Shown: positions 1 through 40,327 of the stretch, piece by piece
How the letters are laid out: each line of letters begins with the position of its first letter
Position numbering within the stretch: position 1 is the stretch's first letter
NCBI GenBank assembly: GCA_030550025.1
Contig: JAUQQC010000011.1
Span: forward strand, 1 to 40,327
Source of the DNA: Acidobacteriota bacterium
GTDB lineage: Bacteria; Acidobacteriota; Blastocatellia; HR10
Direction of reading: 5' to 3'
Length of the DNA stretch: 40,327 nucleotides
Translations under genes and position numbers: made by a program
Notes under the pieces: model-generated
Seen by the model: the letters and a program-made list of their open reading frames with translations, nothing else
Databases searched by the model: none
What the model was told of the DNA's origin: nothing

Positions 1-930
1 GCGCGCTTTGAGATCCTTCGGATCATGGCCGAAGAGTTGCGCCATGCCTATCAAATGTTCTGGGTCCTCGATCATGATCCGACATGGAAGCGGCCGGGAC
101 ATGGGGACGTGGCTGCTGAGACGATCGAAGAGCTGCTCGCCATGCGCACGGGAACACATGTGCTCGATGCCTTCAACATCGAATTTCGAGATTTCCTGGA
201 TAACGCCGTCTACACGGCCATCATTGATCTGGTCGGGAAGTACCAGCTCGACATGATGCAGATTTTCAGTTACGCGCCCATGGCGCGCAGCATGGGGCCG
301 ATGCTCGGCGAAGAAGGATTCCACATGGGCTTTGGCCGCCGCGCCTTGAAGGAATTGGCCGTGGCGGCTACCCGTGGGGAAGGCGCCTATAGCCTGCAGG
401 ACGTGCAACGGGCCATCAACAAGTGGTATCCGCGCGGCTTGGAGATGTTCGGCAACGAGCGGACGGGCGAAACGGCCGTCGCCTTCGGTTTCAAGCCGAA
501 GACCAATGGGCAGGCGCAGGCCGAGTATATCGCCGAAGTCGAAGGAATCATCGAGGGCGTGAACATCGCCCTCGTGCGCGTGCACCATCCGAACATGCCT
601 CCGGATGAAGCCCGACGCTTGATCCGCGAAGTGCAAAGTTCGGGCGAATCCCGTAAGGGCATTCGCCCTGAAGACCTCCTCCTTCTCCCGGATCGCCGGT
701 TCTTCCGAAGGCGCGGGCCGGAGGAATACGTCTTCCAGCCTTATGACCTGCGCGGGAATCTGCTCACCGAAGGTGGGCGCCCGATCTCTCCGGAGCAATA
801 TCTCGCCTATCTGGCTCGGGTCTTGCCCGAATCGTATCTGGCGAGCGAGGATTTTCACCGATATGCCGAGCAGCTGAAGGCGCATCATGAGCGAAGAACA
901 GGCGAGCCATCACCCTTTTGGCTCGCGTGA
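1..930 (+). CDS. PaaA/BoxB-like diiron oxygenase, 3' part (5' end outside window)
   Basis: The frame is already open at base 1, so the gene starts upstream; 309 residues are visible. Near the visible N-terminus lies an EELRHAYQ segment, and about 80 residues later EEGFHMGFG. These match the E...ExxH carboxylate and histidine ligands of the ferritin-like four-helix diiron fold of phenylacetyl-CoA and benzoyl-CoA epoxidases (PF05138 family). The C-terminal tail (LLPDRRFFRRRGPEEY, then about 40 residues) resembles BoxB more than the shorter PaaA. The family hydroxylates or epoxidises aromatic CoA thioesters in the cytoplasm with a reductase partner, which is not in the window. Substrate cannot be assigned. 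The next 160 bases hold no gene. Confidence 0.8.
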   Translation, partial: ARFEILRIMAEELRHAYQMFWVLDHDPTWKRPGHGDVAAETIEELLAMRTGTHVLDAFNIEFRDFLDNAVYTAIIDLVGKYQLDMMQIFSYAPMARSMGPMLGEEGFHMGFGRRALKELAVAATRGEGAYSLQDVQRAINKWYPRGLEMFGNERTGETAVAFGFKPKTNGQAQAEYIAEVEGIIEGVNIALVRVHHPNMPPDEARRLIREVQSSGESRKGIRPEDLLLLPDRRFFRRRGPEEYVFQPYDLRGNLLTEGGRPISPEQYLAYLARVLPESYLASEDFHRYAEQLKAHHERRTGEPSPFWLA

Positions 931-1090
931 GTGGTCGTGAGGTTGGCTACCGTTCGTCCAGGAAACGAGGGCTTGATCAAACCTACCGTAACAGGCGACC
1001 GGAGTTTCGCCTCGAGCGATCCGAAAGATGCGCCCGACTCACCCCGGGGGAGATTCGAATCGCCCGCGCCGGCTTATCATCCCTACTGCC

Positions 1091-1597
1091 TCACGCTGAA
1101 CGTGCGTGCCAGAGGCGGGCCAGAAGAGTAATCTGCCCCACATGGTGCGCCGCGTGCTCGACAAGGTGATGCAGGATCACCGACCGCCGAACCGGAAGAC
1201 GACGCCGGCCCACGGGTCGAAGCTCATCCAGCGCACGTTCGTCCAGAGTACGAACCTTCCCGGCAATCTCTTCAAACACGGCTTTCAGCTCCGCGAGAAG
1301 CTCCGCCTTCGACCGAGGAGTCGGGAGCCACTCCCGCTCTGCCATCTGCGCCAGAGCCTGAGGGTCATAGTCTGTTTCGAAAGCGTACGTGCTCAATCGC
1401 CGGGATGCTCCGACGAGATGTTGAATCCGCGCCCCCATCGAAGGCGCCGTCGAAGCCGGCTCCCACCACAGCGCTTCCTCAGAAATTTCGTGCAGAGCTG
1501 CCTCCAGAAGATACCGCGCCTGCTCTAACCCTTTGATGAGATCCCCCTGACGCGGGGGGACAGATGCATCATCTGGCGTCAACCACGGTTCCATCAT
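1091..1597 (-). CDS. DinB-family (DUF664/DinB_2-like) putative metal-dependent protein
   Basis: This is a 168-residue four-helix-bundle protein. A histidine after helix 2 (His60, in ARIQHLVGASRR) and the C-terminal HLVEHAAHHVGQ (His148 and His152) form the usual three-histidine metal site of the DinB/YfiT superfamily. These proteins act as thiol-dependent transferases or hydrolases, often in stress responses; the substrate here is unknown. The start has AAGGAGG three bases before the first of two adjacent ATGs; the second ATG (1594) has better spacing and may be the one used. It lies 53 bases downstream of the metallopeptidase gene on the same strand, so it may be the last gene of that operon. 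Confidence 0.75.
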   Translation of the reverse strand: MMEPWLTPDDASVPPRQGDLIKGLEQARYLLEAALHEISEEALWWEPASTAPSMGARIQHLVGASRRLSTYAFETDYDPQALAQMAEREWLPTPRSKAELLAELKAVFEEIAGKVRTLDERALDELRPVGRRRLPVRRSVILHHLVEHAAHHVGQITLLARLWHARSA

Positions 1598-1650
1598 CGG
1601 CCTCCTTCAGTGTGCGTGAAAGCATCAGTCTCTACCCACAGCCTTCAATT

Positions 1651-3045
1651 CTACTCCGCGATCTCAATGAGCACGAGGTCTTCACAACGCCAGGGGGGAA
1701 TGGGCGGAAGAGGTGGATCGCACGCGCCGCGCTTGGTGAAGATGCCGAAAAGGACGGGCACGCGATACGGGCGCGGCGGATACGGCGTATATCCGTCTGT
1801 CAGCACAAGCACCACATCCGGCATCGGTTGCAAGTTCAAGGCAGCTTCGATCCCGGCGACCATATTCGTCCCCCCGCCGCCCGGCAGCTTCCGACAGCAC
1901 GAGAGGAAATCCGATCGAGTGAAGACCTTGATGGGCTCATAAGGAACGGCGTCGCAGGGGATGACGGTGATCGGCGTGCGCAAGCTCTCCAGGACCGCTC
2001 GCACTTCGGCCAGCGCTTGCCCCAGCTCTCGCTGGGAAATTGATCCCGAAGTATCCACCACGCAGGCGATCCGCGGCAAGAAATCCCCCCGCAACGATGG
2101 AGGAAAAACTGGGGCGTAGGCGAACGCCCGCCGATGCGGACGGTCGAAACTGTAGTCCACACGCTGTCCGGCGCCTCTGACGATGGCGCCACGCATGCGG
2201 CGCTTGAGCAGCTCGCGCCAATCCACTTTTGGTGCAAGCTTCTCTTCCGCCCACCGAATCCATCCGGCCGGAACGCTCCCTCGATCTTTTTGCTGCACGA
2301 TCTGTTCGGCGACCGATCGCCGAACCACTTCTTGCTCCACGACCGACAGCGCCGGCGCCCGGGCATCGTCCTCAGCCAACTCCCACGATCGCCTTTCTCC
2401 ATGCACGCCGCTGCCTTCATCGAATGCCGAGGAGAGTCCCTCTTCGGGTTGTTTCGGCTCCGAGGCCCGGTCGTCAGAAGATGGATGTTGCGTTACAAAG
2501 TTTTTCGAGGAGGGTTGTTCCGTCTTCGAGGCCCGGACGTCAGCCGATCCCTCTTGCTCTCCCGTCCCGGCTGAAGACGGCAACTGGCTCCTCTCCTGCA
2601 ACCGGTCGTAGTAGAACTCGGCCAGCTTGCCTCCCGGCATGTTGAACTGAGAGGGGAGCAAGGGGGCAAAACGTTGCGGGTGCATGAGCCCCGGCAATCG
2701 GGCATCGTTGATCTCCAGATCGCTCGCGATGTTCCACAACTTGGCGCGCGCCTCCTTCTCCCGCGCGCGCTCGGCATGCTCGCGCAGCCGATGCGCAATC
2801 TCATGGAACCACACAAACCCCAACTCCGGCACGGCCTCCCTCCACTCGCTCTTTTCACGCACCAGTGCGGCCACCGCGTGCGGATTGAAGTAGACGCGCA
2901 TCCCTTCATCCACGGCCGCCGGTCCCGGACAGGACTCCGTCAGCACCAATCGCGCGGCATAGAGGGCCGGCGCCAGCCAGGGGATCTGCTCGGCCGCATA
3001 GGCCCGCGCCATGCGCACGATCCTTTCGATCGCTTCCCTCTCCAT
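1651..3045 (-). CDS. Predicted zinc metallopeptidase with VWA-like domain (DUF2201/COG3864 type)
   Basis: 464 residues. The N-terminal domain has WFHEIAHRLREH (His81, Glu82, His85), an HExxH zinc motif. A central charged, low-complexity linker (about 170-250) leads to a C-terminal VWA-like domain with a DTSGSIS metal-ion site and a VLVLTDGY strand. This is the layout of COG3864 predicted metallopeptidases. The ATG at 3045 was preferred over an ATG 192 bases upstream because it follows the MoxR stop by five bases and has AAGGA/GAGGG upstream; the longer version would run far into MoxR. Tight coupling to the MoxR ATPase suggests that the two form an ATP-driven remodelling or protease-chaperone pair. 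The target is unknown. Confidence 0.85.
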   Translation of the reverse strand: MEREAIERIVRMARAYAAEQIPWLAPALYAARLVLTESCPGPAAVDEGMRVYFNPHAVAALVREKSEWREAVPELGFVWFHEIAHRLREHAERAREKEARAKLWNIASDLEINDARLPGLMHPQRFAPLLPSQFNMPGGKLAEFYYDRLQERSQLPSSAGTGEQEGSADVRASKTEQPSSKNFVTQHPSSDDRASEPKQPEEGLSSAFDEGSGVHGERRSWELAEDDARAPALSVVEQEVVRRSVAEQIVQQKDRGSVPAGWIRWAEEKLAPKVDWRELLKRRMRGAIVRGAGQRVDYSFDRPHRRAFAYAPVFPPSLRGDFLPRIACVVDTSGSISQRELGQALAEVRAVLESLRTPITVIPCDAVPYEPIKVFTRSDFLSCCRKLPGGGGTNMVAGIEAALNLQPMPDVVLVLTDGYTPYPPRPYRVPVLFGIFTKRGACDPPLPPIPPWRCEDLVLIEIAE

Positions 3046-3050
3046 GGCCC

Positions 3051-4247
3051 TCAATCCTTGACGAGCATCGCCACGAACGAGCGAAGTGGCGTCTCCTCGA
3101 AGACGCGATGCATGAGTCTCTGAAACTCCTTCAATCTCCCCACCTCTTGCGCTTTCGTGACTGCCCGCTGCAGGATTTGCCCGCGAGTAATATGCTTCAT
3201 CGGGATGAAGATCGTATCCACGCGATTGTTCTCGCATACCCGGAGCGCTAGCTCGAGGAAGACCGTCGTCGCCTTGAGGAAATCCACGCGCTGCTCGCTC
3301 GCACGTCGAAGCAGGGATGCTCCTAAAGCTGAGAAGAGCACGTAAAGCTCATCATCGCGCAATCGTGTGACATCCACTGTGGTCTTGCCGTCCAGCAAGC
3401 TGTCCGGATCAGGCAGGTGAAGGTTCTTCACGAATCCCATAAAGGCCACGGCTGGCCCCCGCCCCACACACCCTTCCAGGAGATTGGCGAACACAACGGT
3501 CCCCTCTTTGCCCGGCTTCGGCGCCTTGCCCAAGAGATCGCACGAAGCCATCAAGTGAATGGCGAACTCCCATGTGCGTGGCGAAGCGAACGCTCGGTCC
3601 TCATCCGAAGCCGATGAGCGCACGAGATTAGGGCTGCGCCGCAAGAACGCTTCCACGAGCAGCTTCCAGTGAAGGACGCACTCTCCATGCACAGCGGGAT
3701 CAATTGTCGGAAGGTCAGGCCGGGGGAAGCCCTCGCGCAACGCCTCCAGGTATTCTCTCTCCTCCCACTCCCATCGGATATGCAGGAACCGGTTGCGCAA
3801 GGGAGGGGACAACTCCCATCCGCTGCTCACCATATCGGGCGGATTCGCCGCCGCGACTACCCGCACGCCGGGCGGGAGATCGCGAAACCCCACCTTCCGC
3901 TCCAGGATCACCCGTAAGAGCGCCGCTTGAACCGACGGAGGCGCCGTCGTCAATTCGTCGAGAAAGAGGATGCCCTGCTGCGCCTGGTCAAAAGCGAAGC
4001 TCCACTCCGGCGGCACGAACCGCATTCGCCCGTTCTCGTGCATCGGCATGCCGGAAAAATCGGTCGGATCGTGAATCGAAGTAATGAGCGTGACCACAGG
4101 AAATCCCTCGCGGGCCAGCCCCTCGACGAAACTGGATTTCCCTTCACCCGGCGCCCCCCAGAGGAGCGCCGGAATGCCCCAATGGCCTTTGGGCGAAGGC
4201 GTCTGAAGCGCGATGAGTAACTCCTCGGCCCCTTTCGGCAGAACCAT
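3051..4247 (-). CDS. MoxR-family AAA+ ATPase
   Basis: 398 residues. Walker A is GAPGEGKSS (residues 31-39), Walker B is ILFLDE (93-98), followed by the LTTAPPSVQAALLRVI helix typical of MoxR/RavA ATPases. Sensor 1 is in VVAAANPPD, and an arginine-finger-like LRNRF follows. A perfect AGGGAGGTGA ribosome site precedes the ATG. The C-terminal 170 residues are helical. MoxR ATPases work with VWA proteins to insert cofactors or remodel complexes, and the next gene (five bases away) supplies a VWA/metallopeptidase partner. The pair is clear, the client protein is not. Confidence 0.92.
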   Translation of the reverse strand: MVLPKGAEELLIALQTPSPKGHWGIPALLWGAPGEGKSSFVEGLAREGFPVVTLITSIHDPTDFSGMPMHENGRMRFVPPEWSFAFDQAQQGILFLDELTTAPPSVQAALLRVILERKVGFRDLPPGVRVVAAANPPDMVSSGWELSPPLRNRFLHIRWEWEEREYLEALREGFPRPDLPTIDPAVHGECVLHWKLLVEAFLRRSPNLVRSSASDEDRAFASPRTWEFAIHLMASCDLLGKAPKPGKEGTVVFANLLEGCVGRGPAVAFMGFVKNLHLPDPDSLLDGKTTVDVTRLRDDELYVLFSALGASLLRRASEQRVDFLKATTVFLELALRVCENNRVDTIFIPMKHITRGQILQRAVTKAQEVGRLKEFQRLMHRVFEETPLRSFVAMLVKD

Positions 4248-4370
4248 GCCTCACCTCCCTTGAAAATACTCTGGGAGCGCACGCCTCCGGCTCGCCTGCT
4301 TCTGCTGGCGACACGCGAGCGCTCTCAGATGTTCCTCGTCCGTGGCGAACGTCCCGTTCATGAGCGATTC

Positions 4371-4709
4371 CTACTTAAGGACGAAGTCATCCCTGAGATC
4401 CACGATGCGCCGGTTTCCTTCGCCGGGCACATCCTCGAATCTCACGACAAGATAAGGCGGATGTTCACGGTGAATCTTTTCGATCCTTCCCCTCCCATAG
4501 CGGGGATGAACGATCCATCTCCCGATTAGCAGTTTCAGAGCGCGCTCGCCGATCCGTTCGATGACTTCGACGACGGCCTCCCTCACCTGCTGATTCGAGT
4601 TGTTTAATGCCTCGATCAACGGCTCAATGGCTGCTGCCCCGATCCTCCCCAACGCCTCCACCGCCGCCTCGCGAACATTCCAATCCTCATCCCCCAGCGC
4701 CGCAATCAT
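4371..4709 (-). CDS. HEAT-repeat protein with C-terminal Tudor/CarD-like domain
   Basis: 112 residues. The first half contains two HEAT (PBS-lyase type) repeats, DEDWNVREAAVEALGRIG and SNQQVREAVVEVIERIG. The second half (GRWIVHPRYGRGRIEKI then VVRFED) resembles the small SH3/Tudor-like fold seen at the C-terminus of PcrA/UvrD and in CarD, which binds protein or RNA polymerase partners; that resemblance is by eye. The ATG overlaps the end of the upstream IF2_N gene by 23 bases. GGAGGA lies 13-15 bases before the start, rather far, so translational coupling is likely. A 123-base gap separates it from MoxR. Role unknown; probably a scaffold for a protein-protein contact. Confidence 0.7.
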   Translation of the reverse strand: MIAALGDEDWNVREAAVEALGRIGAAAIEPLIEALNNSNQQVREAVVEVIERIGERALKLLIGRWIVHPRYGRGRIEKIHREHPPYLVVRFEDVPGEGNRRIVDLRDDFVLK

Positions 4710-5265
4710 CTGTGCATTCCCACTCCTCCAATATTGCTTTGGCCCTCTCTTTTACCCCTCCACGCGGGCGAGCGAAGAAAGACATCACTTGATTGGCTAT
4801 CTTATCGGTCAGGAACCGGAGGCAGGGAAGATCCCCCTTCCACACGTAAAGAACCTGCTGCACGAACCGCTTCACCTCGTCCAATGCTTTGGGACATGTG
4901 CTTTGGGCTAGACGACGGGCACTTTCGGGCAAAAGAAGGCAGGGGGAGGACATCGTGACCGCCCCCCACCATGTGAGCGTCATCGAGACCGGATGGCTCG
5001 ATGAACCGCAGGCAAGATCGAAGGTCAATTCAAGTGCATCCTCACTTCTTGTCAAGCGCATCCTCCTTCTTGGCAAAGTACCACTTGGCCAGTTGGCAAA
5101 GTACCACTTGGCCAGGTGCCGCGAGCGGATCTGCTCAGCTTGCTCTTCGGTCAACTGATCCGAAGGCACGCTCACATTAAGACCAAGCCGCCGCGCCTCT
5201 TCGATCACGCGACGCGGCTCGAGCTTTAACTCTCGGGCCAGTTCATAAATGCGTATCCTTCTCAC
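4687..5265 (-). CDS. IF2_N-domain protein with internal tandem duplications
   Basis: 192 residues. The GTG at 5265 was chosen because GGGAGGGAG lies just upstream and the protein then starts VRRIRIYELAREL, the canonical start of the translation-initiation-factor IF-2 N-terminal domain (PF04760). That domain covers residues 1-50 and ends in LTEEQAEQIRSR. The remaining 140 residues are unknown but protein-like, with a beta-rich part and then a helical C-terminus. Between residues about 59 and 76 the sequence NWPSGTLPRRRMRLTRS comes from two nested tandem duplications (see the repeat at 5031-5115); collapsing both gives LAKWYFAKKEDAL running straight on in the same frame. It heads the minus-strand HEAT-MoxR-metallopeptidase cluster. 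A regulatory or RNA-binding role is possible but unproven. Confidence 0.7.
   Translation of the reverse strand: MRRIRIYELARELKLEPRRVIEEARRLGLNVSVPSDQLTEEQAEQIRSRHLAKWYFANWPSGTLPRRRMRLTRSEDALELTFDLACGSSSHPVSMTLTWWGAVTMSSPCLLLPESARRLAQSTCPKALDEVKRFVQQVLYVWKGDLPCLRFLTDKIANQVMSFFARPRGGVKERAKAILEEWECTDDCGAGG
5031..5115. repeat. Two adjacent tandem microduplications (22 bp imperfect, 23 bp perfect)
   Basis: 5070-5092 and 5093-5115 are identical 23-base units in direct tandem. Immediately to the left, 5031-5052 and 5053-5073 are a second tandem pair that differs by two substitutions and one indel. Each single extra unit (23 and 22 bases) breaks the reading frame of the IF2_N gene, but together they add 45 bases and keep it open. 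Confidence 0.9.
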
Positions 5266-5698
5266 CGCTTCTCCCTCCCGGTGCGGTCTTCTCCCCCTCG
5301 CGCCATGGGAGGATGCGCGAGGCAACTTACTCTTCCTCTCCTGTGGATGGGCTCCGGGCGGGCTCTTTCTCTCCCACGACCTCGCATGCCGCCGCGATCT
5401 CCTCCGTCGTCTGGATTAGATTCCGGTTCCGCTTCTCCGCAAACCGATTTGCATCGGAGCCGGCGCCCTGTCCGACCATCACGCATCAGCGACCTCTCCA
5501 CAAGTTGAGTTCTCGGGGGACCTACCTCCCAAGCTTTCTCCGGCGATCTCCGCATGTTATGCGGGGTCGCTCATCAAGCTCCGGTTCGGATTCCCCGACC
5601 GGATCGGCGAGAGTATAGCACATCGGGCGCGCTCGGTGAGCTAGGAAACACGCGTTTGTCCGGAGTTCGTGCTCCGGTCGTTTCGGGGAGAGCGCCGG
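5266..5698. other. Divergent intergenic region without a gene
   Basis: 433 bases between the IF2_N gene (minus strand) and the NO-reductase promoter. Short open frames here look like chance: they are rich in Ser, Pro and Arg and lack ribosome sites. A 6-bp hairpin with a 3-base loop is at 5550-5564, and a second 6-bp stem (CCGGAG/CTCCGG) at 5660-5677, 21 bases before the regulator site. No clear promoter for the minus-strand operon was seen. Confidence 0.6.
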
Positions 5699-5740
5699 TG
5701 ACCTAAGTCATGGTCGGGAGTAACCGACAGGCGGTATCTT
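5699..5740 (+). promoter_or_regulatory. Predicted Crp/Fnr-type class II promoter of the NO reductase gene
   Basis: TGACCTAAGTCA (5699-5710) has perfect TGAC/GTCA half-sites four bases apart, like Crp/Fnr-family operators. A -10-like TATCTT lies at 5735-5740, 30 bases from the site centre, which puts the centre about 42 bases from the expected transcript start, as in FNR/DNR class II activation. No -35 hexamer is evident, which fits activator dependence. The same arrangement occurs at 8142. Confidence 0.6.
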
Positions 5741-5778
5741 GGGCTCCTGATCATGAGGGGAAAAGGAGGCCAGAAGCG

Positions 5779-8079
5779 ATGACCGACACTCGATTATCGC
5801 CATGGTGGCGGCATGCCGTGATTCTCGTGGTGATCGCGGGATTCACGATCCTGATCGCCCTGGCAGCGAAGGCATATCAAGACGCACCGCCGATTCCCGA
5901 ACGGATTGTGGATCCTAGCGGCCGCGTCCTTTTCACGCGCGAAGACATTTTGGGAGGGCAACAGGTCTTCCTGAAATACGGCCTGATGGAGAACGGGACG
6001 ATCTGGGGGCACGGAGCATATTTGGGGCCGGACTTCTCGGCCGAATATTTGCGCGCGCTCGGGCAAGATACGGCGGCTTGGATCGCGCGCGAACGCTTCG
6101 GTCGCGATCTGGATGCCCTCGCCGAGTCCGAACGGAACGCCGTTTGGGCTGAAGTCCCGCGGCTGCTCAAGCAGAACCGCTATGATCCGGAGCGTCGCGT
6201 CTTAGTCTTCACGGAACCGGAGGCGCTCTCCTACAAGCGGCAGATTCGCATGTGGGCGGAATATTTCTCGCACCCGGCGCGGAATTTGGGCTTGCCGGCC
6301 GCGTACATTCGCGATGCGGACGAAGCGCGGCGCTTGACGGCTTTCTTCGCATGGACAGCGTGGGCTTCGGTCGCGCCGCGTCCCGGTCGGACGTACTCTT
6401 ACACGAACAACTTCCCGTACGATCCGACCGTGGGGAACACGCCGACGAGCGAGACGGTGCTGTGGAGCGCCCTCAGCCTGATCGCGCTGTTGGGCGGATT
6501 GGCCATCGTGCTCTTCGCCTTCGGCAAATTCAATTACCTGGGCTGGAAGGAGCGTGAGGGACACGCGTATCCGCAGCTCATCCCGGGTCAGGCGACGCCG
6601 GGGCAGCGCGCTGTGCTCAAGTACTTCGTCATCGTGGCGCTGCTGTTTCTGGCACAAGTGCTCGCCGGTGGAGCGGTGGCGCACTATCGCGCCGATCCCG
6701 TGAGCTTCTATGGCCTAGACCTCTCCCGTTGGCTCCCGAGCCATATCTTGCGGACGTGGCATCTGCAATTGGCCATCTTCTGGGTGGCGACGGCCTATAT
6801 TGCCGGAGGGCTCTTTCTGGCGCCAGCCTTGAGTGGATATGAGCCGCGCCATCAGGTGCGGGGCGTCAATGGGCTTTTTGTGGCGCTCGCGCTCGTCGTC
6901 GTGGGAAGCTTACTGGGCGAATTCCTCGGCGTGCATCGGCTCATAGGCCGACTTTGGTTTTGGTTCGGACATCAGGGATGGGAGTATCTGGATCTCGGGC
7001 GCGCGTGGCAGGTCCTGCTAGCTGGAGGATTAGTGCTGTGGCTCGTGCTGCTGTTCCGAACTCTCGCGCCAGCCCGACACGATCCCCAGCGCCGCGAGAT
7101 CCTCTCGCTCTTCCTCTATGCGGCCGTAGCCATTCCGCTCTTCTACCTCCCGGCGATGTTCTTCACCAGCCGGAGCCATTATTCGGTCGTAGATACGTGG
7201 CGCTTCTGGATCATCCACCTGTGGGTCGAAGGCTTCTTCGAGCTGTTCGTCACGGTGATGGTGGCGGCGATCTTCTATCGGCTCGGATTGGTCTCGCACA
7301 CGACGGCGGCGCGCGTCGTCTACCTGGATGCGTTGCTCTATTTGGGGAGCGGGATCGTCGGAACGGGTCATCATTGGTATTGGACCGGCCAATCGCACAT
7401 CACGATGGCGCTCGGCGCGACGTTCTCCGCAATGGAGGTGATCCCGCTGACGCTGCTCACACTCGATGCTTGGGACTTCATCAAGCTGACGCGCCAACGC
7501 TGTGACCTCTGCGGCCAACCCGTCTCCGTTCCGCATCGCTGGACGTTCTACTTTCTGATGGCTGTGGGATTTTGGAACTTCGTCGGCGCGGGTGTCTTCG
7601 GGTTCCTGATCAATCTGCCGATCGTGAGTTACTTCGAGGTCGGGACGCTGTTAACGCCCAATCATGGGCATGCCGCGATGATGGGCGTGTTCGGGATGCT
7701 GGCCGTGGCGTTGATGGTCTTCACGTTTCGCCAGGTGCTCTCCGACGAACGATGGGCGGTGGTTGAGCCACTGGTCCGTCTCTCCTTTTGGGGCTTGAAC
7801 CTCGGGCTCGCGCTCATGGTCATATTGAATCTCTTCCCCGGCGGCGTGCTTCAACTTCTGGATGTGCTCCGGAACGGATATGCCCACGCCCGGAGCCTGG
7901 AGTTTCTGAATCAGCCGATCATGCGGCGGATCGAATGGTTGCGCTTGCCGGCCGATCTCGTCTTCATCGGGCTGGGCGTGGTGCCGCTGGTGCTGGCGGC
8001 GCTGCGGACCTATCGGTTGGCGCAAGCGGAAGTGCGAGTGGGCGTCTCGGAAGTCGCTCCGGTGCGACCGCTGGCGTAA
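5779..8079 (+). CDS. norZ: Quinol-dependent nitric oxide reductase (qNOR)
   Basis: 766 residues, the usual length for single-subunit qNOR. A first TM helix (about 12-33) is followed by the large periplasmic region fused to NorB in this family (GQQVFLKYGLMENGTIWGHG, then YSYTNNFPYDP), and then about 13 TM helices of the haem-copper oxidase fold. Visible ligands: His480 and Glu484 in HLWVEG and the pair His531-His532 in GHHWYW for the non-haem iron, His629 and His631 in PNHGHAAMMG and His328 for haems. It reduces 2 NO to N2O with electrons from quinol. The ATG at 5779 has AAGGAGG nine bases upstream; an in-frame ATG at 5710 overlaps the operator and is rejected. No nitrite or N2O reductase is nearby, so detoxification is more likely than full denitrification. 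Confidence 0.96.
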   Translation: MTDTRLSPWWRHAVILVVIAGFTILIALAAKAYQDAPPIPERIVDPSGRVLFTREDILGGQQVFLKYGLMENGTIWGHGAYLGPDFSAEYLRALGQDTAAWIARERFGRDLDALAESERNAVWAEVPRLLKQNRYDPERRVLVFTEPEALSYKRQIRMWAEYFSHPARNLGLPAAYIRDADEARRLTAFFAWTAWASVAPRPGRTYSYTNNFPYDPTVGNTPTSETVLWSALSLIALLGGLAIVLFAFGKFNYLGWKEREGHAYPQLIPGQATPGQRAVLKYFVIVALLFLAQVLAGGAVAHYRADPVSFYGLDLSRWLPSHILRTWHLQLAIFWVATAYIAGGLFLAPALSGYEPRHQVRGVNGLFVALALVVVGSLLGEFLGVHRLIGRLWFWFGHQGWEYLDLGRAWQVLLAGGLVLWLVLLFRTLAPARHDPQRREILSLFLYAAVAIPLFYLPAMFFTSRSHYSVVDTWRFWIIHLWVEGFFELFVTVMVAAIFYRLGLVSHTTAARVVYLDALLYLGSGIVGTGHHWYWTGQSHITMALGATFSAMEVIPLTLLTLDAWDFIKLTRQRCDLCGQPVSVPHRWTFYFLMAVGFWNFVGAGVFGFLINLPIVSYFEVGTLLTPNHGHAAMMGVFGMLAVALMVFTFRQVLSDERWAVVEPLVRLSFWGLNLGLALMVILNLFPGGVLQLLDVLRNGYAHARSLEFLNQPIMRRIEWLRLPADLVFIGLGVVPLVLAALRTYRLAQAEVRVGVSEVAPVRPLA

Positions 8080-8141
8080 CGTGAGGCGCGTCGGGATTGT
8101 CGGGACTTCGTTCAAGGAGGAGGGGAACGATAAGCCGCCGG

Positions 8142-8182
8142 TGACTTAGGTCACGGCGCTCTCAAGCCGAGGAGGATATGCT
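8142..8182 (+). promoter_or_regulatory. Second Crp/Fnr-type class II promoter, for the four downstream NO-module genes
   Basis: TGACTTAGGTCA (8142-8153) is the exact reverse complement of the site at 5699, and both follow GCCGG. A -10-like TATGCT is at 8177-8182, about 30 bases from the site centre, the same geometry as the first promoter. The first downstream gene starts at 8243 after a leader of about 55 bases. Confidence 0.6.
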
Positions 8183-8242
8183 GGAAGCCTACGGGGAAGC
8201 CTCCTGGGCGCCCCGAAGAAGGAAATCGCGAGGAGGGAGAGG

Positions 8243-8476
8243 ATGAAGATCGCGCTCATCGTCGCGCTCATCATCGTGGGGATCATCGCAGGCGGTGTGT
8301 TCTACATTCGCCAGAAGATCGCGGAGAAGTTGGGCAACACGACCTTCGGCGGAGACGTGGGCGATCTCAGTCGGCGCGTGGCGTTGCCGATGATGGACGA
8401 TCAATGGTTGGGCGAGCGGAGACGTCAACAGGAACCACCCGAATCGGCGACGCGAGCGAAAGGAGGAGCCGTATGA
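8243..8476 (+). CDS. Small single-pass membrane protein of the NO module
   Basis: 77 residues. Residues 3-24 form one hydrophobic helix (IALIVALIIVGIIAGGVFYI), followed by a basic stretch and a polar tail rich in Gly, Arg and Glu. GAGGAGGGAGAGG lies directly before the ATG, and the stop overlaps the next gene's start as ATGA, so the two are translationally coupled. No family is recognised. The position as first gene after the second regulated promoter, coupled to the NnrS-like gene, suggests an accessory or assembly role for the membrane proteins of this operon. That is inference from context only. Confidence 0.75.
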   Translation: MKIALIVALIIVGIIAGGVFYIRQKIAEKLGNTTFGGDVGDLSRRVALPMMDDQWLGERRRQQEPPESATRAKGGAV

Positions 8477-10305
8477 GCAAGCGAGGAATCACAGGGGAGA
8501 TGCTATTGCCGGAAGTGATCCAGCGTTTTCCGGCCACGCGCGCCGTGTTCGATCGGTATGGGCTTCGCGGCTGCGGTGGGCCGGAAGGTCCGCGCGAGAC
8601 GATCGCCTGGTTCGCACGACTGCACGGCGTGCCGCTTGAGCGGCTGCTCGAAGAGCTGAACGCGGTGGCCGAGGACGCGGCGCCGACGGGCGAGATCGTC
8701 TTTCGGCCCACGCGCGCGGATACGATCTATCGTCCGTTCTTTCTGGCGGGACTCGCGACGCTGTTCACCCTCGGCTGCGCGTGGGGCGCAGTGAACCTTT
8801 GGCTCATGGGGACGCGGCAGAACTTCGCCGGCGTGGATTATTCGTGGATCCTCGCGCACGGGCACGCGATGGTCTTCGGTGTGGTCAGCTTCTTCATCAT
8901 GGGCTTTGCCTATCAGGCGTTCCCGCGCTTCAAACACACGAATTTGTGGCGGCCGACGTTGGCCTTCGCGACGCTGCCGCTCATGGCTGCCGGGATCGCG
9001 CTGCAAGCGGGCGCGCACCTTCTGGCGCCGCGCGGACCGTTTCTGGCGCTCGGTTTGCTGGCCGGAACTTTGCAACTTCTGGCCGTCGCGCTTTTCGCTT
9101 GGGTGCTCCGGCAAACGTTTCGACAAGCAGCTCGGCCCGAACCGTATGACTGCTTCGTCCAAGCTGCGCTCTTTTGGTTCTTGCTCGCGGCGGTCGCCAA
9201 TCCCCTCGTCTTCTGGCTCTTCGAGACGGCACCGACGCGCTCAGCGTTTCTCTTTCGCGTGGCGACGTTCAACATCCCTTATCGCGACGTGCAACTTCTG
9301 GGGATCGCCGTGGTCATGATCCTGGGCGTCTCGCTGCGCTTTCTGCCGCACGCCTATGCGTTGCGAGAACCGACGCCAGCCTGGCGACAGTTCACCTTCT
9401 GGGGAACGAACGGCGCGATCGCGATGGCCATCCTCGCGTTTCTCGCGGGCATGCTCTCGGGCAATTCCCGATGGCTGATCGGGCAAGAGATGGCCGCACT
9501 CGTGCTGCTCCTTGTGGCGCTCGGGACGCCGCGTCAGTATCGGCTCTTCGGCCCCATCCCGGAGAGCGAACGCGATCGCGGTGTGAAGTTCATCCGCGCG
9601 GCCTACGTATGGTTCATCGTGGCGATGGCGATGTTGGCGTTGGTTCCCGTCTACAACCTGCTCATCTATCAACCGCTCACGGGAGCCACGGTGCCGTTCT
9701 CGCACGCCTTCTTCGGGGCATATCGGCATGCGCTGACGGTCGGCTTCATCACGATGATGATCGTGGGCGTCTCGAGTAAGGTCGTACCGACGCTCTCGGG
9801 CGTGGACGTGCGGAGCGCTCCGGCGCTCTGGCCGACGTTTTGGCTCCTCAACATCGGCAACGCGCTTCGCATCACGACGGAGATCGCAACCGATTTCACG
9901 GCGGCGGCGTTCGCCGTGATGGGCCTCTCGGGATTCATCGAGGTCGCCGGACTGACCTTGTGGGGATATGAGCTGATGCGGAACATGCGCGTCGGGAAGC
10001 GGCTTGAGCGCGAAGCGTGGGGGCGCGCGACGAGCGAGCCGCTCATCCTCGGGCCGCAGACGCGAGTCGCCGAGGTGTTGGAACGGTATCCGCAAGCGCT
10101 CGACATCTTCTTGCGGCATGGGTTCGCGCCGCTTCAAAATCCTGTCTTGCGACGGACGATGGCGCGCGTCGTGACGCTCGAGCAAGCGTGCCGACGGGAA
10201 GGCGTGGAGTTGGATCGGTTACTCGCAGACCTGCGGGCGCTCATCGAATCCGAACGGAAGGCGCGCGCCTCATCGTCGGAAGCGCGCGAAGCCTTCTCCG
10301 TGTAG
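8473..10305 (+). CDS. NnrS-like 12-TM protein flanked by two DUF1858-like domains
   Basis: 610 residues with three parts. Residues 1-65 (LPEVIQRFPATRAVFDRYGL, then GCGG) look like a DUF1858/ScdA_N domain. Residues about 75-510 form some 12 TM helices with ILAHGHAMVFGVVSFFIMGF and YRHALTVGFITMMIVGVSSK, the His-rich helices of the NnrS family of haem- and copper-binding membrane proteins linked to NO stress. Residues about 530-590 (VAEVLERYPQALDIFLRHGF) are a second DUF1858-like domain that lacks the usual cysteine. The ATG at 8473 (GGAGGAG upstream, ATGA overlap) was preferred over an ATG at 8404 inside the previous gene. NnrS protects cells during nitrosative stress; the flanking domains may bind NO or partner proteins. 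The DUF1858 calls are by motif. Confidence 0.82.
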   Translation: MSKRGITGEMLLPEVIQRFPATRAVFDRYGLRGCGGPEGPRETIAWFARLHGVPLERLLEELNAVAEDAAPTGEIVFRPTRADTIYRPFFLAGLATLFTLGCAWGAVNLWLMGTRQNFAGVDYSWILAHGHAMVFGVVSFFIMGFAYQAFPRFKHTNLWRPTLAFATLPLMAAGIALQAGAHLLAPRGPFLALGLLAGTLQLLAVALFAWVLRQTFRQAARPEPYDCFVQAALFWFLLAAVANPLVFWLFETAPTRSAFLFRVATFNIPYRDVQLLGIAVVMILGVSLRFLPHAYALREPTPAWRQFTFWGTNGAIAMAILAFLAGMLSGNSRWLIGQEMAALVLLLVALGTPRQYRLFGPIPESERDRGVKFIRAAYVWFIVAMAMLALVPVYNLLIYQPLTGATVPFSHAFFGAYRHALTVGFITMMIVGVSSKVVPTLSGVDVRSAPALWPTFWLLNIGNALRITTEIATDFTAAAFAVMGLSGFIEVAGLTLWGYELMRNMRVGKRLEREAWGRATSEPLILGPQTRVAEVLERYPQALDIFLRHGFAPLQNPVLRRTMARVVTLEQACRREGVELDRLLADLRALIESERKARASSSEAREAFSV

Positions 10306-10314
10306 GGGGTGGAT

Positions 10315-11442
10315 ATGTCGCGCGACGAATGGATCACGACCGAACACGAGCCGGCGCGCGATCTTGTGGACCCCGTCGAGCGCGCGTCGAGCTTCCTCGC
10401 GCTGCTTCGCGTGCACGAGCGATTGAACGAGTTGTTCCTGCGACATCAAGAGGCGCTGCTTGAGCAAGACATCGCGCGAGCGCGGGAACGGCTCGCCGTC
10501 TATGAACAGGAGCTGCTCGCGCACATGCGCCCGGAGGAGGACATCCTGCTGCCCGTCTACGCGCGTGCGGGCGCGATCCCGGGCGGACCGATCGAGTTGT
10601 TCCTCGGCGAGCACCGAAAGATGAGGGAATTCCTCGAGCGGTTTCGCATGGCGCTCGCGGAGCTGGAGGCGCATCCGGCGGACCGGCGGCGACGGATCCT
10701 CCGGCTCTTCGACGAACAGACGATGTTCAAGCATCTCGTCGAGCATCATGATCTGCGCGAGCGGAACATCCTCTATCCGACGCTCGATCGCATCACGACT
10801 GAAGCGGAGCGGCGCGAGCTGCTGCGACGGTGTTTGGATGCGACCCTGAACGCATGGACCTACAACGAACATCGGAGGAGCGTGAGTATGCCCGGACCAA
10901 TAGAGATCTTGACGCATGAACACCGGATCATCGAGCGAGCGCTTCGGGCGCTGCGCGGCGTTTGTCAGAGGCTCGAGCATGGCGCATCGGTTCCCGCCGA
11001 CGTGCCCGCACAGCTTGTGAGGTTCATCCAAACGTTCGCCGATCGCTGCCATCACGGGAAGGAGGAGAAGCATCTCTTCCCGACGCTCCAAGAGCATGGC
11101 GTGCCGCGCGAGGGTGGGCCCATCGGCGTCATGCTCCAGGAGCATGAGCTGGGGCGCGGATTCGTGCGCGAGATGGCTGAGGCGGCGTCGGCCTACGAAC
11201 GCGGGGAATCGGACGCGACCTCGCGCTTTGTGAGCGCAGCTCAGTCGTACCTGGACTTGTTGGCGCAGCACATCTACAAGGAAGATCACGTGCTCTTTCC
11301 GATCGCCGAGAACGTCCTGGATGCGTCGACGAAAGCGGCGCTCGTCGAGGCATTCGAGCGCGAGGAAGCGGCGCTCGGTCTCGGAACGCATGAGCAGTAT
11401 GAGGCGACGGCCAGCGAGCTGGAGAAAGCGTGGGCGACGTGA
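10315..11442 (+). CDS. Tandem hemerythrin-domain protein (two diiron domains)
   Basis: 375 residues from the ATG at 10315 (a GTG two codons upstream is also possible; AGGGGGTGG precedes). Domain 1 (about 10-185) has HMRPEEDILLP, GEHRKM and HLVEHHDLRERNILYP. Domain 2 (about 192-370) has LTHEHRII, HHGKEEKHLFP, LQEHELGR and HIYKEDHVLFP. These are the His and HxxxE/D ligands of two complete hemerythrin-like four-helix bundles. A second in-frame ATG at 10888, just before domain 2, has its own GGAGGAG site eight bases upstream, so domain 2 may also be made alone. Hemerythrins bind O2 or NO; relatives such as YtfE/ScdA/DnrN repair iron-sulfur centres after NO damage. Placed nine bases after the NnrS-like gene. 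Confidence 0.9.
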   Translation: MSRDEWITTEHEPARDLVDPVERASSFLALLRVHERLNELFLRHQEALLEQDIARARERLAVYEQELLAHMRPEEDILLPVYARAGAIPGGPIELFLGEHRKMREFLERFRMALAELEAHPADRRRRILRLFDEQTMFKHLVEHHDLRERNILYPTLDRITTEAERRELLRRCLDATLNAWTYNEHRRSVSMPGPIEILTHEHRIIERALRALRGVCQRLEHGASVPADVPAQLVRFIQTFADRCHHGKEEKHLFPTLQEHGVPREGGPIGVMLQEHELGRGFVREMAEAASAYERGESDATSRFVSAAQSYLDLLAQHIYKEDHVLFPIAENVLDASTKAALVEAFEREEAALGLGTHEQYEATASELEKAWAT

Positions 11443-11483
11443 AGTGAGGCGGACGTTCGCGCCGCTGGAGGAGGGAGCCGACG

Positions 11484-12281
11484 ATGGGCTGGCGCGGTCG
11501 TCTGAAGTTGCCGAAAGAGCATGGAGCATGGGCGATGCTCTATGTCCCACTCGCAATTGGGACGCTTGCGGCTGAGGGCGAGCGTCGCCCTGTGCTCTGG
11601 CTTAGCCTAGCCGTGACCTTTCTCTTCATCGCGCGCGAGTCAGTGCTCGCGTGGTGGCGGGCGCGCCGTCGCCACCAGCCGGCTCGGCTGGCGCGAACGT
11701 GGATGCTCATCTACTTCGGGTTGGCGGCCATCTTCGGCGCTCCGCTTCTTCTGGAATACCGGCTGCTTGGCCTGATCCCGCTGGCGATCGGCGCCATGGC
11801 TCTACTGCTTGTGAATGCCGAGCAGGCGGCGCGGCTTGAGGATCGTACGATCCTAGGGGAGCTGTTGGCCATCTTCGGGCTCACGATGACGGCGCCGGCC
11901 GCGCATTACGTGATCCGGCGGCAATGGGAACTGATGGCCTTGGGGCTTTGGGGAGTGAGCACGCTCTATTTCGCCAGTAGCGTCTTCTACGTCAAGCTGC
12001 GCCTGCAGGCCGCTCACGGGCGATCGCCGGAGCGGCGAGAACAGGCGCGACGACAGTGCGCGATCTATCACGCGTTTTTGATCGCCGCGCTAGTGAGCCT
12101 CGCCCTCACGCATCGCATGGGCGTATTCCTCGCGCTGGCGTTCGCTCCGGCGCTGGGGCGCGCGTTCCGACACGTCCTCTGGCCTGCCGAGCATGTGAAT
12201 CTGCGGCGCGTCGGGCTTGCGGAGATCTTCAACGCCTTCGTCTTTCTGATCTTCGCAGCCCTGGCCTTTCGCTCTCTCTGA
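11484..12281 (+). CDS. YwiC-like family integral membrane protein
   Basis: 265 residues with about 8 predicted TM helices. The N-terminal PKEHGAWAMLYVPLAIG is the signature of the YwiC-like family (PF14256). Members sit beside nitrate/nitrite or NO reductase genes in many bacteria (in Bacillus subtilis, ywiC is next to fnr and nar genes), but their reaction is unknown. GGAGGAGGGAGCCG precedes the ATG. It is 41 bases after the hemerythrin gene and is the last gene of the NO module, ending 20 bases from the converging manC. The family call is strong, the function open. Confidence 0.85.
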   Translation: MGWRGRLKLPKEHGAWAMLYVPLAIGTLAAEGERRPVLWLSLAVTFLFIARESVLAWWRARRRHQPARLARTWMLIYFGLAAIFGAPLLLEYRLLGLIPLAIGAMALLLVNAEQAARLEDRTILGELLAIFGLTMTAPAAHYVIRRQWELMALGLWGVSTLYFASSVFYVKLRLQAAHGRSPERREQARRQCAIYHAFLIAALVSLALTHRMGVFLALAFAPALGRAFRHVLWPAEHVNLRRVGLAEIFNAFVFLIFAALAFRSL

Positions 12282-12301
12282 GCCCGAGGAGCTTCAGGGC
12301 C

Positions 12302-13387
12302 TCAGCAGAATTCCTTTCGCCCCTGGCGCGTCAACCGATCGGGGAATTGGCGCACGTCTTGCGAGCGCGCGAGATCCCCGACAAGCAGGACGTCGGGCGT
12401 ATCCACGATCATGATGCGTTCGAGCCCGAGCACGGCGATCAACCGCCCCGTCTGCGAGTAGACGAGCGAATCACGCACGTCAATGAGCATGGCCTCGCCG
12501 ACGATCAAGTTTCGCGCCTCATCGCGCTCGCGAGCGCGCAGTTCGTGAACGGCCTGCCAACTGCCGACGTCGCTCCAGCCGAAAGTGACCGGAAGGACGT
12601 AGATCGGCTCCTCGGTCTTCTCCATGATGCCGTAGTCAATTGAGATCGCTTCGACCTGACCGTAGACCTCTTCCAAGGTCTGCTCATACGTGCCGGCGCG
12701 CAGGCTTTCCTCCAGTTGGAGGAGCGCGCGGGCCAAGTGAGGGAGATGCCGCGCGATCTCCCGCCAAATGGTCTGCACCGTGAAGGCGAAGATGCCGCTG
12801 TTCCACAGATACTGTCGGCTGGCGACGTACTGCTGAGCCGTCGGCAGATCGGGCTTCTCCACAAACCGCTCAACGCGGTGGACGGGATGGCCGAGGACGG
12901 GTTCGCATGGCGCGCCCTTGAGGATGTAGCCATAGCCGGTCTCCGGGCGCGTGGGCGTGACTCCCAAGGTGGCGATGCCCCCTGAGCGCACGAGCGTCGC
13001 GGCAGCGCGGAGCGCTTCTCGGAATGCTTCGTCATCGGCGACGAAATGATCCGACGGCACCGCGATCAGGACGGCATCGTCCGCTTCGCGCTTGACGTGC
13101 AAGGCGGCCAACCCAATGCAAGGGGCCGTATTCCGCCCCTCTGGCTCGACGAGAATGCGCACGGCGCGCCCCGTGAAGATCTCCCGCACGCGGGGCTCAT
13201 GCCAGCGATTGGTGACGATCAAAATGCGCGAGTCCTCGACAAGCGGCGCCAGGCGTAGATACGTCTCTTCGATCATCGGACGCGGGCCCGTGATGTTCAG
13301 GAACTGCTTCGGCAGCCGAGCCCGACTGGCTGGCCAAAAGCGCGTGCCTGATCCTCCGGCCATAATCGCAATGTAGGTCGCATCCAT
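12302..13387 (-). CDS. manC: Mannose-1-phosphate guanylyltransferase
   Basis: 361 residues, the length of a guanylyltransferase-only enzyme without a fused isomerase domain. The nucleotidyltransferase fold shows MAGGSGTRFWPASR (9-22), GRNTAPCIGLAAL, the PSDH metal/nucleotide loop, VEKPD, LWNSGIF, SIDYGIMEKTE and GWSDVGSW. It makes GDP-mannose from GTP and mannose-1-phosphate for glycans or polysaccharide. The ATG at 13387 has GAGGAGG nine bases upstream; an ATG 84 bases further up has no site. It faces the NO module tail to tail. Confidence 0.95.
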   Translation of the reverse strand: MDATYIAIMAGGSGTRFWPASRARLPKQFLNITGPRPMIEETYLRLAPLVEDSRILIVTNRWHEPRVREIFTGRAVRILVEPEGRNTAPCIGLAALHVKREADDAVLIAVPSDHFVADDEAFREALRAAATLVRSGGIATLGVTPTRPETGYGYILKGAPCEPVLGHPVHRVERFVEKPDLPTAQQYVASRQYLWNSGIFAFTVQTIWREIARHLPHLARALLQLEESLRAGTYEQTLEEVYGQVEAISIDYGIMEKTEEPIYVLPVTFGWSDVGSWQAVHELRARERDEARNLIVGEAMLIDVRDSLVYSQTGRLIAVLGLERIMIVDTPDVLLVGDLARSQDVRQFPDRLTRQGRKEFC

Positions 13388-13696
13388 ATGCTCATGCCTC
13401 CTCGTCTCACGAAGTGGCGGACAAATGCTACCACCCGATGCTCTTGACGCCGTTCCGAGACCCTTCCCCATCTCCCAACCCAGAGAGAACTGAAATGACC
13501 GAGAGCAAGCTCATCCGAACCCCATATCCGGACGGTCTCCAAAGTGACGTCCGTCTGCTGAGCGGCCCCTTCGATCGCGAGGAACGCCATCGGTGGCCCT
13601 CCCGTCCGCGACGTGACCGTACTCAATGTACCGGGCTTCTCGGCGCGAAGCAATGGCGGACCGCCTCTTCTGGAGACATTCGAAGGGCGAATGGAC
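13388..13696. other. Intergenic region without a gene
   Basis: Between the start of manC and the tRNA promoter. Open frames cross this stretch on both strands, but they run into the tRNA or neighbouring genes, lack ribosome sites and look random. Nothing else is recognised here. Confidence 0.6.
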
Positions 13697-13725
13697 TGGA
13701 CAGCTTCGGGCAGACGTGGTATCTT
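13697..13725 (+). promoter_or_regulatory. Sigma70-type promoter of tRNA-Arg(CCG)
   Basis: TGGACA (13697-13702), a 17-base spacer and TATCTT (13720-13725) put the transcript start near 13732, 18 bases before the tRNA. Confidence 0.6.
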
Positions 13726-13749
13726 TGCCGATGTTCAGATGTTGAACGC

Positions 13750-13826
13750 GCGCCCGTAGCTCAGTTGGACAGAGCGTCGGCCTCCGGAGCCGAAGGTCGC
13801 TGGTTCGAATCCAGTCGGGCGCGCCA
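13750..13826 (+). tRNA. tRNA-Arg (anticodon CCG)
   Basis: A full cloverleaf: acceptor stem GCGCCCG/CGGGCGC, D-arm AGCTCAGTTGGACAGAGC, anticodon stem TCGGC/GCCGA with loop CTCCGGA, giving anticodon CCG (reads CGG), T-arm GCTGG/CCAGT with TTCGAAT, discriminator G and an encoded CCA. Confidence 0.97.
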
Positions 13827-13906
13827 TTTTCTTTGCGTCGGTCAGCGAAGGGGGAGCGGTCGCGATCCCCTTCGAGCCGCACGCGGACAAGCGGGAGAAA
13901 GCGCAC

Positions 13907-15259
13907 ATGGATGAGGCGATCATGCGCTCCCTCTGGCGGGAGGCCGCGCTCGAATGCCTCAACGAGGCCTGTCGTCAACGATACCCCCTCACGGAAAAAC
14001 TCTTCGCGTGTCCGAGCTGCGGCGATTTGCTCTGGATCGCGTATGAACCAGCCGGCGAGGAGCCCGACGTGGCGCGGGCGCGCTGGCGCGAGCGTCGGCT
14101 CTCGGACGATCCCCTCGATCAAAGTGGCGTCTGGCGCTTTCGGGAATGTCTGCCGCCGATTGCGCCTTCACACATCGTCACCCTGCGAGAGGGGAATACG
14201 CCGATCTATCGCGCGCGCTTCTGCGCCCAGTATGCTGGCGTCCGCGACCTCCTCTTCAAGCATCTCGGCCTCAATCCGACGGGGTCGTTCAAAGACTACG
14301 GTATGACGGTGGCCGTCAGCCAGGCGCGCGCGCTCGGCGCGCGCATCCTCCTTTGCGCGTCCACCGGAAATACGTCGGCCTCCATGGCCGCTTATGCTGC
14401 GCGCGCCGGAATGCGAGCCATCGTCCTCATTCCGGGCGAGAACGTCGCCATGGGCAAGGTGGCGCAGGCGCTTGAATACGGAGCGGTGACGCTGCAGGTG
14501 AAGGGCGCGAACTTCGATGACGTCTTGCGCCTGGTGCGCGAGCTGAGCGCGCGACCGGACGTGTATCTCCTGAACTCGCTCAACCCCTTTCGGATCGAGG
14601 GGCAGAAGGTGATCTTCATCGAGCTGCTCGATCAACTCGGATGGGAGGTGCCAGAGCATCTCGTCGTCCCGGGGGGAAATCTAGGGAATTCGGCGGCGCT
14701 CTTCAAGGCGATGGTGGAGTTGCGGCAACTGGGACTGATCGCGCGGTGGCCGAAGCTGACGATCGTGCAGGCGCAAGGCGCGAGTCCGCTTGTCGAGGCC
14801 GTAGCGCGCGGCGCCAAGTGCATCACGCCGGTCGCACAGCCACGCACGCGCGCGACGGCCATCCGCATCGGCCATCCGGTGAATTGGAAGCGCGCGCTCC
14901 GGGCGTTGGAAGCGACCGGCGGATTCTGCGTGGCCGTGAGCGAAGAAGAGATCGCCGAGGCTAAGGCGGCCATCGGCCGCGACGGCATCGGCTGCGAGCC
15001 GGCCTCGGCGGCGACGCTAGCCGCCGTCAAGAAGCTGCGCGAGCAGGGGAAGCTCGTTCCCTCGGAAACGATCGTGGCACTTCTGACCGGCCACTTGCTG
15101 AAGGATCCCGAGTACACGCTGCGCTATCACAGCGGTCAACTCGACGATGTGCTCACCGGACGCCCCCTCAGCGGTCGCTTGGCGAATCCCCCGATCTCGG
15201 TGGAGCCCCATCTTGACGCCATTGCCCGATACTTTTACGATGGAAGGTTTTCAACGTGA
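13907..15259 (+). CDS. thrC: Threonine synthase
   Basis: 450 residues. The PLP lysine is Lys129 in [11 protein letters not shown], followed by [18 protein letters not shown] (phosphate and cofactor loop) and [12 protein letters not shown], as in the fold-type II threonine synthases. A Cys-rich N-terminal segment (C at about 17 and 21, then [10 protein letters not shown]) is the zinc-ribbon-like start seen in many bacterial and archaeal ThrC. It converts O-phosphohomoserine to threonine in the cytoplasm. The ATG at 13907 has GGGAG nine bases upstream; an ATG five codons later is possible. ProC follows after 15 bases, so an amino-acid operon with proC and the M20 gene is likely. Confidence 0.95.
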
Positions 15260-15274
15260 GGCGAGGAGGCGAGG

Positions 15275-16102
15275 ATGTTGCGGCACCGAACCCTGGCGGT
15301 CCTTGGCGCCGGCAAAATCGGTGAAGCGCTGATTCGGGGCCTGCTCGAATCGGAATTGCTGGAGCGGGAGAATATCATCGCGACGGCGAAGCATCAGAAG
15401 CGGCTCGACTTTCTGGCTGAGCATTACGGCGTGCGGACGACGCTCAATAATGCCCTCGCCGTCGAGCAAGCGGAATTGGTGCTCTTAAGCGTTAAGCCGC
15501 AGACGATGCGCGAGCTGGTGGAGGAGATCGCGCCGGTCGTCACCCCACGGCATCTGCTCATCTCGGTGGCGGCGTCGGTCCCGACAGCGTTCATCGAGAG
15601 CTTGTTGCCGGTCGAAGTCCCCGTCGTTCGAGCCATGCCCAATACCCCGTGCGTCATTCGCGCGGGGATGACGGTGCTCTGCCGCGGTCGTTATGCGACG
15701 GAATCGCATCTGCAACTGGCGCGCTCGCTCTTCGACGCCGTCGGACGCACGATGATCCTGGACGAGGGCTACATGGACGCCGTGACGGGATTGAGCGCCA
15801 GCGGTCCGGCGTTCATCTATATCATCATCGAATCGCTGGCTGAGGCGGGGGTGAAGGTCGGCCTGGCGCGCGACGTGGCCACTGAGCTGGCCGCGCAGAC
15901 GACGCTCGGAGCGGCAAAGATGGTGCTCGTCACCAATGAGCATCCGGCCAAGCTCAAGGATGCCGTGACGACGCCTGCCGGATGTACGATCGACGGCATC
16001 CTGGAACTGGAAGAAGGAAGGCTACGCGTGACGTTGATCAAAGCGGTCGTCAAAGCCACCGAGCGCGCGCGCTGCCTGTTCCCCAACGGGGAGCGGACAT
16101 GA
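15275..16102 (+). CDS. proC: Pyrroline-5-carboxylate reductase
   Basis: 275 residues, normal for ProC. The Rossmann loop is AVLGAGKIGEALIRG (8-22), then SVKPQ, RAMPNTPC, GLSASGPAFIY and the C-terminal family signature VTTPAGCTIDGI. It reduces 1-pyrroline-5-carboxylate to proline with NAD(P)H, the last step of proline synthesis. GAGGCGAGGAGGCGAGG precedes the ATG. Its stop overlaps the next gene's start as ATGA, so the M20 hydrolase is translationally coupled to it. Confidence 0.96.
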   Translation: MLRHRTLAVLGAGKIGEALIRGLLESELLERENIIATAKHQKRLDFLAEHYGVRTTLNNALAVEQAELVLLSVKPQTMRELVEEIAPVVTPRHLLISVAASVPTAFIESLLPVEVPVVRAMPNTPCVIRAGMTVLCRGRYATESHLQLARSLFDAVGRTMILDEGYMDAVTGLSASGPAFIYIIIESLAEAGVKVGLARDVATELAAQTTLGAAKMVLVTNEHPAKLKDAVTTPAGCTIDGILELEEGRLRVTLIKAVVKATERARCLFPNGERT

Positions 16103-17193
16103 TGGGCGAAGCCTGCTGGGAACGCGCATGGCCGACACTTCGCGCGCGTGTGCGCGAACTGGCGGCGGTGCTTGTGGAGACGCCAACGCCTAGTGGCAAT
16201 GAAGCGGCGCTCTATCCTTTCTTGACCGGCGTGCTCCAAGCCTGCGGCTTTCGCGTGGAGCGGCAGATGACGTCGCTCGGACGCGAGAATCTCGTCGCGC
16301 GACGTGGCCGAAGCACCCTGCTCTTCTCCGCGCATGTGGACACGTATCCGGCCTACACGCATCCAGAACCTTATCGGCTACGTCAGGAGAACGACCGACT
16401 CATCGGACGCGGCGTCGTGGATTGTAAGGGGCAGATCGCCGCACTGCTTGGCGCTGTCGAACTGGTGGACGCGCCTTGTCAGATCGCCTTCGTCGTGGAC
16501 GAGGAGCGCACGGCGCTTGGCTCGCGCGAGGTGCAGGTCGAAGCTGAGGGGGTGATCGTGCTCGAGCCGACCGAGTTGCGCCCGGTCATCGCGCACGCGG
16601 GAGCGATCGAGTTAGAGGTCACCGTCTACGGACGGGCGGCTCACGGGAGCGCGCCGCACTGTGGGGAGAACGCCGTCCTCAAAGCCATGCGCGTGATTGA
16701 GGAGATCGGGCAGTTGCCTTTCCTCGCGCAGACGCATCCGCTCTTCCCGCCGGCTCCGTGGGTGACGTTGGGGAAGATCGAGGGGGGATTCGATACGATG
16801 GTCGTCCCCAATCGCTGCACCTTCCAGATGGATGTGCGCGTGTTGCCGGGCGTCTCCATCCGCACGGCATGCGAACAATTGTTTGCCCTGGTGGCGCAGC
16901 ATGGGGCGGAGCTGACGATCCTCGATGTCTCGGAACCCTCAGAGGTTGACGCGCAGCATCCGGTCGTTCGCGCGCTTGTGGCCGCCCATGAGGCGATCAC
17001 CGGTGAGCGTCCGACGCCCTGCGGCTACTATAGCTTCACCGATGCCACCCACTATCTGCAGCGTGGCTTCCCGGCCGTCGTCTACGGTGCCGGAAGCCTC
17101 GGCGTCGCGCACTCCGACCACGAATGGGTCGCGCTTGAGGAGCTGGAGATCGCCGCGCGCGTCTTCGCGCACGTGATCGCTCATTGGCCCTGA
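16099..17193 (+). CDS. M20-family metallo-deacylase/peptidase (ArgE/DapE-like)
   Basis: 364 residues. Metal ligands: His79 and Asp81 in SAHVDTYP, Asp in GRGVVDCKG, DEERT (catalytic Glu and metal Glu), a further acidic ligand in LEPTE, and a C-terminal histidine in GVAHSDHEW. The dimerisation insert starts near AHGSAPHCGENA. M20 enzymes remove acyl or peptide groups from amino acids (acetylornithine, succinyl-diaminopimelate, LysW-lysine); the context with thrC and proC supports amino-acid biosynthesis, but the substrate cannot be chosen. The ATG at 16099 (GGGGAG upstream, ATGA overlap with proC) replaces a longer frame that begins inside proC. The end overlaps the opposing GNAT gene by 13 bases. 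Confidence 0.88.
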   Translation: MMGEACWERAWPTLRARVRELAAVLVETPTPSGNEAALYPFLTGVLQACGFRVERQMTSLGRENLVARRGRSTLLFSAHVDTYPAYTHPEPYRLRQENDRLIGRGVVDCKGQIAALLGAVELVDAPCQIAFVVDEERTALGSREVQVEAEGVIVLEPTELRPVIAHAGAIELEVTVYGRAAHGSAPHCGENAVLKAMRVIEEIGQLPFLAQTHPLFPPAPWVTLGKIEGGFDTMVVPNRCTFQMDVRVLPGVSIRTACEQLFALVAQHGAELTILDVSEPSEVDAQHPVVRALVAAHEAITGERPTPCGYYSFTDATHYLQRGFPAVVYGAGSLGVAHSDHEWVALEELEIAARVFAHVIAHWP

Positions 17194-17684
17194 GCTTCCT
17201 CAAGGGGTTTGACCATGCGCACCCACTCGCCCAGCTGAACGCCGCATTCTTCAAACCCCAAGCTCCGGTACCATCGGCGCGCGTGCCAATTGCGCTCCCC
17301 GACCCAGAGGCTGACGTATCGGCGACCGCGCTGCCAAGCATACGCGATGGCCGCCTCAATGAGCCGTCGTCCTACGCCTTTCCCTTTCCAGTCGGGATGG
17401 ACACAGATCTCATGGATCTCGCCCGTCTCCCCCAAACGCTTATCCCACCACTGGGCGTGGATGCTCACGAATCCGACCACCCGCCCCGCTACCTCCGCCA
17501 CGAAGAACCCCTCGGGTTCGCCGCTGTAGAGCCAGTTCAGATAGTTGCGGATACGGAACGTGGTCGTATCGGCGTATTCCTCCAGGCCCCGATAAGCCTG
17601 CCGATAGACCTCCTCCAGCTGATCGAGTTCCTCGACACGTCCCCGTCGCACGATGACCGATGGCGATGGGATCACGTCAACCAT
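17181..17684 (-). CDS. GNAT-family N-acetyltransferase
   Basis: 167 residues. Acetyl-CoA motif A is [20 protein letters not shown] (93-112), with [12 protein letters not shown] as beta-4 and [11 protein letters not shown], then the [11 protein letters not shown]-terminal motif. It should transfer an acetyl group to an amine, possibly a protein N-terminus or small molecule; the substrate is not predictable. The start is uncertain: ATG 17684 has no good ribosome site, and GTG 17708 is an alternative. It is transcribed away from fmdB across a 203-base divergent spacer. Confidence 0.85.
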
Positions 17685-17887
17685 AGCGCGAATCGCACTG
17701 ATCCTCACGAAGATATTATCGTCCGGCGGACGGGCACGAAGCAATCTCTCGGAGGTCCGCTCGACGTCGAGGGCGCAGGCCGATGCTTGCTTGCCCGACG
17801 GCGGTTTGATAGAGTGTAGGTCGAACGCGCGAGGTGTTGGGGTTCCTCCGACATCGGCTCGGGGGAAACTCCGAAGGAGGGAGAGCC

Positions 17888-18109
17888 ATGCCGATGTACG
17901 AATACGTGTGCGAGAAATGCGGGGAGAAGTTCGAGAAGCTCGTCTTCTCCGCCGAGACGAAGATCGCATGCCCCCGCTGCGGGAGTCCTGCTTGCGAGCG
18001 CGTCTACTCCTCGTTCGCTTTCGGCGTGGCGCGGAAGTTCACGGCGAGCATCCGCTCCGCGAGCGGATGCGGATGCTCGGCTGGAGGGTGCGGATGTCAT
18101 CGCGGGTGA
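17888..18109 (+). CDS. FmdB-family zinc-ribbon protein
   Basis: 73 residues. [16 protein letters not shown] starts the FmdB/CxxC_CxxC_SSSS putative regulatory family; the zinc knuckles are Cys8/Cys11 and Cys28/Cys31. The tail is Gly/Cys-rich ([14 protein letters not shown]), which is frequent in the family and may bind metal. AAGGAGGGAGAGCC precedes the ATG. Its 3' end overlaps the carboxyltransferase gene by 16 bases, so the two are cotranscribed. The true role of the family is unknown. Confidence 0.88.
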
Positions 18110-19656
18110 CCATCGCCGAGAAGTTGCAACATCTGCGCGAGCTGAACCGCGTGGCCGAGGCCGGCGGCGGGCCCGAGCGCGTGGCGCGCCAGCATGCCGA
18201 GGGGAAGATGACGGCCCGCGAACGGATCGAATATCTCCTGGACGAGGGGACGTTCGAAGAGTTCGACAAGTTCAAGAAGCATCGGTGCACGGATTTCGGC
18301 ATGGCTGAGCAACAATATCTCGGCGATGGGGTCGTCGCCGGATGGGGGAAGATTGAAGGGCGGACGGTCTTCGTCTTCGCGCAAGACTTCACCGTCTTCG
18401 GCGGATCGCTCTCAGAGACCAACGCCGAGAAGATTTGCAAGATCATGGACCTGGCGATGAAAGTCGGCGCGCCCATCATCGGCCTGAACGATTCCGGAGG
18501 CGCGCGCATTCAAGAGGGCGTAGCGTCGTTGGCCGGATACGCCGAGATCTTCCTCCGCAACGTGCTCGCTTCCGGGGTCGTGCCGCAGATCTCGGCCATC
18601 ATGGGGCCGTGTGCCGGAGGCGCCGTCTACAGTCCCGCCCTCACCGATTTCATCATCATGACCAAGCGTACGAGCTACATGTTCATCACCGGGCCGGAGG
18701 TCATCCGCGCCGTCACGCACGAGGAAGTGACCAAAGAGGACCTCGGCGGCGCCATGGCGCACAATACAAAAAGCGGCGTCGCACACTTCGCCGTGGACAC
18801 GGAGGAGGATTGCTTGAATCTGATTCGCGAACTGCTCTCGTTTCTGCCCTCGAACAATCTGGAGGATCCGCCCCGACGACCGTGCCATGATCCGGTGGAC
18901 CGCATGGAGGAACGCCTGGACACACTTGTGCCGGCCGAGCCGCACCTCCCCTACGATATCCGCGACATCATCCACCTAGTCGTGGACGACGGGTATTTCC
19001 TGGAGGTACAGGAACATTTCGCGCCGAACATCGTCATCGGCTTTGCCCGCCTCAACGGGCGCCCCGTCGGGATCGTGGCCAATCAACCAGCGTATCTGGC
19101 CGGCGTGCTCGATATTGATGCCTCGGTGAAGGCCGCTCGGTTTGTGCGCTTCTGCGATTGCTTCAACATCCCGATCATCACGTTCGAGGACGTGCCGGGC
19201 TTTCTGCCCGGCGTGGATCAAGAGCATCGCGGCGTCATCCGGCACGGAGCGAAGCTCCTGTACGCCTACGCCGAGGCCACGGTGCCGAAGATCACAGTGA
19301 TCACGCGGAAGTCTTACGGCGGCGCTTACTGCGTCATGGGCTCGAAGCATCTGCGCACGGATGTGAACTTCGCCTGGCCGACGGCGGAGATCGCCGTTAT
19401 GGGCCCTGAAGGCGCCGTCAACATCCTCTATCGCCGGGAGATTCAGAGCGCGCGCGATCCGGAGGACGTCCGTCGCCAGCGCATTCGCGAATACGAGGAG
19501 AAGTTCGCCTCTCCATATGTCGCTGCCGAGCGCGGGTTCATTGACGAAGTGATCGAGCCGCGCCTCACGCGCCCGAAGCTGATTCGCGCCTTGGAGATGC
19601 TTGACACCAAGCGCGACACGAACCCGCCGCGCAAGCACGGGAATATCCCGCTCTGA
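18094..19656 (+). CDS. pccB: Acyl-CoA carboxylase carboxyltransferase, propionyl-CoA carboxylase beta type
   Basis: 520 residues, the standard length. The two crotonase-like halves carry oxyanion loops: [20 protein letters not shown] and [14 protein letters not shown] in the N-half, [20 protein letters not shown] and [15 protein letters not shown] in the C-half. It transfers carboxyl from biotin to propionyl-CoA (or acetyl-CoA), giving methylmalonyl-CoA. The biotin carboxylase/carrier subunit is not in the window. The ATG at 18094 with GGAGGG upstream is preferred; GTG 18106 overlapping the FmdB stop is a second choice. Propionyl-CoA versus methylmalonyl-CoA decarboxylase alpha cannot be separated by sequence alone. 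Confidence 0.93.
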
Positions 19657-19688
19657 AGGAGCGGGATCCGCAAGGGGGAGAAGGTGTC

Positions 19689-20195
19689 ATGAGCGATGAG
19701 CCCCATTTCTCCAACGAGTGGCTGGAGAGGTTGCGAAGTATCCTCCCGGAATACCGGGGATATGCCGAGCAGGCCTCTCGCCGGGAGCAGGATGCCCTCT
19801 ACCGCCAATACGTGAGCGATCGGCTCAGCGGATTGCTCACGCCGCTGGAGCAGCTCATCGGCGAACGGGCTCATGCCGGGCAAGTCCTCGAGGTTTTGCC
19901 CCTGGAGCGCGTCCGCGAAAAGTTGCGCACGCTCATTGGCGAGCTGCGTGCGCCCGATTACGGCGCGACCGCCTTCTTCAACGAGCGTCCGGTGGACGAG
20001 ACCGTGCTCGATCTGCTCTATCAATATGATCTCGTGCTCACCGAGCAGGTGCGAGCCGCGCAAGCACAACTGGAGGAGCTGCGGACGCACCCGCTGGAGG
20101 ATTTCCTCACGGCCGCCGAGCGATTGGAAGCGACGGTGCTCGCTCTGGAAGCCGAGTTCAAAAGCCGCTGCGAAGTGATTCGCTACTGGATGTGA
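19689..20195 (+). CDS. Unknown helical protein upstream of an ABC exporter
   Basis: 168 residues, soluble, with no signal peptide. It is rich in Leu, Glu and Arg and shows long amphipathic helices (ERLRSILPEYRGYAEQA; LLTPLEQLIGERAHAG; QVRAAQAQLEELRTHPLEDF), so it is probably a helical bundle or coiled coil. GGGGGAGAAGG precedes the ATG. It begins 32 bases after pccB and ends three bases before the ABC ATPase start, so it is probably translated as a unit with the transporter. No family recognised. It may be a regulator or adaptor of the exporter. Confidence 0.75.
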   Translation: MSDEPHFSNEWLERLRSILPEYRGYAEQASRREQDALYRQYVSDRLSGLLTPLEQLIGERAHAGQVLEVLPLERVREKLRTLIGELRAPDYGATAFFNERPVDETVLDLLYQYDLVLTEQVRAAQAQLEELRTHPLEDFLTAAERLEATVLALEAEFKSRCEVIRYWM

Positions 20196-20198
20196 GCC

Positions 20199-21143
20199 AT
20201 GATCGCGACCAAGGGATTGACGAAAGCCTACGATGGAAAAGTCGCCGTTGAAGCCCTCACGATGGACGTCCGGCCTGGGGAGATCTTCGGCCTGCTCGGA
20301 CCAAACGGCGCGGGGAAGACGACGACGGTGCGCATGCTCGCGGCGCTCATTGCGCCGACAGCAGGCGAAGCGATCATCGGGGGATATCGCCTGGGAGAGC
20401 AAGATGCCGCGATTCGGCGCATCGTCGGGATTGTGACCGAGGCTCCGGGGCTCTACGAACGCTTGAGCGCGCGCGAGAATCTGGAGGTGTACGCGCGGCT
20501 CTACGGCGTCGCGGATGTGGCCCGACAGGTCGAGAAGTACCTGCGCCTATTGGATCTCTGGGATCGGCGAGATGAGCCGGTTGGGACATTCTCCAAAGGC
20601 ATGAAGCAGAAGCTGGCGTTAGCACGTGCTCTGGTGCACGAGCCGAAGGTCTTGCTCCTGGATGAGCCCACCTCGGGTCTGGATCCGCAGATGACCCGCG
20701 TCGTGCGCGAGTTCATCGCCGAACTTCGAGGGCAGGGGCGAACGATCCTCCTCTGCACGCATAATCTGGATGAGGCCGAGCGCTTGTGCGACCGCATCCT
20801 CGTCTTGAAGACGCGCCCGATCGCGCTCGATACGCCCGAAGCCTTACACCGACGGCTCTTCGGACGGCGCGTCGTCGTCACGCTCACCGAAGTGACCGAG
20901 CGGATCCTGGAGCGCGTGCGCGCCCTCGAGTTCGTGCGCGATCTGCAACACCAGGGACGGCAACTTTACATCGCGCTCGCCGATCCGGAGCGCGAGAATC
21001 CACGCCTGGTGCGCGCGCTCGTGGAAGCGGGCGCGGCTATCCAGTTCCTCACCGAAGAGGAGCATTCGCTGGAGGAGATCTACCTCCGCCTCATCGAGGA
21101 GGAGGCCGCTGCCCATCCGGCGGAAGCGGCGTCAGCGAGATGA
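20199..21143 (+). CDS. ABC transporter ATP-binding protein (ABC-2 exporter type)
   Basis: 314 residues. Walker A GPNGAGKTT (34-42), signature FSKGMKQKLALARAL (in place of LSGGQ, as usual for DRA/CcmA-like exporters), Walker B VLLLDEPTSGLDP, and the H-loop in CTHNLDEAERLCD. The C-terminal 100 residues form the extra domain of this subfamily. It powers the membrane subunit encoded four bases downstream. The substrate is not evident; relatives export drugs, lipids or sodium. Confidence 0.95.
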   Translation: MIATKGLTKAYDGKVAVEALTMDVRPGEIFGLLGPNGAGKTTTVRMLAALIAPTAGEAIIGGYRLGEQDAAIRRIVGIVTEAPGLYERLSARENLEVYARLYGVADVARQVEKYLRLLDLWDRRDEPVGTFSKGMKQKLALARALVHEPKVLLLDEPTSGLDPQMTRVVREFIAELRGQGRTILLCTHNLDEAERLCDRILVLKTRPIALDTPEALHRRLFGRRVVVTLTEVTERILERVRALEFVRDLQHQGRQLYIALADPERENPRLVRALVEAGAAIQFLTEEEHSLEEIYLRLIEEEAAAHPAEAASAR

Positions 21144-21147
21144 AACG

Positions 21148-21951
21148 ATGTCGCCCGTGCTCGTCATCCTTCAGAAAGAATGGACCGATCTGCGGCGGCA
21201 TCACTTGCTTCTGCTCTCGATGGTTGTGCCGGCTCTCGTCTTCCTCGTCCTGCCCTTCGTCCTCACGATCCTGGTCCCTCTCCTTGATCCCTCGGGCTGG
21301 AACGATCGGGATTTCCAACGCATGATCGAACTCCTGGGGCGCACGGAGCCGGAGCTGAAGCGATTGGATCCTCTGGTGGTCCTGCACATCTACATCTTCC
21401 GGCAGTTCGTCCTCATGCTTCTGCTTGTGCCGATTCTCGGAGCGCTCTCCATCGCGACCTACAGCATCGTCGGGGAGAAGCAGAATCGCACGCTTGAGCC
21501 CCTTCTGGCGACGCCCATTGCGACGACCGAGTTGCTCCTGGGCAAGAGTCTAGCGGCGGCCCTTCCGGCGACACTGCTGGTATGGCTCACCTTCGGACTC
21601 TACGTGTTGGGCATACGCGCACTGAGCCCCCCGGACGTGCTCCCTCGCGTCGCAAACCCCGTCGGGCTTGGCCTCATCTTCCTCATTGGTCCGCTGGTCG
21701 CCGTCCTGAGCCTGGGGCTTGGCGTGATCGTCTCCTCGCGCGCGAAGGACCCGCGCACGGCGCAGCAGATCGGCGTCGTGCTGATCCTCCCTATCATGGC
21801 CCTCTTCATCATGCAGATGCGTGGCTTCTTCTTGCTCAACGTCCGGTGGGTTCTCGTGGGCGCCATCGCCCTGCTTGGACTCGACGTGATCGTCTTGAAG
21901 ATCGGCGCGCGCCTCTTCGAACGAGAGACGATCCTCACCCGCTGGGCGTGA
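21148..21951 (+). CDS. ABC-2 type transporter permease
   Basis: 267 residues with six predicted TM helices. The conserved GEKQNRTLEPLLATPIATTELLLGK follows TM2, which is typical of ABC-2 membrane proteins of the NatB/YhaP type. An extracytoplasmic loop lies between TM1 and TM2. The start four bases after the ATPase stop has little ribosome site of its own, so translation is probably coupled. The region is closed by a tail-to-tail cytochrome gene. Export substrate unknown. Confidence 0.9.
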   Translation: MSPVLVILQKEWTDLRRHHLLLLSMVVPALVFLVLPFVLTILVPLLDPSGWNDRDFQRMIELLGRTEPELKRLDPLVVLHIYIFRQFVLMLLLVPILGALSIATYSIVGEKQNRTLEPLLATPIATTELLLGKSLAAALPATLLVWLTFGLYVLGIRALSPPDVLPRVANPVGLGLIFLIGPLVAVLSLGLGVIVSSRAKDPRTAQQIGVVLILPIMALFIMQMRGFFLLNVRWVLVGAIALLGLDVIVLKIGARLFERETILTRWA

Positions 21952-21963
21952 AGCCGGCGCGAG

Positions 21964-22410
21964 CTACCGCGCGAGCGTACGGATGTAGTTCACCAGATGC
22001 CAAATCTCCTCCCGGCTCAGCGTCTTCTCGAAATCCGGCATCGGCGGGTTCCCCTTGGCGATCTTCCAGAACAGCTCCCCATCGCTCTGCGCACTCATTC
22101 GAGCGCGATCGGTCAAATCCCCCGGCTTCGTCTCCAGAGCGTCTGCCATCGGGCCATCGCCTTTGCCTCGATCCCCATGGCACATGGCGCAATATTCGGC
22201 GAAGAGACTCTTCCCCTTTCGGATCGAAGCGCTCGTCGCCCGGATCGGATTCTTCATCCGCCTTGCCGATTCGGGGGCGCTCCAACGATCTTGTTCGGCG
22301 AACCGCTCGCCCGGCCCTCGACAGGCCGACGAATGTTCACTTCCGGCGATCACAAGCGTTCCGAGGATCGCAATCCCCCAGAGAAGTCGAATCACACCTT
22401 CGCCTCGCAT
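21964..22410 (-). CDS. Periplasmic monohaem cytochrome c (class I)
   Basis: 148 residues. A signal peptide (WGIAILGTLVIAG) is followed by a haem site CAMCH (Cys74, Cys77, His78) and Met124 in NPPMPDF as the probable sixth ligand, with the closing helix EEIWHLVNYIRTL. The protein carries electrons between respiratory complexes in the periplasm. The ATG at 22410 has AGGGGGAAG upstream; an ATG ten codons earlier lacks one. The mature N-terminus is charged and extended. It is not clearly tied to the NO module 10 kb away. Confidence 0.9.
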   Translation of the reverse strand: MRGEGVIRLLWGIAILGTLVIAGSEHSSACRGPGERFAEQDRWSAPESARRMKNPIRATSASIRKGKSLFAEYCAMCHGDRGKGDGPMADALETKPGDLTDRARMSAQSDGELFWKIAKGNPPMPDFEKTLSREEIWHLVNYIRTLAR

Positions 22411-22561
22411 CGCGCTTCCCCCTTTTTGCCAAAAGCTCACCCGCGAATCGCCTCGCCTGAAGGGGATTCATTGTATCGGCTCTCAGCCCCCAGAAGCAAA
22501 GAGCGCACACGTCGCCCGCTCCCTCCGCCATCGGGCTCGCCTGAGAAAAGGGCGGGAATCG

Positions 22562-25066
22562 TCATCGAATCGTCACCGTCACAGCCCGTCCCTCATCGGG
22601 GATTTTCACCCAAACGAGTCGGCGCACCGGATCGTAGCTCCAGCCCTCCGGGAGATGTTGCAATTGGGCGAGGTTCGGAACGCGAACCATCTCCTTCTCA
22701 GCGCAAGCGACGCGCGTGGGCTCACGCTCGATGGCGTTGATGCGCAGAAGGTACGCGCGCGGCGGCGGCGCGTAGCCGCCTTCCCGTTGACCGATCTCCA
22801 CCACGACCTCTCCGGCTGACACGCGACAGCCGAATCGCGTGCGCGCGTACTGCCCGCGCTGATAGGCGTCGCTCACACCGTCATCCTCGTAGAGCGCGCC
22901 CGCGCACTCGCGCGAGGGGAAGACGTTGAGGAGGAGCGGATTGATCGGCGCTTCGTCCACGTATTGGACGACCGGTTGCATGGGGAGGATCGCGCCACCG
23001 CGCACAAAGAGCGGCACGCGATCTAGCGGCGCTTCGACGCGAACGCGTCGCGGGCCGATGACGCGCTCGCCCGTCCAGAAATCGAACCATTCGCCATCGG
23101 GAAGATAGACTTCGACCGAACGCGCCCCTTCCTCAAGCACTGGTGCAACGAGCAGATCGCGGCCGAGCAGAAACTGTGTGTCCATTCGATAGGTCTGCCG
23201 ATCCATCGGATACTCCAGGAACAATGGGCGCATCACTGGCCATCCCGTGCGCGCGGCTTCCTCAAAGACCGTGTAGAGGTAGGGCAGAAGCTCATAGCGC
23301 AACTCGATGAAGCGACGATGGATGGCTTCGTATTCGGGACCGAAAGCCCATGGCTCTCGATCTCGTGTCCCCTTCTGCGAGTGGACGCGGCAGAGGGGAC
23401 TGAAGACTCCCGCTTGCAAGAAGCGCGCGTAGAGCTCCGCGCTTGGGTTTCCCGCGAAGCCGCCGATGTCCGGCCCAGCGAAGGGCTGTCCGGATAAACC
23501 CAAATTGAGCACCATCGGAATCCAGAGCTGGAGATGCTCCCAACTGCTCGTATTGTCTCCAGTCCATGTGGCCGCATAGCGATGCCCGCCGGCGTAGGAG
23601 GCGCGCGTGAGGACAAAGGGACGTTCGCTGGGCCGCAGCCGCCGCAAGCCCTCAAACGTCGCGCGCGCCATGAGCATGCCGTAGACGTTGTGCACACGGC
23701 GATGCTCTATCCGGCGATCTCGCTCCCCATGAAGCGCGTCAAGGGCCATCGTGCGTTCAACGGCTCGATCCGTCTCCACGAACACGGCGGGCTCATTCAT
23801 GTCGTTCCAAAACCCAGCGACGCCGGCCTCCACCAATCCCCGATAGAGATCACCCCACCAGCGCCGCGTCTGCTCCCGCGTGAAATCGGGGAAGACGCAA
23901 ACGCCCGGCCACACGACGCCGGTATAGAGCGAGCCATCCGGCAGCGTGACGAAATGACCGCCCTTGAGGCCCTCATCATAGACCCAATAGCCGAGCTCTT
24001 GCTTGATCCCCGGATCAATGATGGCGACGACCTTCAGGCCAATTCGAGCCAAATCGGCGATCATCTGGCGAAAGTTCGGAAACTTCCGCGCGTCCACGGT
24101 GAAGCTCCGAAATCCGTCCATGTAGTCAATGTCCAGGTAGATCACGTCGCACGGGATGCGACGGCGCCGAAACGTCTCAGCGATCTCACGCACGCGACTT
24201 TCGGGCTCATAGCTCCACCGAGATTGCTGATATCCGAGCGCCCATTTCGGCGGCAACGGCATGCGCCCTACAAGCTCCGTATAGCGCTGGAGGACTTTCT
24301 TCGGCTCGGGGCCGTAGAAGACGTAGTAGTTCAGCTCGCCTTCTTCCGCGCCGAACGAATATTGATCGCGCCGCGCGCTTCCCAGGTCGAAGCTGGAACG
24401 CGAAGGATTGTCGAAGAAGATCCCGTAGCTGCGCCCTTGACGCAAAGCCAGAAGAAACGGGATGGACTGATAGAGCGGATCGGTCCCTCGCTGATACCCA
24501 TAGGCGTCCGTGTTCCAGTTGATATAGACCCGACCACGATGTTCGAGCGGCCCCGCCCGTTCTCCCAAGCCGTAGTAATATTCGTCGGGCGGCATCACCT
24601 TCCACACGCGCACTTCCCTCCCGTTCCAGCTCATGCCCTTCCCCGGCGCATCCGCCACGATGACCTCGCCTCGCCGATCGCGGATCGTCACCGCGCAGGG
24701 GAATTTGTGAACCTCGACGATCAGCTCCGGCGTGCTCAACCGGACGCTCGTCCGATCCTCGATGATCTCCACGGGAACGGCCGGCCATTCGGTCTTGACC
24801 ACAGCCCAGCTCTCATCGGGGCCGAACGTCGCCCCCGGTTGCATCCGAACCCGGATGAGATCGGCCGCTAAAGCCACGACCTGAAGCCGCGCGTTCTGAC
24901 AATCGAGCGTCACGCCGCGCGCCTGGCGCACGACCGAGCGGGCCGAGCCAATCTGTTGCCATTGCCCGACTGCTGGGAAGATCGGCACCAGCAGCGCGAA
25001 TAAGACCACGAGCCCCACGTACGGAAATCTCCTGCACCGAATCCCCAGGAGGAATGATCGAAGCAT
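22562..25066 (-). CDS. Secreted GH31 alpha-glucosidase-type glycosidase
   Basis: 834 residues. A signal peptide (GLVVLFALLVPIFPAVG) directs it to the periplasm or outside. The N-terminal beta-sandwich is followed by the TIM barrel with the nucleophile Asp422 in GFWNDMNEPAVF and the acid/base Asp504 in TWTGDNTSSW, then the proximal and distal C-terminal beta domains. GH31 enzymes cut alpha-glucosides, alpha-xylosides or sulfoquinovosides; the QQSRWSYE loop and general layout fit alpha-glucosidase, but substrate is not certain. The ATG at 25066 has GAGGAGGAGG upstream; other ATGs at 25081 and 25132 would lengthen the leader. Confidence 0.93.
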   Translation of the reverse strand: MLRSFLLGIRCRRFPYVGLVVLFALLVPIFPAVGQWQQIGSARSVVRQARGVTLDCQNARLQVVALAADLIRVRMQPGATFGPDESWAVVKTEWPAVPVEIIEDRTSVRLSTPELIVEVHKFPCAVTIRDRRGEVIVADAPGKGMSWNGREVRVWKVMPPDEYYYGLGERAGPLEHRGRVYINWNTDAYGYQRGTDPLYQSIPFLLALRQGRSYGIFFDNPSRSSFDLGSARRDQYSFGAEEGELNYYVFYGPEPKKVLQRYTELVGRMPLPPKWALGYQQSRWSYEPESRVREIAETFRRRRIPCDVIYLDIDYMDGFRSFTVDARKFPNFRQMIADLARIGLKVVAIIDPGIKQELGYWVYDEGLKGGHFVTLPDGSLYTGVVWPGVCVFPDFTREQTRRWWGDLYRGLVEAGVAGFWNDMNEPAVFVETDRAVERTMALDALHGERDRRIEHRRVHNVYGMLMARATFEGLRRLRPSERPFVLTRASYAGGHRYAATWTGDNTSSWEHLQLWIPMVLNLGLSGQPFAGPDIGGFAGNPSAELYARFLQAGVFSPLCRVHSQKGTRDREPWAFGPEYEAIHRRFIELRYELLPYLYTVFEEAARTGWPVMRPLFLEYPMDRQTYRMDTQFLLGRDLLVAPVLEEGARSVEVYLPDGEWFDFWTGERVIGPRRVRVEAPLDRVPLFVRGGAILPMQPVVQYVDEAPINPLLLNVFPSRECAGALYEDDGVSDAYQRGQYARTRFGCRVSAGEVVVEIGQREGGYAPPPRAYLLRINAIEREPTRVACAEKEMVRVPNLAQLQHLPEGWSYDPVRRLVWVKIPDEGRAVTVTIR

Positions 25067-25234
25067 ATGCCTCCTCCTCATCGCGAAGAAGACCGCTCGC
25101 TCTCGAACGCCGTTCATCCGACGATCTCGCACGCTGGAGATCCGAGCGCATTCTACGCCCTCCCTCGCATTCCTTCAACATGCGGGCGAAAGGGAGTAGC
25201 GCCGGAACACCGAAGGCGCCGATCGAGCGGAAAG

Positions 25235-25258
25235 CCGCGCGCTTTCGAAAGCGCGCGG
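25235..25258. repeat. 24-bp perfect palindrome in the divergent spacer
   Basis: CCGCGCGCTTTC followed at once by its exact reverse complement GAAAGCGCGCGG. It can form a 10-bp hairpin with a TCGA loop on either strand. No T-tract follows. It lies 169 bases before the GH31 start and 64 bases before the small membrane gene, so an operator or attenuator for either gene is possible. Confidence 0.75.
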
Positions 25259-25321
25259 TCAGGCCCTCGATTTCCTCCCCGCCTTCGCGCTATGATGCTT
25301 CCCTCGCGTAGAGGCGATGCG

Positions 25322-25621
25322 ATGAAGACGGTGCAATGGATGGAGGGACAGCGAGCCCTGCTTGCGCGACGCGCGGATAAGATGGTGCGCGTGGCCGCCA
25401 CGTTGTTCCTGACAAGCTGCGCGCTTGCTCTCGGCGTTGTGATCGCTCGGCGATGGGCCGATCATCCGACGGGCATGTACGTCGTGCTCGGCATGGCGCT
25501 GCTTTCGGCCGCTCTGATCGTGGCGGCCTTCGGTGTGCTCTTGCCGCTCCCCTGGCTCATCCATCAGCTCAAGCAAATGGATGAACTCATCGCCGAGCAG
25601 CGACGCCGCGAGGGATCGTAG
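25322..25621 (+). CDS. Small two-TM membrane protein, unknown function
   Basis: 99 residues. Two hydrophobic segments (VAATLFLTSCALALGVVIA, about 24-42, and VVLGMALLSAALIVAAFGVL, about 54-73) are separated by a short loop and followed by a basic/acidic tail (HQLKQMDELIAEQRRREG). A weak AGAGGCG site is upstream; longer frames upstream overlap the palindrome and look non-coding. No family recognised. It converges on the next gene with 11 bases between them. Confidence 0.6.
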   Translation: MKTVQWMEGQRALLARRADKMVRVAATLFLTSCALALGVVIARRWADHPTGMYVVLGMALLSAALIVAAFGVLLPLPWLIHQLKQMDELIAEQRRREGS

Positions 25622-25632
25622 CGCGCCTCCCT

Positions 25633-26004
25633 TTACGGTTCGTAAGCGAGCAGATCCGCCGAGAGCACATCGTCCGTCTTCGCGAGGTGATGAAGGACGA
25701 GATGCACATCTCGCGAGGAGCTGTAGAGCATGGGGAGCACATCGGCCAGAATCTTCCCGTTCCCAGACTCTGGCCCGCCGCGCGGATCTATTTCCACAAG
25801 GAACGTGCGGCGAGAGGCAGCGGCTTCTTCGCCAACGATCTCGGCCTGCAGAAGCAGCACCTCGGGCACGTCCACCAGACGCAAGAGCGCTTTGATCGCT
25901 GGCTTGTTCGCTTCATTCAAAAGGCGCACGCACAGCCGAGCGTGAGCGAGCAGCTCGGCCTCGGCGAGCGACGTCGAGAGCACGAGCCGTACCTTCGGTC
26001 GCAT
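25633..26004 (-). CDS. Hypothetical cytoplasmic protein
   Basis: 123 residues. The ATG at 26004 has AGAGGGGGGAT directly before it, better than an ATG 23 codons upstream. The protein looks like a mixed alpha/beta fold (PKVRLVLSTSLAEAELLAHA; RRTFLVEIDPRGG; LLYSSS-like turn near the end) with many Leu and Ala. No known family or motif is seen. Nothing nearby explains its role: a two-TM protein converges on it from one side and an empty 260-base stretch precedes the tRNA on the other. Confidence 0.6.
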   Translation of the reverse strand: MRPKVRLVLSTSLAEAELLAHARLCVRLLNEANKPAIKALLRLVDVPEVLLLQAEIVGEEAAASRRTFLVEIDPRGGPESGNGKILADVLPMLYSSSRDVHLVLHHLAKTDDVLSADLLAYEP

Positions 26005-26264
26005 ATCCCCCCTCTGATGCGCAAAACCTTCGACAGCAAATGTACGCGAGAGGCCCCTACACTGTCGAGCCACGACGACGCCCGCGGACGATCGATTCCG
26101 ATAGAGCCCACCATGCGAGCGACCGAACGTGGGTTCGCCTTCGCTTACCGTTGGTCACCCTCGATTGATGTCGATCACCCCGTTGGCGTGAACTACTACC
26201 AGCGAGCGAACGCTTCTAAGGGATGCCGATTCACTGGACCTGATCAACAAGGGCTTGATTTCCC

Positions 26265-26341
26265 TGGCGCGCCCGGGGGGACTCGAACCCCCAACCCTTG
26301 GATCCGAAGTCCAATGCTCTATCCAATTGAGCTACGGGCGC
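26265..26341 (-). tRNA. tRNA-Arg (anticodon TCG)
   Basis: Read on the minus strand: acceptor GCGCCCG/CGGGCGC, D-arm AGCTCAATTGGATAGAGC, anticodon stem TTGGA/TCCAA with loop CTTCGGA, giving anticodon TCG (reads CGA), T-arm with GGGGGTTCGAGTCCCCC, discriminator G and an encoded CCA. Confidence 0.97.
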
Positions 26342-26361
26342 TCATCCATCAGCGAGTCAGG

Positions 26362-26391
26362 AGAATAGCACATCTCCTCCGCTACCGTCCA
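26362..26391 (-). promoter_or_regulatory. Sigma70-type promoter of tRNA-Arg(TCG)
   Basis: On the minus strand TGGACG (26391-26386), an 18-base spacer and TATTCT (26367-26362) end about 20 bases before the tRNA. The -35 matches the TGGACA of the other tRNA promoter. Confidence 0.5.
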
Positions 26392-26500
26392 GAGTCGCGA
26401 CAAGCCCTCCTGAGGGAACCTCCCTTCACTTGCGCTAGCGGGTGAGCCGAAAGCAGCCCCTCATCATTTCCCCTAAGCTCATGAAGGGGACGTCCCCAAA

Positions 26501-26740
26501 GGCACGCGACTCATTTCGGCTTAACCGGAGGAGCAGCTCGGCCGGACAGCCATTGCCCTGACCGGCTTGAAGCGCCCGCTCGGGCACGCGCTGCCCGTTT
26601 TGCTCCATCACGTTCTCGCCCCCGGCGATCACGCCCGCGAATTCCCCAACCGCCCCGGATAAAAGCTCCCGCGCCACACCCTACAGTTGATCGTCTGATC
26701 TGTGGAGCCTGACGCCAAAAGCCTCCCATCCGAAACTGTA
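26501..26740 (-). pseudogene. Decayed WD40-repeat gene fragment (copy A)
   Basis: About 240 bases that align along their length with the minus-strand segment 27504-27750. In copy B this encodes DGKLLASGSDDRTIKLWDV; in copy A the same stretch reads DGRLLASGSTDQTIN and then loses one base, and the Trp codon is TAG. Both a frameshift and a stop therefore interrupt the WD40 motif. There is no intact start. It is a dead direct-repeat partner of copy B, with the toxin-antitoxin genes between them. Confidence 0.75.
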
Positions 26741-26755
26741 AGGTAATTACACAAC

Positions 26756-26773
26756 CTCAAGCGGGCGCTTGAG
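26756..26773 (-). terminator. Hairpin after the toxin gene
   Basis: CTCAAGCG and CGCTTGAG, an 8-bp perfect inverted repeat around two bases, begin 12 bases after the toxin stop. The following bases (GTTGTGTAATT) are only moderately T-rich, so termination is plausible but not strong. Confidence 0.4.
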
Positions 26774-26784
26774 CGCTCTTTTCC

Positions 26785-27054
26785 TTATCGCCTTCGATAG
26801 ATCTCCCGGCGATGACCGATCGCATGGATCACAATGGTCGCTTCGTCCCAAAGTACCTCATAAATGACTCGGTAATCCCCTACCCGAAGCTTATAGAGTC
26901 CCGCAAGATCACCGGTCAATGCTTCAGGACGAATCTCCTCAAGGTTTGTAGCCAACCAGTTGATGCGTTGAACGATGCGACGCCCTATGTGCTTGTCCAC
27001 TCGCTCCAGATCTCGAGCAGCGGTTCTCAAGATACGAATACGGTACTCAGCCAT
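26785..27054 (-). CDS. RelE/ParE-family toxin
   Basis: 89 residues. The N-terminal YRIRILRTAARDLERVDKHIGRRI and the C-terminal YKLRVGDYRVIYEV, then IHAIGHRREIYRR, are the standard RelE/ParE fold with the basic C-terminal strand residues (Arg, His, Arg) used for mRNA cleavage in RelE. Its ATG overlaps the antitoxin stop by one base (TAATG). As a RelE toxin it should stop translation by cutting mRNA on the ribosome unless bound by the antitoxin. Confidence 0.93.
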   Translation of the reverse strand: MAEYRIRILRTAARDLERVDKHIGRRIVQRINWLATNLEEIRPEALTGDLAGLYKLRVGDYRVIYEVLWDEATIVIHAIGHRREIYRRR

Positions 27055-27269
27055 TAGCCCAAGCCCAGACGCTTGACCACATCCTCAAACGGCTCACCGC
27101 GCTCTCCCCTCGCCACCGCTTTCTTTTGCTGCAAGAGTCGGTCACGGACGGCTTTTCGAATGGGTAACCCTTCATCGGGATCACCGAGCAGTTCCAGGAG
27201 CTTCTGCTCAACGATCGTTTCTATCAACTCTCGGAGCTCATCTTTGGTCATCTGCGCTACGGTAACCAT
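27054..27269 (-). CDS. Antitoxin of the RelE-type module
   Basis: 71 residues. An N-terminal helix (TKDELRELIETIVEQKLLELL) leads to the motif GDPDEGLPIRKAVRDRLLQQ and a C-terminal GEPFEDVVKRLGL, the layout of small antitoxins paired with RelE in cyanobacteria and thermophiles. GGAGGGAGGA lies immediately before the ATG at 27269; earlier ATGs at 27308 and 27281 are less well placed. It neutralises the toxin and may repress the operon. Confidence 0.88.
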   Translation of the reverse strand: MVTVAQMTKDELRELIETIVEQKLLELLGDPDEGLPIRKAVRDRLLQQKKAVARGERGEPFEDVVKRLGLG

Positions 27270-27433
27270 TCCTCCCTCCATTCGGCATCCTTCGCCTGTG
27301 AAAGCCACGAACCAAACTCAATGGCGCGCATCAGCGGCCCCCAAAAGCGAGGCGACCTTCCGTGGCTCATCGTCATCTCCTCGTCCTGAAATTCATGCCA
27401 AGCATACTCATTATCAGGATCCAGCTCACTCAT
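27257..27433 (-). CDS. Possible small third gene of the toxin-antitoxin cassette
   Basis: 58 residues, acidic (SELDPDNEYAWHEFQDEEM), then a Trp-containing helix (PLMRAIEFGSWLSQA). It overlaps the antitoxin start by 13 bases. The ATG at 27433 is only 10 bases downstream of a perfect TATAAT, so its message would be nearly leaderless. No family is recognised; it may be the leader or a real three-gene cassette member. A chance frame cannot be excluded. Confidence 0.4.
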   Translation of the reverse strand: MSELDPDNEYAWHEFQDEEMTMSHGRSPRFWGPLMRAIEFGSWLSQAKDAEWREEWLP

Positions 27434-27443
27434 AGCCCGCGAT

Positions 27444-27449
27444 ATTATA
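27444..27449 (-). promoter_or_regulatory. -10 box of the toxin-antitoxin promoter
   Basis: A perfect TATAAT on the minus strand with a weak TTCGGC 18 bases upstream. Start of transcription is expected near 27437. The spacer and the box are AT-rich compared with their surroundings. Confidence 0.5.
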
Positions 27450-27475
27450 CTGTGCTCTCTCACCACAGCCGAAGG

Positions 27476-27943
27476 TCAGATCGAACCATCGGGCAGTGGA
27501 AAAGGCGCACGACTCATTTCGGCCTGACCAGAAAGGAGCAGCTCGGCCGGACAGACATCGCCCTGACCGGCTTGAAGCGCCCGCTCGGGCACGCGCTGCC
27601 CGTTCCGCTCCATCACGTTCTCGCCCCCGGCGATCACGCCCGTGAATTCCCCAACCGCCCCGGATAAAATCTCCAGCGCCACATCCCACAGCTTGATCGT
27701 CCGATCGTCGGAGCCCGAGGCCAAAAGCTTCCCATCCGGACTGAAGGCGATGAGGTAGACCTCACCGACACGCCTACTGAGGGTGCCAACCAGAAGCGTC
27801 TCCGCCCGTGCTGGGAGACCGGGCAAGAGCAAGCCCGCGATTGGGAGAGCGAGGATCACCACCGACGGAACGCGATGCTTCCCCGGGGAGTTGTCTTTTT
27901 TTCGGATGGTGCATACCACGAAGGGAATGGACTTCCCCGTCAA
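27476..27943 (-). pseudogene. Truncated secreted WD40-repeat gene (copy B)
   Basis: The frame codes for a signal-peptide-like segment (VVILALPIAGLLLPGLPARA) and one good WD40 repeat (YLIAFSPDGKLLASGSDDRT, then IKLWDV), then about 60 residues of non-WD sequence and a stop. Family members have seven or more such repeats and several hundred residues, so this is the 5' end of a broken gene. The only start for the whole frame is a TTG with no ribosome site, and an A7 run near the start may mark a frameshift. It shares about 240 bases with the relic at 26501. Confidence 0.7.
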
Positions 27944-28034
27944 GATTTCTTTTCAAGCCTCTCATTGGCGGCGCTGGGAGAAGGCGTTAGAATACCCGAT
28001 TGGGGACAAAGCCTATGAACGGAGGGCGACACCT

Positions 28035-29111
28035 ATGCTCCGCAGAGTCACTATCCGCAACTATAAGAGCCTCGCTGAGGTGCAGATCGAACTGGGATCG
28101 TTCACGGTCTTCATCGGTCCGAACGGATCTGGGAAGAGCAACTTTGTGGATGCCTTGCGCTTCGTTCGAGACGCCCTCACCGTGGGGTTAGACGTCGCCA
28201 TCACCCGGCGTCGGGGGATGCGCGGCATCTGCCGCTCGGGGAGTCGGGCAGCAGCCTTCGGGCTTCACTTAGAGTTCCCCGATGGGACACCGGCCGAGTA
28301 TGCCTTCGAGTTAAGGTGGGAAGAGAACGGGAGATACTGCGTCGTGAGGGAGCAGGGTGAAGAGGCCGGTGGGGGCTTTGAAGTTTACGAAAGGCGACTC
28401 GTCCGTGCGTCGAAGCTGCCCAGCGAGTTTCAGTGGTCCCCTGTTCATGGACTCCTTTTCCCCTTTCTGAGCACGACCATCGCCCCGCAAGCTTGGTCAG
28501 TGCTCACGGGGATGAGATTTTACCATCCACTTCCACATGTGATTCGCACGACGCTACTGGGAATGCCCGTGGTCGCTTCTCCGCCGCTTCTCGAATATGG
28601 GGAGAACTTGCTCTACGTCCTTGGACTCCTCAAGCGGGATCATCCGAAAGCCTTTGAGAAGATTCGCGATGCCGTCGCCCGGCTTGTACCGGGCCTCAAG
28701 GGGATAGATGTGACGCCAGCCATGGTGGAAGTCGAGCGTGAGGGGGTCCGGTTGGACCTCTGGCAGGAGTCCGATGGGACGCTGCGGCTTCTGGCCTTGG
28801 CGACTGCTCTTTATCAGGAGCCGCCGGGGCAACTGCTTGTCATCGAGGAGCCGGAACTGGGCGTTCACCCACAGTCGCTCGGTGTTCTCATGGACCTCCT
28901 CATCGAGCAATCCGCTAAGCGGCAGATCATCCTCACGACGCATAGCCTCGATCTTCTGAATCGTCTTCCTGTCGAGACCTTGCGAATCATGGAGTTGACG
29001 GATGGGGCGACGAGGATCGTCCCTTTGGATGAGACCAAGCGAGCGATCATCGAAGAATCTTTCAAGATGGGTGACCTCTTGAAGCCCAAGGACCCTCGAC
29101 GGACTTCCTGA
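28035..29111 (+). CDS. Orphan AAA_21/RecF-like ATPase
   Basis: 358 residues. Walker A GPNGSGKSN (28-36) follows LRRVTIRNYKSLAEVQIELG, Walker B is LLVIEEPELGVHP (about 268-280), and the H-loop is in LTTHSLDLLNRL. This is the ABC-type AAA_21 ATPase group, related to RecF, OLD and Abi proteins. GGAGGG lies eight bases before the ATG; the frame can be extended upstream but that part is not protein-like. The usual partners in defence loci (TOPRIM, RloB, DUF4276) are not adjacent; the next gene is a converging TolC-type gene. Function may be DNA repair or phage defence, unproven. Confidence 0.85.
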   Translation: MLRRVTIRNYKSLAEVQIELGSFTVFIGPNGSGKSNFVDALRFVRDALTVGLDVAITRRRGMRGICRSGSRAAAFGLHLEFPDGTPAEYAFELRWEENGRYCVVREQGEEAGGGFEVYERRLVRASKLPSEFQWSPVHGLLFPFLSTTIAPQAWSVLTGMRFYHPLPHVIRTTLLGMPVVASPPLLEYGENLLYVLGLLKRDHPKAFEKIRDAVARLVPGLKGIDVTPAMVEVEREGVRLDLWQESDGTLRLLALATALYQEPPGQLLVIEEPELGVHPQSLGVLMDLLIEQSAKRQIILTTHSLDLLNRLPVETLRIMELTDGATRIVPLDETKRAIIEESFKMGDLLKPKDPRRTS

Positions 29112-29198
29112 CCAGCTCTGGTAAGCGGCACCAGGGACGTTTCCGCGAACAGGGAATCGCGCGCCGATGCCGGAACGAAGAGGGCTTGGAGCACTCGC

Positions 29199-30587
29199 TC
29201 ATCGCCAGAAGGGGTGGAGGGTGCCCATGGCCAGAGCCAGCTCCAGGCGCGCCAGGTTGTAGGCGTAGAGAGCGGCAACCAGGTTCTCCCGCGCCCGCTG
29301 CAGGCGCGTTTGCGCATCGGTGACTTCGAGACCCGTCGTCACGCCGGCTTCGTACCGATGGCGCGCCTGCACGAGTTCGCGCTCGGCCAGCCGCAGCCCG
29401 TCTTCGGCGACCTTCACTTGCTCTTCGGCCGAGCGCACGTCATCCAGAGCAAGGCGTACCTCCCGCTCGATCTGTCGCCGAAGGTCTTCCGTTCGGGCGC
29501 GCTCCTGCTGCCATGCGGCGTGAGCCTCCGCTTGATGTGCTTCGCGTCGGCCACCGTCAAAGAGCGGAAGCCGCAGGGCGAATCCATACGTGCGCGTGGG
29601 CGCGGTGTGCGCAGGACTCATACCGATGGTCCCATAGTCGGCGAACCCCACGAGCGAAGGCAGCCGCTCCCACTTCGTCGCGCGATAGGCCAGGTGCGCG
29701 GCCGCCTCGCGCTCTTGCTGTGCCATATAATCGGCGCGCGAGCGCCATGCCGTCCTCAGGGCATGGTCCAACGTCGGTAGCTCCATCGGCGTGTACGTGA
29801 GCGCATCCGTCAAGCGCACCTCCGTCTCCAACGGGAGTCCGAGTACCGCGAGCAGCTCCAGATGCGCGCGTCGGCGTTCGTTCTCGGCGATGAGCAACCG
29901 CTGCCGTTCGTGGGCGAGCTGCACTTCGGCGCGCGTGACCTCAATGCCGATGCCCGTGCCGACAGCCTTTTGGTCGCGAGCGAGTTTGAGGAGCGCTTCC
30001 GCCAAGGCGACATTGGCGCGCGCGGTCGCCAAGGCTGCTTCGGCGCGCAGCGCAGCCAAGTACAGACGTGCGACTTGACCGGCCACGTGATCGCGCACGC
30101 GTTCGAGATCAGCGCGCGCGGCATTCACGCTCGCGCTCGCCGCGTGCAGGCGACGCACAAGGCTGAGATCGAAAAGCGTTTGCGTGACTGTCGCACGCAG
30201 ATCAAAGGTCGTGAACGGCCCGACGAAGGGGCGAAATCCGGGGAATGGGATCCGAATGCCCAGCGCTTCGAGATTCACGGTGCGGTTTTGCTCCTGGAGC
30301 GATGCTTCAACGTGCGGCAGAAGAGCAGCGCGCACTTCATCCCGCTGCGCCTGCATTCGGCGGAGCTGCTGTTCGGCTAAACGCACGCGCACGTCTCCTT
30401 CCGGAGCGAGCGCCAAGGCGATGGCCTCTTTCAAGCTGAGGGAGAGAACAGGACGGACGTTCTGCTCAGAGTTCGAGGCTCCCTCCTGCGCTGCGGTGGG
30501 TGAAGAGACGATGAGAAGGAGGACCAAAAGCGCATATCCTCTGGCATGCTTTTGCCACCTGTTCACGAAAGATGCTCCTGGCATCAT
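29199..30587 (-). CDS. TolC-family outer membrane efflux protein
   Basis: 462 residues. A signal peptide (GYALLVLLLIVSSPTAAQ) is followed by two homologous halves, each with a long coiled-coil helical pair (LAEQQLRRMQAQRDEVRAAL; VKVAEDGLRLAERELVQAR) and beta-strand segments near TFDLRATVTQTLFD and YGFALRLPLFDGG. The signature RYEAGVTTGLEVTDAQTRLQ is typical of the OEP family. It forms a trimeric outer-membrane channel for efflux or type I secretion. AGGAGGGCAT precedes a double ATG at 30587/30584. No inner-membrane pump gene is adjacent. Confidence 0.93.
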   Translation of the reverse strand: MMPGASFVNRWQKHARGYALLVLLLIVSSPTAAQEGASNSEQNVRPVLSLSLKEAIALALAPEGDVRVRLAEQQLRRMQAQRDEVRAALLPHVEASLQEQNRTVNLEALGIRIPFPGFRPFVGPFTTFDLRATVTQTLFDLSLVRRLHAASASVNAARADLERVRDHVAGQVARLYLAALRAEAALATARANVALAEALLKLARDQKAVGTGIGIEVTRAEVQLAHERQRLLIAENERRRAHLELLAVLGLPLETEVRLTDALTYTPMELPTLDHALRTAWRSRADYMAQQEREAAAHLAYRATKWERLPSLVGFADYGTIGMSPAHTAPTRTYGFALRLPLFDGGRREAHQAEAHAAWQQERARTEDLRRQIEREVRLALDDVRSAEEQVKVAEDGLRLAERELVQARHRYEAGVTTGLEVTDAQTRLQRARENLVAALYAYNLARLELALAMGTLHPFWR

Positions 30588-30805
30588 ATGCCCTCCTGAA
30601 GCCAAGTTACGGGAGATGCGGTTTCACGACGCGCACATTGTACGCGAGGCATGGTCCGGCTGCCAAAAAGAAGCGACCAGGAAGGTGAGATTCCGTGAGC
30701 GTCGCTCGGCTTGCCGCAGACGATGTGTGATCAGCGCGAACTTTTTGTCGAACGCGCTAGACAGTGCGTGTTCCCTTCAGTAGATTCTCCGCAGGAGGTG
30801 CGGCA

Positions 30806-33223
30806 ATGGATGCCGGCGCGAACCGGGTGGGAACAGCGGCGTGGGTCTTGATTCTCCTGGCGCTCGCCTTTCGAGCAACCGCGGCATCGGACGATCCCGT
30901 GCTGCTCATCCGCATGCCCGATGAGACGGCTCTGGCGAGCGACCCTTCCGATGCCGACATCGCCCGCTTCGTCGCCGAGCGGAGCCCGTATGTGCAGATG
31001 ACCGCGCACGATCTCATGCGAGATCGAGCCTTCGCCCGCCAAGTGCTCGGGCAGCGGCAGATCTTCGAGGAACTGGCGGCCTTCCAGGCGCAAGAGGGCA
31101 TAACGGCGCGCGTGCGGTTCATCGCCTGGCCCGATGCCTTCCGCTTCTTCGCCGACTATGTCTCGGACAAGAGCAATCCGCCGATCGTCGCACAACTGGG
31201 CGATACCTGGGCGGCTTACTTTCGTTCGCTCGGCGTCGTGGCCTACGAACGGCGGCACACCTGGGACGTACGCGTGCTCTGGTATTGGAAAGATATGGTC
31301 GCGGCCCATGAGATCGCCGAGGGCGAGGGTTTTTTAACCGCCTGTCGCCGGCTTCATGACGCGCCGCTGCCGGGGCTCGTCGCGCCGCTGGCAATCCCAA
31401 CAGCTCCGGATTGGAATCTGCTTCACGATCTCTCGGTCTGGCTCTACAATGCCGGATTGCCCGCGCTGATCTCGACCGAGAAGAAGTTCGGCCTGCTTCC
31501 CTGGAAGGAAGCCATCTTCGCCGGTCCCGAAGGCGAACGGGCCGTCCATTTCCTCATTCAACTCGCCAAGCGGGGATACGTCGCGCTTCCCGAGAGGCGG
31601 AGCGTGGAACTGGCCGAAGATTTCCTGGCGCGAAAATATGCGATGGTCATTCTCGGGCCGTGGCTCACCAAACTGGCGGAGAAGGCGCTCGGCCCGGAGT
31701 GGCGCACTCGGATTGGGGCGACGTTGCCGCCGCGCATCGGCCCGGCAGCCGCCGCGACGATGAAGGGTGGATCGTTGCTTGTCGTGCTGGATCCGACGCG
31801 CGGGCGAAACCCCGAAGCCCTCGGACGCGCGCGACGACTGGTGGACTTTTTCTCCTCATCGGAGAGCCAACGGCGATATACCGAAGCTCTCGGAGCCCTT
31901 CCGGCCCGCGCAGAGGCCCTTGAAGCGTCTCCCTATTTCGATCTCTTCCAAACGGCGCTAGAGCAGGGACGAACCTACCCGGAAATTCCCGAATGGGCGC
32001 CGGTCGTCGAGAATTTAGCGACGCGAGACAATCTCTATGCCTTCTGGAAGCGGCTGTCGGTTCTGACCGATGTGCATGCGACGGCCACGGAAGCCGAGCA
32101 AACGGCGCGCGCCAGGCTGATTCTAGCCGCTCTGCATTCGGCGGAAGTGGACATCAATCGGGAGCTGTCTCCCGGACGATTCGCACTCCTCCGACCATGG
32201 CTTCTGGCGCTCGGGGGACTACTTCTGGCAGTAGCCGCGCTCTCGCTCTGGCACCGCCAGGTGGAACGGAAGCGCATCGAAGAACTCAGACAGACGCGCG
32301 ATCTTCTGGCCACGCTGCAACGGCGTCTGACGGCGACGCAGGACGATACCGTATCCCCACGGGATTCGTCCCAGAGCGCGACTTGGGCCGTGAAAGGCTA
32401 TCCCGCCCTCTACCTGGATGCTACCAAGCGGAAGGTCTATCTCCGTCGGTCACCCACGCACCCTCTGGAGGAAGTCATTCACGGGGCGGAATACGATCTG
32501 TTTCGGCACATCATCGAGTGTCTTCAGGCCGGATGGCACGAAACACATTGGATCTGGGGCTATGTGATCTGGCCGACGGCCCAACCGAAATTCCCCAAGG
32601 AAGCCTTCGCCACCCACTGTACGAAGCTGCGCAAGAAGATCGAAACCGCCTGGCAGCTCGGCCCCATGCTGGGCCGAGGCGCTTGCCACAGCGGCGTGAT
32701 CCCCATCGAGGTGAAGGACACGCACTTTTACACCGATGCCGCTCCGGAAGGGACAGCCTATCCTATCTGGGCCCTTTTTCATGCCTCGGAAAAGGCGCTG
32801 CAGGCTTATAGGGCGCACTCGTGGGAGGCAGTCTTGCACCACGCCAGGGAGCTTGTAACAATGGACCCGGAGAACTGGCTGGGCAATACGCTTGTTGGCC
32901 ATCTCGTCGTGCAAAAGCGCCTCGCGGCAGAAGACCCCCTCGCCCAGAGAGCCGTCGCCTTCGCGCATCAACAAAAATCTCACTATGACCAAGCGCTAGA
33001 GAAGACCGACCTCCTTCCCGAAAACAAAATCGAATTCGGAACAGAAAGAGCGCCTACAAGCTCGACGGGAGATCTTACAGCTCATCACCACGCACCAAGG
33101 GATGACGCAACTGACGGCCCCCCACGCCAAACCTCCCACCCCCTGGCGCAACCGCGATCAATTGCTGGCCTGGGTGGCCCATCTCAACGGAGAAAAATGC
33201 CCTCTCTCCGGCGAAGAAATTAA
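30806..33223 (+). CDS. One-component membrane regulator: periplasmic solute-binding domain, TM, cytoplasmic winged helix
   Basis: 805 residues. A signal/anchor (AAWVLILLALAFRATA) precedes a family-1 solute-binding-protein fold (about 30-450) with WPDAFRFFADYVSD, APDWNLLHDLSVWLYNAG and the typical ARRLVDFFSSSESQRRYTEA. One TM helix (PWLLALGGLLLAVAALSLW, about 465-483) and a basic coiled coil (RKRIEELRQTRDLLATLQRR) follow. Then comes a region (about 540-612) with GAEYDLFRHIIECLQAGW and THCTKLRKKIETAW that resembles an OmpR/PhoB winged helix, and a TPR-like segment (LQAYRAHSWEAVLHHARELV). AGGAGGTG lies before the ATG. The last 60 residues look out of frame (see next gene). Likely a ligand-sensing transcription regulator like CadC with the domain order reversed. 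Confidence 0.7.
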   Translation: MDAGANRVGTAAWVLILLALAFRATAASDDPVLLIRMPDETALASDPSDADIARFVAERSPYVQMTAHDLMRDRAFARQVLGQRQIFEELAAFQAQEGITARVRFIAWPDAFRFFADYVSDKSNPPIVAQLGDTWAAYFRSLGVVAYERRHTWDVRVLWYWKDMVAAHEIAEGEGFLTACRRLHDAPLPGLVAPLAIPTAPDWNLLHDLSVWLYNAGLPALISTEKKFGLLPWKEAIFAGPEGERAVHFLIQLAKRGYVALPERRSVELAEDFLARKYAMVILGPWLTKLAEKALGPEWRTRIGATLPPRIGPAAAATMKGGSLLVVLDPTRGRNPEALGRARRLVDFFSSSESQRRYTEALGALPARAEALEASPYFDLFQTALEQGRTYPEIPEWAPVVENLATRDNLYAFWKRLSVLTDVHATATEAEQTARARLILAALHSAEVDINRELSPGRFALLRPWLLALGGLLLAVAALSLWHRQVERKRIEELRQTRDLLATLQRRLTATQDDTVSPRDSSQSATWAVKGYPALYLDATKRKVYLRRSPTHPLEEVIHGAEYDLFRHIIECLQAGWHETHWIWGYVIWPTAQPKFPKEAFATHCTKLRKKIETAWQLGPMLGRGACHSGVIPIEVKDTHFYTDAAPEGTAYPIWALFHASEKALQAYRAHSWEAVLHHARELVTMDPENWLGNTLVGHLVVQKRLAAEDPLAQRAVAFAHQQKSHYDQALEKTDLLPENKIEFGTERAPTSSTGDLTAHHHAPRDDATDGPPRQTSHPLAQPRSIAGLGGPSQRRKMPSLRRRN

Positions 33224-33629
33224 AGCCCTTCGGGAAGTTCAACGCTTCCTCCACAACCATCTCCGATGGGCTGCTCCACAGCAGGTGGATGAGCATTTTC
33301 GCTCTTTCCTCCAGGACCTGGTCGGAGATCGCACGAGCTGGCCCGATGAGCGGTTGCCCCGAAGCAAACAGGCCTTCAAGAACCGGGCAGCAGATTATGT
33401 GCTGGCCAGTCTCTATGGCCTCACGGACGACGAAGAATCAAAGGCGATTACAAAAGCCCAGAATCTCAGAAAGCTGTGGAGCATAAGGACGCAATTGCGA
33501 AAGGAGCTTCATCAGGAGCCCACTTCTGAGCAACTCTCTTACGCCTGTCGGCAGCGCTACGGATGGAGTCCCTCCTTGGTCGAGCGCCTTCTCGATCTGG
33601 AGCGGTCGTCCCACCGGCGTTCTTTATAA
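33102..33629 (+). CDS. Unknown helical protein, possibly the frameshifted C-terminus of the regulator
   Basis: 175 residues that overlap the regulator frame by 122 bases in another frame. Protein-like sequence (EQKERLQARREILQLITTHQ) continues in this frame upstream of its ATG back to about 33039, with no start codon and only a weak ribosome site, while the regulator frame becomes low complexity there. This suggests one longer protein with a +1 shift near 33020-33040, natural or an assembly error. The C-terminal part (TQLRKELHQEPTSEQLSYAC, then SPSLVERLLDL) faintly resembles sigma-factor region 3 or another helix-turn-helix. Function unknown. Confidence 0.5.
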   Translation: MTQLTAPHAKPPTPWRNRDQLLAWVAHLNGEKCPLSGEEIKALREVQRFLHNHLRWAAPQQVDEHFRSFLQDLVGDRTSWPDERLPRSKQAFKNRAADYVLASLYGLTDDEESKAITKAQNLRKLWSIRTQLRKELHQEPTSEQLSYACRQRYGWSPSLVERLLDLERSSHRRSL

Positions 33630-33778
33630 GACCACCTGTGTGAATCCGGCCGATAGGAAATATTTCCGACAAAAAAGAAAGTGCCGGGTCTGTTGAAGGG
33701 GCGAGGTGTCTCAAGATCTGGCATGCATTTAGATAGACGCCGGTGCGTGAAAATTTATTTGATTCAGGGAGGTGTCCG

Positions 33779-34516
33779 ATGAAAAGAATTGGGCTGATTG
33801 TGATTTTTCTCAGCTTGACGGGGTGGCCCAGTGCACTGGCCGTCCCGCAGGCCAAAGAGGTTAAAGATGTGGTGGTTCTGCCTCGCGTCGTACACGGAGG
33901 CGATCCCCAATCGAAATTCTGCTTTGTCAAGGTGCTTCCGGTGGTCGCCTTTTCGGATTCCCAGGTGAGCCACCCCGGTCAGTTTGCCAACCGTCACGAC
34001 TGGGCGCTGTCGGAGGACGGCGAAGAACCCTTGGCCTTCGCTATTGAGGATTTCTTCGAGTTCAGCGTTGACTTGGTGCTTATCGGAACTCCGCCGGGTA
34101 CGAAATTTGCTGAACGGAAGGAGGGGGGAATCATCGTCACGACCTCCGTTGCCGGAGAGGGGCAATACATCGTCAACACGGATGCGCACGAGGTGGTCGC
34201 CTTCGGCGGGCCGTTCCCGTTTTACAAATTCGATCTGAGCTACACCTCGGGGGACGTCATCACGCTGGGAATCAAGTACTTCAAAGACACCGATGGCAAG
34301 CGCAAGATCATCTATCGGGCGAACGATAAGACGAGTCCGGCTCTGGAATTCACCAATCTTGAACAAGGGATTCCCGGCCCATTCTTCGTCAAGGGCTACA
34401 TCCAGACGGTGATCAACACGGAGATTCCGACCAACAGCGCAGCGGCCGGATTCACGAACATCCGGTGGAACGGCAAGCTTCTGACAGGCGGGACGACGGC
34501 GGGTGACTGCCGGTGA
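33779..34516 (+). CDS. Secreted protein of unknown function
   Basis: 245 residues. The signal peptide (MKRIGLIVIFLSLTGWPSALA) is followed by a beta-rich sequence with alternating strands and many Gly, Val and Thr (GGIIVTTSVAGEGQYIVNTD; FPFYKFDLSYTSGDVITLGI). Two cysteines, one near the N-terminus and one in the final GDCR, could pair. AGGGAGGTG lies six bases before the ATG. No family is recognised. It sits between the regulator and the TonB receptor on the same strand, so it is probably part of the same exported uptake system. Confidence 0.75.
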   Translation: MKRIGLIVIFLSLTGWPSALAVPQAKEVKDVVVLPRVVHGGDPQSKFCFVKVLPVVAFSDSQVSHPGQFANRHDWALSEDGEEPLAFAIEDFFEFSVDLVLIGTPPGTKFAERKEGGIIVTTSVAGEGQYIVNTDAHEVVAFGGPFPFYKFDLSYTSGDVITLGIKYFKDTDGKRKIIYRANDKTSPALEFTNLEQGIPGPFFVKGYIQTVINTEIPTNSAAAGFTNIRWNGKLLTGGTTAGDCR

Positions 34517-34597
34517 TGGGCGTTGTCGGTTCTTGGAGCGATTGAGCGATTGAGCGAGCTACCTCCTTGCGTCGAAGCTTGAGCCGTCTCAAAAGTT

Positions 34598-34626
34598 CCC
34601 CCGGTCGGTTTTGGATCGGCCGGGGG
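34598..34626 (+). promoter_or_regulatory. GC-rich hairpin before the TonB receptor gene
   Basis: CCCCCGGTCG and CGGCCGGGGG form a 10-bp stem with one T-G pair and a 9-base loop. No T-tract follows. It lies 56 bases before the receptor ATG, so it may shape the message leader or act as an attenuator. Just upstream, 34536-34557 carries nearly three tandem copies of GAGCGATT. Confidence 0.4.
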
Positions 34627-34681
34627 ATCAAAGCGCCTTTGCGCCTCCGAAGGGAGGAGCTTTCTTACTGGAGGTCGAACC

Positions 34682-37600
34682 ATGCGACGTATCGCTCTAA
34701 CATGCGCCCGGTTCTTCACCTTGGGGATCCTCACGCTCGGCCTAACGGTCACCGGTCTCGCTCAATTCAAAGCAGGAGTTCAAGGGGTCGTGACCGATCC
34801 GACGGGTGCGATCATCCCCGGGGCGACGGTCACGCTCACCAGCCATGAGACGGGGAAGACGCAGCAAGTCGTTACCAGCGCCGAGGGGTTCTATCGCTTC
34901 TCCGGACTGCCGCCGGGGACGTATCGGATCACGGCGGAATATCCCGGATTCAAAAAGAAGGTCATCGAGAGCGTGATCGTCCGCGCCGAAGAGGTTCATG
35001 GCCTCGATCTCACCCTCGAACCGGGCGAGATCACTGAGACGCTCACGGTTCACGCCGGTGGAGAAGTCGTCGCCCTTCAGACCGAGAATCCCGATGTAAC
35101 CCGCGCCGTGACCAATCGCGAAGTGTTGCGGCTGCCGCAGTTCGGGCGCGATCCTTACGAGCTGATTCGCCTGACGCCGGGCGTTCTGGGCCTGGGCGCG
35201 CGCGGCAGCCGAGGCGAATCCGTCGGTCTGCCCAATACGACCGGCCCCGGCGGATCGAACGTCTCGATCTTCCAGGTCGAGAACCAGGTCCCCATCAGCG
35301 CCAACGGCCAGCGCCTGTCGGCCAACAACTACATGATTGACGGCGTCAGCGTCAACAGTCTCGGCTGGGCCGGAGCCGCCGTCGTCACGCCCAATCAAGA
35401 ATCGGTCAAAGAGATTCGCGTCTTCTCCAGCACCTATTCGGCCGAGTATGGCCGAAATACGGGCGCGCAGATTCAGGTCGTCTCGCAAAACGGAACGAAC
35501 GAACTTCACGGCAGCGCCGTCATCAAATACAACGATCCCGATCTGAACGCCTTCAATCGCTGGGGCGGGATCACGGGCGATCCGAACCGCGATGCGCCTC
35601 CGGTGCGGGTGGAACAGCTCTATCGTCAGTTCGCCGGAAGTCTCGGCGGGCCCATCGTCAAGAATCGGCTCTTTTTCTTCTTCTCCTACGAGGGTCTGCG
35701 CAGCAACAACACGGACTTCGTGAGCACGTGGATCGAGACGCCCGAATTTCGGCAACTGGTCAGGCAGCAGCGAGCGGGCGGAGTGACGGCGCGAATCTTC
35801 GCGGCGGAAGGGATCGCGCCGCGCGCTCTCACGGTTCTGCCCGCGGATTGTTCCCTCTTTCTCAACGATCCGCGTCGCTGCCAGGCGGTCGCGGGAGGCT
35901 TAGACATCGGATCGCTCACGGGAAGCCTCGGTCGCTATGTTCCCGTCAGCAACACGGTGGGCGGAGGGCTCGACGGCATCCCCGATATTCAGTTCGTCCG
36001 CGTCGCTCTGCCCAACATCACTCGCGGAGATCAATTCAACGCCCGCGTGGATTTCACCCGCGGCACCGATCAGTTTGCCGTGAGCACGTACATCACGCGC
36101 CGCAACGACTTCAAGAACCTCGCCCAGAGTCGTCCCATCGGAGACCTTCGATCGCGACCATTGAATTCGGCGGGCACGGTGACCTGGATTCGCGCGCTCG
36201 CGCCCACGCTGCTTAACGAGTGGCGGGCGAATTTCACCCGCTTCGCCTTCAATGAGGTGAAGGACAATCCTGAGGCCAATTGGGGCATTCCTCGTGTTGA
36301 GGTCGAAGGGCCTTCGGCGCTGCGGCTGGAAATCGGAGTGATCCGCGCGGAGACGACCCCGGGCATCTTCGCTCAAAACACTTACGAAGTTCGGGATACG
36401 CTCACCTGGGTGCGCGGCAACAGGACGCTCAAATTCGGCGCTGAGATTCGCCGCGAGCAGGACAACAACAATCTCGCCGGCGGCGCCCGCCCGCTTTATG
36501 TCTTCCGCGGGTTGTACAACCTGGCCAACGATGCGCCCTATCTCGAAGCGATCAACGCCGATCCGGGCACCGGCTTGCCCGCCGATGCTCAGCGCTACTT
36601 CCGCTACACGTACTATGGCTTCTTCGTTCAGAACGATTGGAAGGTTCGTCCCACCCTCACGCTGAATCTCGGACTCCGCTATGAATACTTCACCCCGCTT
36701 CGAGAGAAGCGTCGTCGCTTGAGTAACCTCGTCTTCCCGCCCGGACAACTCGACCGGTCGCGGATCGTCGTGACCGATCAACTCTTTGAGCCGGATCGAA
36801 ACAATTTCGCTCCTCGACTCGGCTTGGCGTGGAGCCCGAAGGCGTGGAAAGATAAGCTCGTGCTGCGGGGGGGATTCGGCATCGGCTACAACCGCATTCC
36901 CGGCGTGCTCTTTGGCAACACGCGGGGGAACCCGCCGTTTTTCGCCCGCCATTTCCTCTGCTGCGGAGGATCGGCTTCTGAAGGGCTCTTTCCCTTCGCC
37001 GGCGGTCGCATCCTCTACGTGCTGGGCACGAGCCGTGCGCTGACGAGCTATCCGTTGAATCCGGCGCTGGCGCAGGGCATTGATCCCGAGACCGGAGGCG
37101 TGCGCGGCAGCCGGGTCGAGATTTACGGCACGGAGCGAAAGGTACCCAACGCCTACGTCTACTTCTGGTCGCTGGAGACCGAGTATCAACTGCCGGGGAA
37201 CGTCACGGCGTCGCTCGGCTATCAAGCCAGCAGCAGCCACAAGCTCATTCGCATCATCAATCAGAACCTGCTCTATCCCCGCAATCCGTTTTTCGGTCCC
37301 GTCTTCTTCCTCTTGCCGGACGTCAACGCCAACTATCACGCCATGCTCGCCCGGCTGACGCATCCGTTCTCACGCGGATTCCGACTCGATGTGAGCTACC
37401 GCTTCGGCAAGAGTATTGACACGCTCTCTTACGAAGGGCCGGGGGCGCCGACGAATCAAACCTATCCGAGCGACCTTCGGTCCGAGCGCGGCCCATCGGA
37501 TTACGATGTGCGGCATCATGTCGTCATCTCGGCGCTGTGGGATCTGCCGATCCTGCGCACGCGCACCGATTTTTGGGGCAGGGCCTTCGGCGGCTGGCAG

Positions 37601-38089
37601 CTCAACGGCATCTGGACGATCTCCACGGGCTTCCCCTATACGGTGAAGATCGGCCAGAGCTTACGCTTCGCCAACGGCGAGCCCTGGGGGCCAATACGCC
37701 CGACTCGCTATTTCGGTGGTGCGCTCACGGACTCGAACGATCGGGCGTTCATTCGACCGGGCGGCAATTTCCCCGGCGGCGGCGCACGCTATTTCGACAT
37801 CTCGACGATCGGTCCTCCGGGCATCGGACGCAATTCGTTTCGCGGGCCGGGCTATCGGAGCGTGGACCTCAGCCTGGTGAAAGAGACGGCGCTGCCGCGC
37901 ATTCCGGGACTCGGCGAGGCCGCTCGGCTCGAAATCCGGTTCAACTTCCTCAACGCTCTCAACGAGCTGAACCTGCAACCGCTCGGCTTCTTCGACGAGG
38001 GCGTCTTCGCCGATCGCCCGAACTTCGGCCGGGCGACGCGGGGACTCGCCGGTCGCATCATCGAGGTCCAAGCGCGGTTCAGTTTCTGA
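34682..38089 (+). CDS. TonB-dependent receptor, Oar-like, with carboxypeptidase-regulatory domain
   Basis: 1135 residues. After the signal peptide (ITLG-like LTLGLTVTGLAQ) comes a carboxypeptidase-regulatory/CnaB-like domain (about 28-105: GVVTDPTGAIIPGATVTLTS; FSGLPPGTYRITAEYPGF), a plug with NNYMIDGVSVNS and EIRVFSSTYSAEYGRNTGAQ, and a 22-strand barrel ending in aromatic VQARFSF. This is the Oar-like group that is expanded in Acidobacteria. It imports large ligands, often oligosaccharides, using TonB energy. GGAGGTCGAACC precedes the ATG. No TonB box was picked with confidence, and no SusD partner is present. Confidence 0.95.
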   Translation: MRRIALTCARFFTLGILTLGLTVTGLAQFKAGVQGVVTDPTGAIIPGATVTLTSHETGKTQQVVTSAEGFYRFSGLPPGTYRITAEYPGFKKKVIESVIVRAEEVHGLDLTLEPGEITETLTVHAGGEVVALQTENPDVTRAVTNREVLRLPQFGRDPYELIRLTPGVLGLGARGSRGESVGLPNTTGPGGSNVSIFQVENQVPISANGQRLSANNYMIDGVSVNSLGWAGAAVVTPNQESVKEIRVFSSTYSAEYGRNTGAQIQVVSQNGTNELHGSAVIKYNDPDLNAFNRWGGITGDPNRDAPPVRVEQLYRQFAGSLGGPIVKNRLFFFFSYEGLRSNNTDFVSTWIETPEFRQLVRQQRAGGVTARIFAAEGIAPRALTVLPADCSLFLNDPRRCQAVAGGLDIGSLTGSLGRYVPVSNTVGGGLDGIPDIQFVRVALPNITRGDQFNARVDFTRGTDQFAVSTYITRRNDFKNLAQSRPIGDLRSRPLNSAGTVTWIRALAPTLLNEWRANFTRFAFNEVKDNPEANWGIPRVEVEGPSALRLEIGVIRAETTPGIFAQNTYEVRDTLTWVRGNRTLKFGAEIRREQDNNNLAGGARPLYVFRGLYNLANDAPYLEAINADPGTGLPADAQRYFRYTYYGFFVQNDWKVRPTLTLNLGLRYEYFTPLREKRRRLSNLVFPPGQLDRSRIVVTDQLFEPDRNNFAPRLGLAWSPKAWKDKLVLRGGFGIGYNRIPGVLFGNTRGNPPFFARHFLCCGGSASEGLFPFAGGRILYVLGTSRALTSYPLNPALAQGIDPETGGVRGSRVEIYGTERKVPNAYVYFWSLETEYQLPGNVTASLGYQASSSHKLIRIINQNLLYPRNPFFGPVFFLLPDVNANYHAMLARLTHPFSRGFRLDVSYRFGKSIDTLSYEGPGAPTNQTYPSDLRSERGPSDYDVRHHVVISALWDLPILRTRTDFWGRAFGGWQLNGIWTISTGFPYTVKIGQSLRFANGEPWGPIRPTRYFGGALTDSNDRAFIRPGGNFPGGGARYFDISTIGPPGIGRNSFRGPGYRSVDLSLVKETALPRIPGLGEAARLEIRFNFLNALNELNLQPLGFFDEGVFADRPNFGRATRGLAGRIIEVQARFSF

Positions 38090-38105
38090 TCCCAGAGCGA
38101 CGCTC

Positions 38106-40327
38106 ATGCGCCAGCACGCAAGCGGCTACCACAGCAGAAGCGCCAGAAGGGGCAAGCGCACGATCTGGATGATCAGTCTGATGAGCGTCCTGTTTCTGAT
38201 CGGGATACCTGTTCCCCCCGCGTCGCCCGCCGATGAGATCGAGCGCAAGATTGACGCCCTGCTCCGGCAGATGACGCTCGAAGAGAAGCTCGGGCAGCTT
38301 CAGATGCTCGATGGCGATGTGGATGGCTCTTATCGCCCCGATCATCTCGACCTCGTGCGGCGTGGGCTCGTGGGCGCGTTCCTCAACGTGCGGGGAGCGC
38401 GCCGCGTGAACGAATTGCAGCGGATCGCCGTCGAGGAGTCGAGACTGAAGATCCCGCTTCTTTTCGGCTTCGATGTCCTGCACGGCTATCGGACGATCTT
38501 CCCCGTGCCTCTTGCGGAAGCGAGCAGTTGGGATCCCGTGGCCGTCGAACGGGCCGCCAGCATCGCGGCCGCTGAAGCGCGGGCGGCCGGCGTCACTTGG
38601 ACCTTCGCGCCGATGGTGGACATCGCCCGCGATCCCCGCTGGGGCCGCATCGTCGAAGGCTCGGGCGAAGACCCCTATCTGGGCTCGGTCATGGCGCGTG
38701 CCCGCGTGCGGGGATTTCAAGGGCACGACTACAGCGCTTCAGATCGAGTCCTCGCCTGCGCCAAACACTTCGTCGGCTACGGCGCGGCCGAAGGCGGACG
38801 CGATTACAACACGACCGATATGTCCGAACGCACGCTGCGGGAGGTTTACCTGCCGCCGTTTCGAGCGGCCGTCGAAGCGGGCGTGGGAACGATCATGAGC
38901 GCCTTCAATGATCTCAACGGCATCCCGGCCTCGGCCAATCCCTTCACGCTGACGACCATTCTGCGCGGCGAGTGGAAATTCGACGGCTTCGTCGTGAGCG
39001 ATTACACGGCCATCGAGGAACTCATCGCGCACGGGCTCGCCGCCGACGGCGCCGAAGCCGCGCGGCGTGCGCTCGAAGCCGGCGTGGACATGGAGATGGT
39101 GAGCCGCCTCTATAGCCAACATGTGCCGCAGCTCGTCAAAGACGGCAAGCTCGCGATGGCCGCTCTGGATGAAGCGGTGCGGCGCGTGCTCCGGATCAAA
39201 TTCCGATTGGGATTGTTCGAGCGTCCTTACGCCGACGAGGCGCGCGAGCGCGCCGTGCTTCTCCGCCCGGAGCATCGAGCGGCGGCGCGCGAGATGGCCG
39301 CGCGTTCGATCGTGCTCTTGAAGAACGATGGTCGCCTGCTGCCGCTCAGCAAGACGGTGCGAACGCTCGCCGTCATCGGACCGCTGGCCGACGATCAACG
39401 AAATCTGCTCGGCCCTTGGTCGGGAGATGGACGCGCCGAGGATGTCGTCACTATCCTCGCGGGCATCAAGGCGAAGCTGGGGTCAACGGCGCGAGTCCTT
39501 CACGCGCGAGGGTGCGAGATCGCCGACTGCTCCTCCAGCGAAATCGCCGAAGCCGTGCGCATCGCCCGCCAGGCTGAGGTCGCCATCGTCGTCGTCGGGG
39601 AATCGGCGGAGATGAGCGGCGAAGCGGCCTCGCGCGCCTCGCTCGATCTGCCGGGACGACAACTCGATTTGGTGAAAGCGATCCAGGCCACCGGCACGCC
39701 GACGGTCGTCGTGCTCGTCAACGGACGTCCGCTCACCATCCCCTGGATCGCCGAGCACGTCCCGGCCATTCTCGAAACCTGGTTCGCCGGCACCGAAGCG
39801 GGTCACGCGATCGCCGACGTGCTCTTTGGCGATGTGAACCCCGGCGCCAAACTGCCCGTGACGTTCCCCCGCTCGGTCGGCCAGATTCCGATCTACTACA
39901 ACCACAAGATGACGGGCAGACCGCCGAGCCCGACGAACAAGTACACGTCCAAGTATCTCGACGAAGAGGTGACGCCGCTTTTCCCATTCGGCCACGGGTT
40001 GAGCTACACGGAATTTCGCTTCACGAACCTACAGCTCAGCGCGCGGCGGATTCGACCCGATGAACAACTGACGGTCAGCGTGGAGGTGGAAAACGTCGGC
40101 CCACGCGCGGGCGACGAAGTCGTCCAGCTCTACATTCGCGATGTGGCGGCCAGCGTGACGCGACCGGTCCGGGAACTGAAAGGCTTCCAGAGGATCGCCC
40201 TGCGACCGGGAGAAAAGCGCCGCGTCACGTTCGCGCTCGGGCCGGAGCACCTGGGCTTTTACGATCGTCAGATGCGGTTTGTCGTTGAGCCGGGAGAATT
40301 TCGCGTCTTCGTTGGCGCCAGCTCCGT
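38106..40327 (+). CDS. Secreted GH3 beta-glucosidase (3' end outside window)
   Basis: 740 codons are visible before the window ends; a BglX-type enzyme is only slightly longer, so a few tens of residues at most are missing. The signal peptide (ISLMSVLFLIGIPVPPASP) is followed by the GH3 TIM barrel with KHFVGYGAAEGGRDYNTTDM and the nucleophile Asp299 in GFVVSDY, then the alpha/beta sandwich (GRLLPLSKTVRTLAVIGPLA) and a C-terminal fibronectin-III-like domain (VGPRAGDEVVQLYIRDV). It hydrolyses beta-glucosides or related oligosaccharides. The start at 38106 has only a weak GAGCG site; an ATG 21 codons in is possible. It follows the TonB receptor by 16 bases, so they are probably cotranscribed. 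Confidence 0.95.
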   Translation, partial: MRQHASGYHSRSARRGKRTIWMISLMSVLFLIGIPVPPASPADEIERKIDALLRQMTLEEKLGQLQMLDGDVDGSYRPDHLDLVRRGLVGAFLNVRGARRVNELQRIAVEESRLKIPLLFGFDVLHGYRTIFPVPLAEASSWDPVAVERAASIAAAEARAAGVTWTFAPMVDIARDPRWGRIVEGSGEDPYLGSVMARARVRGFQGHDYSASDRVLACAKHFVGYGAAEGGRDYNTTDMSERTLREVYLPPFRAAVEAGVGTIMSAFNDLNGIPASANPFTLTTILRGEWKFDGFVVSDYTAIEELIAHGLAADGAEAARRALEAGVDMEMVSRLYSQHVPQLVKDGKLAMAALDEAVRRVLRIKFRLGLFERPYADEARERAVLLRPEHRAAAREMAARSIVLLKNDGRLLPLSKTVRTLAVIGPLADDQRNLLGPWSGDGRAEDVVTILAGIKAKLGSTARVLHARGCEIADCSSSEIAEAVRIARQAEVAIVVVGESAEMSGEAASRASLDLPGRQLDLVKAIQATGTPTVVVLVNGRPLTIPWIAEHVPAILETWFAGTEAGHAIADVLFGDVNPGAKLPVTFPRSVGQIPIYYNHKMTGRPPSPTNKYTSKYLDEEVTPLFPFGHGLSYTEFRFTNLQLSARRIRPDEQLTVSVEVENVGPRAGDEVVQLYIRDVAASVTRPVRELKGFQRIALRPGEKRRVTFALGPEHLGFYDRQMRFVVEPGEFRVFVGASS

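Follow-up and report, generated by a model that had tools for sequence, protein, structure and literature searches.

A predicted sugar-responsive, membrane-integrated one-component regulator with an N-terminal solute-binding sensor in Blastocatellia

The window, a stretch of 40,327 nucleotides, comes from a 3.17 Mb genome that is 98.7% complete. Among named genomes, those most closely related to it are HRbin10, HRbin08, an uncultured Blastocatellia bacterium and Pyrinomonas (Blastocatellia, Acidobacteriota). An open reading frame at 30806-33223 on the forward strand, confirmed here, encodes the regulator described below. It is preceded by a divergent TolC-type gene, as in L019, L020 and G003, and followed on the same strand by genes for an exported protein of about 245-250 amino acids that was annotated without a Pfam family (33779-34516), an Oar-like TonB-dependent receptor with OMP_b-brl_4 and CarboxypepD_reg domains (34682-38089), and a GH3 glycoside hydrolase that is cut by the window end (38106-40327). 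The receptor and the GH3 enzyme, the latter extending beyond the window, are thus the neighbours named in the original prediction. The gene after GH3, outside the window, encodes an endo-beta-1,2-glucanase-like enzyme recognised by its profile match to PF10091 (G000:C4:40435-41763). About 40-50 bp before the start codon of the regulator, an inverted repeat, GCGCT-N4-AG(t)GC (30754-30767, +), is conserved in five related genomes and constitutes a candidate operator or promoter-associated element. A role as a locus-wide operator was rejected, as the repeat is absent at the other locus genes and does not recur in the window beyond chance.

Alignments to intact homologues place a frameshift at 33030-33040 (+), near position 33035, where the sequence lengths of the window and of its closest relative, L019, are one base apart. 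The window protein departs from its homologues past residue 743, the final ~62 residues of the open reading frame are out of frame, and the remaining part of the regulator continues in the +1 frame as far as 33629. The previously proposed end of the regulator at 33223 is therefore due to the frameshift. The in-frame homologous part (30806-33034, +; residues 1-743) covers the hydrophobic N-terminus, the solute-binding protein (SBP) domain, the transmembrane (TM) helix, a long helix, a winged-helix-like region and most of a TPR region, whereas the seven intact homologues reach 945-967 amino acids. A match of residues 746-804 to G030 falls in the frameshifted frame and was disregarded. Since the part past the frameshift is still 91% identical to L019, the frameshift is either an assembly or sequencing error or a recent break of the window copy. 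This persisting identity, together with intact copies in seven genomes, makes it doubtful, though quite possible, that the window copy is a pseudogene truncated after the TPR region, as the frameshift itself and the decay of the locus in relatives (a deletion in G003 and a fragment in G005, see below) might suggest. A pseudogene would be compatible with any reading of the intact family.

The protein starts with a hydrophobic, signal-peptide-like segment identified by hydropathy (residues 8-26; 30827-30883, +), followed by a solute-binding domain of family 1/8 (residues 28-455; 30887-32170, +). Residues 156-374 match Pfam SBP_bac_8 over the curated cut-off (E 2.4e-9), and the regulator and its relatives score 37.3-44.2 bits against a cut-off of 27, which bears out the proposal of a complete family-1 SBP outside the membrane. 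A profile of the domain has its best matches in the PDB in CbpB (1.3e-22) and a Thermus beta-glycoside-binding protein, and a weaker match in Lin1841, the beta-1,2-gluco-oligosaccharide SBP of Listeria innocua; the closest solved relatives of the domain bind beta-gluco-oligosaccharides. The assignment rests on sequence, because the first AF2 model gives the SBP domain with low confidence. The single TM helix that had been proposed is recovered as a hydropathy peak at residues 461-483 (32186-32254, +), with positive charges C-terminal of it (the segment right after it reads WHRQVERKR), and the peak recurs in 9/9 homologues examined. Hydropathy and positive-inside charges thus point to one TM and a periplasmic sensor, as in the ToxR/CadC regulators. 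In the AF2 model, one continuous helix spans the TM and the linker (residues 465-524, L024 numbering), consistent with the anticipated coiled coil between the membrane and the cytoplasmic domains (32255-32350, +).

The cytoplasmic part consists of three blocks, namely a winged-helix-like region, TPR-type repeats and a helical C-terminal domain; the original prediction had recognised the coiled coil and the first of these blocks, and missed the other two. The winged-helix-like domain (32390-32740, +) was delimited by AF2, profile comparison, invariant columns and dN/dS. It has a predicted b-b-b-a-a-a order with KEAFATHCTKLRKKIE as candidate recognition helix. In the structure prediction that had been suggested as a check, the block 529-645 shows strands at 547-551, 556-560 and 568-572, followed by helices at 574-588, 590-605 and 611-629 (L024 numbering). 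This is the order found in OmpR/PhoB, predicted with modest confidence: the pLDDT is about 70-80 over the strands and the first helix and lower beyond, and the wing is modelled without confidence. The third helix, FATHCTKLRKKIE, is similar to the Trans_reg_C recognition helix, and its H-x3-LRKKIE pattern fits OmpR/PhoB. Using hhalign against 19 Trans_reg_C domains from related genomes, the whole domain aligns in register with a score of 19.2, which was exceeded by two of 200 column shuffles (21.0 and 21.1; mean 12), corresponding to about p 0.01. The isolated region has no match in Pfam, PF00486 included, and a profile scan of the output region found no Pfam or NCBIfam family. The structural matches of either model list no winged helix, because TPR folds fill these lists and make them uninformative on the fold. 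Of the winged-helix claim, the strand/helix order and the register fit stand, whereas the profile match reaches only the above significance and a Pfam match is lacking; region 530-640 is likely to be a winged helix, with a probability somewhat above even.

The TPR-type helical repeats (32741-33034, +) were assigned by structural comparison and Pfam. Their helices are modelled with a pLDDT of 85-95, and in VIA comparisons the stretch matches TPR proteins with Z 7-9 (up to 8.8), as expected of a TPR fold; the Pfam TPR_2 match in L024 (0.004) lies below the family cut-off. The C-terminal helical domain, encoded in the +1 frame of the window copy (33102-33629, +), was delimited from homologues, AF2 and Foldseek and has a pLDDT of about 75-90. 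It contains the motif LRKLWxxRxxLRKxLxxEPTxEQL, which resembles the beginning of sigma-70 region 3. Foldseek returns many sigma-factor chains of RNA polymerase complexes (E 0.1-0.7), VIA aligns the model of residues 819-945 with M. tuberculosis sigma-B (Z 6.8, 109 residues, 4.9 A), Pfam Sigma70_r3 is weakly matched in two members (E 0.08 and 0.13), and hhalign against the relatives' RpoD scores 29.4, compared with a column-shuffle maximum of 17.8. These matches would fit a receptor of the same kind with a sigma-factor-like module (region 2-3) at its C-terminus, through which it touches the promoter or RNA polymerase. Such a module is nevertheless improbable: the Foldseek and Pfam E-values are non-significant, Z values below 8 are common for helical models, block shuffles reach 26.2 and reduce the sequence signal to one 26-residue motif, single-sequence scores fall within those of decoys, and a sequence search of the PDB with the output profiles gave chance matches only. 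After the block-shuffle control, the sigma-like domain is a lead only. It would be a long shot that a degenerate region 2-3 domain, placed after the winged helix and the TPR domain of this membrane-spanning receptor, lets a single protein combine sugar sensing and promoter binding with supplying or mimicking a sigma contact with RNA polymerase.

Eight Blastocatellia proteins share the layout, from the hydrophobic N-terminus and the SBP through the TM and the long helix to the cytoplasmic domains. The TM is present in each of them, so that the membrane helix, the absence of which would have spoken against the original prediction, is kept throughout. By the output profile, a full or, in the window, frameshifted copy occurs in 8/162 genomes of the class, and Pyrinomonas methylaliphatogenes K22 is an isolate with an intact copy. 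The same profile detects no additional member in 396 genomes of the phylum, where the weak matches stem from TPR repeats or from stretches of large open reading frames that match by chance. With the SBP profile, the phylum sample yields no other long fusion, the remaining matches being open reading frames of ordinary SBP length (440-580 amino acids). A phage collection contains nothing for the output region and a plasmid collection SBP relatives only. As judged from these searches, the family has few members, and within the genomes searched all of them belong to Blastocatellia. The layout is not due to chance, since the proteins of the eight genomes share roughly 60-90% identity and dN/dS is 0.13-0.22 in every cytoplasmic domain measured, the C-terminal domain being represented by intact homologue pairs only. 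In the winged-helix-like region, dN/dS is 0.13-0.15 and as low as in the SBP domain.

G005, a member of the same taxonomic family but of another genus, carries an SBP+TM module homologous to that of the regulator (58% identity) that is joined to PAS-HisKA-HATPase domains (L026:5909-8527, -; domain scan). The genes after this kinase, read from their translations, encode a FixJ-type protein with a receiver and a LuxR-HTH (L026:5320-5934, -) and a second receiver (L026:4755-5162, -). HisKA and HATPase domains are absent from the regulator-type members scanned and were found only in L007. The claim that the regulator works without a kinase is thereby upheld, but a kinase-free single-protein sensor is not the whole story, since in the sister genus this sensor is coupled to a histidine kinase. 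The kinase-borne sensor acts with a separate DNA-binding part, while the kinase-less sensor is fused to its output block; the output appears to have been swapped in evolution. Because the same SBP+TM ends in a histidine kinase in G005, it is a signal-transduction input module, and this modularity is the best indirect argument for a regulatory role. It also bears on the unlikely case of a transmembrane sugar receptor that does not bind DNA and whose TPR and helical domains sequester or recruit another regulator or RNA polymerase. In its favour, no cytoplasmic fold other than TPR is assigned with confidence, and the winged helix is unproven; however, the order of strands and helices and the H-x3-LRKKIE helix fit OmpR/PhoB, the winged-helix-like region is as constrained as the SBP domain, and the output of the kinase version is a DNA-binding response regulator.

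The G005 genome also contains a 629-bp copy (G005:C58, L017:1505-2133) that is 91% identical to window 30731-31359, covering the leader and the first ~184 regulator codons. It adjoins a thioredoxin-like gene, even though the sensor that the genome itself carries reaches only 58% identity. This copy represents a transfer, a remnant or binning contamination.

The order regulator, exported protein, TonB receptor, GH3 and PF10091 enzyme is shared by the window, L019 and L021, while the L020 contig ends after the exported protein, the gene for which lies beside that of the regulator wherever the region is intact within the genus. In L022 the TonB receptor adjoins the regulator and in L024 a GH5 enzyme does; the locus make-up differs in L006 and L024. 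The inspection of homologue neighbourhoods proposed at the outset thus shows that TonB receptor and glycosidase neighbours are kept within the genus. It also makes it very improbable that the protein is a membrane-anchored SBP serving an ABC importer, with a cytoplasmic part that controls the transporter. The homologues of the SBP domain are ABC-transporter SBPs and permease pairs exist elsewhere in the genome, but no permease gene lies beside the homologues with annotated neighbourhood, the neighbours being the TonB receptor and hydrolases, and the sensor also sits on a histidine kinase.

The closest matches of the PF10091 enzyme are XCC2207, which is XcSGL (PMC12102758), and an endo-beta-1,2-glucanase, and the GH3 enzyme matches Lin1840 (2e-175). 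Together with the matches of the SBP domain, these similarities indicate beta-glucans as the likely target, probably beta-1,2-glucan, and the ligand would be of this class. In G003, which belongs to the same genus, a single clean deletion of about 9.5 kb, from window 31309 to C4:40809, has removed the greater part of the regulator, the three genes after it and a portion of the fourth; at its junction (L027:4489/4490), codon ~168 of the regulator meets the middle of the gene for the PF10091 glucanase. The regulator and its putative target genes were thus lost together. Another TonB-receptor-like protein is encoded a few kb downstream (G000:C4:45210-48407; L025:4883-8080, -) and shares 26-34% identity with the window receptor; a metallo-beta-lactamase-fold protein is encoded nearby.

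The protein is best explained, with reasonable though not high confidence, as a bitopic, membrane-integrated one-component receptor-regulator of its own beta-glucan, probably beta-1,2-glucan, locus. The co-encoded enzymes would release beta-gluco-oligosaccharide, which would be imported by the TonB receptor and bind to the periplasmic SBP domain. Closure of this domain would be passed on through the TM and the long helix and change the dimerisation or orientation of the winged-helix-like/TPR/C-terminal block in the cytoplasm. This block would then bind the promoter region of the locus and, presumably by activation rather than repression, raise transcription of the genes for the exported protein, the TonB receptor, GH3 and the beta-1,2-glucanase-like enzyme. 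The SBP+TM offers a modular sugar sensor, and its occurrence with a one-component output in most members and with a histidine kinase in a sister genus is a natural experiment in which closely related proteins allow tests of how evolution moves between one- and two-component signalling.

AfsR and the SARPs, which combine a winged helix with a BTAD TPR domain, are like the regulator in that its winged-helix-like region is followed by TPR, but they are soluble. A chain of the AfsR complex (8hvr_I) is a weak structural match (E 1.5), and neither a Pfam match for Trans_reg_C or BTAD nor a significant sequence match to SARPs was found. SgrR consists of a winged helix and a solute-binding domain and resembles the regulator in joining an SBP-type sensor to a (here likely) winged helix; unlike the regulator, it is cytoplasmic, has the reversed order and a different SBP family, and lacks a TM. 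SBP Pfam domains are already known to serve as sensors in kinases and in transcriptional regulators (PMC9602780), which limits the novelty, although a limited literature search found no description of an SBP-TM receptor with a C-terminal winged helix. TfoS of Vibrio is a chitin-responsive, membrane-bound and oligosaccharide-responsive regulator without two-component signature domains (PMC7564644). Its sensor is HTCS-like and its output AraC-type, in contrast to the SBP and winged-helix-like/TPR domains found here. TfoS has the same sensor-first order as the regulator. Membrane-integrated one-component regulators of the ToxR/CadC type carry the DNA-binding domain first (PMC5936718). They share with the regulator the bitopic topology, a periplasmic sensor, one TM and the absence of phosphoryl chemistry, and likely also a DNA-binding domain of the winged-helix type. 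As originally noted, however, the order is the opposite: instead of an N-terminal winged helix, a TM and a C-terminal sensor, all members have the sensor N-terminal, in the form of a full SBP, and add TPR and helical domains. Because the defining domain order is reversed, the regulator is not a member of ToxR/CadC, though it likely works alike, and the short list of membrane-integrated one-component regulators is extended by a design in which an SBP sensor comes first.
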